Below the pieces are notes generated by a model that worked only from the letters and a program-made list of their open reading frames with translations, searched no databases and had not been told where the DNA came from. A stretch of 64,000 bases of DNA. Origin: Mycoplana azooxidifex. Lineage in GTDB: Bacteria > Pseudomonadota > Alphaproteobacteria > Rhizobiales > Rhizobiaceae. The position numbers and the translations under genes are program-made. The stretch spans positions 124,001-188,000 of the forward strand of contig NZ_JACIEE010000007.1 in assembly GCF_014196765.1 (NCBI RefSeq), read 5' to 3'. This document shows, in pieces, positions 1-64,000 of this stretch; the stretch's first letter is position 1; every line of letters starts with the position of its first letter.

Positions 1-37
1 CTTCGGCGAGCTTGCCGATCGAAAAGACGCGTTCCAT
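1..37 (-). CDS. MerR-family metal-responsive regulator, N-terminus only
   Basis: Only the first 12 codons lie in the window (MERVFSIGKLAE), reading off the left edge. That is the start of a MerR-type winged helix (ZntR/CadR/PbrR group). It is transcribed away from the P-type ATPase at 105, and a MerR-type dyad lies between the two genes, so it most likely activates that ATPase when Zn, Cd or Pb binds. The metal-binding C-terminus is not visible, so metal specificity cannot be read. Confidence 0.75.
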   Translation of the reverse strand, partial: MERVFSIGKLAE

Positions 38-49
38 GGATATTTCCGC

Positions 50-80
50 TTGAACCTATAGTGACTACAGGAATTATAGG
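50..80 (+). promoter_or_regulatory. MerR-type overspaced promoter and operator for the metal ATPase
   Basis: A -35 TTGAAC (50-55) and a -10 TATAGG (75-80) are separated by 19 bp, the long spacer typical of MerR-activated promoters. The spacer holds an imperfect dyad, CCTATAG-TGA-CTACAGG (55-71, 6 of 7 arm positions paired), close to the known ZntR/CadR-type operator. It lies 25 bp upstream of the ATPase start. Confidence 0.8.
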
Positions 81-104
81 TGGTGCAGATCAGGGAGATT
101 TGCA

Positions 105-2393
105 ATGGACAAGCGCCTTCAGCCCGAGACCGACAGCACCGCCGGACAGGAGCATAAGCACGGTCACGCCCATGCACACGGCGACGGCCATCAGCACGCA
201 GGCGGCTGCTGCGCGGCCGACGAAGCCGGACCAGTTGCGACGGACGAGGCCGAGGTCGGCGACGGCTACCGGCGCTTCCGCATTTCGGGCATGGACTGCG
301 CAAGCTGCGCCAACACCATCAGCACCGCCGTCGGCGGCATGCCCGGCGTCAGGGACGTCCGCGTTTCCGTTCCGCGGGAGATGATGTTCATCGCGATCGA
401 CGAGGCCAGGACGCCACTCGACCGGGTGGGCGAGCGGGTCAAAAGCCTCGGCTATGGCGCCGAGCTCCTGGCCGCGGACGCCCCGGCCCCGCGGCCGGTA
501 GCCGTCGCCTGGTGGCGGACGCCCAAGGGCCTGCATGCCATCGTCGGCGGGATCGCGACCGCAGCCGCCTTCGTCATCAATCATATCTGGCCTGTCGCCG
601 GGCATTACCTGTTCATCGCCGCGGCCGTTCTCCTGGCGCTGCCCATCGCGCGCCGCGCCGTAGCCGCAGCGCTTGCAGGCGCGCCCTTCACCATCGAGAT
701 GCTGATGACGGTTGCCGTCATCGGTGCGGTCATCATCGGCGAGCCGGCCGAGGCGACGGTGGTCGTCTTCCTGTTTGCGACCGGCGAGGTACTCGAAGGC
801 TACGCCGCCAGCCGCGCCCGCGCCGGGATCGAGGCTTTGGCGTCGCTCGTGCCCGACCGGGCCTTCATCGAGGAGGACGGCGTCGTGCGCGAGGTTGCCG
901 CTGCAAGCATCCGACCCGGCCACGTCGTGCTGGCCCGGCCGGGCGACCATGTGGCGGCGGACGGCACGGTCATCGAAGGCCGCGCGCATCTGGACGAGGC
1001 GGCGATCACCGGCGAAAGCATCCCGGTATCGCGCGGGCCCGGCGAGAAGGTCTTCGCCGGCTCGGTCGCGATCGATGCGGCCCTGAAGATCCGCGCGGAG
1101 AAGTCGGCGGCCGACAACACCATCGCCCGCATGGTCGCATTGGTCGAGGAGGCGCAGGATGCAAAGGCCCCCGCACAGCGCTTCATCGACAGTTTCTCGC
1201 GGATCTACACCCCGCTGATCGCAGCCCTCGGGCTGCTGGTCGCTATCGTCCCGCCCCTCTTTCTCGGCGGCGAATGGCACACCTGGATCTATCGCGGGCT
1301 GGCGCTGCTGCTGATCGGCTGCCCCTGTGCGCTCGTCATATCCGTCCCCGCCGCCGTCGCCTCCGCGCTGGCGACGGCAGCACGCGCCGGCATCCTTGCC
1401 AAGGGCGGCGTCATCCTGGAAACGCTGGCGAAGGCGGAAGTCGTCGCTTTCGACAAGACCGGCACGCTGACCCGCGGCCGGCCGGCGGTGACCGACGTAC
1501 ATGCCACGGATGGCACGGTGGAAGACCTGCTGGCGCTGGCGGCGGCGATCGAGGCCGGCTCGAGCCATCCCCTGGCGGAGGCCATCGTCGCCGAGGCGCA
1601 GACCCGCAAGCTCACGCCGGCTCCGGCATCGGAGATCAGGGCGCTCGCAGGACGCGGCGTCAGCGGATCGGTCGCCGGACGGACGATCTTCATCGGCGCA
1701 CCGCGCTTTGCCGCCGAGGAAGGCACGATCGGCACAGCACTCACTGAGAAGATCGCAGCCTTCGAGCAGGCCGGCAACACCATCGCCGTGGTCGTCGCCG
1801 ACAAGGTCGGCGTCGGCGCGATCGCGCTGCGCGACGAACCGCGCGACGATGCGCGCGCGGGCATCGCCGCGCTGAAGGCGCTCGGGGTCCGCACACTGAT
1901 GCTCTCCGGCGACAATCCCGCGACCGCCGCCGCCATCGGCCGCTCTCTGTCGATCGACGACGCCCGCGGTGGCCTGCTGCCGGCCGACAAGGTCGATGCG
2001 ATCCGCAAGCTGTCCAAAGAGCGCGGCACGGTGATGGTCGGCGACGGCATCAACGACGCGGCGGCGCTCGCGGCGGCGAGCGTGGGCATGGCGATGGGAT
2101 CGGGCACCGGCCTTGCCCGGGAGACGGCGGGCGTCGCGTTGATGGGCAACCGCCTGGCCGATGTCGCCCGCGCGATCGCGCTCGGACGGGCGACGATGGC
2201 CAACATCCGCCAGAACGTCGCCATTGCGCTCGGGCTGAAGGCCGTTTTCCTGGTGACCACCATTCTCGGCATCACGGGCCTCTGGATCGCCGTCTTCGCC
2301 GATACCGGGGCCACGGTGCTGGTGACGCTGAACGCCATGCGGCTGCTCCTGCCGCCGGCAGGCGCGGCCTCCGGGCGGGGTGCTTCGACGTGA
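105..2393 (+). CDS. zntA: Zn/Cd/Pb-translocating P1B-type ATPase
   Basis: Inner-membrane heavy-metal efflux pump, 762 residues. The N-terminus is histidine-rich (residues about 17-32) with a CC pair at 35-36, followed by a heavy-metal-associated domain with the metal site GMDCASC (C65, C68). The membrane metal site CPC is at 406-408, the phosphorylated DKTGTLT aspartate is D450, an SHPLAEA motif follows, and a GDGINDAAAL hinge lies near the C-terminus. CPC plus the His/Cys-rich tail points to divalent soft metals (ZntA/CadA group), not the copper pumps. The start follows AGGGAG. A divergent MerR gene and its operator lie immediately upstream, so metal-induced expression is expected. Which metal dominates cannot be read from sequence. 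Confidence 0.9.
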   Translation: MDKRLQPETDSTAGQEHKHGHAHAHGDGHQHAGGCCAADEAGPVATDEAEVGDGYRRFRISGMDCASCANTISTAVGGMPGVRDVRVSVPREMMFIAIDEARTPLDRVGERVKSLGYGAELLAADAPAPRPVAVAWWRTPKGLHAIVGGIATAAAFVINHIWPVAGHYLFIAAAVLLALPIARRAVAAALAGAPFTIEMLMTVAVIGAVIIGEPAEATVVVFLFATGEVLEGYAASRARAGIEALASLVPDRAFIEEDGVVREVAAASIRPGHVVLARPGDHVAADGTVIEGRAHLDEAAITGESIPVSRGPGEKVFAGSVAIDAALKIRAEKSAADNTIARMVALVEEAQDAKAPAQRFIDSFSRIYTPLIAALGLLVAIVPPLFLGGEWHTWIYRGLALLLIGCPCALVISVPAAVASALATAARAGILAKGGVILETLAKAEVVAFDKTGTLTRGRPAVTDVHATDGTVEDLLALAAAIEAGSSHPLAEAIVAEAQTRKLTPAPASEIRALAGRGVSGSVAGRTIFIGAPRFAAEEGTIGTALTEKIAAFEQAGNTIAVVVADKVGVGAIALRDEPRDDARAGIAALKALGVRTLMLSGDNPATAAAIGRSLSIDDARGGLLPADKVDAIRKLSKERGTVMVGDGINDAAALAAASVGMAMGSGTGLARETAGVALMGNRLADVARAIALGRATMANIRQNVAIALGLKAVFLVTTILGITGLWIAVFADTGATVLVTLNAMRLLLPPAGAASGRGAST

Positions 2394-2488
2394 GAGGCGG
2401 GCCGCAGACCGCGTTTCAGTGATGGTCGATAGGCCGCCCGGGTGATAGAATTCGCCCCGCAGATCCATTGCGAAATGGAGGGGCGACA

Positions 2489-3721
2489 ATGAAGCGAATG
2501 CCGGGCATGCGGGCGCCGAAGCTGCTCGCGTTGTCGACGATGGTTCTCCTCGCATCCCTTGCCGTGGCTGCGGCATCACCACCGTCCGAAATCGTGGCGG
2601 CGGCGCGCAGGGAGGGCCGGCTCATCGTCGTCGCCTTGCCCCGCGACTGGTGCGACTACGGCCGCATCATCGACGGCTTCGAGCAGAAGTACGGCCTGGT
2701 GGTCGACGAACGCGCTCCGGAGGCATCGTCGGAGCAGGTCCTCGACGCGATCCGCGCTGGCCGCGACGAGGACGACGCAAGTGCACCGGATGTCATCGAC
2801 GTCGGCCTGTCCTTCGCAGTGGCGGCGAAGAAGGAGGGCCTCCTGCAGCCCTACAGGATATCCACCTGGGGTTCGGTTCCGGGCGACGCCAGGGACGCCG
2901 ACGGATACTGGTATGGCGGCTACTACGGCGTGCTCGCGTTCGCCGTCAATACCGACCGCGTTCCGCGGCTGCCGACAGACTGGGCCGATCTCGCCTCGGC
3001 CGAATTCAGGGGTTCAGTCGGCATCGCCGGCGACATCGGCTCGAACCAGACGATCCAGACCGTGCTGGCCGCGGGCCTGTCGGCAACGAACGGGCGGATG
3101 GACGAGGCAGCGCAACGGGGACTGGCGTTTTTTGCCGAATTGCACAGGATCGGCAACTTCGTGCCCATCATCGGAAACGCCGCAAGCCTTGCCGACGGAC
3201 GCACACCCATCCTCATCCGCTGGGATTATCTCGCTCTCGGCGACCGCGATGCCTTGAGGGACAAGGCCCGCATCGAGGTGGTCAGGCCGCGCACGGGCCG
3301 TCTCGCCGGAATCTACGCCCAGGCCATCAGCGCCTTCGCAAGGCATCCCTCCGCCGCGCGGCTCTGGATGGAGCATCTCTACTCGGACGAGGCGCAACTC
3401 TTCATGCTCGGGGGCGGATGTCAGCCGATCCGCCTCAGCGCCCTGATGCACGAGGGGAAGGTGCCCGCGAGCCTGCAGCGGGACCTGCCGACACTCAACG
3501 ACGAGCAGGGCGGAGGTCGGAGCGAGCCGTTATTCCCGACGATCGAGGAACTGGAACGGGCAAGAGACATCATCATGAAGGGGTGGGAGGGCATCGTCGG
3601 CGTCACGATCGAATGCCAGCCGGCCGAAGAGCCCGACCCCGGCCCGATTTCGCAGCAGGGGACGGGCACGCAACTGGCTGCACGCCCGTTGCAGTGCCCC
3701 GGCGGGCCATCGGTCCAATAG
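2489..3721 (+). CDS. Orphan extracellular solute-binding protein (family 1-like)
   Basis: Predicted periplasmic binding protein of 410 residues. A basic start (MKRMPGMRAPK), a hydrophobic stretch and AAA/S give a signal peptide of about 28 residues. The body has features of iron/polyamine-type binding proteins: EGRLIVVALP, an FEQKYGLVVD segment, PDVIDVG, and a GVLAFAVNTD strand. No permease or ATPase gene is adjacent, so its transporter is elsewhere or it acts alone. The C-terminus carries an unusual Pro/Gln-rich tail of about 35 residues with two cysteines. The ATG at 2489 was chosen because GGAGGGG (2477-2483) precedes it; a TTG at 2468 is possible. The ligand is unknown. Confidence 0.75.
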   Translation: MKRMPGMRAPKLLALSTMVLLASLAVAAASPPSEIVAAARREGRLIVVALPRDWCDYGRIIDGFEQKYGLVVDERAPEASSEQVLDAIRAGRDEDDASAPDVIDVGLSFAVAAKKEGLLQPYRISTWGSVPGDARDADGYWYGGYYGVLAFAVNTDRVPRLPTDWADLASAEFRGSVGIAGDIGSNQTIQTVLAAGLSATNGRMDEAAQRGLAFFAELHRIGNFVPIIGNAASLADGRTPILIRWDYLALGDRDALRDKARIEVVRPRTGRLAGIYAQAISAFARHPSAARLWMEHLYSDEAQLFMLGGGCQPIRLSALMHEGKVPASLQRDLPTLNDEQGGGRSEPLFPTIEELERARDIIMKGWEGIVGVTIECQPAEEPDPGPISQQGTGTQLAARPLQCPGGPSVQ

Positions 3722-3775
3722 AACCGTTCGTTGCTGCCGGTTCGGACGGGGGCTGCAACCGACGGCTTCCCGCCC

Positions 3776-4804
3776 TCAGCGGACCTGTTGCGCCTCGGGG
3801 AACTGCCAGCTTCCGTCCAGGATCGCCGCCTGCGGCTGGTAGAGGCGGACCAGGTAGTTCCAGCCTTCGGGAGTCGGCAGGCAATTTACGCTCTGGGTGT
3901 CGCAGCCGCCGAACTGGACCTTGACGGTCCCGTCTCCCTCCTTGGCGGCCGTCAGGTTGTTGAGGGAATAGGCATTGAGCGCGTTCGGCACGAAGAAGCC
4001 CTGGGCGTTGTAGACGCTGATGGACCAGAAGCCGTCGACCGGCACGTCCCTCACGCTCAGCCGATAGACGGTGCGGCCGTCATTATGCCGCGGCGTGACG
4101 TTCAGGTAGATGGCCTCCTTGTCCGGATTGCCGCCCCACCCGGCCGCCGTCCCGATCAGGTGCCGGATCGGATCGACCTCGCTTCTGCTGCCGAAAGCGT
4201 GGCGCAGGTCGGGCAGGGTCGTGTTCAGCACCAGCAGGGCGTCGCGGATCTTCTTCTGGCTCACCTTGTCCCAATCCGGAATCTCGAAGTGCCCGGGTTC
4301 CGCCTGTTCCACCGCAATGGCATCCTGCAGCGCATGGGCGGCCCTCAGGTCGGCAGGCTGCTGCGGATCCACGAGCGTGCGCACGGCCACCAGCATGTAG
4401 CGCGTGCCGATCTGCTCCCTGGTGAAGGTATGGCTGCCCTTGCCGTGGGCGATGAAGGGTACGTAGTGGTCCTCGTCGATGACCATCAGCGACATGAAGC
4501 GCGTCCCGGCATCCGGCATCGAGACGGTCACGGGGCCGGCGTCGAGATCGAAGACGCCGGACGAGTACAGCGTATCGCGATTGCTGCGGATCACGGTCTG
4601 CCGGTCGATCGGCATCATCTCGCGGCGGTGCTGCAGCTTGCCGAACGCGCCGCCGGCGGCCTCAACGGCGAAATACATGTCCGACTCCGCCCGCGTGAAG
4701 TTGTCGGGCGTCACCGGGACGGCTTCGGCAGCCCGCCCCGCGCTTGGAAGACATCCGAAGGCGAACGCCATGGACAGTGCGAATGCTGGCAACCTGTGCG
4801 TCAT
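3776..4804 (-). CDS. Secreted DUF1254/DUF1214-domain protein
   Basis: Protein of 342 residues with a signal peptide (MTHRLPAFALSMAFAFGCLPSAGRAA). The N-terminal part (VTPDNFTRAESDMYFAV) matches the DUF1254 type. The C-terminal part, with the GFWSISVYNAQGFFVPN strand, matches DUF1214. The biochemical role of this family is not established. The ATG at 4804 follows a GAGGGG-type site and begins the signal peptide; an upstream frame opening would add 13 residues without one. It converges on the solute-binding gene and stands alone, so context gives no function. Confidence 0.8.
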   Translation of the reverse strand: MTHRLPAFALSMAFAFGCLPSAGRAAEAVPVTPDNFTRAESDMYFAVEAAGGAFGKLQHRREMMPIDRQTVIRSNRDTLYSSGVFDLDAGPVTVSMPDAGTRFMSLMVIDEDHYVPFIAHGKGSHTFTREQIGTRYMLVAVRTLVDPQQPADLRAAHALQDAIAVEQAEPGHFEIPDWDKVSQKKIRDALLVLNTTLPDLRHAFGSRSEVDPIRHLIGTAAGWGGNPDKEAIYLNVTPRHNDGRTVYRLSVRDVPVDGFWSISVYNAQGFFVPNALNAYSLNNLTAAKEGDGTVKVQFGGCDTQSVNCLPTPEGWNYLVRLYQPQAAILDGSWQFPEAQQVR

Positions 4805-4893
4805 TACGAGCCCCCTCGACGATCGCTCTGTGGAATTCGGCAAATCTGGCGTGTAAACTAGGACTCGCTGCCATGATTTCGAGTAGGCCGCGA

Positions 4894-5718
4894 TCAGAAC
4901 GTCGGCGGCGTGTTGATCCAGATCAGCACCGTCTCGCCATCGTGGCGGTTGCGCCAGGAATGGTGGCGGCGGCTGTCGAAGTAGATGGAATCGCCAGGCC
5001 CCAGATCATGGAACTCGTCGCCGTCGAGCACCATCTCGAACCGGCCGGAAAGCACGTGGATGAATTCCTCGCCTTCATGGCGATAGGCGCCGTCGCTGGA
5101 GGCTCCCGGAGACAGAAGGAAGCGGTGGCAGTCCATCATGTTGCGGCCGTCGGCCAGCACCTGCACGACGACGCCCGGCGACGTCTCCGGCCAGAAATTC
5201 CACTCGCCGGCACGCACGACGCTGCGCTGCTCCACGTCATCCTCGCCGGAGAGCTTCGAGACGGTCGTGCCGTAGTACTCGGCAAGGTCGTGCATCACGC
5301 GAAACGTCACCCCTTGCGAGGTGCGCTCGAAGGTGGACAGGACCGAGGTGGCAATGCCGATGTCGCCTGCGACCTGCTCCAGCGTCTTGCCGGCGGCGTG
5401 CCGCAATGCCCTGAACTTGCGCCCGACCCCTTGCGCCGCGTCGCCCTCGACAGAGGGTGTGGAAACGGCGTCCGATGCCGCATCCTCCGCCTCCAGTGCC
5501 TCGCGGATCGCGGCCGGATTGAGCCCGCGCGCGGCACGATACCAGGAGATCTTCTTCAGCCGCGCCACGTCGTCGGCGCTGTATTGTCGATGGCCGGTCT
5601 CCGACCGTCCCGGCACCACCAGACCCTGGCTTTCCCAAAGCCGCAACGTCGAAGCGGAAACGCCGGCAAGCCGCGCGGCTTCCGCCACCTTGTAGTGAAC
5701 CGTTTCCGGATCGCTCAT
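4894..5718 (-). CDS. MerR-XRE-cupin fusion regulator of the GABA genes
   Basis: A 274-residue transcription factor with an unusual three-part layout. A MerR-like winged helix covers residues 8-75 (YKVAEAARLAGVSASTLRLW), an XRE-type helix-turn-helix follows at about 98-147 (KTLEQVAGDIGIATSVLSTF), and a cupin sensor domain ends the protein at about 170-272 (HEGEEFIHVLSGRFEMVLDG, GPGDSIYFDS). The XRE-plus-cupin part resembles PuuR-type repressors of putrescine/GABA catabolism. It is divergent from gabT-gabD with paired palindromes between (5840-5889), so it probably controls them and itself. Effector and sign of control are unknown. The start at 5718 gives a clean MerR domain. Confidence 0.85.
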   Translation of the reverse strand: MSDPETVHYKVAEAARLAGVSASTLRLWESQGLVVPGRSETGHRQYSADDVARLKKISWYRAARGLNPAAIREALEAEDAASDAVSTPSVEGDAAQGVGRKFRALRHAAGKTLEQVAGDIGIATSVLSTFERTSQGVTFRVMHDLAEYYGTTVSKLSGEDDVEQRSVVRAGEWNFWPETSPGVVVQVLADGRNMMDCHRFLLSPGASSDGAYRHEGEEFIHVLSGRFEMVLDGDEFHDLGPGDSIYFDSRRHHSWRNRHDGETVLIWINTPPTF

Positions 5719-5839
5719 GCCAATGAACCCTGATTCTTGTGTTATTCTCGCCGTTATAGCAGCTTGCGGGCCTCCGGCGCGCCATGCCTGTTCCATCAGG
5801 ACGCAGACCCTCGCCCGCCCGAAAATTCCCGTTGCAATC

Positions 5840-5896
5840 CTACAGAAAAAATGTAGGTATTGCATATGTTCTTGCAGAAAAAATGCAAGATATAAA
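5840..5896. promoter_or_regulatory. Twin operators and promoter between regulator and gabT
   Basis: Two inverted repeats share the same 7-nt centre GAAAAAA: CTACA-GAAAAAA-TGTAG (5840-5856) and CTTGCA-GAAAAAA-TGCAAG (5871-5889). Their centres lie 32 bp apart, about three helical turns, so two bound dimers would sit on one face of the DNA. A -10-like TATAAA (5891-5896) abuts the second site, 27 bp before gabT. This is the best candidate target of the divergent MerR-XRE-cupin regulator. Confidence 0.7.
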
Positions 5897-5922
5897 GCCC
5901 TCCAGCGTCAGGACTCCGCAAG

Positions 5923-7200
5923 ATGACCGCGACATCCCTCACCGACCGCAAGAATGCAGCCATCTCCCGCGGCGTTGGCATGACCACGCAGATCTACGCC
6001 GATCGCGCAGAAAACGCGGAGATCTGGGACAAGGAAGGCAATCGCTACATCGACTTCGCCGCCGGCATCGCCGTTGTCAACACCGGCCACCGGCATCCGC
6101 GCGTCATCGAGGCCGTCAAGGCGCAGCTCGACCGCTTCACCCACACCTGCCACCAGGTCGTCCCCTACGAGAACTACGTCGAGCTCGCCGAGCGGCTGAA
6201 CCAGCTCGTCCCCGGCAACTTCGCCAAGAAGACGATCTTCGTCACCACCGGCGCCGAAGCCGTGGAGAACGCCGTCAAGATCGCCCGCGCCGCCACGGGC
6301 CGACAGGCGGTCGTCGCCTTCGGCGGCGCTTTCCATGGCCGTACCTTCATGGGCATGGCGCTGACCGGCAAGGTCGTCCCCTACAAGGTCGGCTTCGGCG
6401 CGATGCCGGCCGACGTCTTCCACGTGCCCTTCCCCGTCGAACTGCAGGGCACCACGGCCGATCAGTCGATCGCAGCCCTGAAGAAGCTGTTTGCCGCCGA
6501 TGTCGATCCGAACCGTGTCGCCGCGATCATCATCGAGCCGGTACAGGGCGAAGGCGGTTTCTACCCAGCCCAGACCGCCTTCCTGAAGCAGATCCGCGAG
6601 ATCTGCGACCAGCACGGCATCCTCCTGATCGCCGACGAGGTCCAGACCGGCTTTGCCCGCACCGGCAAGCTGTTCGCCATGGAGCACCACGGCGTCGTGG
6701 CCGACCTGACGACGATGGCGAAGGGACTTGGCGGCGGCTTCCCCATCGCGGCCGTCACCGGCCGCGCCGAGATCATGGACGCGCCGGGCCCCGGCGGCCT
6801 CGGCGGCACCTATGCCGGCAATCCGCTGGGTGTCGCAGCTGCCCACGCCGTTCTCGACGTCATCAAGGACGAGGACCTCTGCAACCGCGCGACTAGCCTC
6901 GGCAACCGCCTCAAGCAGCGCCTCGAATCGCTGCGCGAGAAGGTTCCGGAAATCATCGACATCCGCGGCCCCGGTTTCATGAACGCCGTCGAGTTCAACG
7001 ACGCCAAGACCAAGCTGCCGAGCGCGGACTTCGCCAACAAGGTCCGGCTGAAAGCGCTGGAGAAGGGCCTGATCCTGCTGACCTGCGGCGTGCACGGCAA
7101 CGTCATCCGCTTCCTCGCACCACTGACGGTCCAGGACGAGGTCTTCGCCGAGGCGCTCGATATCATCGAGGCCTCGCTGCTGGAGGCCCGCGCCGCCTGA
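5923..7200 (+). CDS. gabT: 4-aminobutyrate--2-oxoglutarate aminotransferase
   Basis: Cytoplasmic PLP enzyme of 425 residues, class III aminotransferase. It transfers the amino group of GABA to 2-oxoglutarate, giving succinate semialdehyde and glutamate. Visible marks are the FVTTGAEAVENAVKIARA cofactor region, LIADEVQTGFARTGK with the PLP-contacting aspartate, and the Schiff-base lysine K267 in TMAKGLGGG. Length and motifs match GabT. 5-aminovalerate or other omega-amines are possible additional substrates. gabD follows after 106 bp, and the product of this enzyme is its substrate. Paired operators lie upstream. Confidence 0.92.
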   Translation: MTATSLTDRKNAAISRGVGMTTQIYADRAENAEIWDKEGNRYIDFAAGIAVVNTGHRHPRVIEAVKAQLDRFTHTCHQVVPYENYVELAERLNQLVPGNFAKKTIFVTTGAEAVENAVKIARAATGRQAVVAFGGAFHGRTFMGMALTGKVVPYKVGFGAMPADVFHVPFPVELQGTTADQSIAALKKLFAADVDPNRVAAIIIEPVQGEGGFYPAQTAFLKQIREICDQHGILLIADEVQTGFARTGKLFAMEHHGVVADLTTMAKGLGGGFPIAAVTGRAEIMDAPGPGGLGGTYAGNPLGVAAAHAVLDVIKDEDLCNRATSLGNRLKQRLESLREKVPEIIDIRGPGFMNAVEFNDAKTKLPSADFANKVRLKALEKGLILLTCGVHGNVIRFLAPLTVQDEVFAEALDIIEASLLEARAA

Positions 7201-7252
7201 GGCGACGCGAGCATCCGTTCAAATCATCGCTGGCAACACGGCAGGTGGCGAC

Positions 7253-7274
7253 GCCCGGGCGTATGCGTCCGGGC
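7253..7274 (+). repeat. GC-rich hairpin between gabT and gabD
   Basis: GCCCGGGCG-TATG-CGTCCGGGC forms a 9-bp stem with one G-U pair. It may protect the gabT message or act as a partial terminator. The GCCCGG...CCGGGC frame recurs at 8817-8838 and 20871-20890. Confidence 0.5.
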
Positions 7275-7306
7275 GCAGCCTGCGCTTTACCCGAAGGAAA
7301 AGTGAA

Positions 7307-8788
7307 ATGGCCTTCCACGACGCCCTCACCAAGCATCTGACCTCGACCGAGCTCCTGCGCGACCGCGGCTATGTCGACGGGAACTGGACTGGCGGCAACG
7401 GCACGGCCACCTTTGACGTCCTCAACCCGGCCACCGGCGAAAAACTGGCGACGCTGCCGGAGATGGGCGCGACCGAGACCTCTGCTGCCATCGACGCCGC
7501 CCACAAGGCGCAGCCGGCATGGGCCGCGCGCCCCGCCAAGGAGCGGAGTGCCATCCTGCGCAGATGGCATGACCTGATGGTTACCAATGCCGACGAACTC
7601 GCGGCGATCCTGACGGCGGAGATGGGCAAGCCGCTGGCGGATGCGAAGGGCGAGATCCTCTATGCCGCGTCCTATGTCGAGTGGTACGCGGAAGAGGCCA
7701 AGCGCATCAACGGCGAGACGATCCCAGCCCCTTCCGCAGACAAGCGCATGCTCGTCATCAGGCAGCCGGTCGGGGTCGTCGGCACGATCACGCCGTGGAA
7801 TTTCCCCGCAGCCATGATCGCGCGGAAGGTGGCGCCGGCCCTCGCCGTCGGCTGCACGGTGGTCTCCAAGCCGGCCGAGCAGACGCCGCTTTCGGCGATC
7901 GCGCTGGCGGTCCTGGCGGAGAAGGCAGGCGTTCCCGCCGGCGTCTTCAACGTCGTCCTCGGCACCGACGGACCGGCGATCGGCAAGGAGCTCTGCTTCA
8001 ACCCGAAGGTCCGCAAGATCTCGTTCACCGGCTCCACCGAAGTCGGCCGTATCCTGATGCGCCAGTGCGCCGACCAGATCAAGAAGGTCAGTCTCGAGCT
8101 CGGCGGCAACGCGCCTTTCATCGTCTTCGACGATGCCGATATCGACGCCGCCGTCGACGGCGCGCTCACTTCGAAGTATCGCAATGCCGGCCAGACCTGC
8201 GTCTGCGCCAACCGGATCTATGTCCAATCGAACGTCTATGACGCCTTCGCCGAAAAGCTCGCAGCCAAAGTGAAGCAGCTTTCGGTCGGCAGCGGCTTCG
8301 ACAAGGGCGTCTCGATCGGTCCGCTGATCGAGGAAGCAGCGATCGAGAAGGTCGAGGCGCACATCGCCGACGCCGTCTCCAGGGGTGCCAAGATCCTATC
8401 CGGCGGCAAGCGCTTTGCCGGGGAAGGGACCTTCTTCCAGCCGACGATCCTGACCGGCGTCGACCGCACCATGAAGGTGGCGCGCGAGGAGACCTTCGGG
8501 CCGGTCGCGCCGCTGTTCCGCTTCGGCACCGTCGACGACGTGATCGCGCAGGCCAACGACACCGAGTTCGGGCTCGCGGCATACTTCTTTGCTGAAGACC
8601 TGAAGAAGGTCTGGAAGGTAGCGGAGGCGCTGGAATACGGCATGGTCGGCATCAACACCGGCCTGATTTCCTCGGAGGCCGCCCCCTTCGGCGGCATCAA
8701 GCAATCAGGGCTGGGGCGCGAAGGCTCACACCACGGCGCCGACGACTATCTGGAGATGAAGTATCTCTGCATGGGCAACCTCGCCTGA
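7307..8788 (+). CDS. gabD: NAD(P)-dependent succinate-semialdehyde dehydrogenase
   Basis: Aldehyde dehydrogenase of 493 residues that oxidises succinate semialdehyde to succinate, feeding GABA carbon into the TCA cycle. Visible motifs are VVGTITPWNFPAAM (cofactor-binding strand and the tetrahedral-intermediate Asn), FTGSTEVGR, the general base E264 in LELGGNAPF, and the catalytic C298 in GQTCVCANR. The second cysteine two residues later is typical of bacterial GabD. It lies downstream of gabT on the same strand; the 106-bp gap holds a hairpin that could tune relative expression. Confidence 0.93.
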   Translation: MAFHDALTKHLTSTELLRDRGYVDGNWTGGNGTATFDVLNPATGEKLATLPEMGATETSAAIDAAHKAQPAWAARPAKERSAILRRWHDLMVTNADELAAILTAEMGKPLADAKGEILYAASYVEWYAEEAKRINGETIPAPSADKRMLVIRQPVGVVGTITPWNFPAAMIARKVAPALAVGCTVVSKPAEQTPLSAIALAVLAEKAGVPAGVFNVVLGTDGPAIGKELCFNPKVRKISFTGSTEVGRILMRQCADQIKKVSLELGGNAPFIVFDDADIDAAVDGALTSKYRNAGQTCVCANRIYVQSNVYDAFAEKLAAKVKQLSVGSGFDKGVSIGPLIEEAAIEKVEAHIADAVSRGAKILSGGKRFAGEGTFFQPTILTGVDRTMKVAREETFGPVAPLFRFGTVDDVIAQANDTEFGLAAYFFAEDLKKVWKVAEALEYGMVGINTGLISSEAAPFGGIKQSGLGREGSHHGADDYLEMKYLCMGNLA

Positions 8789-8816
8789 CGCGGGCACAAG
8801 GCTTGCGACCTCCGAC

Positions 8817-8838
8817 GCCCGGGTCCCTGGATCCGGGC
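8817..8838 (+). terminator. Hairpin after gabD, possible terminator
   Basis: GCCCGGGT-CCCTGG-ATCCGGGC, an 8-bp stem with one G-U pair, begins 29 nt after the gabD stop and 56 nt before the end of the convergent hpaR-like gene. There is no T tract, so it may act as a 3'-stabilising hairpin. Confidence 0.45.
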
Positions 8839-8893
8839 GCCTTCGCATCCGCCCTTTTCGATCGGCAGCCGGAGAATGCCGCGCAGGCGGAGG

Positions 8894-9394
8894 CTATTCC
8901 TCGGCGATGAACGGCTCGTCGCTCTTCAGGAGGGCCATGTCGTTCAGCAGGTCGATCAGGTGCTCGACGCGCTCCTTGCCGTAGCGCGCCTCGATGTGAT
9001 CGTAGATCGCGCAGCTGTCGGGGGTCACGGTGTTGATGATCTCCAGCCCGGCCGGCGCGATCTTCAGGAGCACCCGGCGGCCGTCGTCCTGGTCCTTGTG
9101 GCGGGTGATGAAGCCACGCTCCTCCAGCGACTTGATCATCCGCGTCAGGCTGGGAGCCAGGATGAACGTCTTTTCCGCCACTTCCGATGCGTCGAGCACA
9201 TCGGCTTCGGCAAGGACACGGATCACGCGCCACTGCTGCTCGGTCACGTCGTACTTTACCAGCATCGGCCTGAAATGGCTCATCACCGCCTCGCGCGCCC
9301 TCAGGAGCGCGATCGGCAGCGAACGACGAGTGTTGCGCGGCAACAGATGGTCGTCTGCAACGGGATATTGGTAGGCCTGGTTCGTTTCGCTCAT
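8894..9394 (-). CDS. HpaR-like MarR-family regulator of aromatic catabolism
   Basis: Cytoplasmic MarR-type winged-helix protein of 166 residues. The N-terminal segment RSLPIALLRAREAVMSHFRP is characteristic of HpaR/HpcR, which represses homoprotocatechuate operons. The recognition region is LAPSLTRMIKSLEERGFITR and the wing is KDQDDGRRVLLKI. Here it lies downstream, on the same strand, of maiA, a fumarylacetoacetate hydrolase and hmgA, so its likely target is homogentisate catabolism, with an aromatic acid as effector. This is inferred from family and neighbourhood only. Confidence 0.82.
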   Translation of the reverse strand: MSETNQAYQYPVADDHLLPRNTRRSLPIALLRAREAVMSHFRPMLVKYDVTEQQWRVIRVLAEADVLDASEVAEKTFILAPSLTRMIKSLEERGFITRHKDQDDGRRVLLKIAPAGLEIINTVTPDSCAIYDHIEARYGKERVEHLIDLLNDMALLKSDEPFIAEE

Positions 9395-9799
9395 AGGTCG
9401 TCTATCCAGGATTTTGCGCCAAAGGGCAATCTCTTCGCCTCAAGGCGCGACAAACGGCGCGCCATAGCGTCCGGCGCGTTGTCGATCGGGCCACCAGGGT
9501 CGCGTCACGCTCCCCGACTGGAAGTCGCTTCGCAAGACGAGCAACGACAGATGTCGAGTACACGTGGGGGAAAAACGACGCCGAAATCGACGTCCGCACT
9601 GTCCGCGAAATTTGTATGATTGCGCGGAAATCACGCGCTCTGCCCCAACATAAGGAAGACGGGCCTCACTGCGGCTCTATTCGCGCCGGTTGACACTTTT
9701 GTGAACATATTCACTTCTGACCGCAGCGCGCCGCCGAAGGACCACGCAGGCGGCCGGTTTTCCGCATGTTCGAGCTGCCGGCAACAATCCTTCCACGCG
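9395..9799. other. 405-bp intergenic region, hpaR-like gene to maiA
   Basis: No convincing gene. The only marked feature is a perfect inverted repeat GTGAA-CATA-TTCAC (9701-9714), preceded by a TTGACA-like hexamer on the plus strand (9690-9695). The hpaR-like gene probably has its own promoter here, on the minus strand. Short frames across the region lack ribosome sites and protein-like composition. Confidence 0.5.
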
Positions 9800-10441
9800 C
9801 TATTGCGGCTTCACGCTGTCGGGGTGGGCCGCCTGGAACGCCGGCAGCGCGTTGCAGGCCGCGGCGATGCGGCGAATGTGGGAGAATCTGGAGAGGTCCA
9901 CGCCCCAGCGCTCGGCATTATAGACCTGCGGAACGAGGCAGAAATCCGCCATGGACGGCGTGTCGCCATGGCAGAACGTCCCGGTGCGCGGATCGTCCAG
10001 CATGCGCTCGACCGCCGACAGGCCCTCGCCGATGAACTTCCCCATCCAGTCCGTGCGCGCGGCCTCCCCTCGCCCCGTCAGCTCCATGACGTGGCCGACC
10101 ACGCCGAGATTGCAGACCGGGTGGATGTCCATGGCGATCGCATAGGCGAGCGCTCTTGTCCGCTGGCGGCCGGGCGGATCGGCCGGCAGGAAGCCGCCAG
10201 CACCACGGGTCTCGGCAAGATATTCGATGATCGAAAGCGACTGGGTCAGCATCAGCCCGTCGATCTCGAGCACTGGTACGAGACCCTGCGGATTGCGGCC
10301 CAGGTGCCCGGGCGCCTTGTGCGCGCCCGTCAGCAGATTGACGGGGACAGTGCGGTATCCGAGGTCAAGGCTGTTCAGGGCGATGCGGACGCGATAGCTC
10401 GCCGACGATCGCCAGTAGTCGTAGAGAACGATCTCATCCAT
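9800..10441 (-). CDS. maiA: Maleylacetoacetate isomerase (zeta-class GST)
   Basis: Cytoplasmic glutathione-dependent enzyme of 213 residues that isomerises 4-maleylacetoacetate to 4-fumarylacetoacetate, the second last step of tyrosine breakdown. The N-terminal thioredoxin fold carries the zeta-class signature SSASYRVRIAL (catalytic Ser, glutathione contact). NPQGLVPVLEIDG and QSLSIIEYLAE follow, then the alpha-helical C-terminal domain with CHGDTPSMADFCLVPQ. It lies 79 bp after the fumarylacetoacetate hydrolase gene on the same strand. Confidence 0.92.
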   Translation of the reverse strand: MDEIVLYDYWRSSASYRVRIALNSLDLGYRTVPVNLLTGAHKAPGHLGRNPQGLVPVLEIDGLMLTQSLSIIEYLAETRGAGGFLPADPPGRQRTRALAYAIAMDIHPVCNLGVVGHVMELTGRGEAARTDWMGKFIGEGLSAVERMLDDPRTGTFCHGDTPSMADFCLVPQVYNAERWGVDLSRFSHIRRIAAACNALPAFQAAHPDSVKPQ

Positions 10442-10520
10442 CTGCGTCTTTCCGAAAATTGCCGCCGTGGACCGCTCCGCCCCGCGCCTGCCGCGCCCGA
10501 AGCGGTCCCCCGGCGTGCCG

Positions 10521-11537
10521 TCATGCCGGTTCGGGGCGCTTCACCGTCTGCTCGATGGCACCGAAGACCGAATGTCCGGCCTTGTCCCTCATCTCGATCC
10601 GGACCGTGTCGCCGAACTTCATGAACGGGGTCTTGGGCGCTCCGGTTTCGATCGTCTCGATCGTGCGCAGCTCGGCGATGCAGGAATATCCCTGGCCCCC
10701 GTCCCAGACAGGCTTGCCGGGTCCGCCGTCCAGCTTGTTGGAGACGGTTCCCGAACCGATGACGGAGCCGGCAGCCAGCGGACGCGTCCGTGCCGCATGC
10801 GCCACGAGCTGGCCGAAGTCGAAGGTCATGTCGACGCCGGCGTCAACGCGGCCGAACGGCTTGCCGTTAAGCGACACCAGCAGCGGCAGATGCACCTTGC
10901 CACCATCCCAGGCTTCGCCCAGCTCGTCGGGCGTCACGGCCACCGGCGAAAAGGCGGAAGACGGTTTTGACTGAAAGAAGCCGAAACCCTTGGCGAGTTC
11001 GCCTGGGATGAGGCCGCGCAGCGAGACGTCGTTGACCAGCATGACGAGCCGGATTGCCGCGCGAGCCTCCTCGACGCCGGCGCCCATGGCCACGTCGTCG
11101 ACGATGACGGCAACCTCGCCTTCCATGTCGATGCCGTAGGCCTCGTCGGCCATCACGATGGGATCGCGAGGGCCGAGGAAGCTGTCCGAACCGCCCTGGT
11201 ACATCAGCGGATCGGTCCAGAAGCTTTCCGGCATCTCCGCGTTGCGCGCCTTGCGCACCAGTTCGACGTGGTTGACGTAGGCCGAGCCGTCAGCCCACTG
11301 ATAGGCCCGCGGCAGCGGCGAGGCCGCCTCGTGCTCATGGAAACGCATGGTGGGCTGCGATCCGGTCTCGATCCCCTCGGCCACGAGGGCAAGCCGGGGG
11401 CCGGCATGGGCCCAGTCGTCCAACGCCGATTGCAGCGTGCGGGCGATGTGGCCCACCTCCGAGCAGCGCGTCAGGTCCCTGGAGACGACAACCAGCCTGC
11501 CGTCGCGCGTACTGTCCTTCAATGTCGCGAGTTTCAT
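10521..11537 (-). CDS. Fumarylacetoacetate hydrolase family protein
   Basis: FAH-fold hydrolase of 338 residues. It probably cleaves fumarylacetoacetate to fumarate and acetoacetate, since maiA lies immediately downstream and hmgA upstream. Visible marks are DMEGEVAVIVDDV (metal-binding acidic cluster), KPSSAFSPVAVTPDELG, and LAAGSVIGSGTVSN (the conserved GTIGTG-like turn near the C-terminus). It is shorter than the roughly 420-residue eukaryotic-type FAH but a usual length for the bacterial family. The ATG at 11537 follows GGGAGGAAGC; an in-frame extension upstream lacks a ribosome site and runs antisense to the UPF0314 gene. Confidence 0.85.
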   Translation of the reverse strand: MKLATLKDSTRDGRLVVVSRDLTRCSEVGHIARTLQSALDDWAHAGPRLALVAEGIETGSQPTMRFHEHEAASPLPRAYQWADGSAYVNHVELVRKARNAEMPESFWTDPLMYQGGSDSFLGPRDPIVMADEAYGIDMEGEVAVIVDDVAMGAGVEEARAAIRLVMLVNDVSLRGLIPGELAKGFGFFQSKPSSAFSPVAVTPDELGEAWDGGKVHLPLLVSLNGKPFGRVDAGVDMTFDFGQLVAHAARTRPLAAGSVIGSGTVSNKLDGGPGKPVWDGGQGYSCIAELRTIETIETGAPKTPFMKFGDTVRIEMRDKAGHSVFGAIEQTVKRPEPA

Positions 11538-11643
11538 GCTTCCTCCCTTGATCTTGTCTTTGCCGGCGCCGTCGTGGCATCGTCGCGCCGATACGATTCT
11601 GTATCCTTCACCGCACTCCGAGCCAGCCAGGAAAGCCACTCGC

Positions 11644-12204
11644 TTGAACCGGACCCTCCCCAAACCGGTCGCCGTCGCCGCGGCGGCCATCGCAGCTACG
11701 GCCGTGGTCCTGCATTTGATGGGACGAATCTGGATCTGTAAATGCGGCTATGTAAAGCTCTGGCACGGCGTCGTCGTTTCCTCCGAGAATTCGCAGCACC
11801 TTTCGGACTGGTACACGCCGAGCCACATCATCCACGGCATCCTGTTCTATGCGCTGTTCACCTGGCTGATGCCGCGGGCGAGCATCGCCACGCGCCTGAC
11901 CTTCGCGCTTGTCGTTGAATGCGCCTGGGAAATCTTCGAGAACACCAGCTTCATCATCAATCGCTACCGGGAAGCGACGATCTCGCTCGACTATTTCGGC
12001 GACAGCATCATCAATTCGGCGGCCGACATCGCGGCCATGGTGATCGGCTTCTTCCTTGCAGCCCGCCTGCCGGTCTGGGCCAGCATCGCCATCATCGTCT
12101 TCTTCGAGGCACTGACGACCTATCTCATCCGTGACGGGCTCGCCCTGAACATCCTGATGCTGGTCTGGCCGCTCGAGGCGGTCAAGGCATGGCAGGGCGG
12201 CTAA
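11644..12204 (+). CDS. UPF0314 (DUF2585) membrane protein
   Basis: Predicted inner-membrane protein of 186 residues of the UPF0314/DUF2585 family, common in Rhizobiales and of unknown function. It has a first membrane segment (PVAVAAAAIAATAVVLHLMG), a conserved CKCGYVKLWHG stretch, SDWYTPSHIIHG, the ECAWEIFENTSFIINRYR motif, and further membrane helices at the end. The TTG at 11644 was chosen because AGGAAA precedes it and it begins just before the first helix; no in-frame ATG lies between it and the first helix. It sits on the strand opposite to, and between, hmgA and the FAH gene, so it interrupts the catabolic cluster. Confidence 0.82.
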   Translation: MNRTLPKPVAVAAAAIAATAVVLHLMGRIWICKCGYVKLWHGVVVSSENSQHLSDWYTPSHIIHGILFYALFTWLMPRASIATRLTFALVVECAWEIFENTSFIINRYREATISLDYFGDSIINSAADIAAMVIGFFLAARLPVWASIAIIVFFEALTTYLIRDGLALNILMLVWPLEAVKAWQGG

Positions 12205-12211
12205 AGCCCTC

Positions 12212-12247
12212 TTGGATCGCTCCCCTCCCTTGGATCGCTCCCCTCCC
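12212..12247. repeat. Perfect 18-bp tandem duplication
   Basis: TTGGATCGCTCCCCTCCC occurs twice, head to tail (12212-12229 and 12230-12247), in the gap between the ends of the UPF0314 gene and hmgA. It looks like a simple slippage duplication. Confidence 0.9.
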
Positions 12248-12290
12248 TCGACGAGGCCCGACATAAGAGCTTTGGGCGAACCGCCTGCCA

Positions 12291-13652
12291 CTACTTGACG
12301 CCGGGCGTGCCGTTGAAACGGCGCTCGAGACCGTCCCAGCATTCGATGTAGCTGTCCTGCAGCGTCTCCAGTTCTGCTGCGAATTTGGTCAGTTGCTGCG
12401 GGAAGCGGGTCTCGAACATGAAGGCCATGGTGTGGTCCAGCTTGACCGGCTTCAGTTCGACGCTCGATGCCTTGTCGAAGCCGGTGGCGTCCGGGCCGTG
12501 CGGCAGCATCATGTTGTGCAGGCTCATGCCGCCGGGAACGAAGCCCTGCTCCTTGGCGTCGTACTGCCCGTGGATCAGTCCCATGAACTCGCTCATGATG
12601 TTGCGGTGGTACCAGGGCGGACGGAAGGTGTGCTCGGCAACCAGCCAGCGCGGCGGGAAGATGACGAAGTCGATGTTCGCCGTTCCCTCCTCGCCCGATG
12701 GCGCCGTCAGCACCGTGAAGATCGACGGGTCGGGATGATCGAAGAGAATGGCGCCCACCGGCGAGTAGGTCCTCAGATCGTATTTGAACGGCGCGTAGTT
12801 GCCGTGCCAGGCGACGACATCGAGCGGCGAGTGGCCGATCTCGGTGACGTAGAACCTGCCGCACCATTTCACGTGCACCTTGCACGGCGTCTCCTTGTCC
12901 TCGAAGGCGGCGACCGGGGTCTTGAAGTCGCGCGGGTTGGCCAGGCAATTCGCGCCGATCGGCCCGCGGTCGGGAAGCATGAATTTCGCGCCGTAGTTCT
13001 CGCAGACATAGCCGCGCCAACTGTCGCCCTCACCGATGCGGGCGACCTTGAACATCATCCCGCGCGGGATCAGGCAGATCTCCAGTGGCTCGACGTCGAT
13101 GATGCCCATCTCCGTGAACACCCGGACGGCGCCCAGTTGCGGCACGACGAGCAGTTCGCCGTCGGCGTCGAAGAAATAGTCGTCGACCATGTCGGCGTTG
13201 AAGACATAGGCGTGCGCGGCCATGCCCGTCTGGGTCAGCGCGTCGCCGGCCGAGGTCATCGTGCGGATGCCCTCGATGAAATTCAGCGTCTCCGCCGGCG
13301 CGGGCAACGGGTCCCAGCGCAACTGGCCGAGCGGCAGCGAATGATCGTCCAGGCAAGGCGCCGTCTTCCAGAACGGATAGCTCGCATTGGAGAAACGGCG
13401 CGTGTGGCGGACGGAGGGGCGGATGCGGTAAAGCCAGGACCGCTCGTTCGTACCGCGCGGGGCGGTGAACGGCGAGCCGGAAAGCTGCTCGGCATAGAGG
13501 CCGTAGTTGCAGCGCTGGGGGCTGTTCTGCCCCTGCGGCAGAGCGCCGGGAAGCGACTCCGTCTCGAAGTCGTTGCCGAAGCCGGGCATGTATCTCGGTG
13601 TATTCGACGTCGTCGCGCCTTCGGCGACCGCCTCATGGGCCTTGTCCAGCAT
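12291..13652 (-). CDS. hmgA: Homogentisate 1,2-dioxygenase
   Basis: Cytoplasmic non-haem iron dioxygenase of 453 residues that opens the ring of homogentisate to maleylacetoacetate. The N-terminus [19 protein letters not shown] and the [16 protein letters not shown] segment are family signatures. The iron-ligand region is in [18 protein letters not shown] and [11 protein letters not shown]. The product passes to MaiA and then to the FAH protein, encoded downstream on the same strand. The ATG at 13652 has a strong GGAGGAGG site. A dyad (13691-13704) lies just upstream. Confidence 0.95.
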
Positions 13653-13690
13653 GGCGTCCACCTCCTCCGCAAACGGCCAATCCAGCATTG

Positions 13691-13725
13691 GTTACAGACG
13701 TAACTGTCGATTATGTAACTATCAA
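13691..13725 (-). promoter_or_regulatory. Dyad in the hmgA promoter region
   Basis: GTTAC-AGAC-GTAAC (13691-13704) is a perfect 5-bp inverted repeat, and a further GTAAC lies at 13715-13719. A -35-like TTGATA (minus strand, 13725-13720) precedes the dyad, so a bound regulator would cover the start-proximal promoter. The HpaR-like protein is the candidate binder. The -10 is not clear. Confidence 0.45.
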
Positions 13726-13789
13726 GCAACGTGCGCGCGCAGGTCCGGCGGCCATGCGGGAAACCTGCGATCTGCAGGCCTGCCTTGCG

Positions 13790-14308
13790 TTACTTCCAGG
13801 AAAGCTGGTCCTTCGGCAGGCGCCCGCTGGGATCGAAGACCGCAACGCGGTGCGGCAGGTCCGGTCCCCAGTTCCAGAGGACGAGGTTGCGGTCGCTTTC
13901 GTCGGCGCCGGGCGCAAAGCTCGGCACGACGATGCCGGCGACGTTGCGCGCCGCGAGACGGTCATGGACGGCCCAGGACGCCGGCCTCCTGCCCTCGGCG
14001 AGCGCCATGGCCCAGGCGCAGGCGATCTCGTCCAAGGCGACACCGGCCGACAGACGGCCCTCAGGCGTGGAGAGGTCGGCAATGTCCTCGCAATCGATGT
14101 CGTAGGAGCAGAGGACGCACGGGTCGATGCGATGGGCAAAGCCCTGGTTGGCTTCCTTTATCGCCGTCATGACACTGAGACCGAGGTAGAGCGCCGGCAC
14201 CCCGCGCGGATTGAACCGGGCGCCCCGGATCGCCGCACCCTCCCCCGATATCGGCTTGAACGACCAGCGTGGGTCATGCGCCCGATAGGCCGTACCGACA
14301 AACCTCAC
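13790..14308 (-). CDS. RES-domain toxin
   Basis: Protein of 172 residues of the RES family, NAD+-depleting toxins of type II toxin-antitoxin systems. The arginine motif is GARFNPRGVPALYLG, the conserved glutamate is in TAIKEANQGF, and the conserved serine lies in the C-terminal half (RPASWAVHDRLAARNV). The GTG start at 14308 overlaps the antitoxin stop as GTGA, so translation of the two is coupled. Length and gene order (antitoxin first) are normal for RES-Xre pairs. All three signature residues appear present, so the toxin is probably intact. Confidence 0.87.
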   Translation of the reverse strand: MRFVGTAYRAHDPRWSFKPISGEGAAIRGARFNPRGVPALYLGLSVMTAIKEANQGFAHRIDPCVLCSYDIDCEDIADLSTPEGRLSAGVALDEIACAWAMALAEGRRPASWAVHDRLAARNVAGIVVPSFAPGADESDRNLVLWNWGPDLPHRVAVFDPSGRLPKDQLSWK

Positions 14309-14694
14309 GCAAATCCACCGAGCGCGACATGGTCGAGATAGTCGCGCACGGCTGCGGCCTTGCCGTCCTTCACCAGTGCCTCGGCGGTCCGCCCGCCGAA
14401 GGCAGCGATCGGCTGTGCGCGGTACCAGGCCATGGCCTGTTCCTTGCCGCCCGCCCACTCGCTGACCCGGCTGATGATCTCCAGCATCTCGCGCAGCCGC
14501 CCTTGCGTCTTGGCACCGCGGCTGCGCTCGGCGCGGTAGAGCGTCTCGCGGGCAAGGCCCGCCGTCTCCGCCAGCTGGCTCTTCGACATGCCAAAACCGT
14601 CCGCGACCTCGTCGGCTGCGATCTTTCCGCCAGGCCCCATATAGGAGAGCACCAGCGGCGCGTTGTCCTGCCGGATCTTCACTGCCTGAACCAT
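14305..14694 (-). CDS. Xre/MbcA/ParS-type antitoxin (DUF2384)
   Basis: Protein of 129 residues. The N-terminal half has a helix-turn-helix (MSKSQLAETAGLARETLYRA). The C-terminal half is the DUF2384 toxin-binding domain (AWYRAQPIAAFGGRTAEALV, with the usual GGRT turn and a short hydrophobic end, GGFA). It should neutralise the RES protein encoded immediately downstream by filling its active site, and repress its own promoter. The start has only a weak ribosome site. Confidence 0.88.
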   Translation of the reverse strand: MVQAVKIRQDNAPLVLSYMGPGGKIAADEVADGFGMSKSQLAETAGLARETLYRAERSRGAKTQGRLREMLEIISRVSEWAGGKEQAMAWYRAQPIAAFGGRTAEALVKDGKAAAVRDYLDHVALGGFA

Positions 14695-14703
14695 GCCACC
14701 ACC

Positions 14704-14743
14704 GCCATATCAATTGCCATCTTTTCAATGCGGAATATATGGC
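14704..14743. promoter_or_regulatory. Inverted repeat upstream of the antitoxin gene
   Basis: GCCATAT (14704-14710) and ATATGGC (14737-14743) are perfect inverted arms, 26 bp apart, with an extra GCCAT at 14716-14720. They begin 10 bp upstream of the antitoxin start. This is a plausible autoregulatory operator. Confidence 0.45.
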
Positions 14744-14878
14744 ATGATGGCCCGATCCACAAGGGCGGGGGGCGCCCTCAGCATGACACCCGCAATCATC
14801 ACAAGGATGAATCGGTCGGCACCAACCGATTCAAACCTTTCATTGGACGATCGATTCGCCGTCCGCGAGACTCCTCGC

Positions 14879-15175
14879 ATGAACGAAACGACCACGCCCC
14901 CGAACGACACCATCGTCCTGCGCCGCATCGACCCGGCCCGAAACATGGCACGCTACTATGCACTCACGCTCGAGCCCACATTGTTCGGGGAGGTCGCCGT
15001 CATGCGCCACTGGGGGCGGATCGGGACCCGCGGTCGCAGCAAGTCCTGCTTTCTCGGGCCGATGGAGGCCGCCCGCACGGCACTTCGCCGCCAGGCCGAG
15101 AGGAAGAGACGCCGCGGATACGGGACGGCTGACCTCTCATCCTTTCCCTACCTGCCGGAACCGCTTTCACCGTAG
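14879..15175 (+). CDS. Stand-alone WGR-domain protein
   Basis: Protein of 98 residues made almost only of a WGR domain: IVLRRIDPARNMARYYALT, then HWGRIGTRGRSK with the name-giving Trp-Gly-Arg, then a basic helix (RRQAERKRRRGY). In PARP and MolR-type proteins the WGR domain binds nucleic acid ends. Short solo versions in rhizobia have no assigned role. The ATG at 14879 begins just before the domain; the frame stays open upstream to 14693, across the antitoxin promoter, but that part is not protein-like. It is divergent from the RES-Xre pair, and a functional link is only a possibility. Confidence 0.75.
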   Translation: MNETTTPPNDTIVLRRIDPARNMARYYALTLEPTLFGEVAVMRHWGRIGTRGRSKSCFLGPMEAARTALRRQAERKRRRGYGTADLSSFPYLPEPLSP

Positions 15176-15270
15176 TGTGACATCGGCATCGCATAACGGG
15201 CTTCCAAAAGGCGGCGTCAGCCTATAGTTGACGGCGAAACTCCGATTTTTTCGTCAGGACCGACGCCCTC

Positions 15271-16980
15271 ATGCTCGCACGCTTCTTTTCCTATTATGCT
15301 CCCTACAAGAAGCTGTTCGTGCTGGATTTCGGCTGCGCGGTCCTGGCCGGACTGCTTGAACTCGGCTTTCCGCTGGCGATCAAGTTCTTCATCGACGACC
15401 TGCTGCCCGGCCAGAACTGGGGGCTGATCCTCGGCTGCGCGGCGATCCTGCTCGGGATCTACGTCACCAATGCGGGCCTGATGGCGATCGTCACCTACTG
15501 GGGCCATGCGCTCGGCATCAGCATCGAGACCGACATGCGCCGCAGTGCCTTCGACCACCTGCAGAAACTGTCCTTCTCCTATTACGACGAGCACCAGACC
15601 GGGCACATCATCACCCATGTCACCAAGGACCTGGAGGAGGTCGGCGAGGTCGCCCACCACGGGCCGGAGGACCTGTTCATCGCCATCATGACCTTCATCG
15701 GCGCGTTTGCGCTGATGTTCATGGTGCATCCGCCGCTGGCGCTGATGACCCTCGTGATCGTTCCCTTTATGGCCTGGCTCGTCAGCCGCTACGGCGCACG
15801 CATGACGCGCAACTGGCAGCGCCTGTTCGGCCAGATCGGCGATTTCAACACGCGCGTCGCCGAGAGCGTCGGCGGCATCCGGGTGGTCAAGGCCTTCGCC
15901 AACGAAGACCACGAGCGCATGCTGTTCTCGAAGAACAACGAGAACTACCGCAGGACCAAGCTCAACGCCTATGCCTACATGACCGCCAGCATCGCGATGA
16001 GCTATCTCGGCACGCGTCTCGTGCAACTGGTCGTCATGGTGGCGGGAACCTGGTACGTCATGCAGGGGAGCCTCAGCTATGGCGGCCTCGTCAGCTTCAT
16101 TCTGCTGATCGACGTCTTCTTCCGCCCGATCGACAAGATCACCTCCGTGCTGGAGAGCTATCCGAAGGGCATAGCCGGCTTTCGCCGCTTCACCAGCCTG
16201 ATCGACACCGCACCCGACATTGCCGACAGCCCCGACGCGATTGCCGTCGAAAGCCTTTCCGGCGATATCGTCTACCGCAACGTCAGCTTCGGCTACCGTG
16301 ACGGCCGGCGCGTGCTCGATCGCCTGGACCTGACGATCCGGCAGGGCGAATCGGTCGCCTTCGTCGGCGCATCGGGCGCGGGCAAGACCACCATCTGCTC
16401 GCTGCTGCCACGCTTCTACGAGGTCGAGGACGGCAGCATCACCATCGGCGGCATCGACATCCGCAAGATGACGCAGACGTCGCTGCGCGCACAGATCGGC
16501 ATCGTCCAGCAGGACGTCTTCCTCTTCGGCGGCTCGATCCGCGACAACATCTCATACGGCAGGCTCGATGCGTCCGATGAAGAGATCATGGACGCGGTGC
16601 GGCGGGCAAGGCTCGAAGACTTGGTCGCCACGCTTCCGGAGGGCCTCGACACGGTGGTCGGCGAGCGCGGCGTGAAGCTTTCCGGCGGGCAGAAGCAGCG
16701 GCTCGCGATCGCCCGGATCTTCCTCAAGAACCCGCCGATCCTGATCCTCGACGAGGCCACGTCTGCTCTCGACACGGTGACGGAACAGGCGATCCAGCGG
16801 TCGCTGGCGGAACTGTCGAAGGGGCGCACGACGCTCATCATCGCCCATCGCCTTGCGACCATCCGCAACGCCGACCGCATCGTCGTCATCGACGAAGGCG
16901 GCATCGTCGAGCAGGGCGGCCCCCAGGAACTGCAAAGCAGCGGCGGCATCTACTCGCGCCTGCTGCGCGCGCAGTCCTAG
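15271..16980 (+). CDS. ABC exporter, fused permease and ATPase (MsbA-like)
   Basis: Inner-membrane half-transporter of 569 residues. Six membrane helices cover residues 1 to about 310 (MLARFFSYYAPYKKLFVLDF onwards, with the coupling segment LQKLSFSYYDEHQTGHII). The ATPase domain follows, with Walker A GASGAGKTT, signature LSGGQ (VKLSGGQKQRLAIARI), Walker B ILILDEATSALD and the switch histidine in LIIAHRLATI. It would act as a homodimer. The AraC regulator and TonB-dependent siderophore receptor follow on the same strand, so siderophore or xenosiderophore handling is possible. Lipid or drug export cannot be excluded. Confidence 0.88.
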   Translation: MLARFFSYYAPYKKLFVLDFGCAVLAGLLELGFPLAIKFFIDDLLPGQNWGLILGCAAILLGIYVTNAGLMAIVTYWGHALGISIETDMRRSAFDHLQKLSFSYYDEHQTGHIITHVTKDLEEVGEVAHHGPEDLFIAIMTFIGAFALMFMVHPPLALMTLVIVPFMAWLVSRYGARMTRNWQRLFGQIGDFNTRVAESVGGIRVVKAFANEDHERMLFSKNNENYRRTKLNAYAYMTASIAMSYLGTRLVQLVVMVAGTWYVMQGSLSYGGLVSFILLIDVFFRPIDKITSVLESYPKGIAGFRRFTSLIDTAPDIADSPDAIAVESLSGDIVYRNVSFGYRDGRRVLDRLDLTIRQGESVAFVGASGAGKTTICSLLPRFYEVEDGSITIGGIDIRKMTQTSLRAQIGIVQQDVFLFGGSIRDNISYGRLDASDEEIMDAVRRARLEDLVATLPEGLDTVVGERGVKLSGGQKQRLAIARIFLKNPPILILDEATSALDTVTEQAIQRSLAELSKGRTTLIIAHRLATIRNADRIVVIDEGGIVEQGGPQELQSSGGIYSRLLRAQS

Positions 16981-16998
16981 CCGGGCGGTGGCAACCGG

Positions 16999-17027
16999 TT
17001 GCAATGTCCGGTGCGCTGCGCTATCAA
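16999..17027 (+). promoter_or_regulatory. Candidate promoter of the AraC-type gene
   Basis: TTGCAA (16999-17004) and TATCAA (17022-17027) are 17 bp apart, just after the exporter stop, and end 47 bp before the AraC start. Separate transcription of the regulator is therefore likely. Confidence 0.4.
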
Positions 17028-17074
17028 AACATGACTAAAGTAGACAAGTTTTACAGCAAGGCATCCGGGGAGGC

Positions 17075-17983
17075 ATGCCTGATCGATCGGACGGGGCCAT
17101 GACCTTTCAGCCGCGCATGCACAACAAGATCAGCGGGTTCAATGTCGTCGGCGGCCTGCAGAGGCGCCAATGGAACGGCATCGTCGCGGACCTCTGGGAG
17201 GTGGAGTGCGCCCCGGATGCGGGCGGCTTCTATGTCGGCGAGGATCCCCGCGTCTTCATCATGCTCGAGGCCCGCGGCGGCGGCAATTGCAACCTCAAAG
17301 TATCGCCGCAGGAAAGAGGCGTCGTCCAGAACTACCACAGCCAGGCCATTTCCTACGTGCCGGCCGGAATGGAATTGTGGGCCGAAGTGATCGACCTCAG
17401 TTTCGTCCGCCACCTCGACCTGCATTTCGACATCGAGGTGCTCCAGCGTCGGCTGATGGAGGATTTCGACGCCCGGCCGATCGAAACGCCGCGGCTGATG
17501 TTCGAAGATCCGCGGATCATGGCGCTGGCGCAGTTGATCGCGGCCGAATGCGCCAATCCCCAGCCCCTGCACGACCTCTACGGGGACGGGCTGTCGCTGG
17601 GTCTCATCATCGACCTGATGAAGGTCAATCGGGCCGAGCCGCGCAAGCGCAGCCAGCTCGCCAACTGGCAACTGCGCCGTGCGGTCGACTATGTCGAGGA
17701 GAATTGCCTGCGCAGCATCCGGCTCGAGGAACTCGCCTCCCTCACCGGCCTGTCGCAGTCCCATTTCAGCCATGCCTTCAAGGCCTCCACCGGGATCGCC
17801 CCGCATCAATGGCAGATGAAGGCGAGGCTCGAGCGGGCCAAGGAGTTGTTGCTCAAGCCGCAGGCGACGCTGACCACGATCGCCGCCGAAACCGGCTTTG
17901 CCGATCAGGCCCATTTCACGCGCGTGTTCCGCAAGGCGGTCGGGATCACGCCGGCGCGCTGGCGAAAAATGAAGCTCGGCTGA
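17075..17983 (+). CDS. AraC-family regulator of the siderophore receptor
   Basis: Protein of 302 residues. The N-terminal two-thirds is a ligand-sensing region with no clear cupin motif. The last 100 residues hold the AraC double helix-turn-helix: IRLEELASLTGLSQSHFSHA and TTIAAETGFADQAHFTRVFR, followed by GITPARWRK. Siderophore-responsive AraC proteins beside TonB receptors (RhrA, PchR type) activate the receptor when the ferric siderophore is available; the position here supports the same role. The start could be the ATG at 17099. Confidence 0.85.
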   Translation: MPDRSDGAMTFQPRMHNKISGFNVVGGLQRRQWNGIVADLWEVECAPDAGGFYVGEDPRVFIMLEARGGGNCNLKVSPQERGVVQNYHSQAISYVPAGMELWAEVIDLSFVRHLDLHFDIEVLQRRLMEDFDARPIETPRLMFEDPRIMALAQLIAAECANPQPLHDLYGDGLSLGLIIDLMKVNRAEPRKRSQLANWQLRRAVDYVEENCLRSIRLEELASLTGLSQSHFSHAFKASTGIAPHQWQMKARLERAKELLLKPQATLTTIAAETGFADQAHFTRVFRKAVGITPARWRKMKLG

Positions 17984-18161
17984 GCGTAGCCCGCTCCGCA
18001 ACCGCACAATTGCGGCAAAGCTGTGTGCACCGCGAAAAAGTGCCAAGAACGTTCAATTTTCACCGATGGGAACAAGCACCCCGGATTAAGTTGATATAAC
18101 TGCTCATGTTAACAGCCGCGCACATCGGCGGCCGTTTTCAGGCAGTGGGGACAAACGGACT

Positions 18162-20387
18162 ATGGCGAACCAAGGCGTCTATTCGGCGGGAATCCGTCTC
18201 AAGAGGATTTTGAGCGGCAGCGTCGCATTGGCGACCGTCCTGGCGGCCGGCGCCACATGGGCGCAGGAACAGGATGCGACGCGCCTTGCGCCCGTCATCG
18301 TCGAGGGCGCCGGCGGGGCGACCAGTGCGGCGACCGGCCCGGTCGACGGCTACGTCGCCAAGGAAACGACCACCGGTTCCAAGACCGACACACCCCTTTC
18401 GCAGATCCCCCAGTCGGTCTCCGTGATCGGGCGCGAGGAGATCGATGATCGAGGCGCCATCAACAAGGTCGACGAGATCCTGCGCTACACGCCGGGCGTC
18501 ACCACCCAGCCCTTCGGCGTCGATGCCGATACCGACTGGTTCTACATCCGCGGCTTCGATGCGACCCAGACCGGCGTCTTCCTCGACGGACTGAACCTGT
18601 TCAGCTACGGCTTCGGCGGTTTCCAGATCGATCCCTTCATGCTCGAGCGCGTCGAGGTGCTGAAGGGCCCCGCGTCGGTGCTCTACGGCGGCTCGAGCCC
18701 GGGCGGCATCGTCAACATGGTCAGCAAGCGCCCGACGGGCGAAACCTCGGCCTACGTCGAGACCGGGATCAACAGCAATGCCAACGGCTTTGCAGGCTTC
18801 GACGTCAACGGCATCCTCAACGAGGGCGTCAACTACCGCATCACCGGCAAGGTGTCCGGCGGGGAGAACTACACGGACTTCTCCAACGACCTGCGCGGCT
18901 TCATCATGCCGCAGGTCACCATCGAGCGGGACGATGCGACGAGCCTGACGGTCTACGGCCTGCTGCAAGGCCTGGACCAGCGGCACACCGGCGGCAGCTT
19001 CCTGCCCTATATCGGCACGGTCGAGCCCGCTTCCTTCGGCAAGATCGACCGCAAGGCCTTCTTCGGCGAGCCCGACATCGACACCGGTACCTACGTCCAG
19101 CAGATGCTCGGCTACGAGTTCAAGCACGAGTTCGACAACGGCTGGACGTTCAGCCAGAACCTGCGCTACGGCCACCTCTACAAGCACGAGGACGGGCCCT
19201 ACACCTATGGCTACTACGATCCCGACGCGGTCTTCCCCGACCCGTCCTACGTGAACGCCCCGGTCACGCCGGACAACCTGCTCTATCGCCTCGGCTTCGA
19301 GCACACCTCCAAGGTCGACACCTTCGCGGTCGACAACCGCGTCGAGGGCGAGTTCGACACTGGCGCGCTCAATCACACGATGCTCATCGGGCTCGACTAC
19401 AAGTACTACAGGCTCGACCAGGAGCAGGCCTCCTCGGCGGCCACGCCGATCAGCGCCACTGACCCGATCTACGGCGTGCCGCAGCCGCCGAATGCGGTCT
19501 ACATCAACCAGGTGACCACGCAGCAGCAGCTTGGCGTCTACGCCCAGGACCAGATCCGCTTCGGCGATGGCTGGATCGTCACCCTGAACGGCCGCTACGA
19601 CTACGTCGACACCAAGACGGAGAACGGGCCCACCTTCTGGGATCCGGCCCAAAACTCGACGTTCGACTACAACGAGAGCGCGCTCAGCGGCCGCGCCGGG
19701 CTCGCCTATGAGTTTGCCAACGGCGTGACACCCTATGTGAGCGCCTCGACCTTCTTCAACCCGATCGTCGCGGTAACCCTGACGGGCAACACCAAGCCCG
19801 AGGAAGGCGACCAGTTCGAGGCGGGCGTCAAGTACGAGCCGACCTTCCTCGACGGGGTTCTGACCGCATCGGTCTACCAACTCACCAAGCAGAATGTCGT
19901 CGTGACCGACCCGCTGACCATGCTCTCCAGCCAGATGGGCGAAGTGCGTTCGCGCGGGATCGAGCTGGAAGGCAAGTTCAACCTCAGCGAAAGCTGGAAG
20001 CTGATTGCCGGGCTCGAATTCATCGACCTCGAGATCACCGAAGACGCAAACACCGCGCTGATCGGCAACACGCCCTACCTCATCCCGGACAAGCAGGCCA
20101 CGCTCTGGCTGGACTATACCGTCCAGGACGGGGCGTTCGAAGGCGTCAGCCTCGGCGCCGGCATGCGCTATCGCGGCGAGAGCTGGGCCGACAACGAGAA
20201 CACGGCGAAGGTGGCCGCAGCCACTGTCTTCGACGCCGGCATCCGCTACGAGAAAAACGACTGGGGCGCGGCCCTCAACGTCTCCAACGTGTTCGACAAG
20301 GAATATGTCAGCGGCTGCGGCGGCATCCTCGTCTGCGGCTACGGCGACGCCCGCACGATCACCTTCAAGCTCAGCAAGACGTGGTGA
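18162..20387 (+). CDS. TonB-dependent ferric-siderophore receptor
   Basis: Outer-membrane receptor of 741 residues. A signal peptide ends at TWAQEQ, a TonB-box-like APVIVEG follows, and the plug domain starts with TPLSQIPQSVSVIGREEIDD and contains RVEVLKGPASVLYG and PGGIVNMVSKRPT. The rest is a 22-strand barrel with the usual terminal aromatic residue (FKLSKTW). The KTDTPLSQIPQSVSVI pattern is shared with hydroxamate receptors (FhuA/FoxA/ferripyoverdine group). The exact siderophore cannot be read. The AraC gene upstream is the likely activator. A strong terminator follows. Confidence 0.92.
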   Translation: MANQGVYSAGIRLKRILSGSVALATVLAAGATWAQEQDATRLAPVIVEGAGGATSAATGPVDGYVAKETTTGSKTDTPLSQIPQSVSVIGREEIDDRGAINKVDEILRYTPGVTTQPFGVDADTDWFYIRGFDATQTGVFLDGLNLFSYGFGGFQIDPFMLERVEVLKGPASVLYGGSSPGGIVNMVSKRPTGETSAYVETGINSNANGFAGFDVNGILNEGVNYRITGKVSGGENYTDFSNDLRGFIMPQVTIERDDATSLTVYGLLQGLDQRHTGGSFLPYIGTVEPASFGKIDRKAFFGEPDIDTGTYVQQMLGYEFKHEFDNGWTFSQNLRYGHLYKHEDGPYTYGYYDPDAVFPDPSYVNAPVTPDNLLYRLGFEHTSKVDTFAVDNRVEGEFDTGALNHTMLIGLDYKYYRLDQEQASSAATPISATDPIYGVPQPPNAVYINQVTTQQQLGVYAQDQIRFGDGWIVTLNGRYDYVDTKTENGPTFWDPAQNSTFDYNESALSGRAGLAYEFANGVTPYVSASTFFNPIVAVTLTGNTKPEEGDQFEAGVKYEPTFLDGVLTASVYQLTKQNVVVTDPLTMLSSQMGEVRSRGIELEGKFNLSESWKLIAGLEFIDLEITEDANTALIGNTPYLIPDKQATLWLDYTVQDGAFEGVSLGAGMRYRGESWADNENTAKVAAATVFDAGIRYEKNDWGAALNVSNVFDKEYVSGCGGILVCGYGDARTITFKLSKTW

Positions 20388-20428
20388 GCCGGCGGAGCCC
20401 TCCGCCAGCCAACGACGATCGCACGAAC

Positions 20429-20458
20429 GGGGAGAAGCTGCGGCTTCTCCCCTTTTTT
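20429..20458 (+). terminator. Rho-independent terminator of the receptor gene
   Basis: A perfect 10-bp stem, GGGGAGAAGC-TGCG-GCTTCTCCCC (20429-20452), is followed by six T residues (20453-20458). It lies 42 nt after the receptor stop. Confidence 0.95.
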
Positions 20459-20587
20459 GTCCGGATTGCCCCACGGAGCCGCGTGGCGATCTGCGGCGCC
20501 GGATCGTCGCTCCGTTGCGCTTATTTTCCATTCGCACTGCAACAAAATTGTGCATCGCACCCCAACTGCCGTCGCCCTGTGCGAGGG

Positions 20588-20607
20588 TAGGCAAATTTGC
20601 ATGCCTA
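20588..20607. promoter_or_regulatory. Palindromes upstream of the DUF1127 gene
   Basis: TAGGCA (20588-20593) and TGCCTA (20602-20607) are inverted arms that enclose most of a perfect 10-bp palindrome GCAAATTTGC (20591-20600). They lie 75 bp upstream of the small gene at 20682. Operator function is inferred. Confidence 0.4.
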
Positions 20608-20681
20608 TCCTGCAGGCTTATGCCTTCTTAGTGTGCGCGGAATTGCCCATATGAGTGGCATCGAAAGAATGGAGAAAAAAG

Positions 20682-20819
20682 ATGAACATTCGTCAGAAGA
20701 TCAAGGACTTTGCCGCCCGCCGCAAGGCTATCCGTGAACTGCACATGCTCGACGACCATACCCTGGCCGATATCGGTATCTCGCGTTCGCAGATCCGCTC
20801 CGCGGTTGTCGGCCGCTAA
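20682..20819 (+). CDS. DUF1127 (YjiS-like) small basic protein
   Basis: A 45-residue protein, MNIRQKIKDFAARRKAIREL followed by HMLDDHTLADIGISRSQIR and ending SAVVGR. The RELHMLDDHTLADIGISRSQI core is the DUF1127 signature. Members are small arginine-rich alphaproteobacterial proteins; in Rhodobacter one (CcaF1) is encoded with the CcsR sRNAs and binds RNA. GGAG precedes the ATG by 9-10 nt. Remarkably, an array of CCTCCTCCC-loop hairpins, the motif of those sRNAs, lies 440 bp away on the opposite strand. Confidence 0.9.
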   Translation: MNIRQKIKDFAARRKAIRELHMLDDHTLADIGISRSQIRSAVVGR

Positions 20820-21248
20820 GCGTCATTGACGCTGTCCATCGGCGATCGGCCACGCCGGTCCGCCGATCGTGCCCGGGTCACCATCCGGGCGACGCCGATC
20901 AGGCCCGCAGTTCGGGCCTCGGCAGCAGGGCGCGGCAACCGGCCACGAAGCCCAACTCCCCAGCATGCAGCAATCGTCAGTTCGGCGGGTCGTGACCTTC
21001 GGTCGCCATCCGCTTTCTGCATTTCCGCGTGAGGGTCGACAGCGTCGGCCGGACCATAGTCGGCGCGACATCGGACGGCGGCTCGCCTCGACGCCCATGC
21101 GCTGGCCTCTCCCGGCCCGACGAGGCGCGAAAGGATGCGGCAATCCATACAGCGATGAGACGCGCGCATCGGATGGAGCGAGTCCATCCAGCCCCGGCGA
21201 ACAACGGCCCGCGCCTTCGATGCGGCTAAATATGCAATGAGACACCCC
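20820..21248. other. Intergenic region after the DUF1127 gene
   Basis: No gene is supported. Two adjacent hairpins follow the DUF1127 stop: CGATCGGC...GCCGATCG (20843-20869) and GCCCGG...CCGGGC (20871-20890). They may serve as terminators although no T tract follows. The rest (about 20900-21240) shows no ribosome site, domain or repeat that I can recognise. Confidence 0.5.
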
Positions 21249-21414
21249 CAAAAAACGAAAAGCCTGCCGCGGGAGGAGGTGCGGCAGGCTTTCCAAAAGA
21301 ACCGAACAACAGCTGGGAGGAGGAGTGCTGTTGTTCTTCGCAAAAACCCCTGGGAGGAGGAGTGGGGTCTTCGCGACCTCGAAGCTCTGCGGGAGGAGGT
21401 GCATTGCTTCGATG
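21249..21414 (-). ncRNA. Tandem anti-Shine-Dalgarno hairpin sRNA array (cuckoo/CcsR-like)
   Basis: Four consecutive hairpins each display CCTCCTCCC in the loop when read on the minus strand. Plus-strand positions in transcript order are 21412-21379, 21374-21340, 21336-21304 and 21290-21261. The last two have perfect 10-bp stems. The second (21374-21340) forms an 11-bp stem only as minus-strand RNA, through three G-U pairs; as plus-strand RNA those positions would be A-C mismatches. That fixes the strand. A T-rich tail (21260-21250) after the last stem gives a terminator. The loop is complementary to ribosome binding sites. The same motif defines the cuckoo RNAs of Rhizobiales and the CcsR RNAs of Rhodobacter. 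Whether one or several RNAs are made is unknown. Confidence 0.85.
21250..21290 (-). terminator. Terminator of the hairpin array
   Basis: The perfect 10-bp stem AGCCTGCCGC/GCGGCAGGCT (21290-21261 on the minus strand, loop ACCTCCTCCC) is followed by TTT-CG-TTTTTT. The last sRNA hairpin therefore doubles as the terminator. Confidence 0.85.
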
Positions 21415-21420
21415 AAGTTG

Positions 21421-21426
21421 ACTATA
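21421..21426 (-). promoter_or_regulatory. -10-like element before the hairpin array
   Basis: On the minus strand TATAGT (21426-21421) lies 9 bp before the first stem, which would place a transcript start close to 21414. No convincing -35 is seen 16-18 bp upstream, so an alternative sigma factor is possible. Confidence 0.35.
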
Positions 21427-21564
21427 CGCGACTCTCGCCTAATTCATAGGCAGGATTTCACAAGCCAGATATGCGTAAATCGAATAGCTCGATCGCGAAA
21501 CACGGTCGGCCCCGGGGTGCACTGCAATGTCCCGGCAAAGACCAACGATTCGGGTTTGCAACGC

Positions 21565-22365
21565 TCAGTCGTCGGCCGGGTGCCCGGCCGTGACGAAGAC
21601 GCCTCCCTGATAGAGCGTGGCGGGATTTGCCGGATCCTCGGGACCGGTCTGCGCCATAACCTCGGCCCGCCACTTCTCCGCATTATCCTTCGGCCGCCAG
21701 CCGAGGAAGGCGACCTTACCGTTGTCCCACCACTGCTCGTCGTTGTCGGAAGCGCCGTAGACCACGGTATGGCCGATCTGCGGCGCGGCGAAAGCGCGCT
21801 GGCAGAGCGACAGCAGGTCGCGCTTGCTGAGCCAGCTCGCCAGCATCCGCGGGTTCTTCGGCTGTTCGAAGCAAGATCCGATGCGCACCGACAGTGTCTC
21901 GATGCCGAACTTGTCGTAGTAGAGGCTTGCCATCGCCTCGCCGAACACCTTGGAGACCCCGTAGAGCGAATCGGGCCGCGGCACGACGGTATTGTCGATG
22001 CGCTGGTCGCGGCGATAGTAGCCGACCACATGATTAGAGCTGGCGAAGACGATCCGCGGCCGGCCGTTGCGACGGGCGGCCTCGTAGAGATTGTAGAGGC
22101 CGACGATATTGCCCTGCAGGACGAGGTCGAACGGCTTCTCGACCGACACGCCGCCGAGATGGATGACGCCGTCGACGCCTTTCATGAGCGCGTCGACGGC
22201 CGCTGCGTCCGCCAAGTCGCAGCAGCTGAAGCGCTCGTGGGCCTGCAGGTCGCCGATATCGGACAGGTCGGAGAGGACCACCGTCTCCGCCAGTTCCTGC
22301 AGCAGGGGGCGTAGCGCTGTTCCGACGCCACCCGCGGCACCTGTCATCAAGAGCGTTTTCAGCAT
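21565..22365 (-). CDS. udh: Uronate dehydrogenase
   Basis: Cytoplasmic NAD-dependent short-chain dehydrogenase of the extended type, 266 residues. It oxidises D-galacturonate or D-glucuronate at C1 to the aldaro-lactone. The cofactor loop is GAAGGVG (residues 9-15), the conserved SSNHVVG strand is present, and the catalytic pair is Y135/K139 (YGVSK). The length is nearly that of the Agrobacterium enzyme (265). The ATG at 22365 follows a GGAGG site. It is the last gene of an operon whose other members import uronates and process the lactone. Confidence 0.9.
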   Translation of the reverse strand: MLKTLLMTGAAGGVGTALRPLLQELAETVVLSDLSDIGDLQAHERFSCCDLADAAAVDALMKGVDGVIHLGGVSVEKPFDLVLQGNIVGLYNLYEAARRNGRPRIVFASSNHVVGYYRRDQRIDNTVVPRPDSLYGVSKVFGEAMASLYYDKFGIETLSVRIGSCFEQPKNPRMLASWLSKRDLLSLCQRAFAAPQIGHTVVYGASDNDEQWWDNGKVAFLGWRPKDNAEKWRAEVMAQTGPEDPANPATLYQGGVFVTAGHPADD

Positions 22366-22437
22366 CGGGCCTCCACGAATGCCATCCTGTCCGACACATG
22401 CGGACCTTTCGAATTTCCGGTCATCAGGCACCAATTT

Positions 22438-23718
22438 CTACCGGAACAGGCTCGGAAGCCATAGCGACAGGGCCGGAACGTAGGTGACCAGCAGCAGCAC
22501 CGCGATACTGGCGCCGAAGAACGGCCAGATCGTGCGCATCGCCTCGCGGATCGTGATCTTGCCGACCGCGCAGCCGACGAAGAGCACCGTGCCGACCGGC
22601 GGCGTATTGAGCCCGATGCCGGCGTTCAGGATCATCACGACGCCGAAATGCACGGGATCGATTCCGAATGCCTTGACGACCGGAAGGAGGATCGGCGTGC
22701 TGATGATGACCATCGGCGCCATATCCATGAAGGTGCCGAGCACAAGCAGGATGACGTTGATCATCAGGAGCACGATGATCGGATTGTCAGAGATCGCGCT
22801 CATCGCCGCCACCAGTAACTGCTGGACCTGGAGGAAGGACATCAGCCAACTGAAGGACGCGGCCGTGCCGATCACCAGCAGCACCATCGCCGTCGTGCGA
22901 ACCGCCTGCAGCACGGCCTCGACGAATCCCGACCAGTCGAGCTCGCGATAGACCAGCAGCGCCACCAGCAGCGCGTAGAACACCGCGATGCAGGAACTCT
23001 CCGTCGCCGTGAAGATGCCGGAGCGCACGCCGCCGAAGATGATGCCGATCAGCAGCAGCCCGGGCACGGAGGCCAGCAGATAATAGGCGAGCTTGCGAAA
23101 GCCCGGGAACGGCTCGGAGGGATAGCCGCGACGGCGCGCGACGATATAGGCCGTGATCATGAGCGCGCCTGCCAGGAGCAGTCCCGGAATGATCCCGGCG
23201 GTGAAGAGGTCGGCGACCGAGACGTTGCCGCCGGCTGCGATCGAATAGAGGATCATGTTGTGCGACGGCGGGATCATCAGCGCGATGATCGCCGCGTTGA
23301 CGGTGACGTTGACCGCGTAACTCCGGTCATAGCCGCGCGCCGCCATCTGCGGGATCATCAGGCCGCCGACGGCAGAGGCGTCGGCCACCGCCGAGCCGGA
23401 GATGCCGCCGAACAGGGTGGAGGCAACGATGTTGACCTGTCCGAGCCCGCCGCGGAGGTGACCGACGATGCCGGCTGCGAACCGGATCAGCCGGTCGGCG
23501 ATGCCGCCGCGCACCATCAGGTCGCCTGCAAAGATGAAGAACGGGATGGCCATCATGGCAAACACGTTCATTCCGGAATTCAATTGCTGGAAGACCACGA
23601 TCGGCGGCAGGCCGATATAGAGCACGGTCGCAAGCGACGCGATGCCGAGGCAGAAGGCGATCGGCATGCCGATCATCATCAGCACGGTGAAAACGCCGAA
23701 GAGTACGGAATAGGCCAT
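22438..23718 (-). CDS. TRAP transporter large permease (DctM), hexuronate type
   Basis: Inner-membrane protein of 426 residues, the standard DctM length, with about 12 helices. Signatures are NSGMNVFAMMAIPFFIFAG, GGISGSAVADASAVGG and LGTFMDMAPMVIISTPILLP. It forms the sodium-driven channel of a TRAP importer with the small subunit, whose stop codon overlaps its start by 1 nt (TAATG). The surrounding catabolic genes indicate hexuronate (galacturonate/glucuronate) as substrate. An upstream extension of the frame exists but overlaps the whole dctQ gene and was rejected. Confidence 0.9.
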   Translation of the reverse strand: MAYSVLFGVFTVLMMIGMPIAFCLGIASLATVLYIGLPPIVVFQQLNSGMNVFAMMAIPFFIFAGDLMVRGGIADRLIRFAAGIVGHLRGGLGQVNIVASTLFGGISGSAVADASAVGGLMIPQMAARGYDRSYAVNVTVNAAIIALMIPPSHNMILYSIAAGGNVSVADLFTAGIIPGLLLAGALMITAYIVARRRGYPSEPFPGFRKLAYYLLASVPGLLLIGIIFGGVRSGIFTATESSCIAVFYALLVALLVYRELDWSGFVEAVLQAVRTTAMVLLVIGTAASFSWLMSFLQVQQLLVAAMSAISDNPIIVLLMINVILLVLGTFMDMAPMVIISTPILLPVVKAFGIDPVHFGVVMILNAGIGLNTPPVGTVLFVGCAVGKITIREAMRTIWPFFGASIAVLLLVTYVPALSLWLPSLFR

Positions 23719-24239
23719 TACACCACCTCCTGTGCGATGATGTCGGCTGCGGTATGTTCGCCGGCTGCAACGTCGACGAAGCGCTCGGCGGAGAAGATCG
23801 CGATGAGCACCCCGCCGGCGATCATCGGGAAGAAATCCACCCCGCCCGGCCAGCCGAGCACGGGTATGCTGGCCGCCCAGGTGCCGGCGGCAAGAAGAAC
23901 CGAGTACCAGGTCATGGCGAGGCCGAAGAAGACCATCAGCCCGAGGCTGACCAGGTCCATCGTCCGCTTTGCTGCGGGCGAGGCACCGTGCCGGACGAAA
24001 TCGAGGCCAAGATGCACGCTCTCGCGCACGCCCACGGCAGCGCCCAGCATGATGAACCAGGACATCAGGTGCAGCGAAAGCGGCTCGGACCAGCTCGGCG
24101 TATCGTTCAGCACATACCGTGCGAAGACCTGCCAGCCGACGATCGCCGTCATGGCGACCAGTCCGATGCCGGAAAGATAGAGTGAAACCCGGCTGATCCA
24201 GCCAAGCACAGGCCGGCTGGCCTGCAAGAAACGCGACAT
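23718..24239 (-). CDS. TRAP transporter small permease (DctQ)
   Basis: Inner-membrane protein of 173 residues with four membrane helices, and the usual DctQ features GWQVFARYVLNDTPSWSEPLS and LGAAVGVRESVHLGLDFV. It bridges the binding protein and DctM. The ATG at 24239 follows GAGGAAAAGGTC. It is co-transcribed between the binding-protein gene and dctM. Confidence 0.88.
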   Translation of the reverse strand: MSRFLQASRPVLGWISRVSLYLSGIGLVAMTAIVGWQVFARYVLNDTPSWSEPLSLHLMSWFIMLGAAVGVRESVHLGLDFVRHGASPAAKRTMDLVSLGLMVFFGLAMTWYSVLLAAGTWAASIPVLGWPGGVDFFPMIAGGVLIAIFSAERFVDVAAGEHTAADIIAQEVV

Positions 24240-24332
24240 GACCTTTTCCTCCAAAGGCACCGGCCGGCGCGCGCAGGGGCGCGGCCGAAAGCAGCGGGCC
24301 GCGCCGTATGCGACGGCGCGGCCCTTCATTCA

Positions 24333-25307
24333 TCAGTTGATCGCGCGGATCCGCTCGAGCAGATCCTTCATCTGCGGGTCGGTGACGAACTTGTCGTAGA
24401 CCGGCTTCATGGCATCGGCGAACTCGGCCTTGTCGACCGTGATCACGTTGACGCCGGCCGCACGGACCTTTTCCTCGGAGTCCTTCTCGCGCGCCTGCCA
24501 GAGTTCGCGCATCTTGCCCACGGAGTCCTTCGCCGCAGCGCGGACGAGCTTCTGGTCATCAGGGGAAAGCTTGTCCCAGGAGACTTTCGAGATCACGAGG
24601 ATTTCCGGGTTCAGCGAATGCTCGGTAAGCGTGTAGTTCTTGGAGACTTCGAAATGCCGCGAGGATTCGTAGGAAGGCCAGTTGTTCTCCGCCCCGTCCA
24701 CCACGCCGGTCTCGAGCGACGAGTAGACCTCGCCGAACGGCATCGGGGTGGCGTTGGCGCCGAAGGCTTCCATCATCGCGATCCAGAGATCGGACTGCTG
24801 GACGCGGATCTTCATGCCTTGCAGGTCCGCCAGCTTCTCGATCGGCTTCTTCGTCGTATAGAACGAGCGGGCGCCGGAATCATAGAAGGCAAGGCCGACC
24901 AGGCCATGCGGCTCGAAGGCGGCGAGGATCTCGTCGCCGATCGGGCCATCGACGGTCTTGTGCATGTGCTCGGTGGAGCGGAACAGGAACGGAAGGCCGA
25001 GCACGACGGTCTGCGGCACGAGATTGTTGAACGGCGCGGCGTTGACGCGGTTCATGTCGATCACGCCGAAGCGGGTCTGTTCGATCGTGTCCTTTTCCGA
25101 TCCGAGCGCTGCGTTGTTGGTCACGTCGATCTTGATGCGGCCGTTGGTGCGCTCGGACAGCAGCTGCCCCATGTATTTCACCGCATCAACGGTCGGATAG
25201 CCGTCCGGATGGATATCGGCCGACCGCAGGGTGATTTCCTGGGCATGCACGGTTCCTGCGGCAAGGGCGAGCCCCAGCGCCAGGCAAAGCGATTTTGCAA
25301 TGTTCAT
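24333..25307 (-). CDS. TRAP transporter periplasmic binding protein (DctP)
   Basis: Periplasmic protein of 324 residues with a signal peptide ending at VHA-QE. DctP-family features include TNGRIKIDVTNNAALGSEKD, the conserved arginine region KIRVQQSDLW, and SLETGVVDGAENNWPSYESS. It delivers the ligand to the DctQM permease encoded just downstream. The operon context argues for uronate as ligand. The start follows AGAGGAGG, a strong site. Confidence 0.9.
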   Translation of the reverse strand: MNIAKSLCLALGLALAAGTVHAQEITLRSADIHPDGYPTVDAVKYMGQLLSERTNGRIKIDVTNNAALGSEKDTIEQTRFGVIDMNRVNAAPFNNLVPQTVVLGLPFLFRSTEHMHKTVDGPIGDEILAAFEPHGLVGLAFYDSGARSFYTTKKPIEKLADLQGMKIRVQQSDLWIAMMEAFGANATPMPFGEVYSSLETGVVDGAENNWPSYESSRHFEVSKNYTLTEHSLNPEILVISKVSWDKLSPDDQKLVRAAAKDSVGKMRELWQAREKDSEEKVRAAGVNVITVDKAEFADAMKPVYDKFVTDPQMKDLLERIRAIN

Positions 25308-25368
25308 GTTTTCCTCCTCTTTTAAACGAATGCGTTCCCGGAACCTCCCAGTTCCGCGATTGCGGGCT

Positions 25369-26250
25369 TCAGTCGCTCCCCGTTGCAAACGGCTGCAAGC
25401 CAAACAGCCGTTCGGGATTGTCCACCAGGGCCAGTCGACGGCCCCCGTCGTCCGGCAGCCATCCGAGCACCGTGTCGGTCAGCGCGGCATCGTCGGGATA
25501 GTCCTCGGTGGTCTTGGCCAGGTTGTGCGGCCAGTTGGTTCCCCACACGACCCGCTCGGGCGCATGGGCGGCGATCGCGCGGGCGACCGCTGCGACGTCC
25601 GCGTAGTCGGGTCCGCCGCTCCTGGATGATTCATAGACGCCGGCGAACTTGAACCAGCAATTGCCGCCGTCGATCAGGCGCCTGACCGCCGCGACCTCTG
25701 GGCTATCCGGCGTGATGCCGGCGAAGAACTTGCCGTGGTGATCGAGCACCCAGCGTGATTTCAGTTTCTTCAGGCGAGCCTCGTGCTCGAGGATGTTGCC
25801 GCCGTCGAACTGGACGGCCACCATCCATCCCCGCGTCGAGGCGCGGGCATCCACCGCCTCCAGTGCCTCGAGGCCGACAGCCCCGCCCGGCAGGTCCATG
25901 ATGCGGGCGCCGACGACACCGGCCTCCGCCAGCGCATCGAGCGCGCTGTCCGGCTCCTCCCCCGCGATCGCCGCGACACCGCGGGCGATCGGCCCCATTT
26001 CCGCAAGGCAGGCAACGAGATTGGAATTGTCGCGCTGATGCGCATTGCCCTGGGTGATGATGACCCGGTCGATCCCGAGCCAGGACATGAGCCTGCGATA
26101 CTGCCCGGCATCCGGCAGCGCGCCGCCCGGCAGCGGCGGACCGCCCGCCTGGGCCGCAAATCCCGGCAGATACATGTGCATCTGCGTATCCACCGCCCCC
26201 TTCGGGAGCCGTATCAACGGCACTCTTCCGGAAAGCGGTCTCTCGATCAT
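25369..26250 (-). CDS. gli: Amidohydrolase, probable D-galactarolactone isomerase
   Basis: TIM-barrel amidohydrolase of 293 residues. The metal-site motif is altered to DTQMHMY, and later strands show DHHGKF and WGTNWPHN. In Agrobacterium the equivalent gene beside gci and udh encodes Gli, which interconverts the 1,4- and 1,5-galactarolactones so that both reach Gci. The same position here, one base after gci, supports that assignment. Other lactonase or hydrolase activities of the superfamily are possible. The ATG at 26250 was chosen over an in-frame extension that runs into gci. Confidence 0.8.
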   Translation of the reverse strand: MIERPLSGRVPLIRLPKGAVDTQMHMYLPGFAAQAGGPPLPGGALPDAGQYRRLMSWLGIDRVIITQGNAHQRDNSNLVACLAEMGPIARGVAAIAGEEPDSALDALAEAGVVGARIMDLPGGAVGLEALEAVDARASTRGWMVAVQFDGGNILEHEARLKKLKSRWVLDHHGKFFAGITPDSPEVAAVRRLIDGGNCWFKFAGVYESSRSGGPDYADVAAVARAIAAHAPERVVWGTNWPHNLAKTTEDYPDDAALTDTVLGWLPDDGGRRLALVDNPERLFGLQPFATGSD

Positions 26251-26251
26251 C

Positions 26252-27388
26252 TCAGTCGTCCCCCATCCGGAACTCGGCCAGGGCATCGCGATCGATATCG
26301 ATGCCGAGCCCGGGACCATCCGGGATTTTGACCACCCCGCGCACATGCTCGATCGGCGTCCTGACGACGGCCTGCCGGAACGGGTTCTCGGTGCGGTCGA
26401 ATTCCAGGATCGGCTCGATCGGGTTCACGCGAACCGGATTGGGGATCATCGCCGCCATGAACTGCAGGGCGGCGGCAATGTGGACGGCGGTGCCCCAGAC
26501 ATGCGGCACGACCCGCACGCCATGGAGGGCTGCGAGGTCGGCGACCCGGCGGGCCTCGGTGAAGCCGCCGACGCCGCAGAGGTCGGGCTGGACGATGTCG
26601 ACGGCGCGGGTCTCGACCGGCTCGCGCATGCCCCAGCGCGTGTGCCACGTCTCGCCACCGGCAACCGGGATCGGCTGACCGGCACGGACCGCGCGATAGG
26701 CGTCGAGCTGTTCTGGCACCACCGGCTCCTCGAACCAGTCTATGCCGTATTCGGCCGCGCGACGGCCGAGCTCGACCGCCTCCAGCACGTCGTAGCCGTG
26801 GTTGGCGTCCACCATCAGCCGCATGTCGGTGCCGATGGCCTCCCGCACGGCGCGGATGACGGCGAGATCCTGCTCGACGCCGAAGCCGATCTTGATCTTG
26901 GTGGCGTGGAAGCCCTGCTCGCGATAGCGCGCCGCTTCCTGCGCATTGTCCGCCACCCTGTCGACGCCCTCGCGCTTGAAGCTGCCGGTCGCATAAGCGC
27001 GGACTTCTTCGCGGAACCGTCCGCCGAGCAGGGTCGAGACCGGAACCTCGAAATGCTTTCCCTTGATGTCCCAGAGCGCGATGTCGATGCCGGACAGCGC
27101 TGTGATCGACAGGCCACGCTGTCCCTGGTCGCGCAACGCATTGTAGAGCCGCGCCCAGATCTTCTCCGTCTCCAGGGGGTCCGCGCCGATGAGCCACGGC
27201 CGGTAGGCCGCGACGACCGCCGCATTCGCCCGCGCCGGACCCAGGCATTCGCCCCAGCCGATAAGGCCGTTGTCGCATTCGATTTCCACCAGCACATGCG
27301 CGCGCCGGTCGAAGCGCATCGACGCGCTCTCGAACGGCACGGCGAGCCGGTGCTCGAGCAGATGGGTGCGGACGGCGGCGATCTTCAT
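26252..27388 (-). CDS. gci: D-galactarolactone cycloisomerase (enolase superfamily)
   Basis: Enzyme of 378 residues, the length of the characterised Agrobacterium Gci. It opens the galactaro-lactone to 3-deoxy-2-keto-hexarate. The lysines of the KxK motif are K164/K166 (ATKIKIG). The metal ligands are D194 (LMVDANHGY), E220 (IDWFEEPV) and the glutamate of VAGGETWH. These agree with the mandelate racemase subgroup and, at D194 and E220, with the numbering I recall for the Agrobacterium enzyme. It is one base from gli and one base from kdgD, so all three are translated as a unit. Confidence 0.88.
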   Translation of the reverse strand: MKIAAVRTHLLEHRLAVPFESASMRFDRRAHVLVEIECDNGLIGWGECLGPARANAAVVAAYRPWLIGADPLETEKIWARLYNALRDQGQRGLSITALSGIDIALWDIKGKHFEVPVSTLLGGRFREEVRAYATGSFKREGVDRVADNAQEAARYREQGFHATKIKIGFGVEQDLAVIRAVREAIGTDMRLMVDANHGYDVLEAVELGRRAAEYGIDWFEEPVVPEQLDAYRAVRAGQPIPVAGGETWHTRWGMREPVETRAVDIVQPDLCGVGGFTEARRVADLAALHGVRVVPHVWGTAVHIAAALQFMAAMIPNPVRVNPIEPILEFDRTENPFRQAVVRTPIEHVRGVVKIPDGPGLGIDIDRDALAEFRMGDD

Positions 27389-27389
27389 C

Positions 27390-28359
<970 letters not shown>

Positions 28360-28366
28360 TAAGTCA

Positions 28367-29125
28367 TCATACAGGTTGGCGCTGTTCGCGCAGCAGTGCG
28401 CGATAGCGGCCCTGGCTGCCGCGCAGATGGCGGCGCATCGCCGCCCGCGCGCCCTCCTCGTCGCCGTTGGAAATCGCGGTGACGATGTCCTGGTGCTCCT
28501 GGAGGATCAACTGGATATAAGCGGCCTGGTCCGTCTCCGGATCGTCGTTGCGAAGGGCTGCGCGCGGAATCACGTTCTTGCCGATCAGGGCGAGGAATTC
28601 GCGAAAGCGCGGATTGTTGGTGGCCTCGGCAATGGCGAGATGCAGCGCGAAGTCCGCCTCGCTCGTCGGCACCGAGGCCTCGAGACAGGCGCGCACGGCA
28701 AAGTGGCGCTCGAAGATCACCTCCTCCTGCGCCGGCGAACGCCGCAACGCCGCAAGCCCGGCAGCCTCGACCTCCACGGCCGTGCGCAGTTCCAGAAGCT
28801 CGATCATCGAGGAGACGCGATCATGGTCGATGTTCTGCAGGAACAAGGGCGTCGGCCCCGGCACCTCCACCTCGAGCACGAACACGCCGGCGCCCTGCCG
28901 GGCCTCCACCAGCCGATCCGCCCGCAGCGCCGCGATCGCCTCGCGCACCACCGTACGGCTGACGCCGTGCGCCTCGGTCAACTGGGCTTCGCTCGGCAGC
29001 CTGCTTCCGGGGGGAAACTGCCCGCCCGCGATCGCCTTCCTGAGTTCCTCGGCAAGGCGCGTTGTCAGTGTCCCGGACGCTCCGGCGATCCCGATCTTCG
29101 CTCCCGTCCTGGCCTGGAAACTCAT
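28367..29125 (-). CDS. GntR-family (FadR-type) regulator of the hexuronate operon
   Basis: Protein of 252 residues. The N-terminal winged helix carries RLPSEAQLTEAHGVSRTVVREAI, split across the recognition helices. The C-terminal FCD domain (ELLELRTAVEVEAAGLAALR, DFALHLAIAEATNNPRF, HQDIVTAI) has the Asp/His residues that usually bind a metal and an organic acid. It precedes kdgD on the same strand and most likely represses it. The second of two close ATGs (29125) was preferred, for GGGAG at 6 nt. Confidence 0.88.
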   Translation of the reverse strand: MSFQARTGAKIGIAGASGTLTTRLAEELRKAIAGGQFPPGSRLPSEAQLTEAHGVSRTVVREAIAALRADRLVEARQGAGVFVLEVEVPGPTPLFLQNIDHDRVSSMIELLELRTAVEVEAAGLAALRRSPAQEEVIFERHFAVRACLEASVPTSEADFALHLAIAEATNNPRFREFLALIGKNVIPRAALRNDDPETDQAAYIQLILQEHQDIVTAISNGDEEGARAAMRRHLRGSQGRYRALLREQRQPV

Positions 29126-29208
29126 GCTCATCTCCCGCTTAGCACCCGTATCGTCGGCCACCCGACGGCGCACCAACTCATCCGACAAGTTAGGTCTCTA
29201 CGATGATC

Positions 29209-29238
29209 TTATAACAAATTTTCGCCCGACGTCATCAA
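29209..29238 (-). promoter_or_regulatory. Candidate promoter of the GntR gene
   Basis: On the minus strand TTGATG (29238-29233) and TTATAA (29214-29209) are 18 bp apart, in an AT-rich stretch about 85 bp upstream of the GntR start. Confidence 0.4.
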
Positions 29239-29353
29239 CTCATATGATAACCTGCGCATCCTGCGGGCCTTCAAGGCCGCAGCCGGACCGACGGCATCGC
29301 GATCCGGAAACAGTCGGAGCAGCATGCGAATATGGTTCAGGCCTGCGCGACCC

Positions 29354-30379
29354 TCAGGTGCTGCCGCCCGCCTCGGGCACGGCATTGCCGGCGGCAACCG
29401 GCTGGCGCGCCCCGCCGCGTCGGGCCGAAAGCAGGGGCCGTTCGATCAGCCGATAGGCCACCAGCCCGCCGGCCGTGCCGCAGATGGCGGCCAGAAACAA
29501 AGTCAGCCCCGGTGCGACATGCAGGCGCTCGCCCACCTTGACCACGACGGAAATGGCGAAGGTGTGCCAGAGATAGATGGAATAGGAGGCATTGCCGAGC
29601 AGCGTCGGCAGCGCGAACGGCCGGATCAGCCCCCGGGCTTCGAGCGCCAGTACGCCGAGCACCAGCGCTGCCGCCAGCGGCCCGCAGGTCCATTCGTCGA
29701 AGGGCAGGCGGAAGATGCCGATCGCAGCGAAGCCTCCGAGCGCAGCCAGCACCAGTCCCACGCCCACGGCTGCGCCGGGCACGCGCCCGGTGAGCCACAG
29801 CTGGCCCAACGCCATGCCGACCGCAAATTCGAGGATGAGCGGCCGGGTGTAGGTCAGTAGCAGCGCATTGTCGGTCGAAAGGAAAGCGCCGGTAATCGTC
29901 AGCCCAGCCAGCACGAGCCCAACGGCCGCCAGTTGCCGCGCGCGGGGAAGGAGCAGCGCCAGCGCGAAGACGAGATAGAAGAACATCTCGAAATTGAGTG
30001 TCCATCCCTGCACCAGCACCGGCCAGATCTCGCCGCTGCTCGGCGATCGCATCGGAATGAACAGGAGGGATCCCGCGACATGCGCGGCCGTCAGCTCCAG
30101 ATTGGGAAACAGCCCGACAAGCGCGCCGGCGACCATGACCATGGTGGCGAGCCAATAGATAGGCACGATCCGCACGATCCGGTCGGAGAGGAACTTCAGC
30201 GGAGCGCCCGGACGGCGCGCCGTGATCACCCACATGATGAAGCCGCTGATGACGAAGAAGACATCGACGCCGGCAGCCCCGATGGCGAAATGCCCGCCCG
30301 TCTTCTCGGCGGCATGGAACAGCACGACCGCGATCGCCGCCGCCGCCCGGAGATACTGGATCCCGTAGAGCGTCTTCAT
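29354..30379 (-). CDS. exoZ: Succinoglycan O-acetyltransferase
   Basis: Integral-membrane acyltransferase-3 protein of 341 residues with about ten helices. The start MKTLYGIQYLRAAAAIAVVL, with the conserved RAAA...FH (VLFHAAEKTG) and DVFFVISGFIMW, is typical. In Sinorhizobium ExoZ acetylates a glucose of the succinoglycan repeat. The start overlaps the exoQ stop by 4 nt. It is the last gene of the exoY-F-Q-Z unit. Confidence 0.88.
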   Translation of the reverse strand: MKTLYGIQYLRAAAAIAVVLFHAAEKTGGHFAIGAAGVDVFFVISGFIMWVITARRPGAPLKFLSDRIVRIVPIYWLATMVMVAGALVGLFPNLELTAAHVAGSLLFIPMRSPSSGEIWPVLVQGWTLNFEMFFYLVFALALLLPRARQLAAVGLVLAGLTITGAFLSTDNALLLTYTRPLILEFAVGMALGQLWLTGRVPGAAVGVGLVLAALGGFAAIGIFRLPFDEWTCGPLAAALVLGVLALEARGLIRPFALPTLLGNASYSIYLWHTFAISVVVKVGERLHVAPGLTLFLAAICGTAGGLVAYRLIERPLLSARRGGARQPVAAGNAVPEAGGST

Positions 30380-31665
30380 CGGCCGCCCGCCCGCGCAAGC
30401 GACATGACCGGTAACCGGCGCATCACCCTCCCCTGCACCGGCGCCGCATGGCGTCGCGGCACGCGCATGGTCAGCTTGCCGGCCGCAAAATAGAGCAGGA
30501 AGGAGCCCACGTGGTAGGGGTTCATGATATCGATCTCGAAGAAGGCGCGCATCGCGAGAAGCACGCATATGCCGAGCAGCAGCGCTGCTTCCTCGCTGCC
30601 CTCGCCGGCGAGGAAGCGGCGCAGGTGGCCGACCAGCGCGGCGATCAGCACGCCGAACAGCAGCACAAGGCCGATGAGGCCGGTCTCCACCATCGCTTCG
30701 ATCGGCGTGTTGTGGAAATGGAAGCCGGCGCGGCTGCCGATGAAGAATTCCTCCCACAGCCTCTCGGCTTCGGAGAAGCCCTGCACCCAATAGGCCTGGT
30801 AGCCGAGGCCGATCCAGGGGTTGGCTGCCGCCGCCTCGATCCCCTGCTGCCAGAGATAGGTCCGCCCCGTGAGCGTGGTGTCCTTGCCGAAGGCACCGAG
30901 CACCATCTCGTAGCCCCCGGCCGAAATGAACCCGGCGCCGCCGATGACGAGAAGGATGAGGCCGGCGATGAACAGCGTCCGGCGGTTCTTCGGCGACAGC
31001 CACAAAAGCAGGCGCAGGCCCAGGCAGCAGGCCACGGCAGCGGCCGTGGTCAGGACGGAGGTTGCGGACTGCGAGGCGACAAGCGCATAGGCCGAGAGCA
31101 GGAAGACACCGCCGGCGATCGCAAACGACAGACCGCGCTCGCGCAGCACGACGATCGCGGTGACGGCGAAATAGACGCCGAGGGAGGCATAGAAGCCGAG
31201 CTGGTTCTTCGACGCGAAGGCCCCAACGAAGCTGACGGTGCCGTCGAGCGGGTCGGCATGATAGACCCCGAAGGCGAAGGAATAGGCGAGCACCAGCCCG
31301 ACCCCCAGCATCGCACCGCGCGAGAGCGTGCGGATGTCCACCACCCGCATGGCGATCAGCGCGCAGACGACATGGGTGAAATACTGGATTCCGGTTCGCG
31401 CCGATTGCGCCGGCGCCGCCGACCAGAACATCGTCAGGCAGGCGAAGATGGCGAAGCCGAAGATCCACAGATAGCGCGTGTAGTTGCCCAGGACGGTGCG
31501 GTAGTCCACCAGCACGAGCGGCAGCCACAGGCCGTAATAAGCCAGGATGGACACCTGCCCGAAGCGGGAGGAGTAGGCGAACACGAACAGCGACAGCGCC
31601 ACGGCAGCCATGCCGTAGAGCTGGTTGTCACCGGGTGTCACCAGGCTGGCCTTGGCGATCCGCAT
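30376..31665 (-). CDS. exoQ: Succinoglycan polymerase (Wzy-like)
   Basis: Polytopic inner-membrane protein of 429 residues, O-antigen ligase/polymerase fold. The large periplasmic loop carries TLTGRTYLWQQGIEAAAANPWIGLGYQAYW, split over the membrane boundary, and HFHNTPIEAMVETG, the usual catalytic-loop residues. It joins octasaccharide repeats flipped by ExoT, with ExoP controlling chain length. It lies 7 bp after exoF and overlaps exoZ. Confidence 0.88.
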   Translation of the reverse strand: MRIAKASLVTPGDNQLYGMAAVALSLFVFAYSSRFGQVSILAYYGLWLPLVLVDYRTVLGNYTRYLWIFGFAIFACLTMFWSAAPAQSARTGIQYFTHVVCALIAMRVVDIRTLSRGAMLGVGLVLAYSFAFGVYHADPLDGTVSFVGAFASKNQLGFYASLGVYFAVTAIVVLRERGLSFAIAGGVFLLSAYALVASQSATSVLTTAAAVACCLGLRLLLWLSPKNRRTLFIAGLILLVIGGAGFISAGGYEMVLGAFGKDTTLTGRTYLWQQGIEAAAANPWIGLGYQAYWVQGFSEAERLWEEFFIGSRAGFHFHNTPIEAMVETGLIGLVLLFGVLIAALVGHLRRFLAGEGSEEAALLLGICVLLAMRAFFEIDIMNPYHVGSFLLYFAAGKLTMRVPRRHAAPVQGRVMRRLPVMSLARAGGR

Positions 31666-31672
31666 CGGCCGG

Positions 31673-32944
31673 TCACCGCATGGCGACGTTGTAGCCGACC
31701 TTGATCACGTCTCCGGGCAGGATCTGCGTCGTTTCTGTCGCCGGGATCTCGGTGGGGCGGCCGTCTTTCTCACGCAGGATCACGTAGGTGACGTCTGCCC
31801 CGGAGGCGTCGCGCTTCATCGCCCCGGCATCGGCCGACTGCAGAAGCGCCTCCGACATCAGCTTCCGGCTCGTCTCGAGCTTCAGCGTGACGGCTTCCAG
31901 TTCGCTCTCGGTGTTCTGCATTTCCTGCGCCAGCGTCGCGTCCCAGTCGTTGATCAGGTTGGTCTCGTCCTGGGCTGCCTTGGTGGCATCCTGCTTCGCC
32001 TTGAGGGTGGCGGTGTCGATATCGAGCAGGGCGGCCTGCAGATCGGCGGTGCGCTGCTCCAGCGTCAGCTTGCGCGAACTGATCGTCAAGCCGCGCTCGG
32101 CGAGGCTGTCGACCTTCTTGAGGTCGTCCGCTACCAGGCTGAGTTGGCGGGTCTGCGTCTCCGACTTCTTGTCGAGCGAGGCGATTTCGGTCTGCAGCAG
32201 CGTCTTGAGGTCCGCCAACGCCTTGAGCTGCACCGTCTGCCGCCGGTCACGCGACTTCATCAGTTCCGTTTCGCTTTCCAGCAGGATCGCCGCTTCCGGC
32301 GCCTGGTCGAGCTCCTTCGGCATGGCAATGCTGTCCTGCTCGGCGATTTCCGCCTGCAGGCGCGCGCGCCGTGCCAGAAGACGGTTCCGCTCGGCGACCA
32401 GCACCGAAGCGTCGCCGTCCGCGCGAATGAAGTCGCGGGCGAAGCGCTGGCCGGTATCGTCGCGGCGAAGACCGCCGCCGAGGCTGATCGCCTTCAGCAC
32501 CGTCATGTTAGGCGCGAAGGGATATTCCCCCGGCGTCTGCACCTCGCCGGCGACGAAGATCGGCCGGTACTGCGCGAGTTCCACGGAAGCCGTAGGCAGG
32601 TCGCGCAGGGCGAAGAGCTTCTGCATCCGCAGACCGATTTCCTGGGCGACCTCCGCCGTGGTCTTGCCGGAGACCGGAAGCTCGCCGACCAGCGGCAGCG
32701 AGATCTGCCCGGCAGCACCAACCGCGTAATCGCCACTGATCGCCGACCAGTCGCGCACCGAACCCTCAGCCGTCTGCCATTCGACCACGCGGATGCGAAG
32801 CTTGTCGAGAACGTCGAGCCGGTAGTCGTCGGCAAAAGCGAATGCGCCCTGCGCCAGCAGCAGCCCGGCAGAGAGTGCCAGGCCCTTGCAGAGGTTTCGG
32901 ACGTGGAGACGTCGCGGCCCTGAGGCCGTGATCACTGTTTTCAT
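31673..32944 (-). CDS. exoF: Exopolysaccharide periplasmic/outer-membrane export protein
   Basis: Protein of 423 residues with a signal peptide (LALSAGLLLAQGAFAFADD). A polysaccharide biosynthesis/export domain follows (DYRLDVLDKLRIRV and ISLPLVGELPVSGKT), then an SLBB-like stretch (PIFVAGEVQTPGEYPF). A long coiled coil (about residues 190-370) and a C-terminal PGDVIKVGYN complete it. In Sinorhizobium ExoF is needed with ExoY for the first galactose transfer and probably links to the export channel. The ATG at 32944 was preferred as it starts near the signal peptide. Confidence 0.88.
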   Translation of the reverse strand: MKTVITASGPRRLHVRNLCKGLALSAGLLLAQGAFAFADDYRLDVLDKLRIRVVEWQTAEGSVRDWSAISGDYAVGAAGQISLPLVGELPVSGKTTAEVAQEIGLRMQKLFALRDLPTASVELAQYRPIFVAGEVQTPGEYPFAPNMTVLKAISLGGGLRRDDTGQRFARDFIRADGDASVLVAERNRLLARRARLQAEIAEQDSIAMPKELDQAPEAAILLESETELMKSRDRRQTVQLKALADLKTLLQTEIASLDKKSETQTRQLSLVADDLKKVDSLAERGLTISSRKLTLEQRTADLQAALLDIDTATLKAKQDATKAAQDETNLINDWDATLAQEMQNTESELEAVTLKLETSRKLMSEALLQSADAGAMKRDASGADVTYVILREKDGRPTEIPATETTQILPGDVIKVGYNVAMR

Positions 32945-33011
32945 GGATATATCCGTTTCTCCGTCGCGGCCCGCCATAGCGCCAATAAGGGGGCGAGCCG
33001 GCCGACAGGTC

Positions 33012-33689
33012 TCAATAGCTGCCGCGCGAAGCGCAGACGGCGGGGATCGTCTTGGCCACGATGAGCATGTCCTTGATCAGCGACCAGGTGCGGACATACT
33101 CGGTATCGAAGGCGACGCGAGCGGAATAGGAGACATCGTTGCGCCCGCTGACCTGCCACAGGCCGGTGAGGCCGGGACGGGTCTGCAGGTAGTAGCTGGC
33201 GGCGCTCTCGTAGAGCTCGAGCTCGTCTTCGACCACCGGCCGAGGGCCGACGATGCTCATTTCACCGCGCAGGATGTTCATCAGCTGCGGCAGTTCGTCG
33301 AGGCTCAGCTTGCGCAGTACCGCGCCGACGGTGGTGACGCGCGGGTCATGCTTCAGCTTGCGGGTCGTGCGCCATTCCTCGTAGGCGTCGGGATTGGCCT
33401 TCAGGTAGGCCTGCAGCACGCGATCGCCGTCCGTCCGCATCGTACGGAACTTCAGGCAATGGAAGCTGCGGCCGTTGTGGCCGACGCGGCGGTGGCCGTA
33501 GAAGACGTTGCCGCCGTCCGAGGCTTTCACGAGCGCGGCGATGAGCAGGAAGATCGGGCTCAGGAACAACAGGGCAAGCGATGTGGCGGCAATGTCGAAG
33601 CCGCGCTTGGTGATTCCTCCGAGAGGGGGCGCGCCTGTGGCGGCGGCGCTCAAGAACGTCGAACTGGCCGATCGTGTCGCGGACTTCAT
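33012..33689 (-). CDS. exoY: Undecaprenyl-phosphate galactose phosphotransferase
   Basis: Initiating transferase of 225 residues, the usual ExoY length. It moves galactose-1-phosphate from UDP-galactose to the lipid carrier. One membrane hairpin ([20 protein letters not shown]) anchors a cytoplasmic domain with [31 protein letters not shown] and [15 protein letters not shown], all signatures of the bacterial sugar transferase family. The first gene of a minus-strand unit, divergent from exoX across a 736-bp AT-rich region. Confidence 0.95.
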
Positions 33690-34425
33690 AGAGTGGGCTC
33701 CGTTCCGGTTTGGCGATAGGTCTCATCCGTTTGGACGTGGAATATCCAAGACGCAGGGTATGGTCAGATTTTGATCTTGGAAGCAGAATCTTTTTTCACG
33801 GATCGATCAGAGGGCTATTTAAGGATCTTATAATATATGAAATAGATAATCCCTCGTGATGAGACAATGTATATAATAGTATCTTTTTTGTTATTTCCTC
33901 CCATATTGCTCCGAAATCGCAATAATTTCCAAATTTATAAGTTCAAAGTCCCAATTATATACTCTGGATAGATTTGAAATTGACGCCGCCCCCCCCAAAA
34001 CCCATAGGAATCAGCGACGATGATTTGTCCCAATATGAAATTCTGCACCGCAACATGCTGTTGCACTGCACACGAAAACGCGTGATAAAAGCCAATGCCG
34101 TGTAACAAAAGTTGATCGCTGGGAGATCGGGTAGCTTACCTCAAGCTGCGTCAGAGAGTTTCATGTTCCCGTTTGCGCTGCATCGTGACCGGATTGCGGC
34201 ACAAAAATGGCTACGTCGAATCGAGATTCGCCCACGCCACGTTGCAGCATGACCGATCACAACCAATTGAGTTGCCGGGCGCTTAACCCTATCTGTAAGA
34301 GGCGTCGCGCCGGGCGATTGAACCTGCGGCATCACCCGCATATAATCGTCAAGCGCCGAAAAGCCGGGCACTCGGGAGGAATCCGCCCATGTCGTTTAAC
34401 CTTCACATGAATCCGGGCTAGCCCG
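33690..34425. other. 736-bp exoY-exoX divergent regulatory region
   Basis: No gene is supported. It is markedly more AT-rich than its surroundings between about 33780 and 33980, with runs such as TTATAATATATGAAATAG and a C8 tract (about 33988-33995). AT-rich stretches of this kind are the targets of MucR/Ros-type zinc-finger regulators in rhizobial exo promoters. A near-perfect dyad (34045-34071) lies in its middle. Short frames within lack ribosome sites and domains. Confidence 0.6.
34045..34071. promoter_or_regulatory. 27-bp dyad in the exoY-exoX intergenic region
   Basis: TGCACCGCAACA (34045-34056), a TGC spacer, then TGTTGCACTGCA (34060-34071). The arms match at 10 of 12 positions. Related half-sites (TGTTGCAnTGC) occur upstream of exoH and of the DUF1127 gene. 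The pattern resembles TGC/GCA-rich boxes of the polyhydroxybutyrate regulator PhaR; binding is conjecture. Confidence 0.55.
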
Positions 34426-34713
34426 ATGTACGGTCCACGCGTCTTCATAAGCATGATCGGTGCCTTGCTGGTTTTCGGTCTCGCAACCTACAGCCTGACG
34501 GGATCGCTATCCGATACGCTGATCCAGACGCTGATCTGTGCAGTCCTTCTCCAGGTCGGCTATTTCGTCGGCGTGCTCTTCCTGGTGTGGAAGGAGGCCC
34601 GCGAGCGAAGGCGCGAGACGGAGGAAGCGATCCGCGCAGCCTCGCTCTCGGAGAACGCGGCGGCAGGCCTGCGGGTCACCTCCCTGAACAAGCCGGGTCA
34701 CTCCAACTACTGA
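34426..34713 (+). CDS. exoX: Exopolysaccharide production repressor
   Basis: Small inner-membrane protein of 95 residues: MYGPRVFISMIGALLVFGLA, then two membrane helices and a basic cytoplasmic tail (KEARERRRETEEAIRAASLS). This is the ExoX/Psi family, which lowers succinoglycan synthesis after transcription in proportion to ExoX:ExoY ratio, probably by acting on ExoY. It is divergent from exoY, so the pair forms a dosage balance. Confidence 0.88.
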   Translation: MYGPRVFISMIGALLVFGLATYSLTGSLSDTLIQTLICAVLLQVGYFVGVLFLVWKEARERRRETEEAIRAASLSENAAAGLRVTSLNKPGHSNY

Positions 34714-34942
34714 GCACCCAGCCACCGGAACTTTGCTTCTCGTCGATCCCCCGCGAACACGAGCGCCCTCCACGGTGCGCCGCCGGACCGGCTTGTCCGC
34801 GCAGAAGTTTCGCGATGCCCCGATTGGGACAAGATCGTCTTCCATGTTGCCCCTATGCTGCGCCGCACCATGACCCGGTGCCGCGACGTGTGCCAACGAT
34901 CCGCGTGTCGAACGCAATCTCAAGATGGAGGCCGATCGGACG

Positions 34943-35947
34943 ATGAGCAGGGAAGTGTGCGTCATCATCGCTGCCAAGAATGCCGCCCAGACCATCGGGC
35001 GCGCCGTTTCCTCGGCGCTGCAGCAACCTCAGACGAACGAGGTCATCGTCGTCGACGACGGCTCGTCGGACGATACGGCCGGTGCTGCGCGCGCCGCCGC
35101 CGATGACAGCGGCCGTCTGAAGATCCTGCGGTTCGACGAAAATCGCGGCCCGGCGGCGGCCCGCAACGGGGCCATTCGCGCCTCGAACTCACCGATCCTG
35201 GGCGTGCTCGATGCCGACGACTTCCTGCTGCCCGGCCGCTTCGAGCGAATGCTCGGCGAGAACGACTGGGACTTCATCGCCGACAACATCGTCTTCGTCG
35301 ACGAGGCGCGGGCCGCGCAGCAACTGGAGATCGCCGACATCGCGCCGCAGCCCCGGCTGCTCGACCTGAAAGGCTTCATCGAGGGCAACATCTCCAAACG
35401 CGGCGTCCAGCGCGGCGAGGTCGGCTTCCTCAAGCCCTTGATCCGGCGTGAATTTCTCGACCGCAACGAACTGCGCTATCACGAACAGCTGCGTCTCGGG
35501 GAAGACTACGATCTCTACGCAAGAGCCCTCGCCCACGGTGCGCGCTACAAGATCATCCATAGCTGCGGCTATGGCGCGGTCGTGCACGGCAACTCGCTGA
35601 GCAGCAGCCACCGCACCGAGGATCTGCGACGCCTCTACGAGGCCGACCGGGCGATCCTGGCCCTGCCCGGGCTTTCGCGGGAGGAGCGCGCATTGATCGA
35701 AAGGCACGAGCGCCACATTCGCGCGCGCTACGAACTGCGCCACTTCCTCGACCTGAAGAACCAGCACGGCAAAGGGCGCGCCCTTGCCTATGCGGCCACG
35801 CATCCGGCCGCCCTGCCTGCCATCGCCGGCGGCATCCTGCTCGACAAGACGGACCGCTTCCGCCGCAAGGCGGCGGCGCCGGCAGCGCTTGGCGGCACCG
35901 GTGCGGTCCGCTATCTCCTCGCCTCACCGGCCGGCTCGCCGCGGTAG
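34943..35947 (+). CDS. exoU: Succinoglycan glucosyltransferase ExoU
   Basis: GT2-family enzyme of 334 residues. The nucleotide-sugar region is VCVIIAAKNAAQTIGRAVSS with VIVVDDGSSDDT; the metal-binding motif is LDADDF; the acceptor region has GEDYDLYARAL. In Sinorhizobium ExoU adds a beta-1,6-linked glucose near the end of the octasaccharide. Assignment rests on order between exoX and exoV. An ATG six codons upstream (34925) is possible. Confidence 0.82.
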   Translation: MSREVCVIIAAKNAAQTIGRAVSSALQQPQTNEVIVVDDGSSDDTAGAARAAADDSGRLKILRFDENRGPAAARNGAIRASNSPILGVLDADDFLLPGRFERMLGENDWDFIADNIVFVDEARAAQQLEIADIAPQPRLLDLKGFIEGNISKRGVQRGEVGFLKPLIRREFLDRNELRYHEQLRLGEDYDLYARALAHGARYKIIHSCGYGAVVHGNSLSSSHRTEDLRRLYEADRAILALPGLSREERALIERHERHIRARYELRHFLDLKNQHGKGRALAYAATHPAALPAIAGGILLDKTDRFRRKAAAPAALGGTGAVRYLLASPAGSPR

Positions 35948-36009
35948 GCAACCGGTGATCACGAGCGTGGGGGCATCACGGCATGGGTGCCGTGCAAGCT
36001 CATGCGGGA

Positions 36010-36031
36010 CCGGACCCTTCTCGGGATCCGG
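36010..36031. terminator. Hairpin between the convergent exoU and exoV ends
   Basis: CCGGA-CCC-TTCTC-GGG-A-TCCGG forms an 8-bp stem with one bulged A. It lies in the 100-bp gap between convergent genes and could stop transcription from both sides. No T tract. Confidence 0.45.
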
Positions 36032-36047
36032 CACTGCATGAATGTCC

Positions 36048-37007
36048 TCAGAAATAGTCGCGCCGGACGCCGTCGAGGACAGACAGGAACCGTTCCTTCC
36101 GTTCGGAAAGAGCCCGGTCCGTGCTGAGTTGCGGTTCAGCGCGACTCGCCTGCCACAGCGCGAGTGCAGACCGGACGGCAAGAACCTGCTTTGCCGCCAG
36201 GCGCAGCCCGCTCTTGCGGGTGGTGTCCGCTTGCCGCACCAGCACCTCGCCATCGGACGTCTGCGGGCCTGCGGCCGGCTCGACGACGGCTGCTTGCGGC
36301 GCTTCGAACTCGACGCCCCAGAAGCGGCTGCCCTTCATGATCGCCTCGGCCCGGCTCGAAACGGGGACATGGCGCGGCTTGTAGGTGACCCCCAGCGTTC
36401 CGGCCCAGTCGTTCCACTTGAAGCTGTTGATGTTCCGCGAAGTCGAGACTGCGACCCACGGCACGCGGAAGGCGTCGGCGAGGATGGCCCCGTGCATGGA
36501 TTCGGCGATGATGAGTTCCGAGCGGGCGATCGCGGAGATCACCTCCTTGGCCTCCCCGCGCGGGTCGATGTAGTTGATGCCGACGGTGGCGCAAACCTCC
36601 GACCAGACCCCGGCAATCGCCGATTCCCAATGGGGCACGTAGCTCTTCTTGTGGATTTTCGACAGGTGCTGGAACTCCGGCATCTCGGCCACCATTACCG
36701 CGGGGTCGATGATGCCGAGGCTCTCGTCGACACCGACCTTCTGCGCCGTCAGCGGGCCGCGCACGGAGCGAATGTCCCACACCTCCAGGTTGCTCATGTC
36801 GGGCAGCGTGCCGTATCCGAAGCCGCTGCCCAGAACCAGCTTGCGACCGCTATCGGGCAGCAGTTCCTTGTTCAGAACGGTTCCGACGCCGACAAGCAGC
36901 ACGTCGGAATGGACGTCGCGAAAACCCGGCAGCAGGAAGTCCCAAAGCCAGAGATTGAGGTCGTCGCCGAAATTGCCGTGGTCGGATTCCCAGTAGTAGG
37001 GCTTCAT
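36048..37007 (-). CDS. exoV: Succinoglycan ketal pyruvyltransferase
   Basis: Cytoplasmic enzyme of 319 residues, polysaccharide pyruvyl transferase family. It starts MKPYYWESDHGNFGDDLNLW, the family's conserved entry. Later segments are LVLGSGFGYG, IRSVRGPLTAQ and IIAESMHGAILADAFRVPW (the active-site Ser-His region). It adds the pyruvyl ketal to the terminal glucose using phosphoenolpyruvate. The ATG at 37007 follows AGGAGAC. It lies 50 bp after exoW on the same strand. Confidence 0.9.
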   Translation of the reverse strand: MKPYYWESDHGNFGDDLNLWLWDFLLPGFRDVHSDVLLVGVGTVLNKELLPDSGRKLVLGSGFGYGTLPDMSNLEVWDIRSVRGPLTAQKVGVDESLGIIDPAVMVAEMPEFQHLSKIHKKSYVPHWESAIAGVWSEVCATVGINYIDPRGEAKEVISAIARSELIIAESMHGAILADAFRVPWVAVSTSRNINSFKWNDWAGTLGVTYKPRHVPVSSRAEAIMKGSRFWGVEFEAPQAAVVEPAAGPQTSDGEVLVRQADTTRKSGLRLAAKQVLAVRSALALWQASRAEPQLSTDRALSERKERFLSVLDGVRRDYF

Positions 37008-37057
37008 GTACGTCTCCTGAGACGGGGGATGGAGGCGAATGCCGGTTGTCTTAAGCC

Positions 37058-38017
37058 CTAGCGGGCGATCTTGCCGGCCGCGAGTTCGAATACGCTGCGC
37101 AGAAGGCTCGGGTCCCGCATGACCCATTTCGCCAGAAGGTCGAACTGCGGCAGCTTGCGGCGGCGAACGCGCCGGGCCTGGCTCCACAACGCCTGCCGCC
37201 GGGCGGTGCTCTTGTAGGAACGGATCGAATCGGCCTCGCTCGAGCGCTGGGCAAAACGCCCTTCCAGAAGGTCGAGCGCCACCCAGGTGTTGAACTGCTG
37301 CTTCAGGAACTGGGGCGAATCGTTGTCGATGCCGTGGAAGATGTTGATCCCCTCGCCGCGTACCGCGCCCGCGGCGTCGCACAGCACGACGCGCTTGGAG
37401 GCCTGGACGCAGTCGCAGAAGAACAGCACGTCTTCTGCCGCCAGTCGCAGCCTGGCATCGAAGCGGACGGTCTCAAACAGCTTGCGGCCGATCACCATGC
37501 AGGAGAGATGGAGGAAGCTCCAATTCTTCAGCATGACGCTGGAAAGCTCCGGAATTTCAATGAGAAGCGGTTTCTCCTGCAGCCGGTTCACAGTCTCGGT
37601 CTTCTCGAGGTCCGCAACCCCGAAGTGATAGTAGAACGCATCTCCGCCCGTAATCGACGCCCAGTAGCAGTCGGCGCCGAACCGCGTCATCGCTTCATAG
37701 GCGTTCTTCAGGTGGTCGGGGGTCCAGATGTCGTCGGAATCGAGGAAGGCGACGAATTCGCTGTCGGCCGGGACGTTGTCCAGCGCCGTGTTGCGGGCGC
37801 CGCCCGGCCCGGCGTTCGGCTGGCGGATCACGGTGATCCGTTCGCGCCGGTTCTCGCTCAGGGGCGCCAGTTCTTCGTCGATGGAGAACGGCGACTGGTC
37901 ATCCACGACAATGATGTGGAAATCCGTGTAAGTCTGCTCGAAAACGGAGGCGAGGGCACGCCTCAGGATGCCTGGTTCCTTCTGGTAGTAAGGGATCGCG
38001 ACAGTCAGCTTCGCCAT
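37058..38017 (-). CDS. exoW: Succinoglycan glucosyltransferase ExoW
   Basis: GT2 enzyme of 319 residues. TVAIPYYQKEPGILRRALAS, HIIVVDDQSPF and FLDSDDIWTPDH give the donor and metal sites; RLAAEDVLFFCDCV is the acceptor-side acidic motif. In Sinorhizobium ExoW transfers a beta-1,3-glucose to the heptasaccharide. Position before exoV and length fit. Confidence 0.87.
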   Translation of the reverse strand: MAKLTVAIPYYQKEPGILRRALASVFEQTYTDFHIIVVDDQSPFSIDEELAPLSENRRERITVIRQPNAGPGGARNTALDNVPADSEFVAFLDSDDIWTPDHLKNAYEAMTRFGADCYWASITGGDAFYYHFGVADLEKTETVNRLQEKPLLIEIPELSSVMLKNWSFLHLSCMVIGRKLFETVRFDARLRLAAEDVLFFCDCVQASKRVVLCDAAGAVRGEGINIFHGIDNDSPQFLKQQFNTWVALDLLEGRFAQRSSEADSIRSYKSTARRQALWSQARRVRRRKLPQFDLLAKWVMRDPSLLRSVFELAAGKIAR

Positions 38018-38139
38018 CTTTTCGCCTTTTCGGTTTTCCTACAAAGAGATGTGCCCGGCTTCCTCCCAAAGATCTAGGCATGCACTAAAGTCTTGATAAT
38101 TAAGCGACTTCCCTCTCCTCCAGCATTCGGGACGCGGCC

Positions 38140-39624
38140 ATGCCCACTGCCATCAACGCGAAATCGGTCACGCGAAACGTCGGCTGGAGCATCTTATCCA
38201 AGACAAGCACATTCGGGCTGAAATTTGTCACGGTCCCGATTTTAGCAAGAATCCTCACCCCCGAAGAGTTCGGCGCGGTGGCCGTCGCGCTCACCGTCGT
38301 GCAGTTCCTGGCGATGATCGGCGGCGCCGGTCTGGCGTCCGCCCTAATCCTACAGCGTGACGAGGATATGAAGACGATTCACTCGGTTTTCTGGGCCAAT
38401 CTGGCGATCGCCTGCCTCATGGCCGTCGGTCTCTACGTCTGGGCCGAGCCGGTCGCCGGACTGCTCGGCGCCACCGAGGCAGCCTATCTCGTGCGGCTGA
38501 TGGCCCTGCTGATTCCGCTGCAACTGGCCGGCGACGTGGCCTACGCGCTGCTGGCACGGCGCATGCAGTTCGGCAAGGATGCCTTCTGGAGCATGGTGTC
38601 GGAATCCGCCGGCGCTATCGCCGCCGTGGTCCTGGCGCTCGCAGGCTTCGGCGTCTGGGCCCTGATCGCGCAGCTCTTCCTGTCCGCGGCGATTCGGTTG
38701 GTGGGCCTCTTCGCCGTCTCGCGCTACGTTCCGGCGTTGCAGATGTCGATCGGCCGCGTCGTCGGCCTGGCCCGCTTCAGCCTGAGCATGATGGGGTCCG
38801 AGATCGCCAACTTCGTCAGCTTCCAGTCGCCGATGGTGGTCATCTCGCGGTTCCTGGGGCTCGCCGATGCCGGCGCCTATTCGGCGGCGAACCGTTTCTC
38901 CAGCATTCCCAACCAGGTCGTGCTGTCCGCCGTCATGGGCGTCCTCTTCCCCGCCTTCAGCAGCATGATGCAGGACAGCGCCCGCCGCTCGAACGCGCTG
39001 ATGCTCAGCACCCAGGTCACGACCGTGCTGCTGGCGCCGATGATGTTCGGCCTCTGGGCGCTTGCGGAGCCCGCCATGCTCACGCTGTTCGGCCATCAGT
39101 GGGCCTATGCCTGGCCGGTGCTGGGACTGCTTGCGCTGTCGAAGGGGATCCTGACCCCCTGCAGCACGTTCATTCCCTACCTGAAGGGCGTCGGGCACGG
39201 CGGCACGCTGTTCTGGTGGGCGATCCTGCGCGCGGTGATCACGACGGCGGCCGTCGCCTTCGGCGCCTATAACGGCACGCTCGTGGGCGCGATGATCTGG
39301 CTCTGCGCCGTCAATGCCTTCGTGCTCGTCGGCTATTCGCTGGTGGTGTTCCGGGCGGACGGAACGCCCTTTTTCCGCGGCTTCCTGACCTGCTGCCGCC
39401 CGATGTTCACGGCCGCCTTGATGGCGATCGCGGTCCGGCTGCTCCTGAGCTACTTCGGCCATCTCGTACCGAACGCGGCGCTGCAGGTCGTAGTCGGCGG
39501 TGTCATCGGCGGCGCGATCTATGCCGCACTCGTCCTCCTCACCGAGCGCCCGCTCCTGCGGAAGCTTGTCGATCTCGCCCGGAAGAAGCGTTTGCCCGCC
39601 GCCTCACCCAGCCCGGCCGAATAA
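38140..39624 (+). CDS. exoT: Succinoglycan repeat-unit flippase (Wzx-like)
   Basis: Polytopic protein of 494 residues, MOP superfamily, with about 12-14 helices; the start NVGWSILSKTSTFGLKFVTV and PILARILTPEEFGAVAVALT are usual for the polysaccharide flippase family. It moves the lipid-linked octasaccharide to the periplasm for ExoQ/ExoP. Length equals that recalled for Sinorhizobium ExoT. It is divergent from exoW; the 122-bp gap holds both promoters. Confidence 0.9.
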   Translation: MPTAINAKSVTRNVGWSILSKTSTFGLKFVTVPILARILTPEEFGAVAVALTVVQFLAMIGGAGLASALILQRDEDMKTIHSVFWANLAIACLMAVGLYVWAEPVAGLLGATEAAYLVRLMALLIPLQLAGDVAYALLARRMQFGKDAFWSMVSESAGAIAAVVLALAGFGVWALIAQLFLSAAIRLVGLFAVSRYVPALQMSIGRVVGLARFSLSMMGSEIANFVSFQSPMVVISRFLGLADAGAYSAANRFSSIPNQVVLSAVMGVLFPAFSSMMQDSARRSNALMLSTQVTTVLLAPMMFGLWALAEPAMLTLFGHQWAYAWPVLGLLALSKGILTPCSTFIPYLKGVGHGGTLFWWAILRAVITTAAVAFGAYNGTLVGAMIWLCAVNAFVLVGYSLVVFRADGTPFFRGFLTCCRPMFTAALMAIAVRLLLSYFGHLVPNAALQVVVGGVIGGAIYAALVLLTERPLLRKLVDLARKKRLPAASPSPAE

Positions 39625-39659
39625 GCCGGCCGGAAGCCTCCCATAACTGAGACTTGAAT

Positions 39660-39731
39660 CGTTTTGCCGCCTTTCCGCCACAATCGACCATCCCCGGCAC
39701 CAGGTTCGGAACCTGAAACGGTGGCAAAACG
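39660..39731 (+). other. Nested RNA hairpin downstream of exoT
   Basis: Outer arms CGTTTTGCCGCC (39660-39671) and GGTGGCAAAACG (39720-39731) pair over 12 bp with one G-U that exists only in plus-strand RNA. Inside sits a perfect palindrome CAGGTTC-G-GAACCTG (39701-39715). The element begins 36 nt after the exoT stop. It lacks a T tract, so it is more likely a 3'-end stabiliser, processing site or small RNA than a simple terminator. Confidence 0.6.
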
Positions 39732-39888
39732 CAAAAAAAGCGAAAATTCCTCGGCAGGAATACAGCCAAGACGTGCATGTATCTGAGTCTATTAGCAATT
39801 TCTGCAATTTACGGTGCTAGCGTGCCTTTTCGCCGGTTGCGGCAGCCCCCCGGACACATTTTGGTGACCGTCGGCGTTTCCCTTATTG

Positions 39889-39930
39889 TGCAGCGCAACC
39901 AAACTCCGCAGAGATTTTTGTTGCACTGCC
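39889..39930. promoter_or_regulatory. Paired TGC/GCA boxes upstream of exoH
   Basis: TGCAGCGCAACC (39889-39900) and TGTTGCACTGCC (39919-39930) are inverted relative to each other (9 of 12 positions) and about 105 bp before the exoH start. They resemble the exoY-exoX dyad at 34045-34071, suggesting one regulator at both promoters. Confidence 0.45.
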
Positions 39931-40033
39931 ATATTTTTCCGCTCTAACCGCCCTACCATTTTCAACGCGGGCACAAGTCTGCTCTGTCCGAAACGGCGGC
40001 CGGAAACGGGGCCCATTAGGAGTAGCTGATATC

Positions 40034-41146
40034 GTGGATATGAACGCGGGCGTTTCTTCGCGGATCAATCTGATGCGCATCGTGCTCATCTCGGGCATCG
40101 TATTCGTGCATGTTCCCTATGATCCGTCCAACAGCCCGTTCCTGGGGCTCAACGGCCTGATCGACTGGTTGCGCGTGTTCCTGGGCGACAGCCTGTTCCG
40201 GATCGGTGTCCCGTGCCTCAGCGCGATCTCCGGCTACCTTCTGTTCCGTCGCGGCTTCGAAGGCTTCAGCTACGGAAAGACGCTGCGCACCAAGGCGACC
40301 ACGGTGCTGGTGCCCTTCCTGCTCTGGAACCTCGCTTTCCTCGCCTTCGTCTTCCTGGCGCAGAAGGTCGGCATCGGTTTCGGCTATCTTCCGGATGTCG
40401 CCAATGCCACCCCACGCGAAATAGCGACGCTCGCGTTTGCGCTGGAAGGCTGGCCGATCAACCTGCCGCTCTATTTCCTTCGCGACCTGCTCTTGTGCCT
40501 CGTCCTGTCGCCGATCCTGGCGTTTCTGGTCCTGCGCTATCCGCGTGCGACGCTGCTGGTGTTCTTCGCCTATGCGGTGCTGCCGGTGCCGAACGGAATC
40601 TTCCTGAAAAAATCGATCCTGTTCGGCTTCAGCTCAGGCATCGCGATCGCACTGCATCGCGTCGACGTCGGCGCCGTCGACCGTTACGCCAGCCAGATCT
40701 CGGCGGCCGTCGTCGCCGCAGCGCTGTTGTTGTCCGTGGCGCTCTTCCTGGTCGGACCCGACTTCCCGGTCTGGCTGGAGATATTGCGTGCGATGACTGC
40801 GCTGTCCGGCATCGTCGGCGCCTGGGCGCTGTCCGACCTCCTGCTGCGCACGCGGCTCGGGACGCGGCTGTCGAAGGGCGGCGGCCTGAGCTTCTGGATC
40901 TTCTGCGCCCACTACCCCCTGCTCGTCGGACTGTGGATGGTGTGGAACCGCGTCGGGATCGACCACTATGTCGCCTTCTATTTCGCCGCGCCGCTGCTGA
41001 CGATCACGATCCTCGTCATCACCCACGCCATCGTCCAGAGAAGCCTGCCGGGCCTGCACGCCCTTTTGACCGGCAGCCGCTCCGGTGCGCGCAAGCCGAT
41101 TTCCAATACCGCCCATGATGTCCGCTACTCGACCCCGCAACGGTGA
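40034..41146 (+). CDS. exoH: Succinoglycan succinyltransferase
   Basis: Membrane acyltransferase-3 protein of 370 residues with about ten helices. SSRINLMRIVLISGIVFVHV and the FRIGVPCLSAISGYLLFRR stretch are typical of the family. In Sinorhizobium ExoH succinylates glucose residues, which is needed for ExoK cleavage and for symbiosis. A GTG at 40034 opens the frame, with GGAG 11 nt upstream; ATG 40040 is an alternative. First gene of the plus-strand unit exoH-K-L-A-M-O-N-P. Confidence 0.88.
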   Translation: MDMNAGVSSRINLMRIVLISGIVFVHVPYDPSNSPFLGLNGLIDWLRVFLGDSLFRIGVPCLSAISGYLLFRRGFEGFSYGKTLRTKATTVLVPFLLWNLAFLAFVFLAQKVGIGFGYLPDVANATPREIATLAFALEGWPINLPLYFLRDLLLCLVLSPILAFLVLRYPRATLLVFFAYAVLPVPNGIFLKKSILFGFSSGIAIALHRVDVGAVDRYASQISAAVVAAALLLSVALFLVGPDFPVWLEILRAMTALSGIVGAWALSDLLLRTRLGTRLSKGGGLSFWIFCAHYPLLVGLWMVWNRVGIDHYVAFYFAAPLLTITILVITHAIVQRSLPGLHALLTGSRSGARKPISNTAHDVRYSTPQR

Positions 41147-41162
41147 AAGGATGCGATCGCCC

Positions 41163-41978
41163 ATGACGACACGATCCGAGACAAGACCCATGACACGACC
41201 CACCACCCGAACCTGCCTTGCAGCGCTGACCGCGCTCGTCTGCGCAGCCTCCTCCGCCCCGGCAGTCGCGCAGGAAGGTGCGACCGGCACGTCCTTCGTC
41301 GAGAACTTCGACACGCTGGACCGCAAGACCTGGTACGTCTCCGACGGCTGGAACAATGGCAAGCACCAGAACTGCACATGGTCGAAGGACCAGGTGAAGA
41401 TCGTCGAAGGCGCGCTCAATCTCACGTTCGAGCAGCGCAAGCTCGGCGAGCGGGAGTTTGCCTGCGGCGAGGTCCAGACCCGCAAGCGCTTCGGCTACGG
41501 TACCTATGAAGCGCGGATGAAGACGGCCGATGGCTCGGGGCTGAACTCCGCGTTCTTCACCTTTATCGGCCCGGCCGACAAGAAGCCGCACGACGAGATC
41601 GATTTCGAGGTGCTCGGCAAGAATCCGGCCAAGGTGCAGCTCAACCAGTACATCGCCGCCAAGGGCGGCAACGAGGAACTGGTCGACGTGCCGGGCGGCG
41701 CCAACAAGGGCTTCAACGACTATGCCTTCGTCTGGGAACAATCCCGGCTGCGCTACTACGTCAACGGCCAGATGGTGCACGAGGTGACGGACCCGGCGAA
41801 GCTTCCGACGAACGCGCAGAAGATCTTCGTCAGCCTCTGGGGAACCGACACCCTGAGCGGCTGGATGGGCGCCTTCAACTACACGGCTCCGACGTCCATG
41901 CAGATCGACCGCATCGTCTATACGGCGCCGGGCGACGACTGCCAGTTCGCCGAATCCGTCGCCTGCGTCCTGAACTGA
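41163..41978 (+). CDS. exoK: Endo-1,3-1,4-beta-glycanase (succinoglycan depolymerase)
   Basis: Secreted GH16 enzyme of 271 residues with a signal peptide (TRTCLAALTALVCAASSAPAVAQ). The body carries ENFDTLDRKTWYVSDGWNNG, KRFGYGTYEARMK and the catalytic motif DEIDFEVLG with the two glutamates. It trims nascent succinoglycan to the low-molecular-weight form. It starts 17 nt after exoH; several close ATGs (41151, 41163, 41190) are possible. Confidence 0.9.
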   Translation: MTTRSETRPMTRPTTRTCLAALTALVCAASSAPAVAQEGATGTSFVENFDTLDRKTWYVSDGWNNGKHQNCTWSKDQVKIVEGALNLTFEQRKLGEREFACGEVQTRKRFGYGTYEARMKTADGSGLNSAFFTFIGPADKKPHDEIDFEVLGKNPAKVQLNQYIAAKGGNEELVDVPGGANKGFNDYAFVWEQSRLRYYVNGQMVHEVTDPAKLPTNAQKIFVSLWGTDTLSGWMGAFNYTAPTSMQIDRIVYTAPGDDCQFAESVACVLN

Positions 41979-41998
41979 GGCGGGGCGAAAGCCCCGCC
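41979..41998 (+). terminator. GC hairpin with GAAA tetraloop after exoK
   Basis: GGCGGGGC-GAAA-GCCCCGCC begins directly after the exoK stop. An 8-bp all-GC stem with a GNRA loop and no T tract suggests a message-stabilising or attenuating hairpin between exoK and exoL rather than a full terminator. Confidence 0.6.
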
Positions 41999-42058
41999 CG
42001 AGACTGCCACAATCGTCAAGACCCGGAATGATGCCGGGTAGGAAAACGGGATCATCCC

Positions 42059-43258
42059 ATGCTGCATATCCTCTATCTGGCGCACGACCTCTCAGACCCT
42101 GCGATCCGTCGCAGGGTCCTTGCGCTCCAGACCGGAAATGCCGAGGTGACGCTGGCGGGCTTCCGCAGGGGCGAAAACGCCGGGGCTGCGATCGGCAGCC
42201 TGTCGACGATCGAGCTCGGCACCACGGAGGATGCGCGCTTCGTCCAGCGGGCAGGCGCCGTGGCAAAAGCCTGCCTCAATCTCGGCGCGTCGCTGCGCGG
42301 CGTCGCAAAGCCCGACATCGTGATTGCACGCAACCTGGAAATGCTGGCGCTCGCGCGCCGGGCGGTCTCGCTGTTCGGCGGCGACATCCCGGTCGTCTAC
42401 GAATGCCTGGACATCCACCGCCTGCTGCTGCGCCAGGACTTCGGCGGACGGATGCTGCGCGCGGCAGAGGCGCGGCTCGGACGCGGCATCAGCCTGCTGG
42501 TGACGAGCTCGCCGGCCTATGTCGACAACTATTTCGACCCGCTTTCGGGCATAGACGCGCCGGTCATGCTGCTCGAAAACAAGGTGCTGGACCTGGACGA
42601 CGACATCCCGCTCGTCCCCGGTCCTCGGCCACCGGCCGACGACGAACCGTGGAAGATCGGCTGGTTCGGAGCGCTCCGCTGCCGCAAGTCGCTGGATCTG
42701 CTTTCGCGGTTCTCGCGGGCGATGGAAGGCAAGGTCGAGATTATCGTGCGCGGTCGCCCGTCCTATGCCGAACTGAAGGATTTCGACAGCTTCATGCGCG
42801 GCGAGCCGTTCATGAGCTTCCGCGGCGCCTATCGCAATCCGGAGGATCTGTCGGAGATCTACGGCGAGGTCCAGTTCGCCTGGGCGATCGACTTCTTCGA
42901 GGAAGGGCAGAACTCCGCCTGGCTGCTGCCGAACCGCATCTACGAGGGTTGCCGCTACGGCACCGTGCCGATCGCGATCAAGGGCACGGAAACCGCCCGC
43001 TTCATCGCCCGGCGCGATATCGGCTTCGTGCTCGAGGACGCCTCGGTGGAGGGGCTGGTCGAGCTTTTCTCGCGGATCGACCGCCAGAGCTACACGGATG
43101 CGGCCAGCCGCATCGTCGAGCAGGGCGCCCGCCAGTGGACCTTCCGCCGGGATGACTGCCTGGACCTCGTCCAGCGCCTCTCGGCAATCGCAAATTCAGA
43201 GGAAACCGCTTTTCGCAGCCACGCACGGACCCGCCCGCAAGGGTCGGCTGCCATTTAG
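42059..43258 (+). CDS. exoL: Succinoglycan glucosyltransferase ExoL
   Basis: Glycosyltransferase of 399 residues of the GT-B type: MLHILYLAHDLSDPAIRRRV, DIVIARNLEMLALARRA, IGWFGALRCRKSLDL and the donor-side EGCRYGTVPIAIKGTETARF. In Sinorhizobium ExoL adds the beta-1,4-linked third sugar. Not GT2-like, which separates it from its neighbours. It is followed by exoA after 13 bp. Confidence 0.87.
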   Translation: MLHILYLAHDLSDPAIRRRVLALQTGNAEVTLAGFRRGENAGAAIGSLSTIELGTTEDARFVQRAGAVAKACLNLGASLRGVAKPDIVIARNLEMLALARRAVSLFGGDIPVVYECLDIHRLLLRQDFGGRMLRAAEARLGRGISLLVTSSPAYVDNYFDPLSGIDAPVMLLENKVLDLDDDIPLVPGPRPPADDEPWKIGWFGALRCRKSLDLLSRFSRAMEGKVEIIVRGRPSYAELKDFDSFMRGEPFMSFRGAYRNPEDLSEIYGEVQFAWAIDFFEEGQNSAWLLPNRIYEGCRYGTVPIAIKGTETARFIARRDIGFVLEDASVEGLVELFSRIDRQSYTDAASRIVEQGARQWTFRRDDCLDLVQRLSAIANSEETAFRSHARTRPQGSAAI

Positions 43259-43271
43259 GAGATCGAGCCAA

Positions 43272-44294
43272 ATGACCGGTGAACCGCTCAAATCCGTTCG
43301 CTGCCTGATCGTCATCCCCTGCCTCAACGAGGCTCGGCATATCGGCCCACTCGTCCAGCGGCTCGCCGGCGCGCTCGAGGAACTCGACGCGATGCTGGTG
43401 GTGGCCGACGGCGGCAGCACCGACAGCACGCGCGAGATCGTGCGCGACATCGCCGCCCTGCGCGACGACATCGCGCTTTTGGACAATCCGAGGCGCATCC
43501 AGAGTGCGGCGGTGAACCTTGCGGTCGCCACCTTCGGCGATCAGTACGACTACCTGATCCGCATCGACGCCCATGGCGACTATCCTGAAGACTATTGCCA
43601 GATTCTGGTCGACGAGGCCACGGCGACGGGTGCGGACTCGGTCGTCGTCGCCATGGAGACAGTCGGCATCGGCGCCTTCCAGAAGGCGACGGCCTATGCA
43701 CAGAACTCCAAGCTCGGCAACGGTGGCGCCCGCCACCGCGTCGGCGCCAAGAGCCACTGGGCCGATCACGGCCACCACGCGCTGATGCGCATCGCCGCCT
43801 TCCGCGCCGTCGGCGGCTATGACGAGGAATTCAGCCACAACGAGGATGCCGAACTGGACTTCCGCCTGAACAAGGCCGGCTATCGCATCTGGATGACCGA
43901 CCGGACGAACATGATCTACTATCCGCGCTCTAGCGCCGGACCGCTGTTCCGCCAGTACTTCGCCTATGGCCGCGGGCGGGCCCGCAACCTCCTGAAGCAT
44001 CGCGCGATGCCGAGCCTGCGCCAGATGATCCCGCTGAGCGTGGCCCCGGTGGCGGCCGGCGCACTGCTCGCCGTCGTCAACTGGGCGGCGGTCCTGCCGT
44101 TCGGCTTCTGGGCGGCTGCGTGCCTCGGCTACGGTGTCTGGATGGCCGTCGGCCGGCGCAACCCCTACGGGCCACTTGCCGCCGTCTCGGCGATGATCAT
44201 GCATTTTGCCTGGTCCGCAGGCTTCTGGCGCGAACTGCTGTCGCCTCGCCGCCGGTCGGCCTCGTCCTTCGCGCAGGCACAGGTGACCCCATGA
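43272..44294 (+). CDS. exoA: Succinoglycan glucosyltransferase ExoA
   Basis: GT2 enzyme of 340 residues. CLIVIPCLNEARHIGPLVQR, VVADGGSTDSTREIV and IRIDAHGDYPEDY mark donor and metal sites; HNEDAELDFRLNKAGY is the acceptor motif. Two C-terminal membrane helices (LSVAPVAAGALLAVVNWAAV onwards) anchor it. ExoA adds the first, beta-1,3-linked glucose to lipid-linked galactose. AGGAG precedes the ATG. Its stop overlaps exoM as ATGA. Confidence 0.9.
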   Translation: MTGEPLKSVRCLIVIPCLNEARHIGPLVQRLAGALEELDAMLVVADGGSTDSTREIVRDIAALRDDIALLDNPRRIQSAAVNLAVATFGDQYDYLIRIDAHGDYPEDYCQILVDEATATGADSVVVAMETVGIGAFQKATAYAQNSKLGNGGARHRVGAKSHWADHGHHALMRIAAFRAVGGYDEEFSHNEDAELDFRLNKAGYRIWMTDRTNMIYYPRSSAGPLFRQYFAYGRGRARNLLKHRAMPSLRQMIPLSVAPVAAGALLAVVNWAAVLPFGFWAAACLGYGVWMAVGRRNPYGPLAAVSAMIMHFAWSAGFWRELLSPRRRSASSFAQAQVTP

Positions 44295-45241
44295 GCGCTC
44301 CTCTCTCCACGCCGTTGCCGTTCACGCTGATCGATATCGCGGTCTGCACCTACCGGCGCCCGGAACTGGAACGCACCCTGCGCTCCCTTGCCTCACTTTT
44401 GGTGCCCGAGGGCAGCGCGGTCCGCATCATCGTCGCCGACAACGACACCGTGCCGAGCGCCGCCGGCGTGGTCGACGGACTGCGCACGCAGATCCCTTTC
44501 CCGATCGACTATGTCCATTGCCCGGCGTCGAACATCTCGATCGCGCGCAACGCCTGCCTCGATCATAGCCGCGGCGAGCTCCTGGCCTTCATCGACGACG
44601 ACGAGACGGCCACGCCGGACTGGCTGGAAAAGCTCGTGGCGACGATGGGCGAGAGCGGCGCCGATGTCGTGCTCGGCCCGGTCAAGGCGATCTACGGTAC
44701 GCCGACGCCGAACTGGATGCAGCGCGCCGATCTCCATTCGACCCGCCCCGTCTGGGTCGGCGGCGAGATCCGCACCGGCTATACCTGCAACGTGCTGATG
44801 CGCCTCACCTCGCCGGGCCTCTCCGGCCGCCGCTTCAGCCTGGCGCTGGGCAAGACCGGCGGCGAGGACACCGAATTCTTCACGCTCGCCACGCAGGCCG
44901 GCGCCCGCATCGAGTTTGCGCCCGAAGCCTGGGTGCACGAGCCGGTGACGCAAGGGCGCGCCACGCTCGGATGGCTGGCCAAGCGCCGCTATCGCATGGG
45001 CCAGACGCACGGTCGCCTCCTGGCGGAGAAGGCCGACGGCCCCGTGCGCCGTCTCGCGCAGGCCGGTCTTGCCGGCGCGAAGATGCTGGTTTGCGCCGCA
45101 GCCAGCATCGCCACCGCCTTCTCCCCTGCCCGCCGTTACGGCTACGGCCTGCGCGCCGTACTCCATGCCGGCGTCGTCAGCGGACTTTCGGGCGTTCGCG
45201 AGATCCAGCAATACGGCCTGGCGGAGACCCGCACCCCATGA
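44291..45241 (+). CDS. exoM: Succinoglycan glucosyltransferase ExoM
   Basis: GT2 enzyme of 316 residues: TLIDIAVCTYRRPELERTLR, RIIVADNDTVPSA, SNISIARNACLDHSRGELLA and FIDDDETATPDWL with the DxD motif. ExoM adds a beta-1,4-glucose to the growing lipid-linked trisaccharide. Start and stop overlap exoA and exoO by 4 nt each, giving tight translational coupling. Confidence 0.9.
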   Translation: MSAPLSTPLPFTLIDIAVCTYRRPELERTLRSLASLLVPEGSAVRIIVADNDTVPSAAGVVDGLRTQIPFPIDYVHCPASNISIARNACLDHSRGELLAFIDDDETATPDWLEKLVATMGESGADVVLGPVKAIYGTPTPNWMQRADLHSTRPVWVGGEIRTGYTCNVLMRLTSPGLSGRRFSLALGKTGGEDTEFFTLATQAGARIEFAPEAWVHEPVTQGRATLGWLAKRRYRMGQTHGRLLAEKADGPVRRLAQAGLAGAKMLVCAAASIATAFSPARRYGYGLRAVLHAGVVSGLSGVREIQQYGLAETRTP

Positions 45242-46239
45242 GCCAAGCGCCCGACGTCACCTTCGTCATCGCCGCCTACAACACGTCCGAGACGATCGGG
45301 CGGGCGATCGCGAGCGCGCTGGCACAGCGCGACGTGTCGGTCGAAGTTCTGGTCGTGGACGATGCATCCTCAGACGATACCCGTGACGTCGTCGACCGCA
45401 TCACCGATCCGCGCGTGCAACTGATCGCGCTTCAGGAGAACCGCGGTCCCGGCGGCGCGCGCAATGCCGGGCTAGAGGCGGCGCGCGGCCGCTGGATCGC
45501 GATCCTCGATTCCGACGACGCCGTGGAGCCGGACCGCCTCGCCCGCATGATCACGCGGGCGGAAAAGGCAAGCGCGCAGATCGTCGTCGACAATCTCGAC
45601 GTCGTCTCGCAGGACGGCTCGCGCGAGCGCATGTTCCCGGAGGCCGAACTGGCGCGGCAGACCCAATTGACGCTGCCGGCCTTCATCACCTCCAATGCGC
45701 TCTTCCGCTCCACCCACAACTACGGCTACATGAAACCGGTGTTCCAGCGCCGGTTCCTCGACGACAACGCGCTGCGTTTCGACGAAAGCCTGCGGATCGG
45801 CGAGGACTACATCCTGCTCGCCTCCGCACTCGCCAGGGGCGGACGCTGCGTCGTCGAGCCGAATGCCGGCTACATCTACCACATCCGGGAAGGGTCGATT
45901 TCACGTGTGCTCAAGAAGCATCACGTGGAGGCGATGCTGATCGCCGACGACCGCTTCGTTGGCGAGCACAGGCTCGATCCGGCAGCCAGCAAGGCCCAGC
46001 GGCTGCGCACGCGCAGCCTCACCGAGGCCCGCTCCTTCCTCGACCTCGTCGAGCATCTGAAGAACCGCTCGTTCGCGCAGGCGCTGCGCACCGCCTTCGG
46101 CGACCCGGCCGCCGTCCGGCATCTTCGCATGCCGATCGCCGCCCGGCTGCGCCGCCTCGCAGGCAACGACAGACGACCCGGCCCGACCGCGGCCGGTCAG
46201 AGATCCCCGGGCCAAGGCCCACATACCAGCAAAGGATAG
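45238..46239 (+). CDS. exoO: Succinoglycan glucosyltransferase ExoO
   Basis: GT2 enzyme of 333 residues: [49 protein letters not shown] and [13 protein letters not shown]. Sequence is close in style to ExoU, which fits, since both make beta-1,6 linkages; ExoO starts the side chain. Overlaps the exoM stop (ATGA). Confidence 0.88.
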
Positions 46240-46243
46240 CGCG

Positions 46244-47149
46244 ATGGACTCCATCAGACGTGTACGCAAGGCAGTCATTCCTGTCGCCGGCAACGGAACC
46301 CGCTTCCTGCCCGCCACCAAGGCCATGCCGAAGGAAATGTTGACGGTGGTCGACCGTCCCGTCGTGCAATATGCGCTCGACGAGGCGCGCGAGGCCGGCA
46401 TCGAACACATCGTCTTCGTCACCGGTCGCAACAAGCAGGCGATCCAGGACCATTTCGACGATGCGCCCGAACTGATCTCCTCGCTGTCGCGCTCCGGCAA
46501 GAGCGCACAGGTTTCCGAGCTCGAGGCGATGCTTCCGGCCGCCGGCACGGTCAGCTTCACGCGCCAGCAGGCTCCGCTCGGGCTCGGCCACGCCGTCTGG
46601 TGTGCGCGCGACCTGATCGGCGACGAGCCCTTCGCGCTGCTCCTGCCCGACATGATCTGCCACGGCGAGCGCGGTTGCATGGCCGGCCTGATGGACCTCT
46701 ACAATTTCGCCGGCGGCAACGTCGTCGGCGTCGAGCAGTGCCCGCCGGAAGAGGCCTACAAATACGGCATCGTCGGCAAGGGCGAGAGCGTGCCGCACGG
46801 CTTTGCCGTCACCTCGATGGTGGAAAAGCCGAAGGCAGGCGAAGCCCCGTCGAACTATTTCCTCAATGGCCGCTATATCCTGCAGCCGGAGATCTTCGGT
46901 CTCCTCGCCAGGCAGGAACGCGGCGCCGGCAACGAGATCCAGCTGACCGACAGCATGCTGCAACTGTCGAATTCCCAGCGCTTCCACGCCCACCCCTATG
47001 AAGGGCGCACCTTCGATTGCGGCTCCAAGCAGGGCTTCATCGAGGCCAACGTCGCCCTGGCGCTGTCGCGTCCCGACATCGGCGGATCGGTGTTCGAATC
47101 GGTCAGGCACATGGTCTTGACCCATGAGAGCCGCATTCAGGCTGCATAG
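46244..47149 (+). CDS. exoN: UTP--glucose-1-phosphate uridylyltransferase
   Basis: Cytoplasmic nucleotidyltransferase of 301 residues that makes UDP-glucose for the Exo transferases and, via an epimerase, UDP-galactose. The start [20 protein letters not shown] with [17 protein letters not shown] is diagnostic of bacterial GalU/Exo[21 protein letters not shown] and EIQLTDSM follow. It is 4 nt after exoO. Confidence 0.93.
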
Positions 47150-47187
47150 CATGCGTCCGGCCCGTCCGGGGCGCATCCAATTTTCGG

Positions 47188-47225
47188 CCTGTCCCGGCAA
47201 GAAGCCAGGACAGGTTTCCCTGTCC
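47188..47225 (+). promoter_or_regulatory. Mutually exclusive hairpins in the exoP leader
   Basis: Three copies of one 7-mer alternate in orientation: CCTGTCC (A, 47188-47194), GGACAGG (B, 47208-47214), CCTGTCC (C, 47219-47225). A:B pairing is extended by GGC/GCC inside and followed by TTT. B:C pairing has a 4-nt loop (TTTC). Only one can form at a time. The element ends 18 nt before the exoP start, so it could switch exoP expression. Confidence 0.6.
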
Positions 47226-47243
47226 GGGAACTGTGAGGTTTTC

Positions 47244-49577
47244 ATGAACCAGAGAAGTCTACCGCTGAACAGGCCGCTGCCGCACACCGCGGACAGTTCC
47301 GATGCCTTCATCGATCTCGATCGCCTGGTCTCGGCGGCATTGCGCCGTTGGAAGACGCTGGCGGTCTGCGCGGTCGTCTTCGTCGTCGGCGGCGCCGCCT
47401 ATCTGGCCACTGCAACGCCTCTCTATACATCGATGACACAGGTGCTCATCGACGACAGCCTTTCGCGCTATGCCGAAGAGGAACAGAACGCGGCGCAGAA
47501 CAGCCAGCAGCTCGACACGAGGATTTCCAGCACCGTCGAGATCCTGAAATCGGGCAAGCTGGCGCTGCGCGTCGTCGACCAGGCGGATCTTTCGACCAAT
47601 CCGCTCCTGGTGGACCCCCCGCAATCGCCGACCGCCATGCTCAAGGGCTGGTTCAAGTCGCTCGGCGGCATGTTCGCCAAGCAGGGGCGCGTCTCCGACG
47701 AAGCCGCGGCGAACGCCCGGCGCCAGAAGGCGGCCGCGATGCTGCAGCAGTCGCTGCGGGTTGAACGCGTCTCGCGCAGCTCCGTCGTTTCCATCGCCTT
47801 CACCTCCGCTGACCCGCAGCTTTCCGCCCTCGTCGCCAAGACCTATGCGGACGCATTCCTGTCCGACCAGCTGAGCGCGAACTTCGAAGCCTCGGAGCGT
47901 GCGTCCGGATGGCTGCAGGAACGTCTGGGCGATCTCGGCCAGCGCGCCCAGGCGGCGGCCATGGAGGTCGAGACCTACAAGCGCGAGAACAACTTGATTT
48001 CCACCCGCGGCGCATTGATGTCGGATCAGCAGCTCGCCGACCTCAACAGCCAGCTCATCATCGCCCAGGCCGATGCCGCAAGCGCGTCTGCCCGCTACAA
48101 CCAGCTCGCCGCCATCGTCCAGACGGGCCCGGAGAATGCCGTCGAGAATTCCGCGGTGACATCGAAGGAGATCGACAACTCCGTCATCCAGGAACTGCGG
48201 ACGCGCTACTCTGCAGTCAGCAAGCGCGAGCAGGACATAACGAAGAATTTCGGTGCCGATCATCCCCAGGCGGTGGCCCTGCGCACTGAGAAGACCGATC
48301 TCGCACAACAGATCTTCGGCGAACTGCAGCAGATGACAGCGACGTACCGCAACGAATTCGAGGTCGCCCAGTCGCGCGAGCAGTCGCTCCGCGACAGCAT
48401 CGACCGCGTCGCCGGCCGGAATTCCGACGCCAACGAGGCGCAGGTCAAGCTGCGCGAACTGGAACAGAAGGCCACCGCGCTCAAGGCCGTCTACGAATCC
48501 TACCTCAACCGCTACGAGGAGGCCTCGCAGCAGCGCTCTTTCCCGATCGCCAAGGCGCGTGTGATCTCGGAAGCCGGCGTGCCGGTGTCCCCGTCCAGCC
48601 CCAAGAAGACGATGGTGCTCGCCCTCTCGGCGGTCCTCGGCCTGATGGCCGGCGGCGCCTTCGCCTTCCTGCAGGAAATGCAGGAGCGCGGCCTGCGCCT
48701 CGAAAGCGACGTCCGCACGCAATTGCGCCAGCGCTCGCTCGGCTACCTCCCCCTCATCGGCGGCGGCAAGCGGAAGAAGCGCTCCCGGTTCGGCTGGCTG
48801 AAGAAGGCGCCCGACATCCCGGAAGAAGAGCGCGTCACGGTATCCCCGATGCCGCTGGAGCAGATGACCCGGATCGTTCGCGACGCCCCGAAATCGACCT
48901 TCGCGGAGACGCTGCGCCATGCCAAGCTCTCGTGCGAGATGCTGCTGCAGCGCCGCCCGAACAAGGTCATCGGTATCATTTCCGCCGTGCCGGGTGAGGG
49001 AAAGACGACCTTTGCCACGAACTTCGCCCTTCTGCTCGCCTCTGCAGGCAAGCGCACGCTGCTGGTCGATGCGGATATCCGCAATCCGAGCCTCAGCCGG
49101 ATGCTGAAGACCGGACCGAAGGCGGGCCTCGTCGAGGCCGTGCTCGGGGACGTTCCGTGGGCTTCGGCGATCAAGGTCGACCAGCAGACCAGGCTCGCCA
49201 TCCTGCCGAACGTGCCCCACAGCGGCATGGAGCAGTTTCACTATACCAACGAGATTTTCGCATCCCCCGGCATGGGGACGCTGATGGAGAATGCGCGCAA
49301 GACCTTCGACTACACCATCGTCGATCTGGCGCCGCTCGGCCCGGTCGTCGATGCAAAGGCCTTTGCCCAGCACGCCGACGGCTTCATTCTCGTACTGGAA
49401 TGGGGAAAGACGCCGGCGCGCCTCGTTCGCGACCTCCTCGAGGCGGAGATCGACATCAACGCGAAGATCCTCGGCGTAGTACTGAACAAGACCGACATGG
49501 AGCAGCTGCCGGCCTACGGCGATAGCGGCGGCTCGGAGAAATTCCGCAAGCACTACGCCAAGTATTATACCGAATAG
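47244..49577 (+). CDS. exoP: Succinoglycan co-polymerase and BY-kinase
   Basis: Inner-membrane protein of 777 residues. The Wzz domain starts at the first helix (LAVCAVVFVVGGAAYLAT), then a periplasmic coiled-coil region, a second helix near residue 460, and a cytoplasmic tyrosine-kinase domain. That domain has Walker A VPGEGKTT (K587), Walker A' LLVDADIRNPSL and Walker B YTIVDLAPL, and ends in a tyrosine cluster (HYAKYYTE). It sets chain length with ExoQ and ExoT. Last gene of the locus; a leader with alternative hairpins precedes it. Confidence 0.93.
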   Translation: MNQRSLPLNRPLPHTADSSDAFIDLDRLVSAALRRWKTLAVCAVVFVVGGAAYLATATPLYTSMTQVLIDDSLSRYAEEEQNAAQNSQQLDTRISSTVEILKSGKLALRVVDQADLSTNPLLVDPPQSPTAMLKGWFKSLGGMFAKQGRVSDEAAANARRQKAAAMLQQSLRVERVSRSSVVSIAFTSADPQLSALVAKTYADAFLSDQLSANFEASERASGWLQERLGDLGQRAQAAAMEVETYKRENNLISTRGALMSDQQLADLNSQLIIAQADAASASARYNQLAAIVQTGPENAVENSAVTSKEIDNSVIQELRTRYSAVSKREQDITKNFGADHPQAVALRTEKTDLAQQIFGELQQMTATYRNEFEVAQSREQSLRDSIDRVAGRNSDANEAQVKLRELEQKATALKAVYESYLNRYEEASQQRSFPIAKARVISEAGVPVSPSSPKKTMVLALSAVLGLMAGGAFAFLQEMQERGLRLESDVRTQLRQRSLGYLPLIGGGKRKKRSRFGWLKKAPDIPEEERVTVSPMPLEQMTRIVRDAPKSTFAETLRHAKLSCEMLLQRRPNKVIGIISAVPGEGKTTFATNFALLLASAGKRTLLVDADIRNPSLSRMLKTGPKAGLVEAVLGDVPWASAIKVDQQTRLAILPNVPHSGMEQFHYTNEIFASPGMGTLMENARKTFDYTIVDLAPLGPVVDAKAFAQHADGFILVLEWGKTPARLVRDLLEAEIDINAKILGVVLNKTDMEQLPAYGDSGGSEKFRKHYAKYYTE

Positions 49578-49639
49578 CAATCGCGCGGGCGGCACGTGCT
49601 TGCCGGGATGACTGTCGCTGCAAGGTCCGGAGGCGGCCC

Positions 49640-50263
49640 TTACGTTGCCGCGACGCTGACCAGCGTCGCCAGCGGCCTGTTCTGCCGGGCAACCTCAAGC
49701 TTGAGCCGTTCGAGCGTCATCGTTTCATCCCGGACGAATTCGGTGAACATCATGTTGAGATTGTTGAAGAACATCGCCCCGACGGCGCCTGCATCGATCT
49801 CGTCGCGGACGGCCCCCTTGCGCTGCAGGTTGCTCACCAGCGTCGAGACCTGGGCACAGAGCGTCCTGTCCAGATCGGTGTAGCGCTTGGAAAACGGCGT
49901 CTCCGGCTGCTGGATCGAGATCGCCATTGCCGTGCGCCACATCTCCTTGCTGAGATAGACCAGCGAGTGGTCGTAATACTGGTCGACGAGAAGGGTCACC
50001 GCCGAAAGGACGTCCCGCGGCGGGTCGGCGACGATCGAGCGACCTGAATCGAGAACCTCCTCGACCTCCATGGCGACGGTGGCCAGCAGCATGTCGCCCT
50101 TGCTCTGGTAGTAGTTGTAGAACGTCCCGACCGAGACCGCGGCGCGCTCGGCGATATCCTCGATGCGCGCGGCATCGTAGCCGACTTCGTGAAAGAGCCC
50201 CGTGGCAGCCTCCAGGATGCGCCGGTTCTTGTCCGCCTTCTGTCTCGCACGCAGTCCCGTCAA
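49640..50263 (-). CDS. TetR-family regulator of the adjacent importer
   Basis: Protein of 207 residues. The N-terminal helix-turn-helix is RILEAATGLFHEVGYDAARI with ERAAVSVGTFYNYYQSKGDM; the C-terminal ligand domain is unclassified. No in-frame ATG precedes the domain; TTG at 50263 is preferred, with AGGG 8 nt upstream. It is divergent from the ABC importer, and a 12-bp palindrome lies between, the probable operator for both. Confidence 0.83.
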   Translation of the reverse strand: MTGLRARQKADKNRRILEAATGLFHEVGYDAARIEDIAERAAVSVGTFYNYYQSKGDMLLATVAMEVEEVLDSGRSIVADPPRDVLSAVTLLVDQYYDHSLVYLSKEMWRTAMAISIQQPETPFSKRYTDLDRTLCAQVSTLVSNLQRKGAVRDEIDAGAVGAMFFNNLNMMFTEFVRDETMTLERLKLEVARQNRPLATLVSVAAT

Positions 50264-50302
50264 GCGCGTCGCCCTTTTCAAGGTTTTCAGATTGACTTGA
50301 AA

Positions 50303-50314
50303 AATGAATTCATT
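50303..50314. promoter_or_regulatory. TetR-type operator
   Basis: AATGAATTCATT is a perfect 12-bp palindrome, 40 bp from the TetR start and 51 bp from the importer start. TTGACT (50292-50297) and TTGAAA (50297-50302) flank its left side as possible -35 elements of the importer promoter. Confidence 0.65.
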
Positions 50315-50365
50315 CAGTCTTTTTGTAAAGGCACCAAAACGAGTGCCGGAACCAGAGGGACGAAG

Positions 50366-51448
50366 ATGACCAGATCCATTGCGGGCGCCTCCGCGCGCCG
50401 ACTTTTCAGTACCGCTGCAACCCTTGCATCCGTCGCTTTTCTCGCGGGCCAGGTGTCGGCTGCCGAGGAACTCAACGCACTCGTCTGGTGCGACCACACC
50501 GATCCGGCCCTGATCGAGCCCTTCGAGAAGGCCAACGACGTCAAGGTCAATCTGAAGGAATATGAGGGGACCGGTGCCGGGATCTCGATCCTCGAGCAGT
50601 CTCGCCCCGGGGACTGGGACGTGATGGTGATCGACGCGGTCGACGTTCACCGCGTCATCGACATGGGCCGCCTCGGCGAAATGCCGGCAGACGCCCTGCC
50701 CTCGGCCGACCTGTTCCCCGAGCTGCGGATGGAGGCCAACAACACCAGGGACGGCAAGACCTATGCCGTGACCGAAAAGTTCGGCTACAACACCATCTCC
50801 TACGACAAGACCAAGGTCGACCCGAAGGACATGGAGGATCTCTCCGTCATCTGGTCGGACAAGTACAAAGGCCGAATCGCGCTCTACGACTACTACCTGC
50901 CCATGATCGGGCTGGTGCAACTGGGCCTCGGCAACAAGACCGCCGAACTCTCCGAGGCCGACATGCCGGCGATCGAGGAGAAGCTCTCGGCGATGAAGGC
51001 CGCCTCCAAGCAGGTCGCCGACGTCGTGTCCTCGCAGACGGCACTTGCCACCGGGGAAGTCGACATCCTCGTCGGCGGTGGCGAGTGGATCACCGCCTCG
51101 CTCGCCAAGGATAAGCCCAACCTCGACTGGACCGTGCCGAAGCAGGGGGCCGTCCGCTGGGCGCAGTCGATCGCCGTCATGAAGGATTCGACCAAGCCGG
51201 ACCTGGCACTGAAATTCGTCCAGTACATCCTGAGCCCGGAGGGACAGGCGCGGCTTGCGACCTCTTCCTGCTACTGGGGCATGCCGACGAACCAGAAGGC
51301 CGGCGAGCACCTGGCGCCCGAGCAGAAGCAGGCGCTGCGATGGGACGACCAGCCGGGCTATCTGCAGAACACGCAGCTCTATCCGGTTCCGAGCGCGGAA
51401 CTGGACCAGAAGATGCAGGACGCCTGGACCAACATGATGCAGCAGTGA
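50366..51448 (+). CDS. Polyamine-type ABC importer, periplasmic binding protein
   Basis: Protein of 360 residues with a signal peptide ending VSA-AEE. PotD/PotF-family features: LNALVWCDHTDPALIEPFEK, KVNLKEYEGTGAGISILEQ, and SYDKTKVDPKDM. The two permease genes and the ATPase gene follow on the same strand. Polyamine or an opine-like amine/amino-acid derivative is likely; the ligand is not readable. AGAGGGA precedes the ATG. Confidence 0.87.
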   Translation: MTRSIAGASARRLFSTAATLASVAFLAGQVSAAEELNALVWCDHTDPALIEPFEKANDVKVNLKEYEGTGAGISILEQSRPGDWDVMVIDAVDVHRVIDMGRLGEMPADALPSADLFPELRMEANNTRDGKTYAVTEKFGYNTISYDKTKVDPKDMEDLSVIWSDKYKGRIALYDYYLPMIGLVQLGLGNKTAELSEADMPAIEEKLSAMKAASKQVADVVSSQTALATGEVDILVGGGEWITASLAKDKPNLDWTVPKQGAVRWAQSIAVMKDSTKPDLALKFVQYILSPEGQARLATSSCYWGMPTNQKAGEHLAPEQKQALRWDDQPGYLQNTQLYPVPSAELDQKMQDAWTNMMQQ

Positions 51449-51494
51449 CGTGCGCTGCTCTCCCCCGGAGGGCAGACAGAGCCGAAGGACCGGC

Positions 51495-51518
51495 TGAGGG
51501 GTGTGCCAGACCCCCTCA
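51495..51518 (+). repeat. Hairpin after the binding-protein gene
   Basis: TGAGGGG-(10 nt)-CCCCTCA, 46 nt after the stop, in the 153-bp gap before the permease gene. Hairpins here commonly protect the binding-protein message. The surrounding CCCTCAT...CCGGCCTCTCTCCG composition also recalls rhizobial intergenic mosaic elements. Confidence 0.5.
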
Positions 51519-51601
51519 TCGCCGCGCCCTGCCCGGCCTCTCTCCGTTGAGAACAGAGGAAGCCCTTCGCCACCGCCTTGTGAACAGTGATATCCTCAGC
51601 C

Positions 51602-52465
51602 ATGACCACCGCCACGCTTGAAGACAGGGAACGCCGCAGGGCATGGGGCTTCGTCGCCCCCGCCCTGCTCTGGACCCTTGCGTTCTTCGTCGTACCGTTC
51701 CTCTACATGGCCGCGATGAGCCTGTGGTTACGCCAGGGCCGCGACATCGTCCGGGTCTGGAACCTCGACAACTACGCAAGGTTCTTCACCGAGAGCGCGC
51801 TGCTGAAGGGCCTGACGAACTCGCTGGAGATCACGCTGACGGTGACGGCGCTCTCCGTGCTGCTCGCCTACCCGCTCGCCTGGATCATCGCCGAGCGCGT
51901 GCCGAAACGGTGGCAGCGCATGGCCCTGATCCTGGCGATCCTGCCATTCTGGACGAGCTACGTGGTGCGCTCCTATTCCTGGCTGCTGGTGCTGTCGAAG
52001 GGCGGCGTCATCAACCAGGCGCTGCTCGGCATCGGACTGATCTCCGAGCCGCTGGAGATCGCCAGCAACCGCACGGCGACGGTCATCGGCTTCGTGCATT
52101 TCTTCGTCATGCTCCTGACGCTGACGATCTACTCCAACCTGATTCAGCTGTCGCCGAACTATCGCCGTGCCGCGGCCGATCTCGGGGCCAACGGCTTCCA
52201 GACCTTCTGGCACGTGGTCCTGCCGCTGACGCTGCCGGGCATCATGACCGGCGCCTTCCTCACCTTCGTGCTCTGCATCGGCGACTACATCACGCCACAG
52301 ATCCTCGGCGGCAACAACGAGCTGGTGCTGCCGCAGATCATCATGTTGCAGATCGGCCGCCGGGCGGACTTCCCGATGGCGGCGGCGCTCTCCATCATCC
52401 TCATGCTCGCGGTGACGGCGGCCTATCTCCTCTGCGCCCGCTGGCTGAAGATCGAGAGGGCCTAG
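51602..52465 (+). CDS. ABC importer permease (PotB-like)
   Basis: Inner-membrane protein of 287 residues with six helices. The coupling motif is RRAAADLGANGFQTFWHVVLPLTLPGI, here split by its EAA-like ADLGAN core. It is the first of two permeases. ATG 51602 is preferred; a GTG at 51587 is in frame. The next gene starts 4 bp after the stop. Confidence 0.87.
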   Translation: MTTATLEDRERRRAWGFVAPALLWTLAFFVVPFLYMAAMSLWLRQGRDIVRVWNLDNYARFFTESALLKGLTNSLEITLTVTALSVLLAYPLAWIIAERVPKRWQRMALILAILPFWTSYVVRSYSWLLVLSKGGVINQALLGIGLISEPLEIASNRTATVIGFVHFFVMLLTLTIYSNLIQLSPNYRRAAADLGANGFQTFWHVVLPLTLPGIMTGAFLTFVLCIGDYITPQILGGNNELVLPQIIMLQIGRRADFPMAAALSIILMLAVTAAYLLCARWLKIERA

Positions 52466-52469
52466 CACC

Positions 52470-53309
52470 ATGGCGCAGCCGAGCGAGACGCAAACGACGG
52501 ATATCGTCCTTCCGGGCAGCGCGCGGCGCTTGCTCGCATCCGCGCTCAGCTGGCTCTATCTCGTGGCGATATACGGCTTCATCTTTCTGCCGGTCGCGGT
52601 CCTGGTGCTGTTCTCCTTCCAGGACGGTCGCCTGCCCGTGCCGCCCTTCAACGGCTTCTCCCTGCAGTGGTACGAAAGCGTCTTTGCCGACCGCAGGCTG
52701 ATGGCAGCGCTGGCCAACTCGCTGATGGTCGCCGTCGTCTCCTCCGTCATCTCCTGCCTGCTGGGCTTCCTTGCAGCCTATGCGCTCGCCCGCTACCGGC
52801 TGCCCGGCTCGGTGCTGCAGCGCGGGCTGCTGATCGCGCCGATGACGGTCAGCTACCTGATCATCGCGCTCGGCCTGCTTGCCGTTCTCAACGCGTTGCA
52901 GGTGCCGCTGTCGCTCTGGACGGTCGGCATCGGTCATGTCGTGATCAACCTGCCGCTCTGCTTTGCCATCATCTATGCCTCGATGGGCGACCATCACGTC
53001 AACATCGAGCGGGCGGCGCGCGACCTCGGCGCCAGCGACGTCAAGGTCATGGCGCTGGTGACCGCGCCGATGCTGATGCCCTCGATCATGGCCGCCTTCT
53101 TCCTCTCCATCACCTTCAGCTGGGACGAGTTCATCATCGCCTTCCTGCTGTCGCGTTTCGACGTGACGCTGCCGGTGGAGATATGGAGCATGCTGCGCTC
53201 GGGCCTGAACCCGAAGACCAATGCCATCGGTTCGCTCGTGTTCCTGGCCTCGGTCGTCGTGCTGGTCGTCCTCGAACTCGCCCTCTTCGGCAGGAGCCGC
53301 AAGCCATGA
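52470..53309 (+). CDS. ABC importer permease (PotC-like)
   Basis: Inner-membrane protein of 279 residues, six helices, with the EAA-type loop ERAARDLGASDVKVMALVTA. Partners with the previous gene in the membrane channel. Its stop overlaps the ATPase start (ATGA). Confidence 0.88.
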   Translation: MAQPSETQTTDIVLPGSARRLLASALSWLYLVAIYGFIFLPVAVLVLFSFQDGRLPVPPFNGFSLQWYESVFADRRLMAALANSLMVAVVSSVISCLLGFLAAYALARYRLPGSVLQRGLLIAPMTVSYLIIALGLLAVLNALQVPLSLWTVGIGHVVINLPLCFAIIYASMGDHHVNIERAARDLGASDVKVMALVTAPMLMPSIMAAFFLSITFSWDEFIIAFLLSRFDVTLPVEIWSMLRSGLNPKTNAIGSLVFLASVVVLVVLELALFGRSRKP

Positions 53310-54397
53310 CAGCGTCCGTCTCGATCCGGAACCTCACGCGGACCTTCGCCACCTTCAAGGCGCTGGACGACGTCTGGCTCGATATCGCGGCCGGCGAGTT
53401 CATCGTGCTGCTCGGCCCGTCCGGCTGCGGCAAGACAACCCTGCTTTCCATCCTCGGCGGATTCCTGACGCCCACGAGCGGAACGGTCAGGATCAACGAC
53501 CGCGACATGGCGGGCGTCCCGCCGGCACAGCGGTCGACGACGACCATGTTCCAGGACTACGCCCTCTTTCCGCACATGCGGCTGATCGACAATGTCGGCT
53601 TCGGCCTGCGCATGCGCGGCATGGACAGGGCGAGCCGGGACGCGAAGGCGGCCGGTTTCCTCGATCTCGTCGGCCTGAAACCTTCCGCGCAGAAGAAGCC
53701 GCACGAGCTATCCGGTGGCCAGCGCCAGCGCGTGGCGCTCGCCCGGGCACTGGCCGTCGATCCCGACGTGCTCCTGCTCGACGAGCCGCTCGGCGCGCTC
53801 GACCTCAAGCTCCGCCGGCAGATGCAGGATGAATTGAAGGCGCTGCAGAGGCGCGTCGGCACCACCTTCGTCCACGTCACCCACGACCAGGAAGAGGCGA
53901 TGGCGATCGCCGACCGCATCGTCGTCATGAACCACGGCCGGGTGGAGGATTTCGGCCCGCCGTCGGACATCTACATGCGGCCGAAGTCGATCTTCGCCGC
54001 CGGTTTCATGGGCGAGGTCAACTTCCTTTCCGGCAGGGTCGGCCGCGTGGAGTGCGATGCAGCCGAAGTCGAGACGCAGATCGGCCCGATCGTGCTGCCG
54101 ATTGCCAACTTCACCATTGCCCGGCCGCAAGCCGGCGAACGCGTCACGATCTGCATCCGCCCTGAACATTTCCGCGCTGTCGACCAGCGCTCGGTCGCCG
54201 GCCTCAGCGAGGCCATCGTCAGCGACGTCTCCTTCTTCGGCACCCACCACCGCTGCCATCTCGCACCGGTCGCCTCGCCGGAGAAAAGGCTCGTGGCGCA
54301 CATGCCGCAGTCGGCCAGGGTCGCGCCTTGCGACCGGATCGCGCTTTCTTTCGACCCGGCGGGCGTCACCGCCCTGCCCGAAGTCCGGGAGGCCTGA
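53306..54397 (+). CDS. ABC importer ATPase (PotA-like)
   Basis: Cytoplasmic ATPase of 363 residues. Walker A GPSGCGKTT, Q-loop FQDYALFPHM, signature LSGGQRQRVALARAL, Walker B DVLLLDEPLGALD and switch THDQEEAMAIADR. The C-terminal TOBE domain (about residues 280-355) is usual in the polyamine/iron group. Two bases separate it from the hydrolase gene, so all are one operon. Confidence 0.9.
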   Translation: MTASVSIRNLTRTFATFKALDDVWLDIAAGEFIVLLGPSGCGKTTLLSILGGFLTPTSGTVRINDRDMAGVPPAQRSTTTMFQDYALFPHMRLIDNVGFGLRMRGMDRASRDAKAAGFLDLVGLKPSAQKKPHELSGGQRQRVALARALAVDPDVLLLDEPLGALDLKLRRQMQDELKALQRRVGTTFVHVTHDQEEAMAIADRIVVMNHGRVEDFGPPSDIYMRPKSIFAAGFMGEVNFLSGRVGRVECDAAEVETQIGPIVLPIANFTIARPQAGERVTICIRPEHFRAVDQRSVAGLSEAIVSDVSFFGTHHRCHLAPVASPEKRLVAHMPQSARVAPCDRIALSFDPAGVTALPEVREA

Positions 54398-54399
54398 CG

Positions 54400-55143
54400 A
54401 TGGAGCGGATCGCCCCCGAGAACTGGTACAAGGTCCAGCGCCTGCAGGACGACGTCACCCAGATCTCCGAGCCGCATATCAAGGAGTTCTACCGCTGCAA
54501 CATCTGGCACGTGCGCGGCCGCGATGCCGACATGCTGGTGGACAGCGGCATGGGTGTCGTCTCGCTGCGCCAATGGGTGCCGCTGGTCACCGAACGCTCG
54601 CTCACGGCCGTCGCGAGCCATACCCATTTTGATCACATCGGCTGCCACCACGAATTCGAATGCCGCGCGGTCCACGCAGCGGAAGCCGACCTGCTGGCGC
54701 AACCCACCCGTGCCAACACGCTGGCCGATCCCTACGTGACCGACGACATCTTCGAAGCGCATCCACCCGAGCCCTACTGTTCGAAATGCTATGCGGTGAA
54801 GGCCGCGCCGGCGACTCGTATCCTCGAGGACGGCGACGTGATCGATCTCGGCGACCGGCATTTCGAGGTGATCCATACGCCCGGCCACTCGCCCGGCGGC
54901 ATCGCGCTGTTCGAGAAGGCGACCGGCATCCTCTTTTCCGGCGACATCCTCTACGACGGCCCATTGATCGAGGACACCTATCATTCCGACGCGGCCGACT
55001 ACCGCGCCTCGATGAAGCGCCTGCTGGACTACCCCGTCCGCATCGTTCATGGCGGCCACTTCCCGAGCTTCGACGGCGAGCGCTATCGCCACCTCATCCG
55101 CACGTGGCTGGACGGCAAGAGCGCTTCCGCCAGTTCTGCCTGA
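54400..55143 (+). CDS. Metallo-beta-lactamase-fold hydrolase
   Basis: Cytoplasmic protein of 247 residues. The zinc motif is SHTHFDHIGCHHEF (HxHxDH), with later ligands in HTPGHSPGGIALFEK and FSGDILYDG. No signal peptide. It is translated with the importer, two bases after the ATPase stop (GGGAGG site), so it probably acts on the imported compound or a derivative, perhaps a lactone or thioester. Glyoxalase II-like or lactonase activity cannot be decided from sequence. Confidence 0.85.
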   Translation: MERIAPENWYKVQRLQDDVTQISEPHIKEFYRCNIWHVRGRDADMLVDSGMGVVSLRQWVPLVTERSLTAVASHTHFDHIGCHHEFECRAVHAAEADLLAQPTRANTLADPYVTDDIFEAHPPEPYCSKCYAVKAAPATRILEDGDVIDLGDRHFEVIHTPGHSPGGIALFEKATGILFSGDILYDGPLIEDTYHSDAADYRASMKRLLDYPVRIVHGGHFPSFDGERYRHLIRTWLDGKSASASSA

Positions 55144-55146
55144 GGG

Positions 55147-55168
55147 GCGCGTCCCGGGTCGGACGCGC
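55147..55168 (+). terminator. GC hairpin ending the importer operon
   Basis: GCGCGTCC-CGGGTC-GGACGCGC, a perfect 8-bp stem starting 3 nt after the hydrolase stop. No T tract. Confidence 0.5.
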
Positions 55169-55273
55169 GACGGGAGCGAAAAGGTTTCGCGGGGCACATT
55201 GCAGTTTCCCTCGAACGTTGCGTAATCTCGCCACGGACGTTGCCAATGACGGCGGCGCAAGAGGGGACGTCGA

Positions 55274-56326
55274 ATGCTCAAACTGGATGAAGGGCGCATC
55301 ACCGCGCTGGTGACGGCTGGCGTGCTCACACTGGCGCTGCTCTACGTGGCGCAGTCGGTCTTCGTTCCGCTGACCTTCTCCATCCTGGTCATCGCGCTCA
55401 TCTGGCCGATGCAGGTAGCACTGCAGCGTGTGATGCCGCGCCTCCTGGCGCTGCTGATCACGCTCACGGTCACGATCGTCGCCGTGGTCGCAGTCGGCTC
55501 GTCGATCGCCTGGGGGCTGAGCGTGCTGGGGCACTGGCTGTTTGTGAACGCCGGCCGGTTCCAGACCATCTACCTCGACTGGACGCAATGGCTGGAAGAA
55601 CACGGCGTCGCCATCGCCGGGCCGCTGGCCGAGCAGTTCAACGTCGGCTGGCTGGTGGGCATGCTTCAGGGCGTCGCGGGGCGGATGAACAGCTTCGCCG
55701 GCTTCACGATCGTCATCTTCATTTCGGTTCTCCTGGGGCTCCTCGAAGTCGACGACTTCAAGCGGCGGCTGATGCTGCCGAGCATCCAGCCGCTCGGTGC
55801 GCTGATCCTGGAATCCAACCTGCGGATAGCCGCGAAACTGCGGCGCTTCATGGCCGTCCGCACCTTCGCCAGCGTCTTGACCGGCCTGGTCGTCTGGATC
55901 TTCGCCAGTTTCGTCGGACTGGAACTGGCCGCCGCCTGGGGCGCGATCGCCTTCGCCCTGAACTACATCCCCTTCCTCGGCCCGTTCATAGCAACCGTGT
56001 TCCCGACGCTTTTCGCCGTCGCCCAGTTCGACTCCTGGCAGTCGGCCATCGTGGTATTTGCCGGCCTCAACGTGATCCAGTTCGTGATCGGCAGCTATTT
56101 CGAGCCGCGCCTGACGGGCGCCTCGCTGGCGATTTCGCCCTTCGCCGTGATCTTCGCCGTCTTTTTCTGGGCCTTCATGTGGGGTCTGCCCGGCGCGTTC
56201 ATCGGCGTGCCTATCCTCATCTGCCTGGTCGAATTCGGCCGGCGGATCGAGACGACCCGATGGATCGCCGTCCTCCTGTCAGGCGAGCAAGCGCAAGCCG
56301 ACATTCCGACGCCAGCCGACCAGTAG
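55274..56326 (+). CDS. AI-2E family transporter (TqsA/PerM-like)
   Basis: Inner-membrane protein of 350 residues with about eight helices: ALLYVAQSVFVPLTFSILVI at the start, ALNYIPFLGPFIATVFPTLF and the C-terminal GLPGAFIGVPILICLVEF are family signatures. Members move small signals or sodium/proton; actual substrate unknown. A single-gene unit, convergent with the next gene. Confidence 0.85.
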   Translation: MLKLDEGRITALVTAGVLTLALLYVAQSVFVPLTFSILVIALIWPMQVALQRVMPRLLALLITLTVTIVAVVAVGSSIAWGLSVLGHWLFVNAGRFQTIYLDWTQWLEEHGVAIAGPLAEQFNVGWLVGMLQGVAGRMNSFAGFTIVIFISVLLGLLEVDDFKRRLMLPSIQPLGALILESNLRIAAKLRRFMAVRTFASVLTGLVVWIFASFVGLELAAAWGAIAFALNYIPFLGPFIATVFPTLFAVAQFDSWQSAIVVFAGLNVIQFVIGSYFEPRLTGASLAISPFAVIFAVFFWAFMWGLPGAFIGVPILICLVEFGRRIETTRWIAVLLSGEQAQADIPTPADQ

Positions 56327-56342
56327 CGAAAGGCTGCCCATG

Positions 56343-56382
56343 CCGGCACTCGACGGCGGGACGGGACGAGACAAAGTGCCGG
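56343..56382. terminator. Inverted repeat between convergent genes
   Basis: CCGGCACT (56343-56350) and AGTGCCGG (56375-56382) are perfect 8-bp arms with a 24-nt loop, between the AI-2E transporter end and the small secreted-protein gene end. Confidence 0.4.
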
Positions 56383-56383
56383 G

Positions 56384-56689
56384 TTACCGCCTGAGGCGAC
56401 GCACGTCGACGACCCGTCCGTTGTGGCGGTTCACGGCAACCTCGTAGCGCCGCGAGCCGCGCCAGGCCCGATAGATGAAGAAGCGGCCGTGGCAGTCGAT
56501 GATCCGCACGTCCCGGAAGCCGCGGTTGCGCAGCCGCCTCTGGCCCTCGCGGCAACTGATGGATCGCCCGCCGCTGACATTGCTGCCGACATGGATGTTG
56601 ATCGTGACCGCCTCGGCGGGGGCCGGCGTCAACACCGGCGGCGTGGCGAGAAGGGCGACGAAGAGGGAAGCGATGACAAACCGTTTCAA
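56384..56689 (-). CDS. Small secreted protein of unknown function
   Basis: Protein of 101 residues. Signal peptide (MKRFVIASLFVALLATPPVL to AEA), then a mature part with two cysteines (SCREGQRRLRNRGFRDVRII and DCHGR) that could form a disulphide. It ends in a PepSY-like turn, YEVAVNRHNGRVVDV. Likely periplasmic. Similar short proteins are widespread in Rhizobiales without assigned role. Confidence 0.72.
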   Translation of the reverse strand: MKRFVIASLFVALLATPPVLTPAPAEAVTINIHVGSNVSGGRSISCREGQRRLRNRGFRDVRIIDCHGRFFIYRAWRGSRRYEVAVNRHNGRVVDVRRLRR

Positions 56690-56824
56690 TACGGCCTCCT
56701 GGACGGTCAGACTGAGTGAAAGATGGATCTGCTACGGATGGCTCGACAATAAGAGACGTAGATGTGGGGATCGTCTTTCAGTCGCGGCGCGCGCGCCGTT
56801 CCGGTTCAACAAACCCCATGGCAT

Positions 56825-56856
56825 CTCCGGCGGGCGCATGACGACGCCCGCCGGAG
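56825..56856 (-). terminator. Terminator-like hairpin after the lipoprotein gene
   Basis: CTCCGGCGGGCG-(8 nt)-CGCCCGCCGGAG, a perfect 12-bp inverted repeat 24 nt downstream of the glycine-zipper gene stop on the minus strand. No T tract. Confidence 0.6.
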
Positions 56857-56880
56857 TGAAGGGAACCCCTGGGTGGGCCG

Positions 56881-57141
56881 TTAGCGCGGGCAGGCGGCGA
56901 TATAACGCCGGCCGTATCGATCGCGGTAGTAGCACTGACCGGGCCGGCCGGCGACGTTGCCGATGACCGCACCAGAGACCCCGCCGATGGCCGCGCCGAC
57001 AGCGGCACCGCGGACGTCGCCGGTGACCGCTCCGCCGATGACCGCACCGGTCGCGGCGCCGATTCCGGCACCTCTTTCGGTCGGTGTACAGCTACTGGCA
57101 GCGATCCCGGCCAGAACGAGTAAAAGGTAAAACTTACGCAT
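56881..57141 (-). CDS. Glycine-zipper lipoprotein
   Basis: Protein of 86 residues with a lipobox (LAGIAASSC), then a glycine-zipper segment (GAGIGAATGAVIGGAVTGDV and AAVGAAIGGVSGAVIG) able to insert in or pack on membrane, and a basic end with two cysteines (GQCYYRDRYGRRYIAACPR). Similar to YMGG/OmpA-associated small lipoproteins; function unknown. GGAAGG precedes the ATG. Confidence 0.78.
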   Translation of the reverse strand: MRKFYLLLVLAGIAASSCTPTERGAGIGAATGAVIGGAVTGDVRGAAVGAAIGGVSGAVIGNVAGRPGQCYYRDRYGRRYIAACPR

Positions 57142-57248
57142 TTTCCTTCCTTTCCTGCTCATTGAATGCTTCATCATGGGCCCATACTCCTCAACGTTAA
57201 CGCTCAATGGCGCCTGTGTAAAATCGCCAATGACTTCGCCGCAACACG

Positions 57249-60200
57249 CTATCCTCCGCCCAACATCGGAACTGCCACGACGAAAAAGTAAAGGACAAGC
57301 ACGTAGGCGAGCACCTGGAGCGCATAGGTCTGGCCGTTGCCGGTATAGACCCGCCGCGCCGTCCCGGCGGCCCCGCCGACCGCGACCGACACGGCTCCCC
57401 AGAAGCGCTCGGCATGGGATGCCAGCACCGGCGCGAGCAGCGGTCGGTAGTAGCTGAAGAACCCCGTCGGGCTGCCCGAGCGCGACGGCCGGCGGCTGAT
57501 CCTGTAGAAAATCCACAGGAGCACTGCGCCGAGCAGCGCCAGGCCAACGGCACCCGCCATCGCCCGCGCCGGGTTCCAATAGGCATAGATCAATTCCAGC
57601 GACATGCCCTGCCAGACGAGGGTCGAGGCGAACTGCGGGTCGATCGCAGCCGAGACGGGATCCATCAGCAGCTTGGGGAAGAACGACAGCAGCAGGATGC
57701 CCGCCACCAGCACGAACTGCGGCACGAGAAGCGCTGCCGGCGCCTCGCGCAACTCTGCGTGCTCCGGCTTCAGCGGGCCGAGGAACACGGCGTGGCCGAA
57801 GCGGACCATGTAGAGCAGGCCGACAAGCGTCGCGAGCACGCCGAGCGCCAGGGGACCATACCAACCCCTGTCCACCATCGCGCTCAGGAGCAGCCACTTG
57901 CCGCCGAAGCCGGCGAGCGGCGGCAGGCCCGACATGGAGACGAGGGCAACGATCGCCACCGCAAAGGTCAGCGGCATCCGCCTCGCCAGCCCGCCGCACG
58001 CCTCCAGCCGCTTGAGGCCCGTTCGTTCGATGACCGCCGCCGCCGCCAGGAACAGGATGCCCTTCACCAGCAGGTGGTTGGCGACGAGATAGAGCGCCGT
58101 CACCCAGCCGAGATGGCTCATCAGCGCCACCGCGGTGATGATGTAGCCGGTCTGGCTGAGGCTCGAATAGGCAAGCATCCGTTTCATGTCGGCTTGCTGG
58201 AGTGCGAGAAAGGCTGCGACGACGGTCGTCAGCATGCCGATCCAGCCCACGGCACGCGCGAGCTCGAGCCCGGCGTCCGAGCGCGCCGCCTGATAGGCCG
58301 CCATGAACAGGCCGAACACGGCCACTTTTCCGACGACGGCGGACAGCATGGCGGAGAAATCGTCGTCCGCTTTTGCATAGGCGGCAGGCAACCAGACATG
58401 GACGCCGATGACGCCGATCTTGACCATGCATCCGAGCGCGATCAGCACGAACGCCGGCGCAGCGACCGGGCCGGCGGCGAGAAACGCGGAAAGATCGGTG
58501 GTGCCGATGACCGCCCGGGCGATCGCAAGCCCCGTCAGGAGCAGGAAGGCGGATGCCAGCGAGAACAGCAGGAACTGAAGCATGACGCCGCGGGCGGCAG
58601 TGGAGAGCGCCAGCATGAAGGTCGACGCAAGCGTTATAATCTCCCAGGCGAAGAAGAATTCCAGGCTGGTGGATGCCCGCAGAAGTGCCACGTTCGACAG
58701 AAGCAGCACCGCCATCAACGGATAGTAGCCGAGCCGCGCATCGCTGCGATAGAGGCCGGCTGCGGCGATGACCAGTCCGCCCGAAAGGAGAAGCACGGCG
58801 AAAAGGCCGTTGATGCCGCCGATGCCCTGCACCATCCAGGCACCGGCTGCGAAAACGACGAGCAGCATCGACAGGCACTTGGCCCGTCCGGGCAGGCCCT
58901 CGGCCATGAGAAGGGCGGCTCCGGCGAAAAGCGGCGCATGGAGCCAGGCCGAGGCGGCCCCGGCCACCCAGGAGGCGACAACGCCGCCGATCGTCAGCAG
59001 CGCGACGCAAGCTGCGGCAGGAAACAGGTCCCATGGTGGCACCCGGCCCCCCGTCTCCCGGCGCCCGGCCTTCGCCGCGCGGCCGAACCACTGGAACAGG
59101 TAGGCGGCCTCCAGGAGGGAGCCGAAGAGGACCACGGCGATCCACGCATAACCGCCGTGTTCGGCAAGCCGCAGCACCAGTTCCCATTTCGCCCAGAAGC
59201 CGGGAAAGGGCGGAAGGCCCGCGATCGCGACCAGCAGGCTGCAAAAGACCAAAATGAAGGGCGCGCCCGCGGACAGTACATTCCAGTCCCGGATCCTCTG
59301 GCGCTGCACCGCGCCCGCCAGCCAGAAGAGCCCCGCCTTGGCAAACAGATGGTTGAAGAAGAGCCCGCCGACAATGAGGGGCAGCGCCTCGTCCTCGCCG
59401 TGGCGCAACAACAGCGCGAGCGCCAGCACCAGCAACGCCATTTGCGCAATCGAGGAGCAGCCGAGCATGCGCTGGACGTTCGTCTGCCGCAGTCCGATCA
59501 GGTTGGAAAACAGGAAGGTCACGGCAGCCGAGACGGCGACCAGCGTCAGGTGCGGCGCAAAGAGCGGCATCAGCTTGAAGAGCGCGAAGAACACGCCCGC
59601 CGAAACGCCAACGGAAACGAGCGCCGCCACGCCCGCCGGCGCCGTTTCATAGACGTCCAGCCCCCAGCCGTTCGCCGGGAAGGGCTTGAGTTCGATGACG
59701 AGGCAGGCGAGCACGAGGACGAGCGCGGTCGTGCCGACCGGACCGGCGATCAGGTCGCGCCGCGCTAACATCTCGTCGATGCTGAGCGTTCCCGTCACAT
59801 GGTAGAGCAGGACCGTCCCGAGCAGGAAGAACGACGAGGCGAGCACCGTCGCCATGATGTATTTGAAGGCGCCGGCCAGGGATGCCCGTGTCTGGCCGAG
59901 GCCGAACAGGCCATAGGTCGCGATCGACACGATCTCCAGAAAGACGAACAGGTTGAAGAGGTCCCGCGTCATGATCATGCCGTTGATGCCCATGACGAGG
60001 ATCAGGTAGAGCAGCAGGAATGTGTAGCTGTCGCGCAGGCGGCGCCAGAGATGCAAGGCGCCGAGCAGGGCCGCAAGGTTGACGCAGAAGGCGAAAAATC
60101 CCTCCGCCAGGCCCAGACGGAGACTGATCGCCAAGGGCGGCGCGGTTCCGGCGGTCTGGATCTCGAAGGCGTCCGCGCCGCCGAGCAGGCGCCACAGGCA

Positions 60201-60350
60201 GGCGCCGGAAATGACGGCGATGCCGGCAAGTGCTGCCCAGAATGCGACGGCCGGCAGGCGCTTCGACAGCCGATAGAGCAGCGGGATCAGGAAGCCGCCA
60301 CCCAGCCCGAGCAGGAAGATGTTCAGCGGCTGGAGCAACCCCTCTACCAT
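57249..60350 (-). CDS. Fused double antiporter subunit of an Mrp-type complex
   Basis: Polytopic protein of 1033 residues made of two antiporter-like (NuoL/M/N, MrpD) modules in one chain. Module 1 (about 1-480) has the TM5 glutamate in NLFVFLEIVSIATYG and a TM12 lysine in NHLFAKAGLFWLAG. But at TM7-8 it reads ELKPFPANGWGLDVYE and VSVGVSAGVFFAL, so the usual lysine of the TKVG position is absent. Module 2 (about 490-1033) is canonical: FFFAWEIITLAS, MVKIGVIGVHVWLPAAYAKA, VVGKVAVFGL and NHLLVKGILF. Its start overlaps the end of mrpC. Separate genes (MrpA/MrpD) encode such modules elsewhere, so the fusion is notable. Confidence 0.85.
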   Translation of the reverse strand: MVEGLLQPLNIFLLGLGGGFLIPLLYRLSKRLPAVAFWAALAGIAVISGACLWRLLGGADAFEIQTAGTAPPLAISLRLGLAEGFFAFCVNLAALLGALHLWRRLRDSYTFLLLYLILVMGINGMIMTRDLFNLFVFLEIVSIATYGLFGLGQTRASLAGAFKYIMATVLASSFFLLGTVLLYHVTGTLSIDEMLARRDLIAGPVGTTALVLVLACLVIELKPFPANGWGLDVYETAPAGVAALVSVGVSAGVFFALFKLMPLFAPHLTLVAVSAAVTFLFSNLIGLRQTNVQRMLGCSSIAQMALLVLALALLLRHGEDEALPLIVGGLFFNHLFAKAGLFWLAGAVQRQRIRDWNVLSAGAPFILVFCSLLVAIAGLPPFPGFWAKWELVLRLAEHGGYAWIAVVLFGSLLEAAYLFQWFGRAAKAGRRETGGRVPPWDLFPAAACVALLTIGGVVASWVAGAASAWLHAPLFAGAALLMAEGLPGRAKCLSMLLVVFAAGAWMVQGIGGINGLFAVLLLSGGLVIAAAGLYRSDARLGYYPLMAVLLLSNVALLRASTSLEFFFAWEIITLASTFMLALSTAARGVMLQFLLFSLASAFLLLTGLAIARAVIGTTDLSAFLAAGPVAAPAFVLIALGCMVKIGVIGVHVWLPAAYAKADDDFSAMLSAVVGKVAVFGLFMAAYQAARSDAGLELARAVGWIGMLTTVVAAFLALQQADMKRMLAYSSLSQTGYIITAVALMSHLGWVTALYLVANHLLVKGILFLAAAAVIERTGLKRLEACGGLARRMPLTFAVAIVALVSMSGLPPLAGFGGKWLLLSAMVDRGWYGPLALGVLATLVGLLYMVRFGHAVFLGPLKPEHAELREAPAALLVPQFVLVAGILLLSFFPKLLMDPVSAAIDPQFASTLVWQGMSLELIYAYWNPARAMAGAVGLALLGAVLLWIFYRISRRPSRSGSPTGFFSYYRPLLAPVLASHAERFWGAVSVAVGGAAGTARRVYTGNGQTYALQVLAYVLVLYFFVVAVPMLGGG

Positions 60351-60724
60351 TTCGACTCCGTGAACGCGTCGATGGAGAGTGTCTTGCGGGCTTCATAGAG
60401 CCTGATCGCATAGGAAAGCATGATCGCCGTCACCGAGAAGCCGATGACGATCGCAGTCACCACCAGGGCAGACGGTACCGGATCCACGGCGCGTGCGCCG
60501 GCCTCACCGACCGGAAGGGCCCGGTCGATGATCGGCGCCGTTCCGCCGGTGACATAGCCTGTCGCGACGAGCACGATGTGCGTGCCGGTGCCGAACAGCG
60601 AGAAACCGATGATGATGCGCAGGATGTTCCTGTGTACCAGCACGCCCCACATCCCGATCAGCACGAGCACGAGGCCCGTCACCAGAAGCAGATGTGAAAT
60701 CGGAAGCCCCATCGCCCTCTCCAT
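60344..60724 (-). CDS. Mrp-type antiporter subunit C (NuoK-like)
   Basis: Protein of 126 residues with three helices, NuoK/MrpC fold: LLVTGLVLVLIGMWGVLVHR, NILRIIIGFSLFGTGTHIVL and a third helix with VVTAIVIGFSVTAIMLSYAI. Works in the membrane arm beside the antiporter modules. Overlaps the next gene by 7 nt. Confidence 0.88.
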   Translation of the reverse strand: MERAMGLPISHLLLVTGLVLVLIGMWGVLVHRNILRIIIGFSLFGTGTHIVLVATGYVTGGTAPIIDRALPVGEAGARAVDPVPSALVVTAIVIGFSVTAIMLSYAIRLYEARKTLSIDAFTESKW

Positions 60725-60741
60725 CGCCCCTCCAGCGCCGC

Positions 60742-61440
60742 TCAGTTTCGGAAGCGATCGATGATGACGCTGAGCTCCGCCGCCACCTTGATGCCGAGAA
60801 GTGCGGAGATCAGCGGGATGGCGCCCGCGCTGACGAAGGCGCCGAAGGTGCCGCGCGGCAGAATGTGGCTGTCGAGGAAGCCGCCGGCGAAAAACAGGCC
60901 GAGAATGCCGAGCGTCACGTAGAGGACGCCGGCGAGCGACTCCGTCACGCTCAGGAACCCGTGGTCCAGCACGACCGATGGCCGGCCCAGGACCAGAAGA
61001 ACGACGCCCGAGGCGACGACTGCGCCGCCCTGGAAGCCGCCGCCCGCCGAAAGGTGGCCGTTGACGATGACATAGGCACCGAACAGGAAAGCGATCGGAA
61101 GGACGACCTGCGCACCGTTCACCACCAGTTCGCTCGGCGGCCGGGCCGGGCGGGCCGTGACGGCCGCCGGGGAGGTGCTCCCGCCGCGTCCGCCGGAAAG
61201 CAGCATGCCGACGCTGGCAGCGACCATGAACAGCACGGCGACCTCGCCCAGCGTGTCAAACCCGCGATAGGTGATGAGGATGCCGGTGACGACATTGGCG
61301 GCACCGAGGTCGGCGGGAACCTGCTCCAGATAGCGCATGGCAAGCTCCGACGGCGCGGTGCGTTCGCTGTAGCCGACGGCGAGCCCGGCAAAGACTGCGC
61401 CGAAGAGGAAGACGACGATTGCGGCCCACACCCTCGTCAT
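60742..61440 (-). CDS. Mrp-type antiporter subunit B (MnhB domain)
   Basis: Protein of 232 residues. An N-terminal MbhE-like part (AIVVFLFGAVFAGLAVGYSE, ...FDTLGEVAVLFMVAASVG) is followed by the MnhB domain (LPIAFLFGAYVIVNGHLSAGGGFQGGAVV, with its conserved HLSAGGGFQGG). The two domains joined correspond to the tail of MrpA plus MrpB in other systems. Overlaps mrpG by 4 nt. Confidence 0.87.
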   Translation of the reverse strand: MTRVWAAIVVFLFGAVFAGLAVGYSERTAPSELAMRYLEQVPADLGAANVVTGILITYRGFDTLGEVAVLFMVAASVGMLLSGGRGGSTSPAAVTARPARPPSELVVNGAQVVLPIAFLFGAYVIVNGHLSAGGGFQGGAVVASGVVLLVLGRPSVVLDHGFLSVTESLAGVLYVTLGILGLFFAGGFLDSHILPRGTFGAFVSAGAIPLISALLGIKVAAELSVIIDRFRN

Positions 61441-61784
61441 GACGATCCGCTCTTTTCGGCGCGCGCGGCGTTGCGCTCAGTCAGCGCATCCACGACCGTC
61501 GACGGGGCCATGGGAATGCGGATGGCATGGGCGGCGCGGGACAGGGCATGCGACGACAGCGGGTTCGTCAAAAGCACGAAATAGGCGACGACCAGGAGCT
61601 TCAATGCCCAGTCGGGATGGTAGAAGCCGAGCCCCGCCAGGACCAGGATGTTGCCGAGGGTGGACGCCTTGGTCCCCGCCTGTATGCGCGTATAGGTGTC
61701 GGGCATGCGCAAGAGGCCGACACCGGCGGAGAAGTGGAAGAATGCGCCGGCGAGAATGATGATGCTGCCGATCGTCTCCGCCAC
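61437..61784 (-). CDS. Mrp-type antiporter subunit G
   Basis: Protein of 115 residues with three helices: IGSIIILAGAFFHFSAGVGL, LRMPDTYTRIQAGTKASTLG (the hallmark DxYxRxHA/QAxTKAxTLG motif) and LLVVAYFVLLTNPLSSHALS. Accessory membrane subunit. Three bases after the preceding gene. Confidence 0.9.
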   Translation of the reverse strand: MAETIGSIIILAGAFFHFSAGVGLLRMPDTYTRIQAGTKASTLGNILVLAGLGFYHPDWALKLLVVAYFVLLTNPLSSHALSRAAHAIRIPMAPSTVVDALTERNAARAEKSGSS

Positions 61785-61787
61785 CGC

Positions 61788-62036
61788 CTAGTCCTCCCTT
61801 CCCGCGCTCGTCCTGCGGATCGCATGGAGAAAGACCAGCGTCGATAGCCCCGCACCGATGGCCGCTTCCGCCATGGCAACATCGGGGGCCGCGAGCAGCA
61901 CGTAGGATACTGCCGCAAACAGGCTCGCAAGGCCCGAGCTGACCATCGCCGCCGTCACGCCGCGCAGCGTCACCGCCAGCAGCCCGCTGACGATGATGCC
62001 GGCGCAGATCAGGATGACGAACAGTTCCTGCAGCAT
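61788..62036 (-). CDS. MbhD/DUF4040-type subunit
   Basis: Protein of 82 residues with three helices (LFVILICAGIIVSGLLAVTL, AAMVSSGLASLFAAVSYVLL, APDVAMAEAAIGAGLSTLVF). This corresponds to the part of MrpA that follows its antiporter module; here it is a separate gene, as in archaeal Mbh/Mbs complexes. Confidence 0.85.
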   Translation of the reverse strand: MLQELFVILICAGIIVSGLLAVTLRGVTAAMVSSGLASLFAAVSYVLLAAPDVAMAEAAIGAGLSTLVFLHAIRRTSAGRED

Positions 62037-62038
62037 GC

Positions 62039-62299
62039 CTACCGCCCCCTTTCCAGGAAGCGTGCGACGGCGAGCACGGCGAGGAAGCTCAGGAGCCCAT
62101 AGACCAGCGCCACGTCGAGGTAGACGAAGCGCCCGGAGAGATGGGCGTAGAGCGCCACCAGCGACAGCGAGATCACCGTCAGTGTATCGATCGCGACCAC
62201 GCGGTCCACGAGCGTGCGGCCGAGGATCAGCCGCAGCACGGAAAACAGGATGCTGAGGAGGATCAGGACGCCGGCAAGCATGAGGATCGCGTCAGCCAA
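62039..62299 (-). CDS. Mrp-type antiporter subunit F
   Basis: Protein of 86 residues, three helices: ILMLAGVLILLSILFSVLRL, ILGRTLVDRVVAIDTLTVIS (family motif DRVxAxDxL) and YGLLSFLAVLAVARFLERG. Overlaps mrpE by 8 nt. Confidence 0.9.
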   Translation of the reverse strand: MADAILMLAGVLILLSILFSVLRLILGRTLVDRVVAIDTLTVISLSLVALYAHLSGRFVYLDVALVYGLLSFLAVLAVARFLERGR

Positions 62300-62825
62300 A
62301 GACCTTCCCCAGATGCTTGTCGAATGCCCCGGCGATCATCTCGGTCGCCTGCTCCGGATCCGTCGTCCTGACGTCCAGCCAGTGGATGAACAGGGCGTCC
62401 TCGTCGATGTCCATCACCAGCGAACCGGGCGTCAGCGCGATCGAATTGGCCAGCGCCAGGCGGCCGATCGGCGATCGGAGCCGCAGGTTGATCTTGACGA
62501 TCCCGGGGTGGATGTCGATGCGCGGCGCGTAGACATAGCGCAGCATGTTGAGGTTCGCCTTCACCAGTTCGATGACGAAGACGCCAGTGTAGGCGAGGAA
62601 ATGGAAGAGCGTCCCGGGCGTCAGAAGCACACCACTCCAGACCGCGGTTCGCGTCGTGAAGATCCAGGCGATCGCGGTCGCAGCCAGCAGCCCGACGAAA
62701 AGGATGGCGGGTGCTACGGAAGCGTTGAAAACGATCCAGAGGGCCAGGAGAAGGAGCCACAGTCCCGCAAATCCCCTCGGCAGAGCGGCATTCGCGCGCT
62801 GGCTCTCTTCCTCGACCGGTGACAC
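62292..62825 (-). CDS. Mrp-type antiporter subunit E
   Basis: Protein of 177 residues with two to three N-terminal helices (GLWLLLLALWIVFNASVAPA, FVGLLAATAIAWIFTTR) and a cytoplasmic domain with LLRSPIGRLALANSIALTPG-like LALANSIALTPGSLVMDID, typical of MrpE. First gene of the operon. GTG 62825 has GGAG 10 nt upstream; a TTG at 62855 without ribosome site would add ten residues. Confidence 0.86.
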   Translation of the reverse strand: MSPVEEESQRANAALPRGFAGLWLLLLALWIVFNASVAPAILFVGLLAATAIAWIFTTRTAVWSGVLLTPGTLFHFLAYTGVFVIELVKANLNMLRYVYAPRIDIHPGIVKINLRLRSPIGRLALANSIALTPGSLVMDIDEDALFIHWLDVRTTDPEQATEMIAGAFDKHLGKVFG

Positions 62826-62965
62826 GGGCCATTCACTCCGCAAAAGCGATTTCAAGCATGCGCACGCACTGCGACGATGCGATCATGATGCACGCGGCAA
62901 CATCGTTGTACATGGCATAGCGTCCCATTCGACGCCCGCCACGACACCTGGAAATGGTGGCTCGC

Positions 62966-64000
62966 CTATCGGGCCGGCGGGACGGCGGCGAGCCTGCCGA
63001 TCAGCCGCGCCGGCAGGAAAACCGTAAGCGACGTGGCACCTTCGACGGCCGCGGCGCTGGCGGCAAGGGCGGTGGGCGACATCGCCGTCTGCTCGTCTTC
63101 CAGCGTGGCGCGCATGAGGCGGCTGTTGTCGATCAGTTTCATCAGCGTCTCGGAACTTGCAAAGACGCCGTGGCTGCCGCCATCGATATCGGAGACGTCC
63201 AGAACGGTGATGCCGCGCGATTGCAGGAACGCAATGTCGGATCCGCTGCCGACGCGCGGATGACCGCCCGCGATCCGGCGGGAAAACCCGAGTGCACGGT
63301 CGCGACGCGATACGATGATGGTGAATGGCTGGGGCAGCGTGCCGATGTCGTCGGCCTGGCTCTGGAAGGCGTCGATGTCGATGTCGGGGGCGGCGAGGAC
63401 CACGCCGCCGAGCCGCTTCAAAGTGCGCCCCCTGCCGCTCATCGCGAGGTCCCTGAGGGCTTCCATCACGACGTAGGCGCCCATGGAATGGCCGAGAAGC
63501 ACGATCCTGGTCGCCTTCGTCTGGGCGGCGATCTCGATCGTCTCGGCAAGCCCGACGCGGCCGACGATGGCGCTGTCTCGATCGAACACGTAGAGCGGAA
63601 TGGAAGCGCCCGACGGCCAGGCGTAGTGCACGGAAACAGACCCCATCTCGTAGTCGTGGGTGAGCTGCGCGTTGCGGAACAGGCTCTCGGCGATATTGTT
63701 GTTGTAGCCGTGGACGAAGATGAAGATCTCGCGACTTTCGGGCTTGCGCTTTTCCAGGGCCGCGTCCAGCGCATCGATGAACGCCCGGCGGTCGGCGATG
63801 GGCGCGTAGGCCAGCGCGGTGAAGTGGCGGGCGGGATCGGGAACGCGGCCGCTCGTCTCGACACGGCCCGGCCTGTGGCCCGCGGGGATGCCGATGTCGA
63901 ACTCCGCAAAGGCCAGCTCCTGCGAACGCCCGGCGGAATAGGGCAAGGCGGGATTATCCGACCGCTCGCGCGACGTTGCCAGGTAGATCGGCACGACGGC
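62966..64000 (-). CDS. DUF900-type alpha/beta hydrolase, N-terminus outside the window
   Basis: The visible part (about 344 residues) opens at the right edge within PIYLATSRERSDNPALPYSA, a segment usually preceded by a signal peptide or lipoprotein leader. The fold shows IFIFVHGYNNNIAESLFRNA, the nucleophile elbow LLGHSMGAY, the acid strand region (LAAPDIDIDAF) and the histidine in GGSHGVFA. Members are serine hydrolases of unknown substrate, often periplasmic. Single-gene unit upstream of the antiporter operon. Confidence 0.83.
   Translation of the reverse strand, partial: AVVPIYLATSRERSDNPALPYSAGRSQELAFAEFDIGIPAGHRPGRVETSGRVPDPARHFTALAYAPIADRRAFIDALDAALEKRKPESREIFIFVHGYNNNIAESLFRNAQLTHDYEMGSVSVHYAWPSGASIPLYVFDRDSAIVGRVGLAETIEIAAQTKATRIVLLGHSMGAYVVMEALRDLAMSGRGRTLKRLGGVVLAAPDIDIDAFQSQADDIGTLPQPFTIIVSRRDRALGFSRRIAGGHPRVGSGSDIAFLQSRGITVLDVSDIDGGSHGVFASSETLMKLIDNSRLMRATLEDEQTAMSPTALAASAAAVEGATSLTVFLPARLIGRLAAVPPAR

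Follow-up and report, generated by a model that had tools for sequence, protein, structure and literature searches.

The 64,000-nt stretch of DNA analysed here (the window) contains a small RNA unit on the minus strand. An epimerase-type gene on the same strand ends ~150 nt before the RNA, and a gene for a small DUF1127 protein lies ~430 bp from it in convergent orientation. The locus comprises the following features.

20655..20819, plus strand: gene for a DUF1127 small protein of 54 aa (PF06568, 43.3 bits; cut-off 23.3)
about 21250..21415, minus strand: small RNA of ~166 nt, with the 5' end placed by alignment to SmelA099 and the 3' end in a T run
21257..21294, minus strand: hairpin 4, loop word at 21271-21279; terminator-like, with G and six T directly after the stem (21256-21250)
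21304..21336, minus strand: hairpin 3, loop word at 21315-21323
21338..21376, minus strand: hairpin 2, loop word at 21352-21360, 13 pairs including two G-U
21379..21412, minus strand: hairpin 1, loop CCUCCUCCC at 21391-21399, outside the ar14 model match
21421..21426, minus strand: -10 box TATAGT, placed by alignment to Sinorhizobium meliloti pSymA, with no convincing -35
21462..21474, minus strand: LsrB/VtlR box GCATATCTGGCTT, an exact match to GCAT-N3-TG-N3-T at ~-59 to -47 from the predicted start
21471..21484, minus strand: weak T-N11-A element TTCG-N6-GCAT, which aligns with TGCA-N6-GCAT of the NfeR1 promoter
21565..22434, minus strand: epimerase-type gene

The first-pass annotation had described four minus-strand hairpins that share one loop, and both the word count and the predicted fold confirmed this description. 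The window contains precisely four copies of the word CCTCCTCCC, all on the minus strand and within 129 bp (21271-21399); shuffled windows contained a mean of 0.88 copies, and four matches anywhere were found in 3 of 100 shuffles. Folding of the minus-strand RNA 21425-21240 yielded the four hairpins at -80.5 kcal/mol (z -5.98; matched by none of 200 shuffles). For the plus strand of the four-hairpin region, z was -1.97, 9 of 200 shuffles did equally well, and hairpin 2 failed to form. The accompanying claim that one stem pairs only through G-U did not hold for hairpin 2 as worded, since two of its 13 pairs are of this type; both of these do turn into A-C mismatches on the other strand. In relatives, the ratio of G-U to A-C cells was 14:1 for hairpin 3, 3:0 for hairpin 1 and 23:16 for hairpin 2, the last tally including several out-of-register rows. 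These counts support the minus strand, hairpin 2 less so.

Hairpin 1 consists of 7+3 pairs flanking a 2x2 purine internal loop. This purine-rich loop and the nearly invariant stem sequence recur in most loci and may mark a site for a protein or an RNase. The terminator that had been proposed at the last stem and its T-rich tail corresponds to hairpin 4 with the G and six T that follow it, which is terminator-like. A simple terminator scan did not report hairpin 4 (loop of 10, limit of 8) and flagged hairpin 2 with the adjoining TTTTT instead. This TTTTT 3' of stem 2 is a terminator-like feature of the window alone among 30 loci and could yield a two-hairpin product.

At the Rfam cut-offs, ar14 (RF02344) was the sole RNA family matching the window: the full model (1-123) aligned to 21255..21380 of the minus strand with 107.1 bits against a cut-off of 58.8. 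The three CCUCCUCCC hairpins that characterize ar14 are present as hairpins 2-4, and the window has one hairpin beyond the model. The covariance search suggested at first pass thus came out for ar14 and not for CcsR1 (RF02791), for which 36.1 bits lay below the cut-off of 65.3; ar7, also considered as the family, scored under its cut-off. The window unit is 81.2% identical (E 1e-34) to 1328173-1328357 on the minus strand of S. meliloti 1021 pSymA, the place of SmelA099 (smrA6; RFM SmelA099), an RNA of 160 nt listed from deep sequencing at 1328175-1328334 on the minus strand (PMC2873474; also PMC7143759). SmelA099 is described as carrying four CCUCCUCCC hairpins and SmelA075 three, and a single family with a variable number of modules has been proposed (PMC3927594). 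Four adjacent CCUCCUCCC-loop hairpins with variable stems, the definition given there for the SmelA099 type, are found in the window, the stem of hairpin 4 being nearly invariant. Because of its four CCUCCUCCC hairpins and its homology at the SmelA099 place, the window unit is, as judged by sequence, a member of the described four-hairpin SmelA099 form. The first-pass assignment to the anti-Shine-Dalgarno sRNAs of the cuckoo/CcsR kind on the minus strand was accordingly borne out by the ar14 match, the fold and the SmelA099 homology. Both units also have the -10 and the box at the same positions. They differ in that a convergent DUF1127 gene is present in the window, whereas no such gene turned up within 3 kb of SmelA099 (L034), and in that the transcript is known in S. 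meliloti, whereas the window unit is known here from sequence.

Copy number, which had been left open, can now be given: ar14 is found at three places in this genome, namely the four-loop unit of the window and two three-loop units in tandem on another contig (C6). A search of plasmid records with 21240-21460 returned 490 records, of which at least 486 carry the name of a Rhizobiaceae genus (Rhizobium, Sinorhizobium, Agrobacterium etc.). Among 151 Rhizobiaceae genomes, our own included, 146 match ar14 at E ≤0.001 and 137 lie above the cut-off. The four-hairpin form is patchy; of the listed genomes of the same genus, one has it in full (G145), one shows a partial match only (G209) and one none (G054). 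Our set of four-hairpin loci numbers 33 including the window (L037), three from plasmid records and 30 from genome BLAST, in which 85 of 247 family genomes matched. Thirty of the 33 pass a loose four-loop filter; the three that fail (L064, L065 and L066) are variant four-hairpin units with the fourth loop shortened to CTCCTCCC. A TPP riboswitch lies near the four-hairpin RNA of a Rhizobium lusitanum plasmid (L036, 2343-2438).

DUF1127 genes are found at five places in the genome, three of which (window 20655-20819, C6:84875 and C6:85370) are beside the two ar14 loci. Within the fetched flanks (mostly 1.5 kb), 17 of the 33 four-hairpin loci have such a gene, upstream on the same strand in 15 cases and convergent in two (the window and L038). 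The association between DUF1127 and these RNAs has already been published as the CIN1 locus (PMC10253847).

Compensatory change, the lack of which the first-pass annotation took to count against the array, was observed in stems 1-3. Cells with a pair changed on both sides numbered 41 for hairpin 2, 27 for hairpin 3 and 8 for hairpin 1 (19, 18 and 21 distinct rows, respectively), cell counts that were reached by 0 of 500 shuffles. These figures cover 27 of the 30 loci for hairpin 1 (L059, L061 and L063 left out for length changes), 26 for hairpin 3 (L034, L059, L061 and L063 left out for the same cause) and 23 for hairpin 2, from which L035, L040, L041, L050, L053, L055 and L058 were dropped as out of register and whose counts still contain some other out-of-register rows. 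The proportion of paired cells was 96.7% in hairpin 1, 98.3% in hairpin 3 and 72.7% in hairpin 2, the low value being due to indels in several rows. Sliding the partner strand as a control gave fewer both-side changes, for hairpin 2 at +1 just two cells less (41 vs 39). The number of both-side-changed pairs in hairpin 3 was not outstanding (reached by 198 of 500 shuffles); the same holds for the additional pair types of hairpins 3 and 1 (112 and 134 of 500, respectively). The 34-base core of hairpin 4 is identical in 29 of 30 loci, too invariant for a covariation test, and no pair counts were made for it. This near-invariance, in a unit whose hairpin 2 drifts freely (L034-L063), is not required by structure alone. 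Taken together, the comparisons support a four-hairpin structure that is probably under selection in stems 1-3.

The TATAGT noted earlier just before hairpin 1 lies at 21426-21421 and aligns with a pSymA hexamer that ends 6 nt ahead of the listed 5' end of SmelA099. A sigma-70 scan of the window promoter region gave no match, and the -10 therefore rests on this alignment. Upstream of it lies an exact copy of the published VtlR/LsrB box consensus, GCAT-N3-TG-N3-T (PMC8844928, PMC7486931). The box is found 74-76 nt ahead of the first loop in 32 of the 33 four-hairpin loci, the window included; over the same loci, the reversed pattern was found in none and shuffles gave a mean of 0.28 and a maximum of 3. 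The BLAST query (21240-21460) excluded the box. The 33 loci are of common ancestry and thus not independent, but the sequence surrounding the box has diverged in large part. On pSymA the first base of the box is at -59 relative to the SmelA099 5' end as listed; the box of the S. meliloti abcR1 promoter is reported at -61 to -49 (PMC8844928). Among loci fetched with the ar14 model, 15 of 45 clusters have the box at the same place, and none has the reversed pattern. GCAT-N3-TG-N3-T alone occurs ten times in the window, and the argument is therefore carried by position and conservation. In the 5.9-Mb genome, a search for the box followed after 30-42 nt by TATANT, made after a first guess at the operator had been replaced by the published box, gave two places (one for the reversed pattern): the window unit, and a site ahead of the DUF1127 gene at C6:84875, which neighbours the remaining ar14 copies. 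That first guess, GCATNGSTGNNNTGC, occurred at 11 places against 5 for its reverse and missed the window copy.

Alignment of the four-hairpin loci revealed a longer conserved upstream block, GCATRGCTGCNNTGCA, to which the reverse complement of the motif reported for Brucella VtlR/LsrB, CAATGCAGCCATGCA, fits (PMC12595884). The count for this longer operator is 30 of 33, with L036 anchored at the wrong loop; in the short-box count L036 is placed correctly. The window has 4 mismatches in the 14 specified bases, the worst fit of the 33 loci apart from the misanchored L036, and its closest relative (L038) has 3. Because of these mismatches, activation could be weaker in the window, where the longer operator appears degenerate. 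The NfeR1 promoter is described as containing a T-N11-A motif, TGCA-N6-GCAT (PMC10746234), from which TTCG-N6-GCAT of the window differs by two mismatches; ~35% of shuffled upstream regions were equal or better, and the element is not significant alone. A check of the window sequence by eye did not show the NtrC site known from the NfeR1 promoter.

The genome has two ar15 places. On L151, a LysR-type gene stands directly ahead of tandem ar15/AbcR RNAs, and a similar box is present 47 nt ahead of these RNAs (C9:141962-141976). None of the 25 NCBIfam models listed for the LysR-type gene reached its cut-off, and we therefore name it LsrB/VtlR by position. AbcR1/AbcR2 resemble the window RNA in their reported LsrB/VtlR-box promoter (AbcR1) and anti-Shine-Dalgarno action on transport mRNAs (PMC8844928); they are nevertheless a different RNA, separately present in this genome.

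Collectively, these data make it probable that the locus encodes a free-standing, LsrB/VtlR-activated, trans-acting sRNA of the ar14/cuckoo family, SmelA099 form, which silences mRNAs by covering their Shine-Dalgarno sequences. NfeR1, an ar14 RNA that has been studied, is reported to be activated by LsrB and to silence ntrB through its loops, with three redundant motifs (PMC10746234). NfeR1 (SmelC397) and the window RNA have in common the loop motif, hairpins 2-4, a terminator-like final hairpin and an LsrB-type promoter, whereas ar14 has three hairpins and the window an additional 5' hairpin. An NfeR1-like mechanism is the best reading because of the same loops, the LsrB-type box and the LysR-type gene beside the ar15 RNAs; for the window RNA itself, we infer its expression, the binding of LsrB, and the pairing and silencing. 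The LysR-type activator LsrB/VtlR, whose gene lies elsewhere in the genome beside the AbcR sRNAs, would bind at ~-59 to -47 and recruit RNA polymerase to a promoter that has a -10 and whose -35 is poor. The ~166-nt transcript would end at hairpin 4, and the CCUCCUCCC loop of each hairpin would pair with purine-rich Shine-Dalgarno regions of selected mRNAs, above all transporter mRNAs, thereby blocking ribosome binding. The four equal loops would provide redundancy, and shorter processed forms may remain active.

Perfect GGGAGGAGG-N2-9-ATG sites number nine in the genome against four in a reversed control, a small excess. Four of the nine precede frames of at least 190 aa, encoding two transport permeases, a PHB regulator and a SoxYZ-type protein, and the other five precede open frames of at most 62 residues. 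The PHB accumulation regulator (PF07879/PF05233; L155, 928-1503) starts 8 nt after a perfect GGGAGGAGG, the complement of the loops, and is a candidate target. ntrB is the best-known target of NfeR1; its copy in this genome, whose neighbour ntrC passes TIGR01818, pairs moderately with the sRNA and was rejected as a distinctive target, since equal or better pairing was seen for 13 of 107 ORF starts and for 79 of 500 random stretches. Given the small excess of sites and the indistinct pairing of ntrB, target claims for the window RNA are weak.

It is unlikely that the loops serve instead as a bulk decoy that mimics the 16S anti-Shine-Dalgarno and, along the lines suggested at first pass, ties up ribosome-binding sites or competes with 16S rRNA, so that translation in general is lowered. 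Such a role would fit four identical loops that equal the described anti-Shine-Dalgarno motif, and the retention of the loop words while the stem of hairpin 2 drifts; it would require a very high copy number, however, and NfeR1, the published relative, targets single mRNAs by means of redundant loops (PMC10746234).

We consider it distinctly unlikely that the unit represents two tandem CcsR-like RNAs of two hairpins each, the first (hairpins 1-2) ending at the TTTTT after stem 2 and the second made up of hairpins 3-4. The CcsR1 model does align full length to hairpins 1-2, 3' of which the terminator-like call was made, but its 36.1 bits are far under the cut-off, a TTTTT ≤20 nt past loop 2 is confined to the window among the 30 four-loop loci, and SmelA099 is listed as a single 160-nt RNA. 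Rhodobacter sphaeroides CcsR1-4 share with the window RNA the CCUCCUCCC loops and a nearby DUF1127 gene. They are described as sharing a transcript, made from an RpoHI/RpoHII promoter, with the DUF1127 gene ccaF1 (PMC10253847), whereas the DUF1127 gene of the window is convergent and so not arranged for co-transcription.

An origin as the processed 3' UTR tail of the epimerase-type mRNA is very improbable. The gene is close and on the same strand, and this order is retained in L078 and L079, but these two are the only ones among 62 epimerase-relative loci with an RNA cluster in the fetched stretch, so that the synteny was rejected as a family-wide feature; moreover, the box and -10 region accompany the RNA into other loci. 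The chance that the locus is a palindromic, for example REP-like, repeat element with no regulatory role is close to negligible: a recurring loop word and several inverted repeats are present, but the fixed order of the hairpins, the compensatory changes and above all the conserved promoter box at its fixed position largely refute it.

The RNA kind and its four-hairpin form have thus already been described (SmelA099), and what is added here is the assignment of the promoter box. In the literature outside subscription journals, we found no paper linking SmelA099 with LsrB/VtlR and little functional work on the four-loop form, and the SmelA099 row of a review table is empty in the column where other rows give sigma factors (PMC7143759). 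A published operator at a fixed place in 32 of 33 loci provides a likely regulator for the four-loop RNA. It could also add to the explanation proposed for Agrobacterium, in which VtlR reaches many genes via few sRNAs (PMC7486931). We lean towards the view that four-hairpin SmelA099-type RNAs are a core, unnamed arm of the LsrB/VtlR regulon in Rhizobiaceae, and that LsrB/VtlR, AbcR, the cuckoo RNAs and DUF1127 may form one conserved anti-Shine-Dalgarno circuit.
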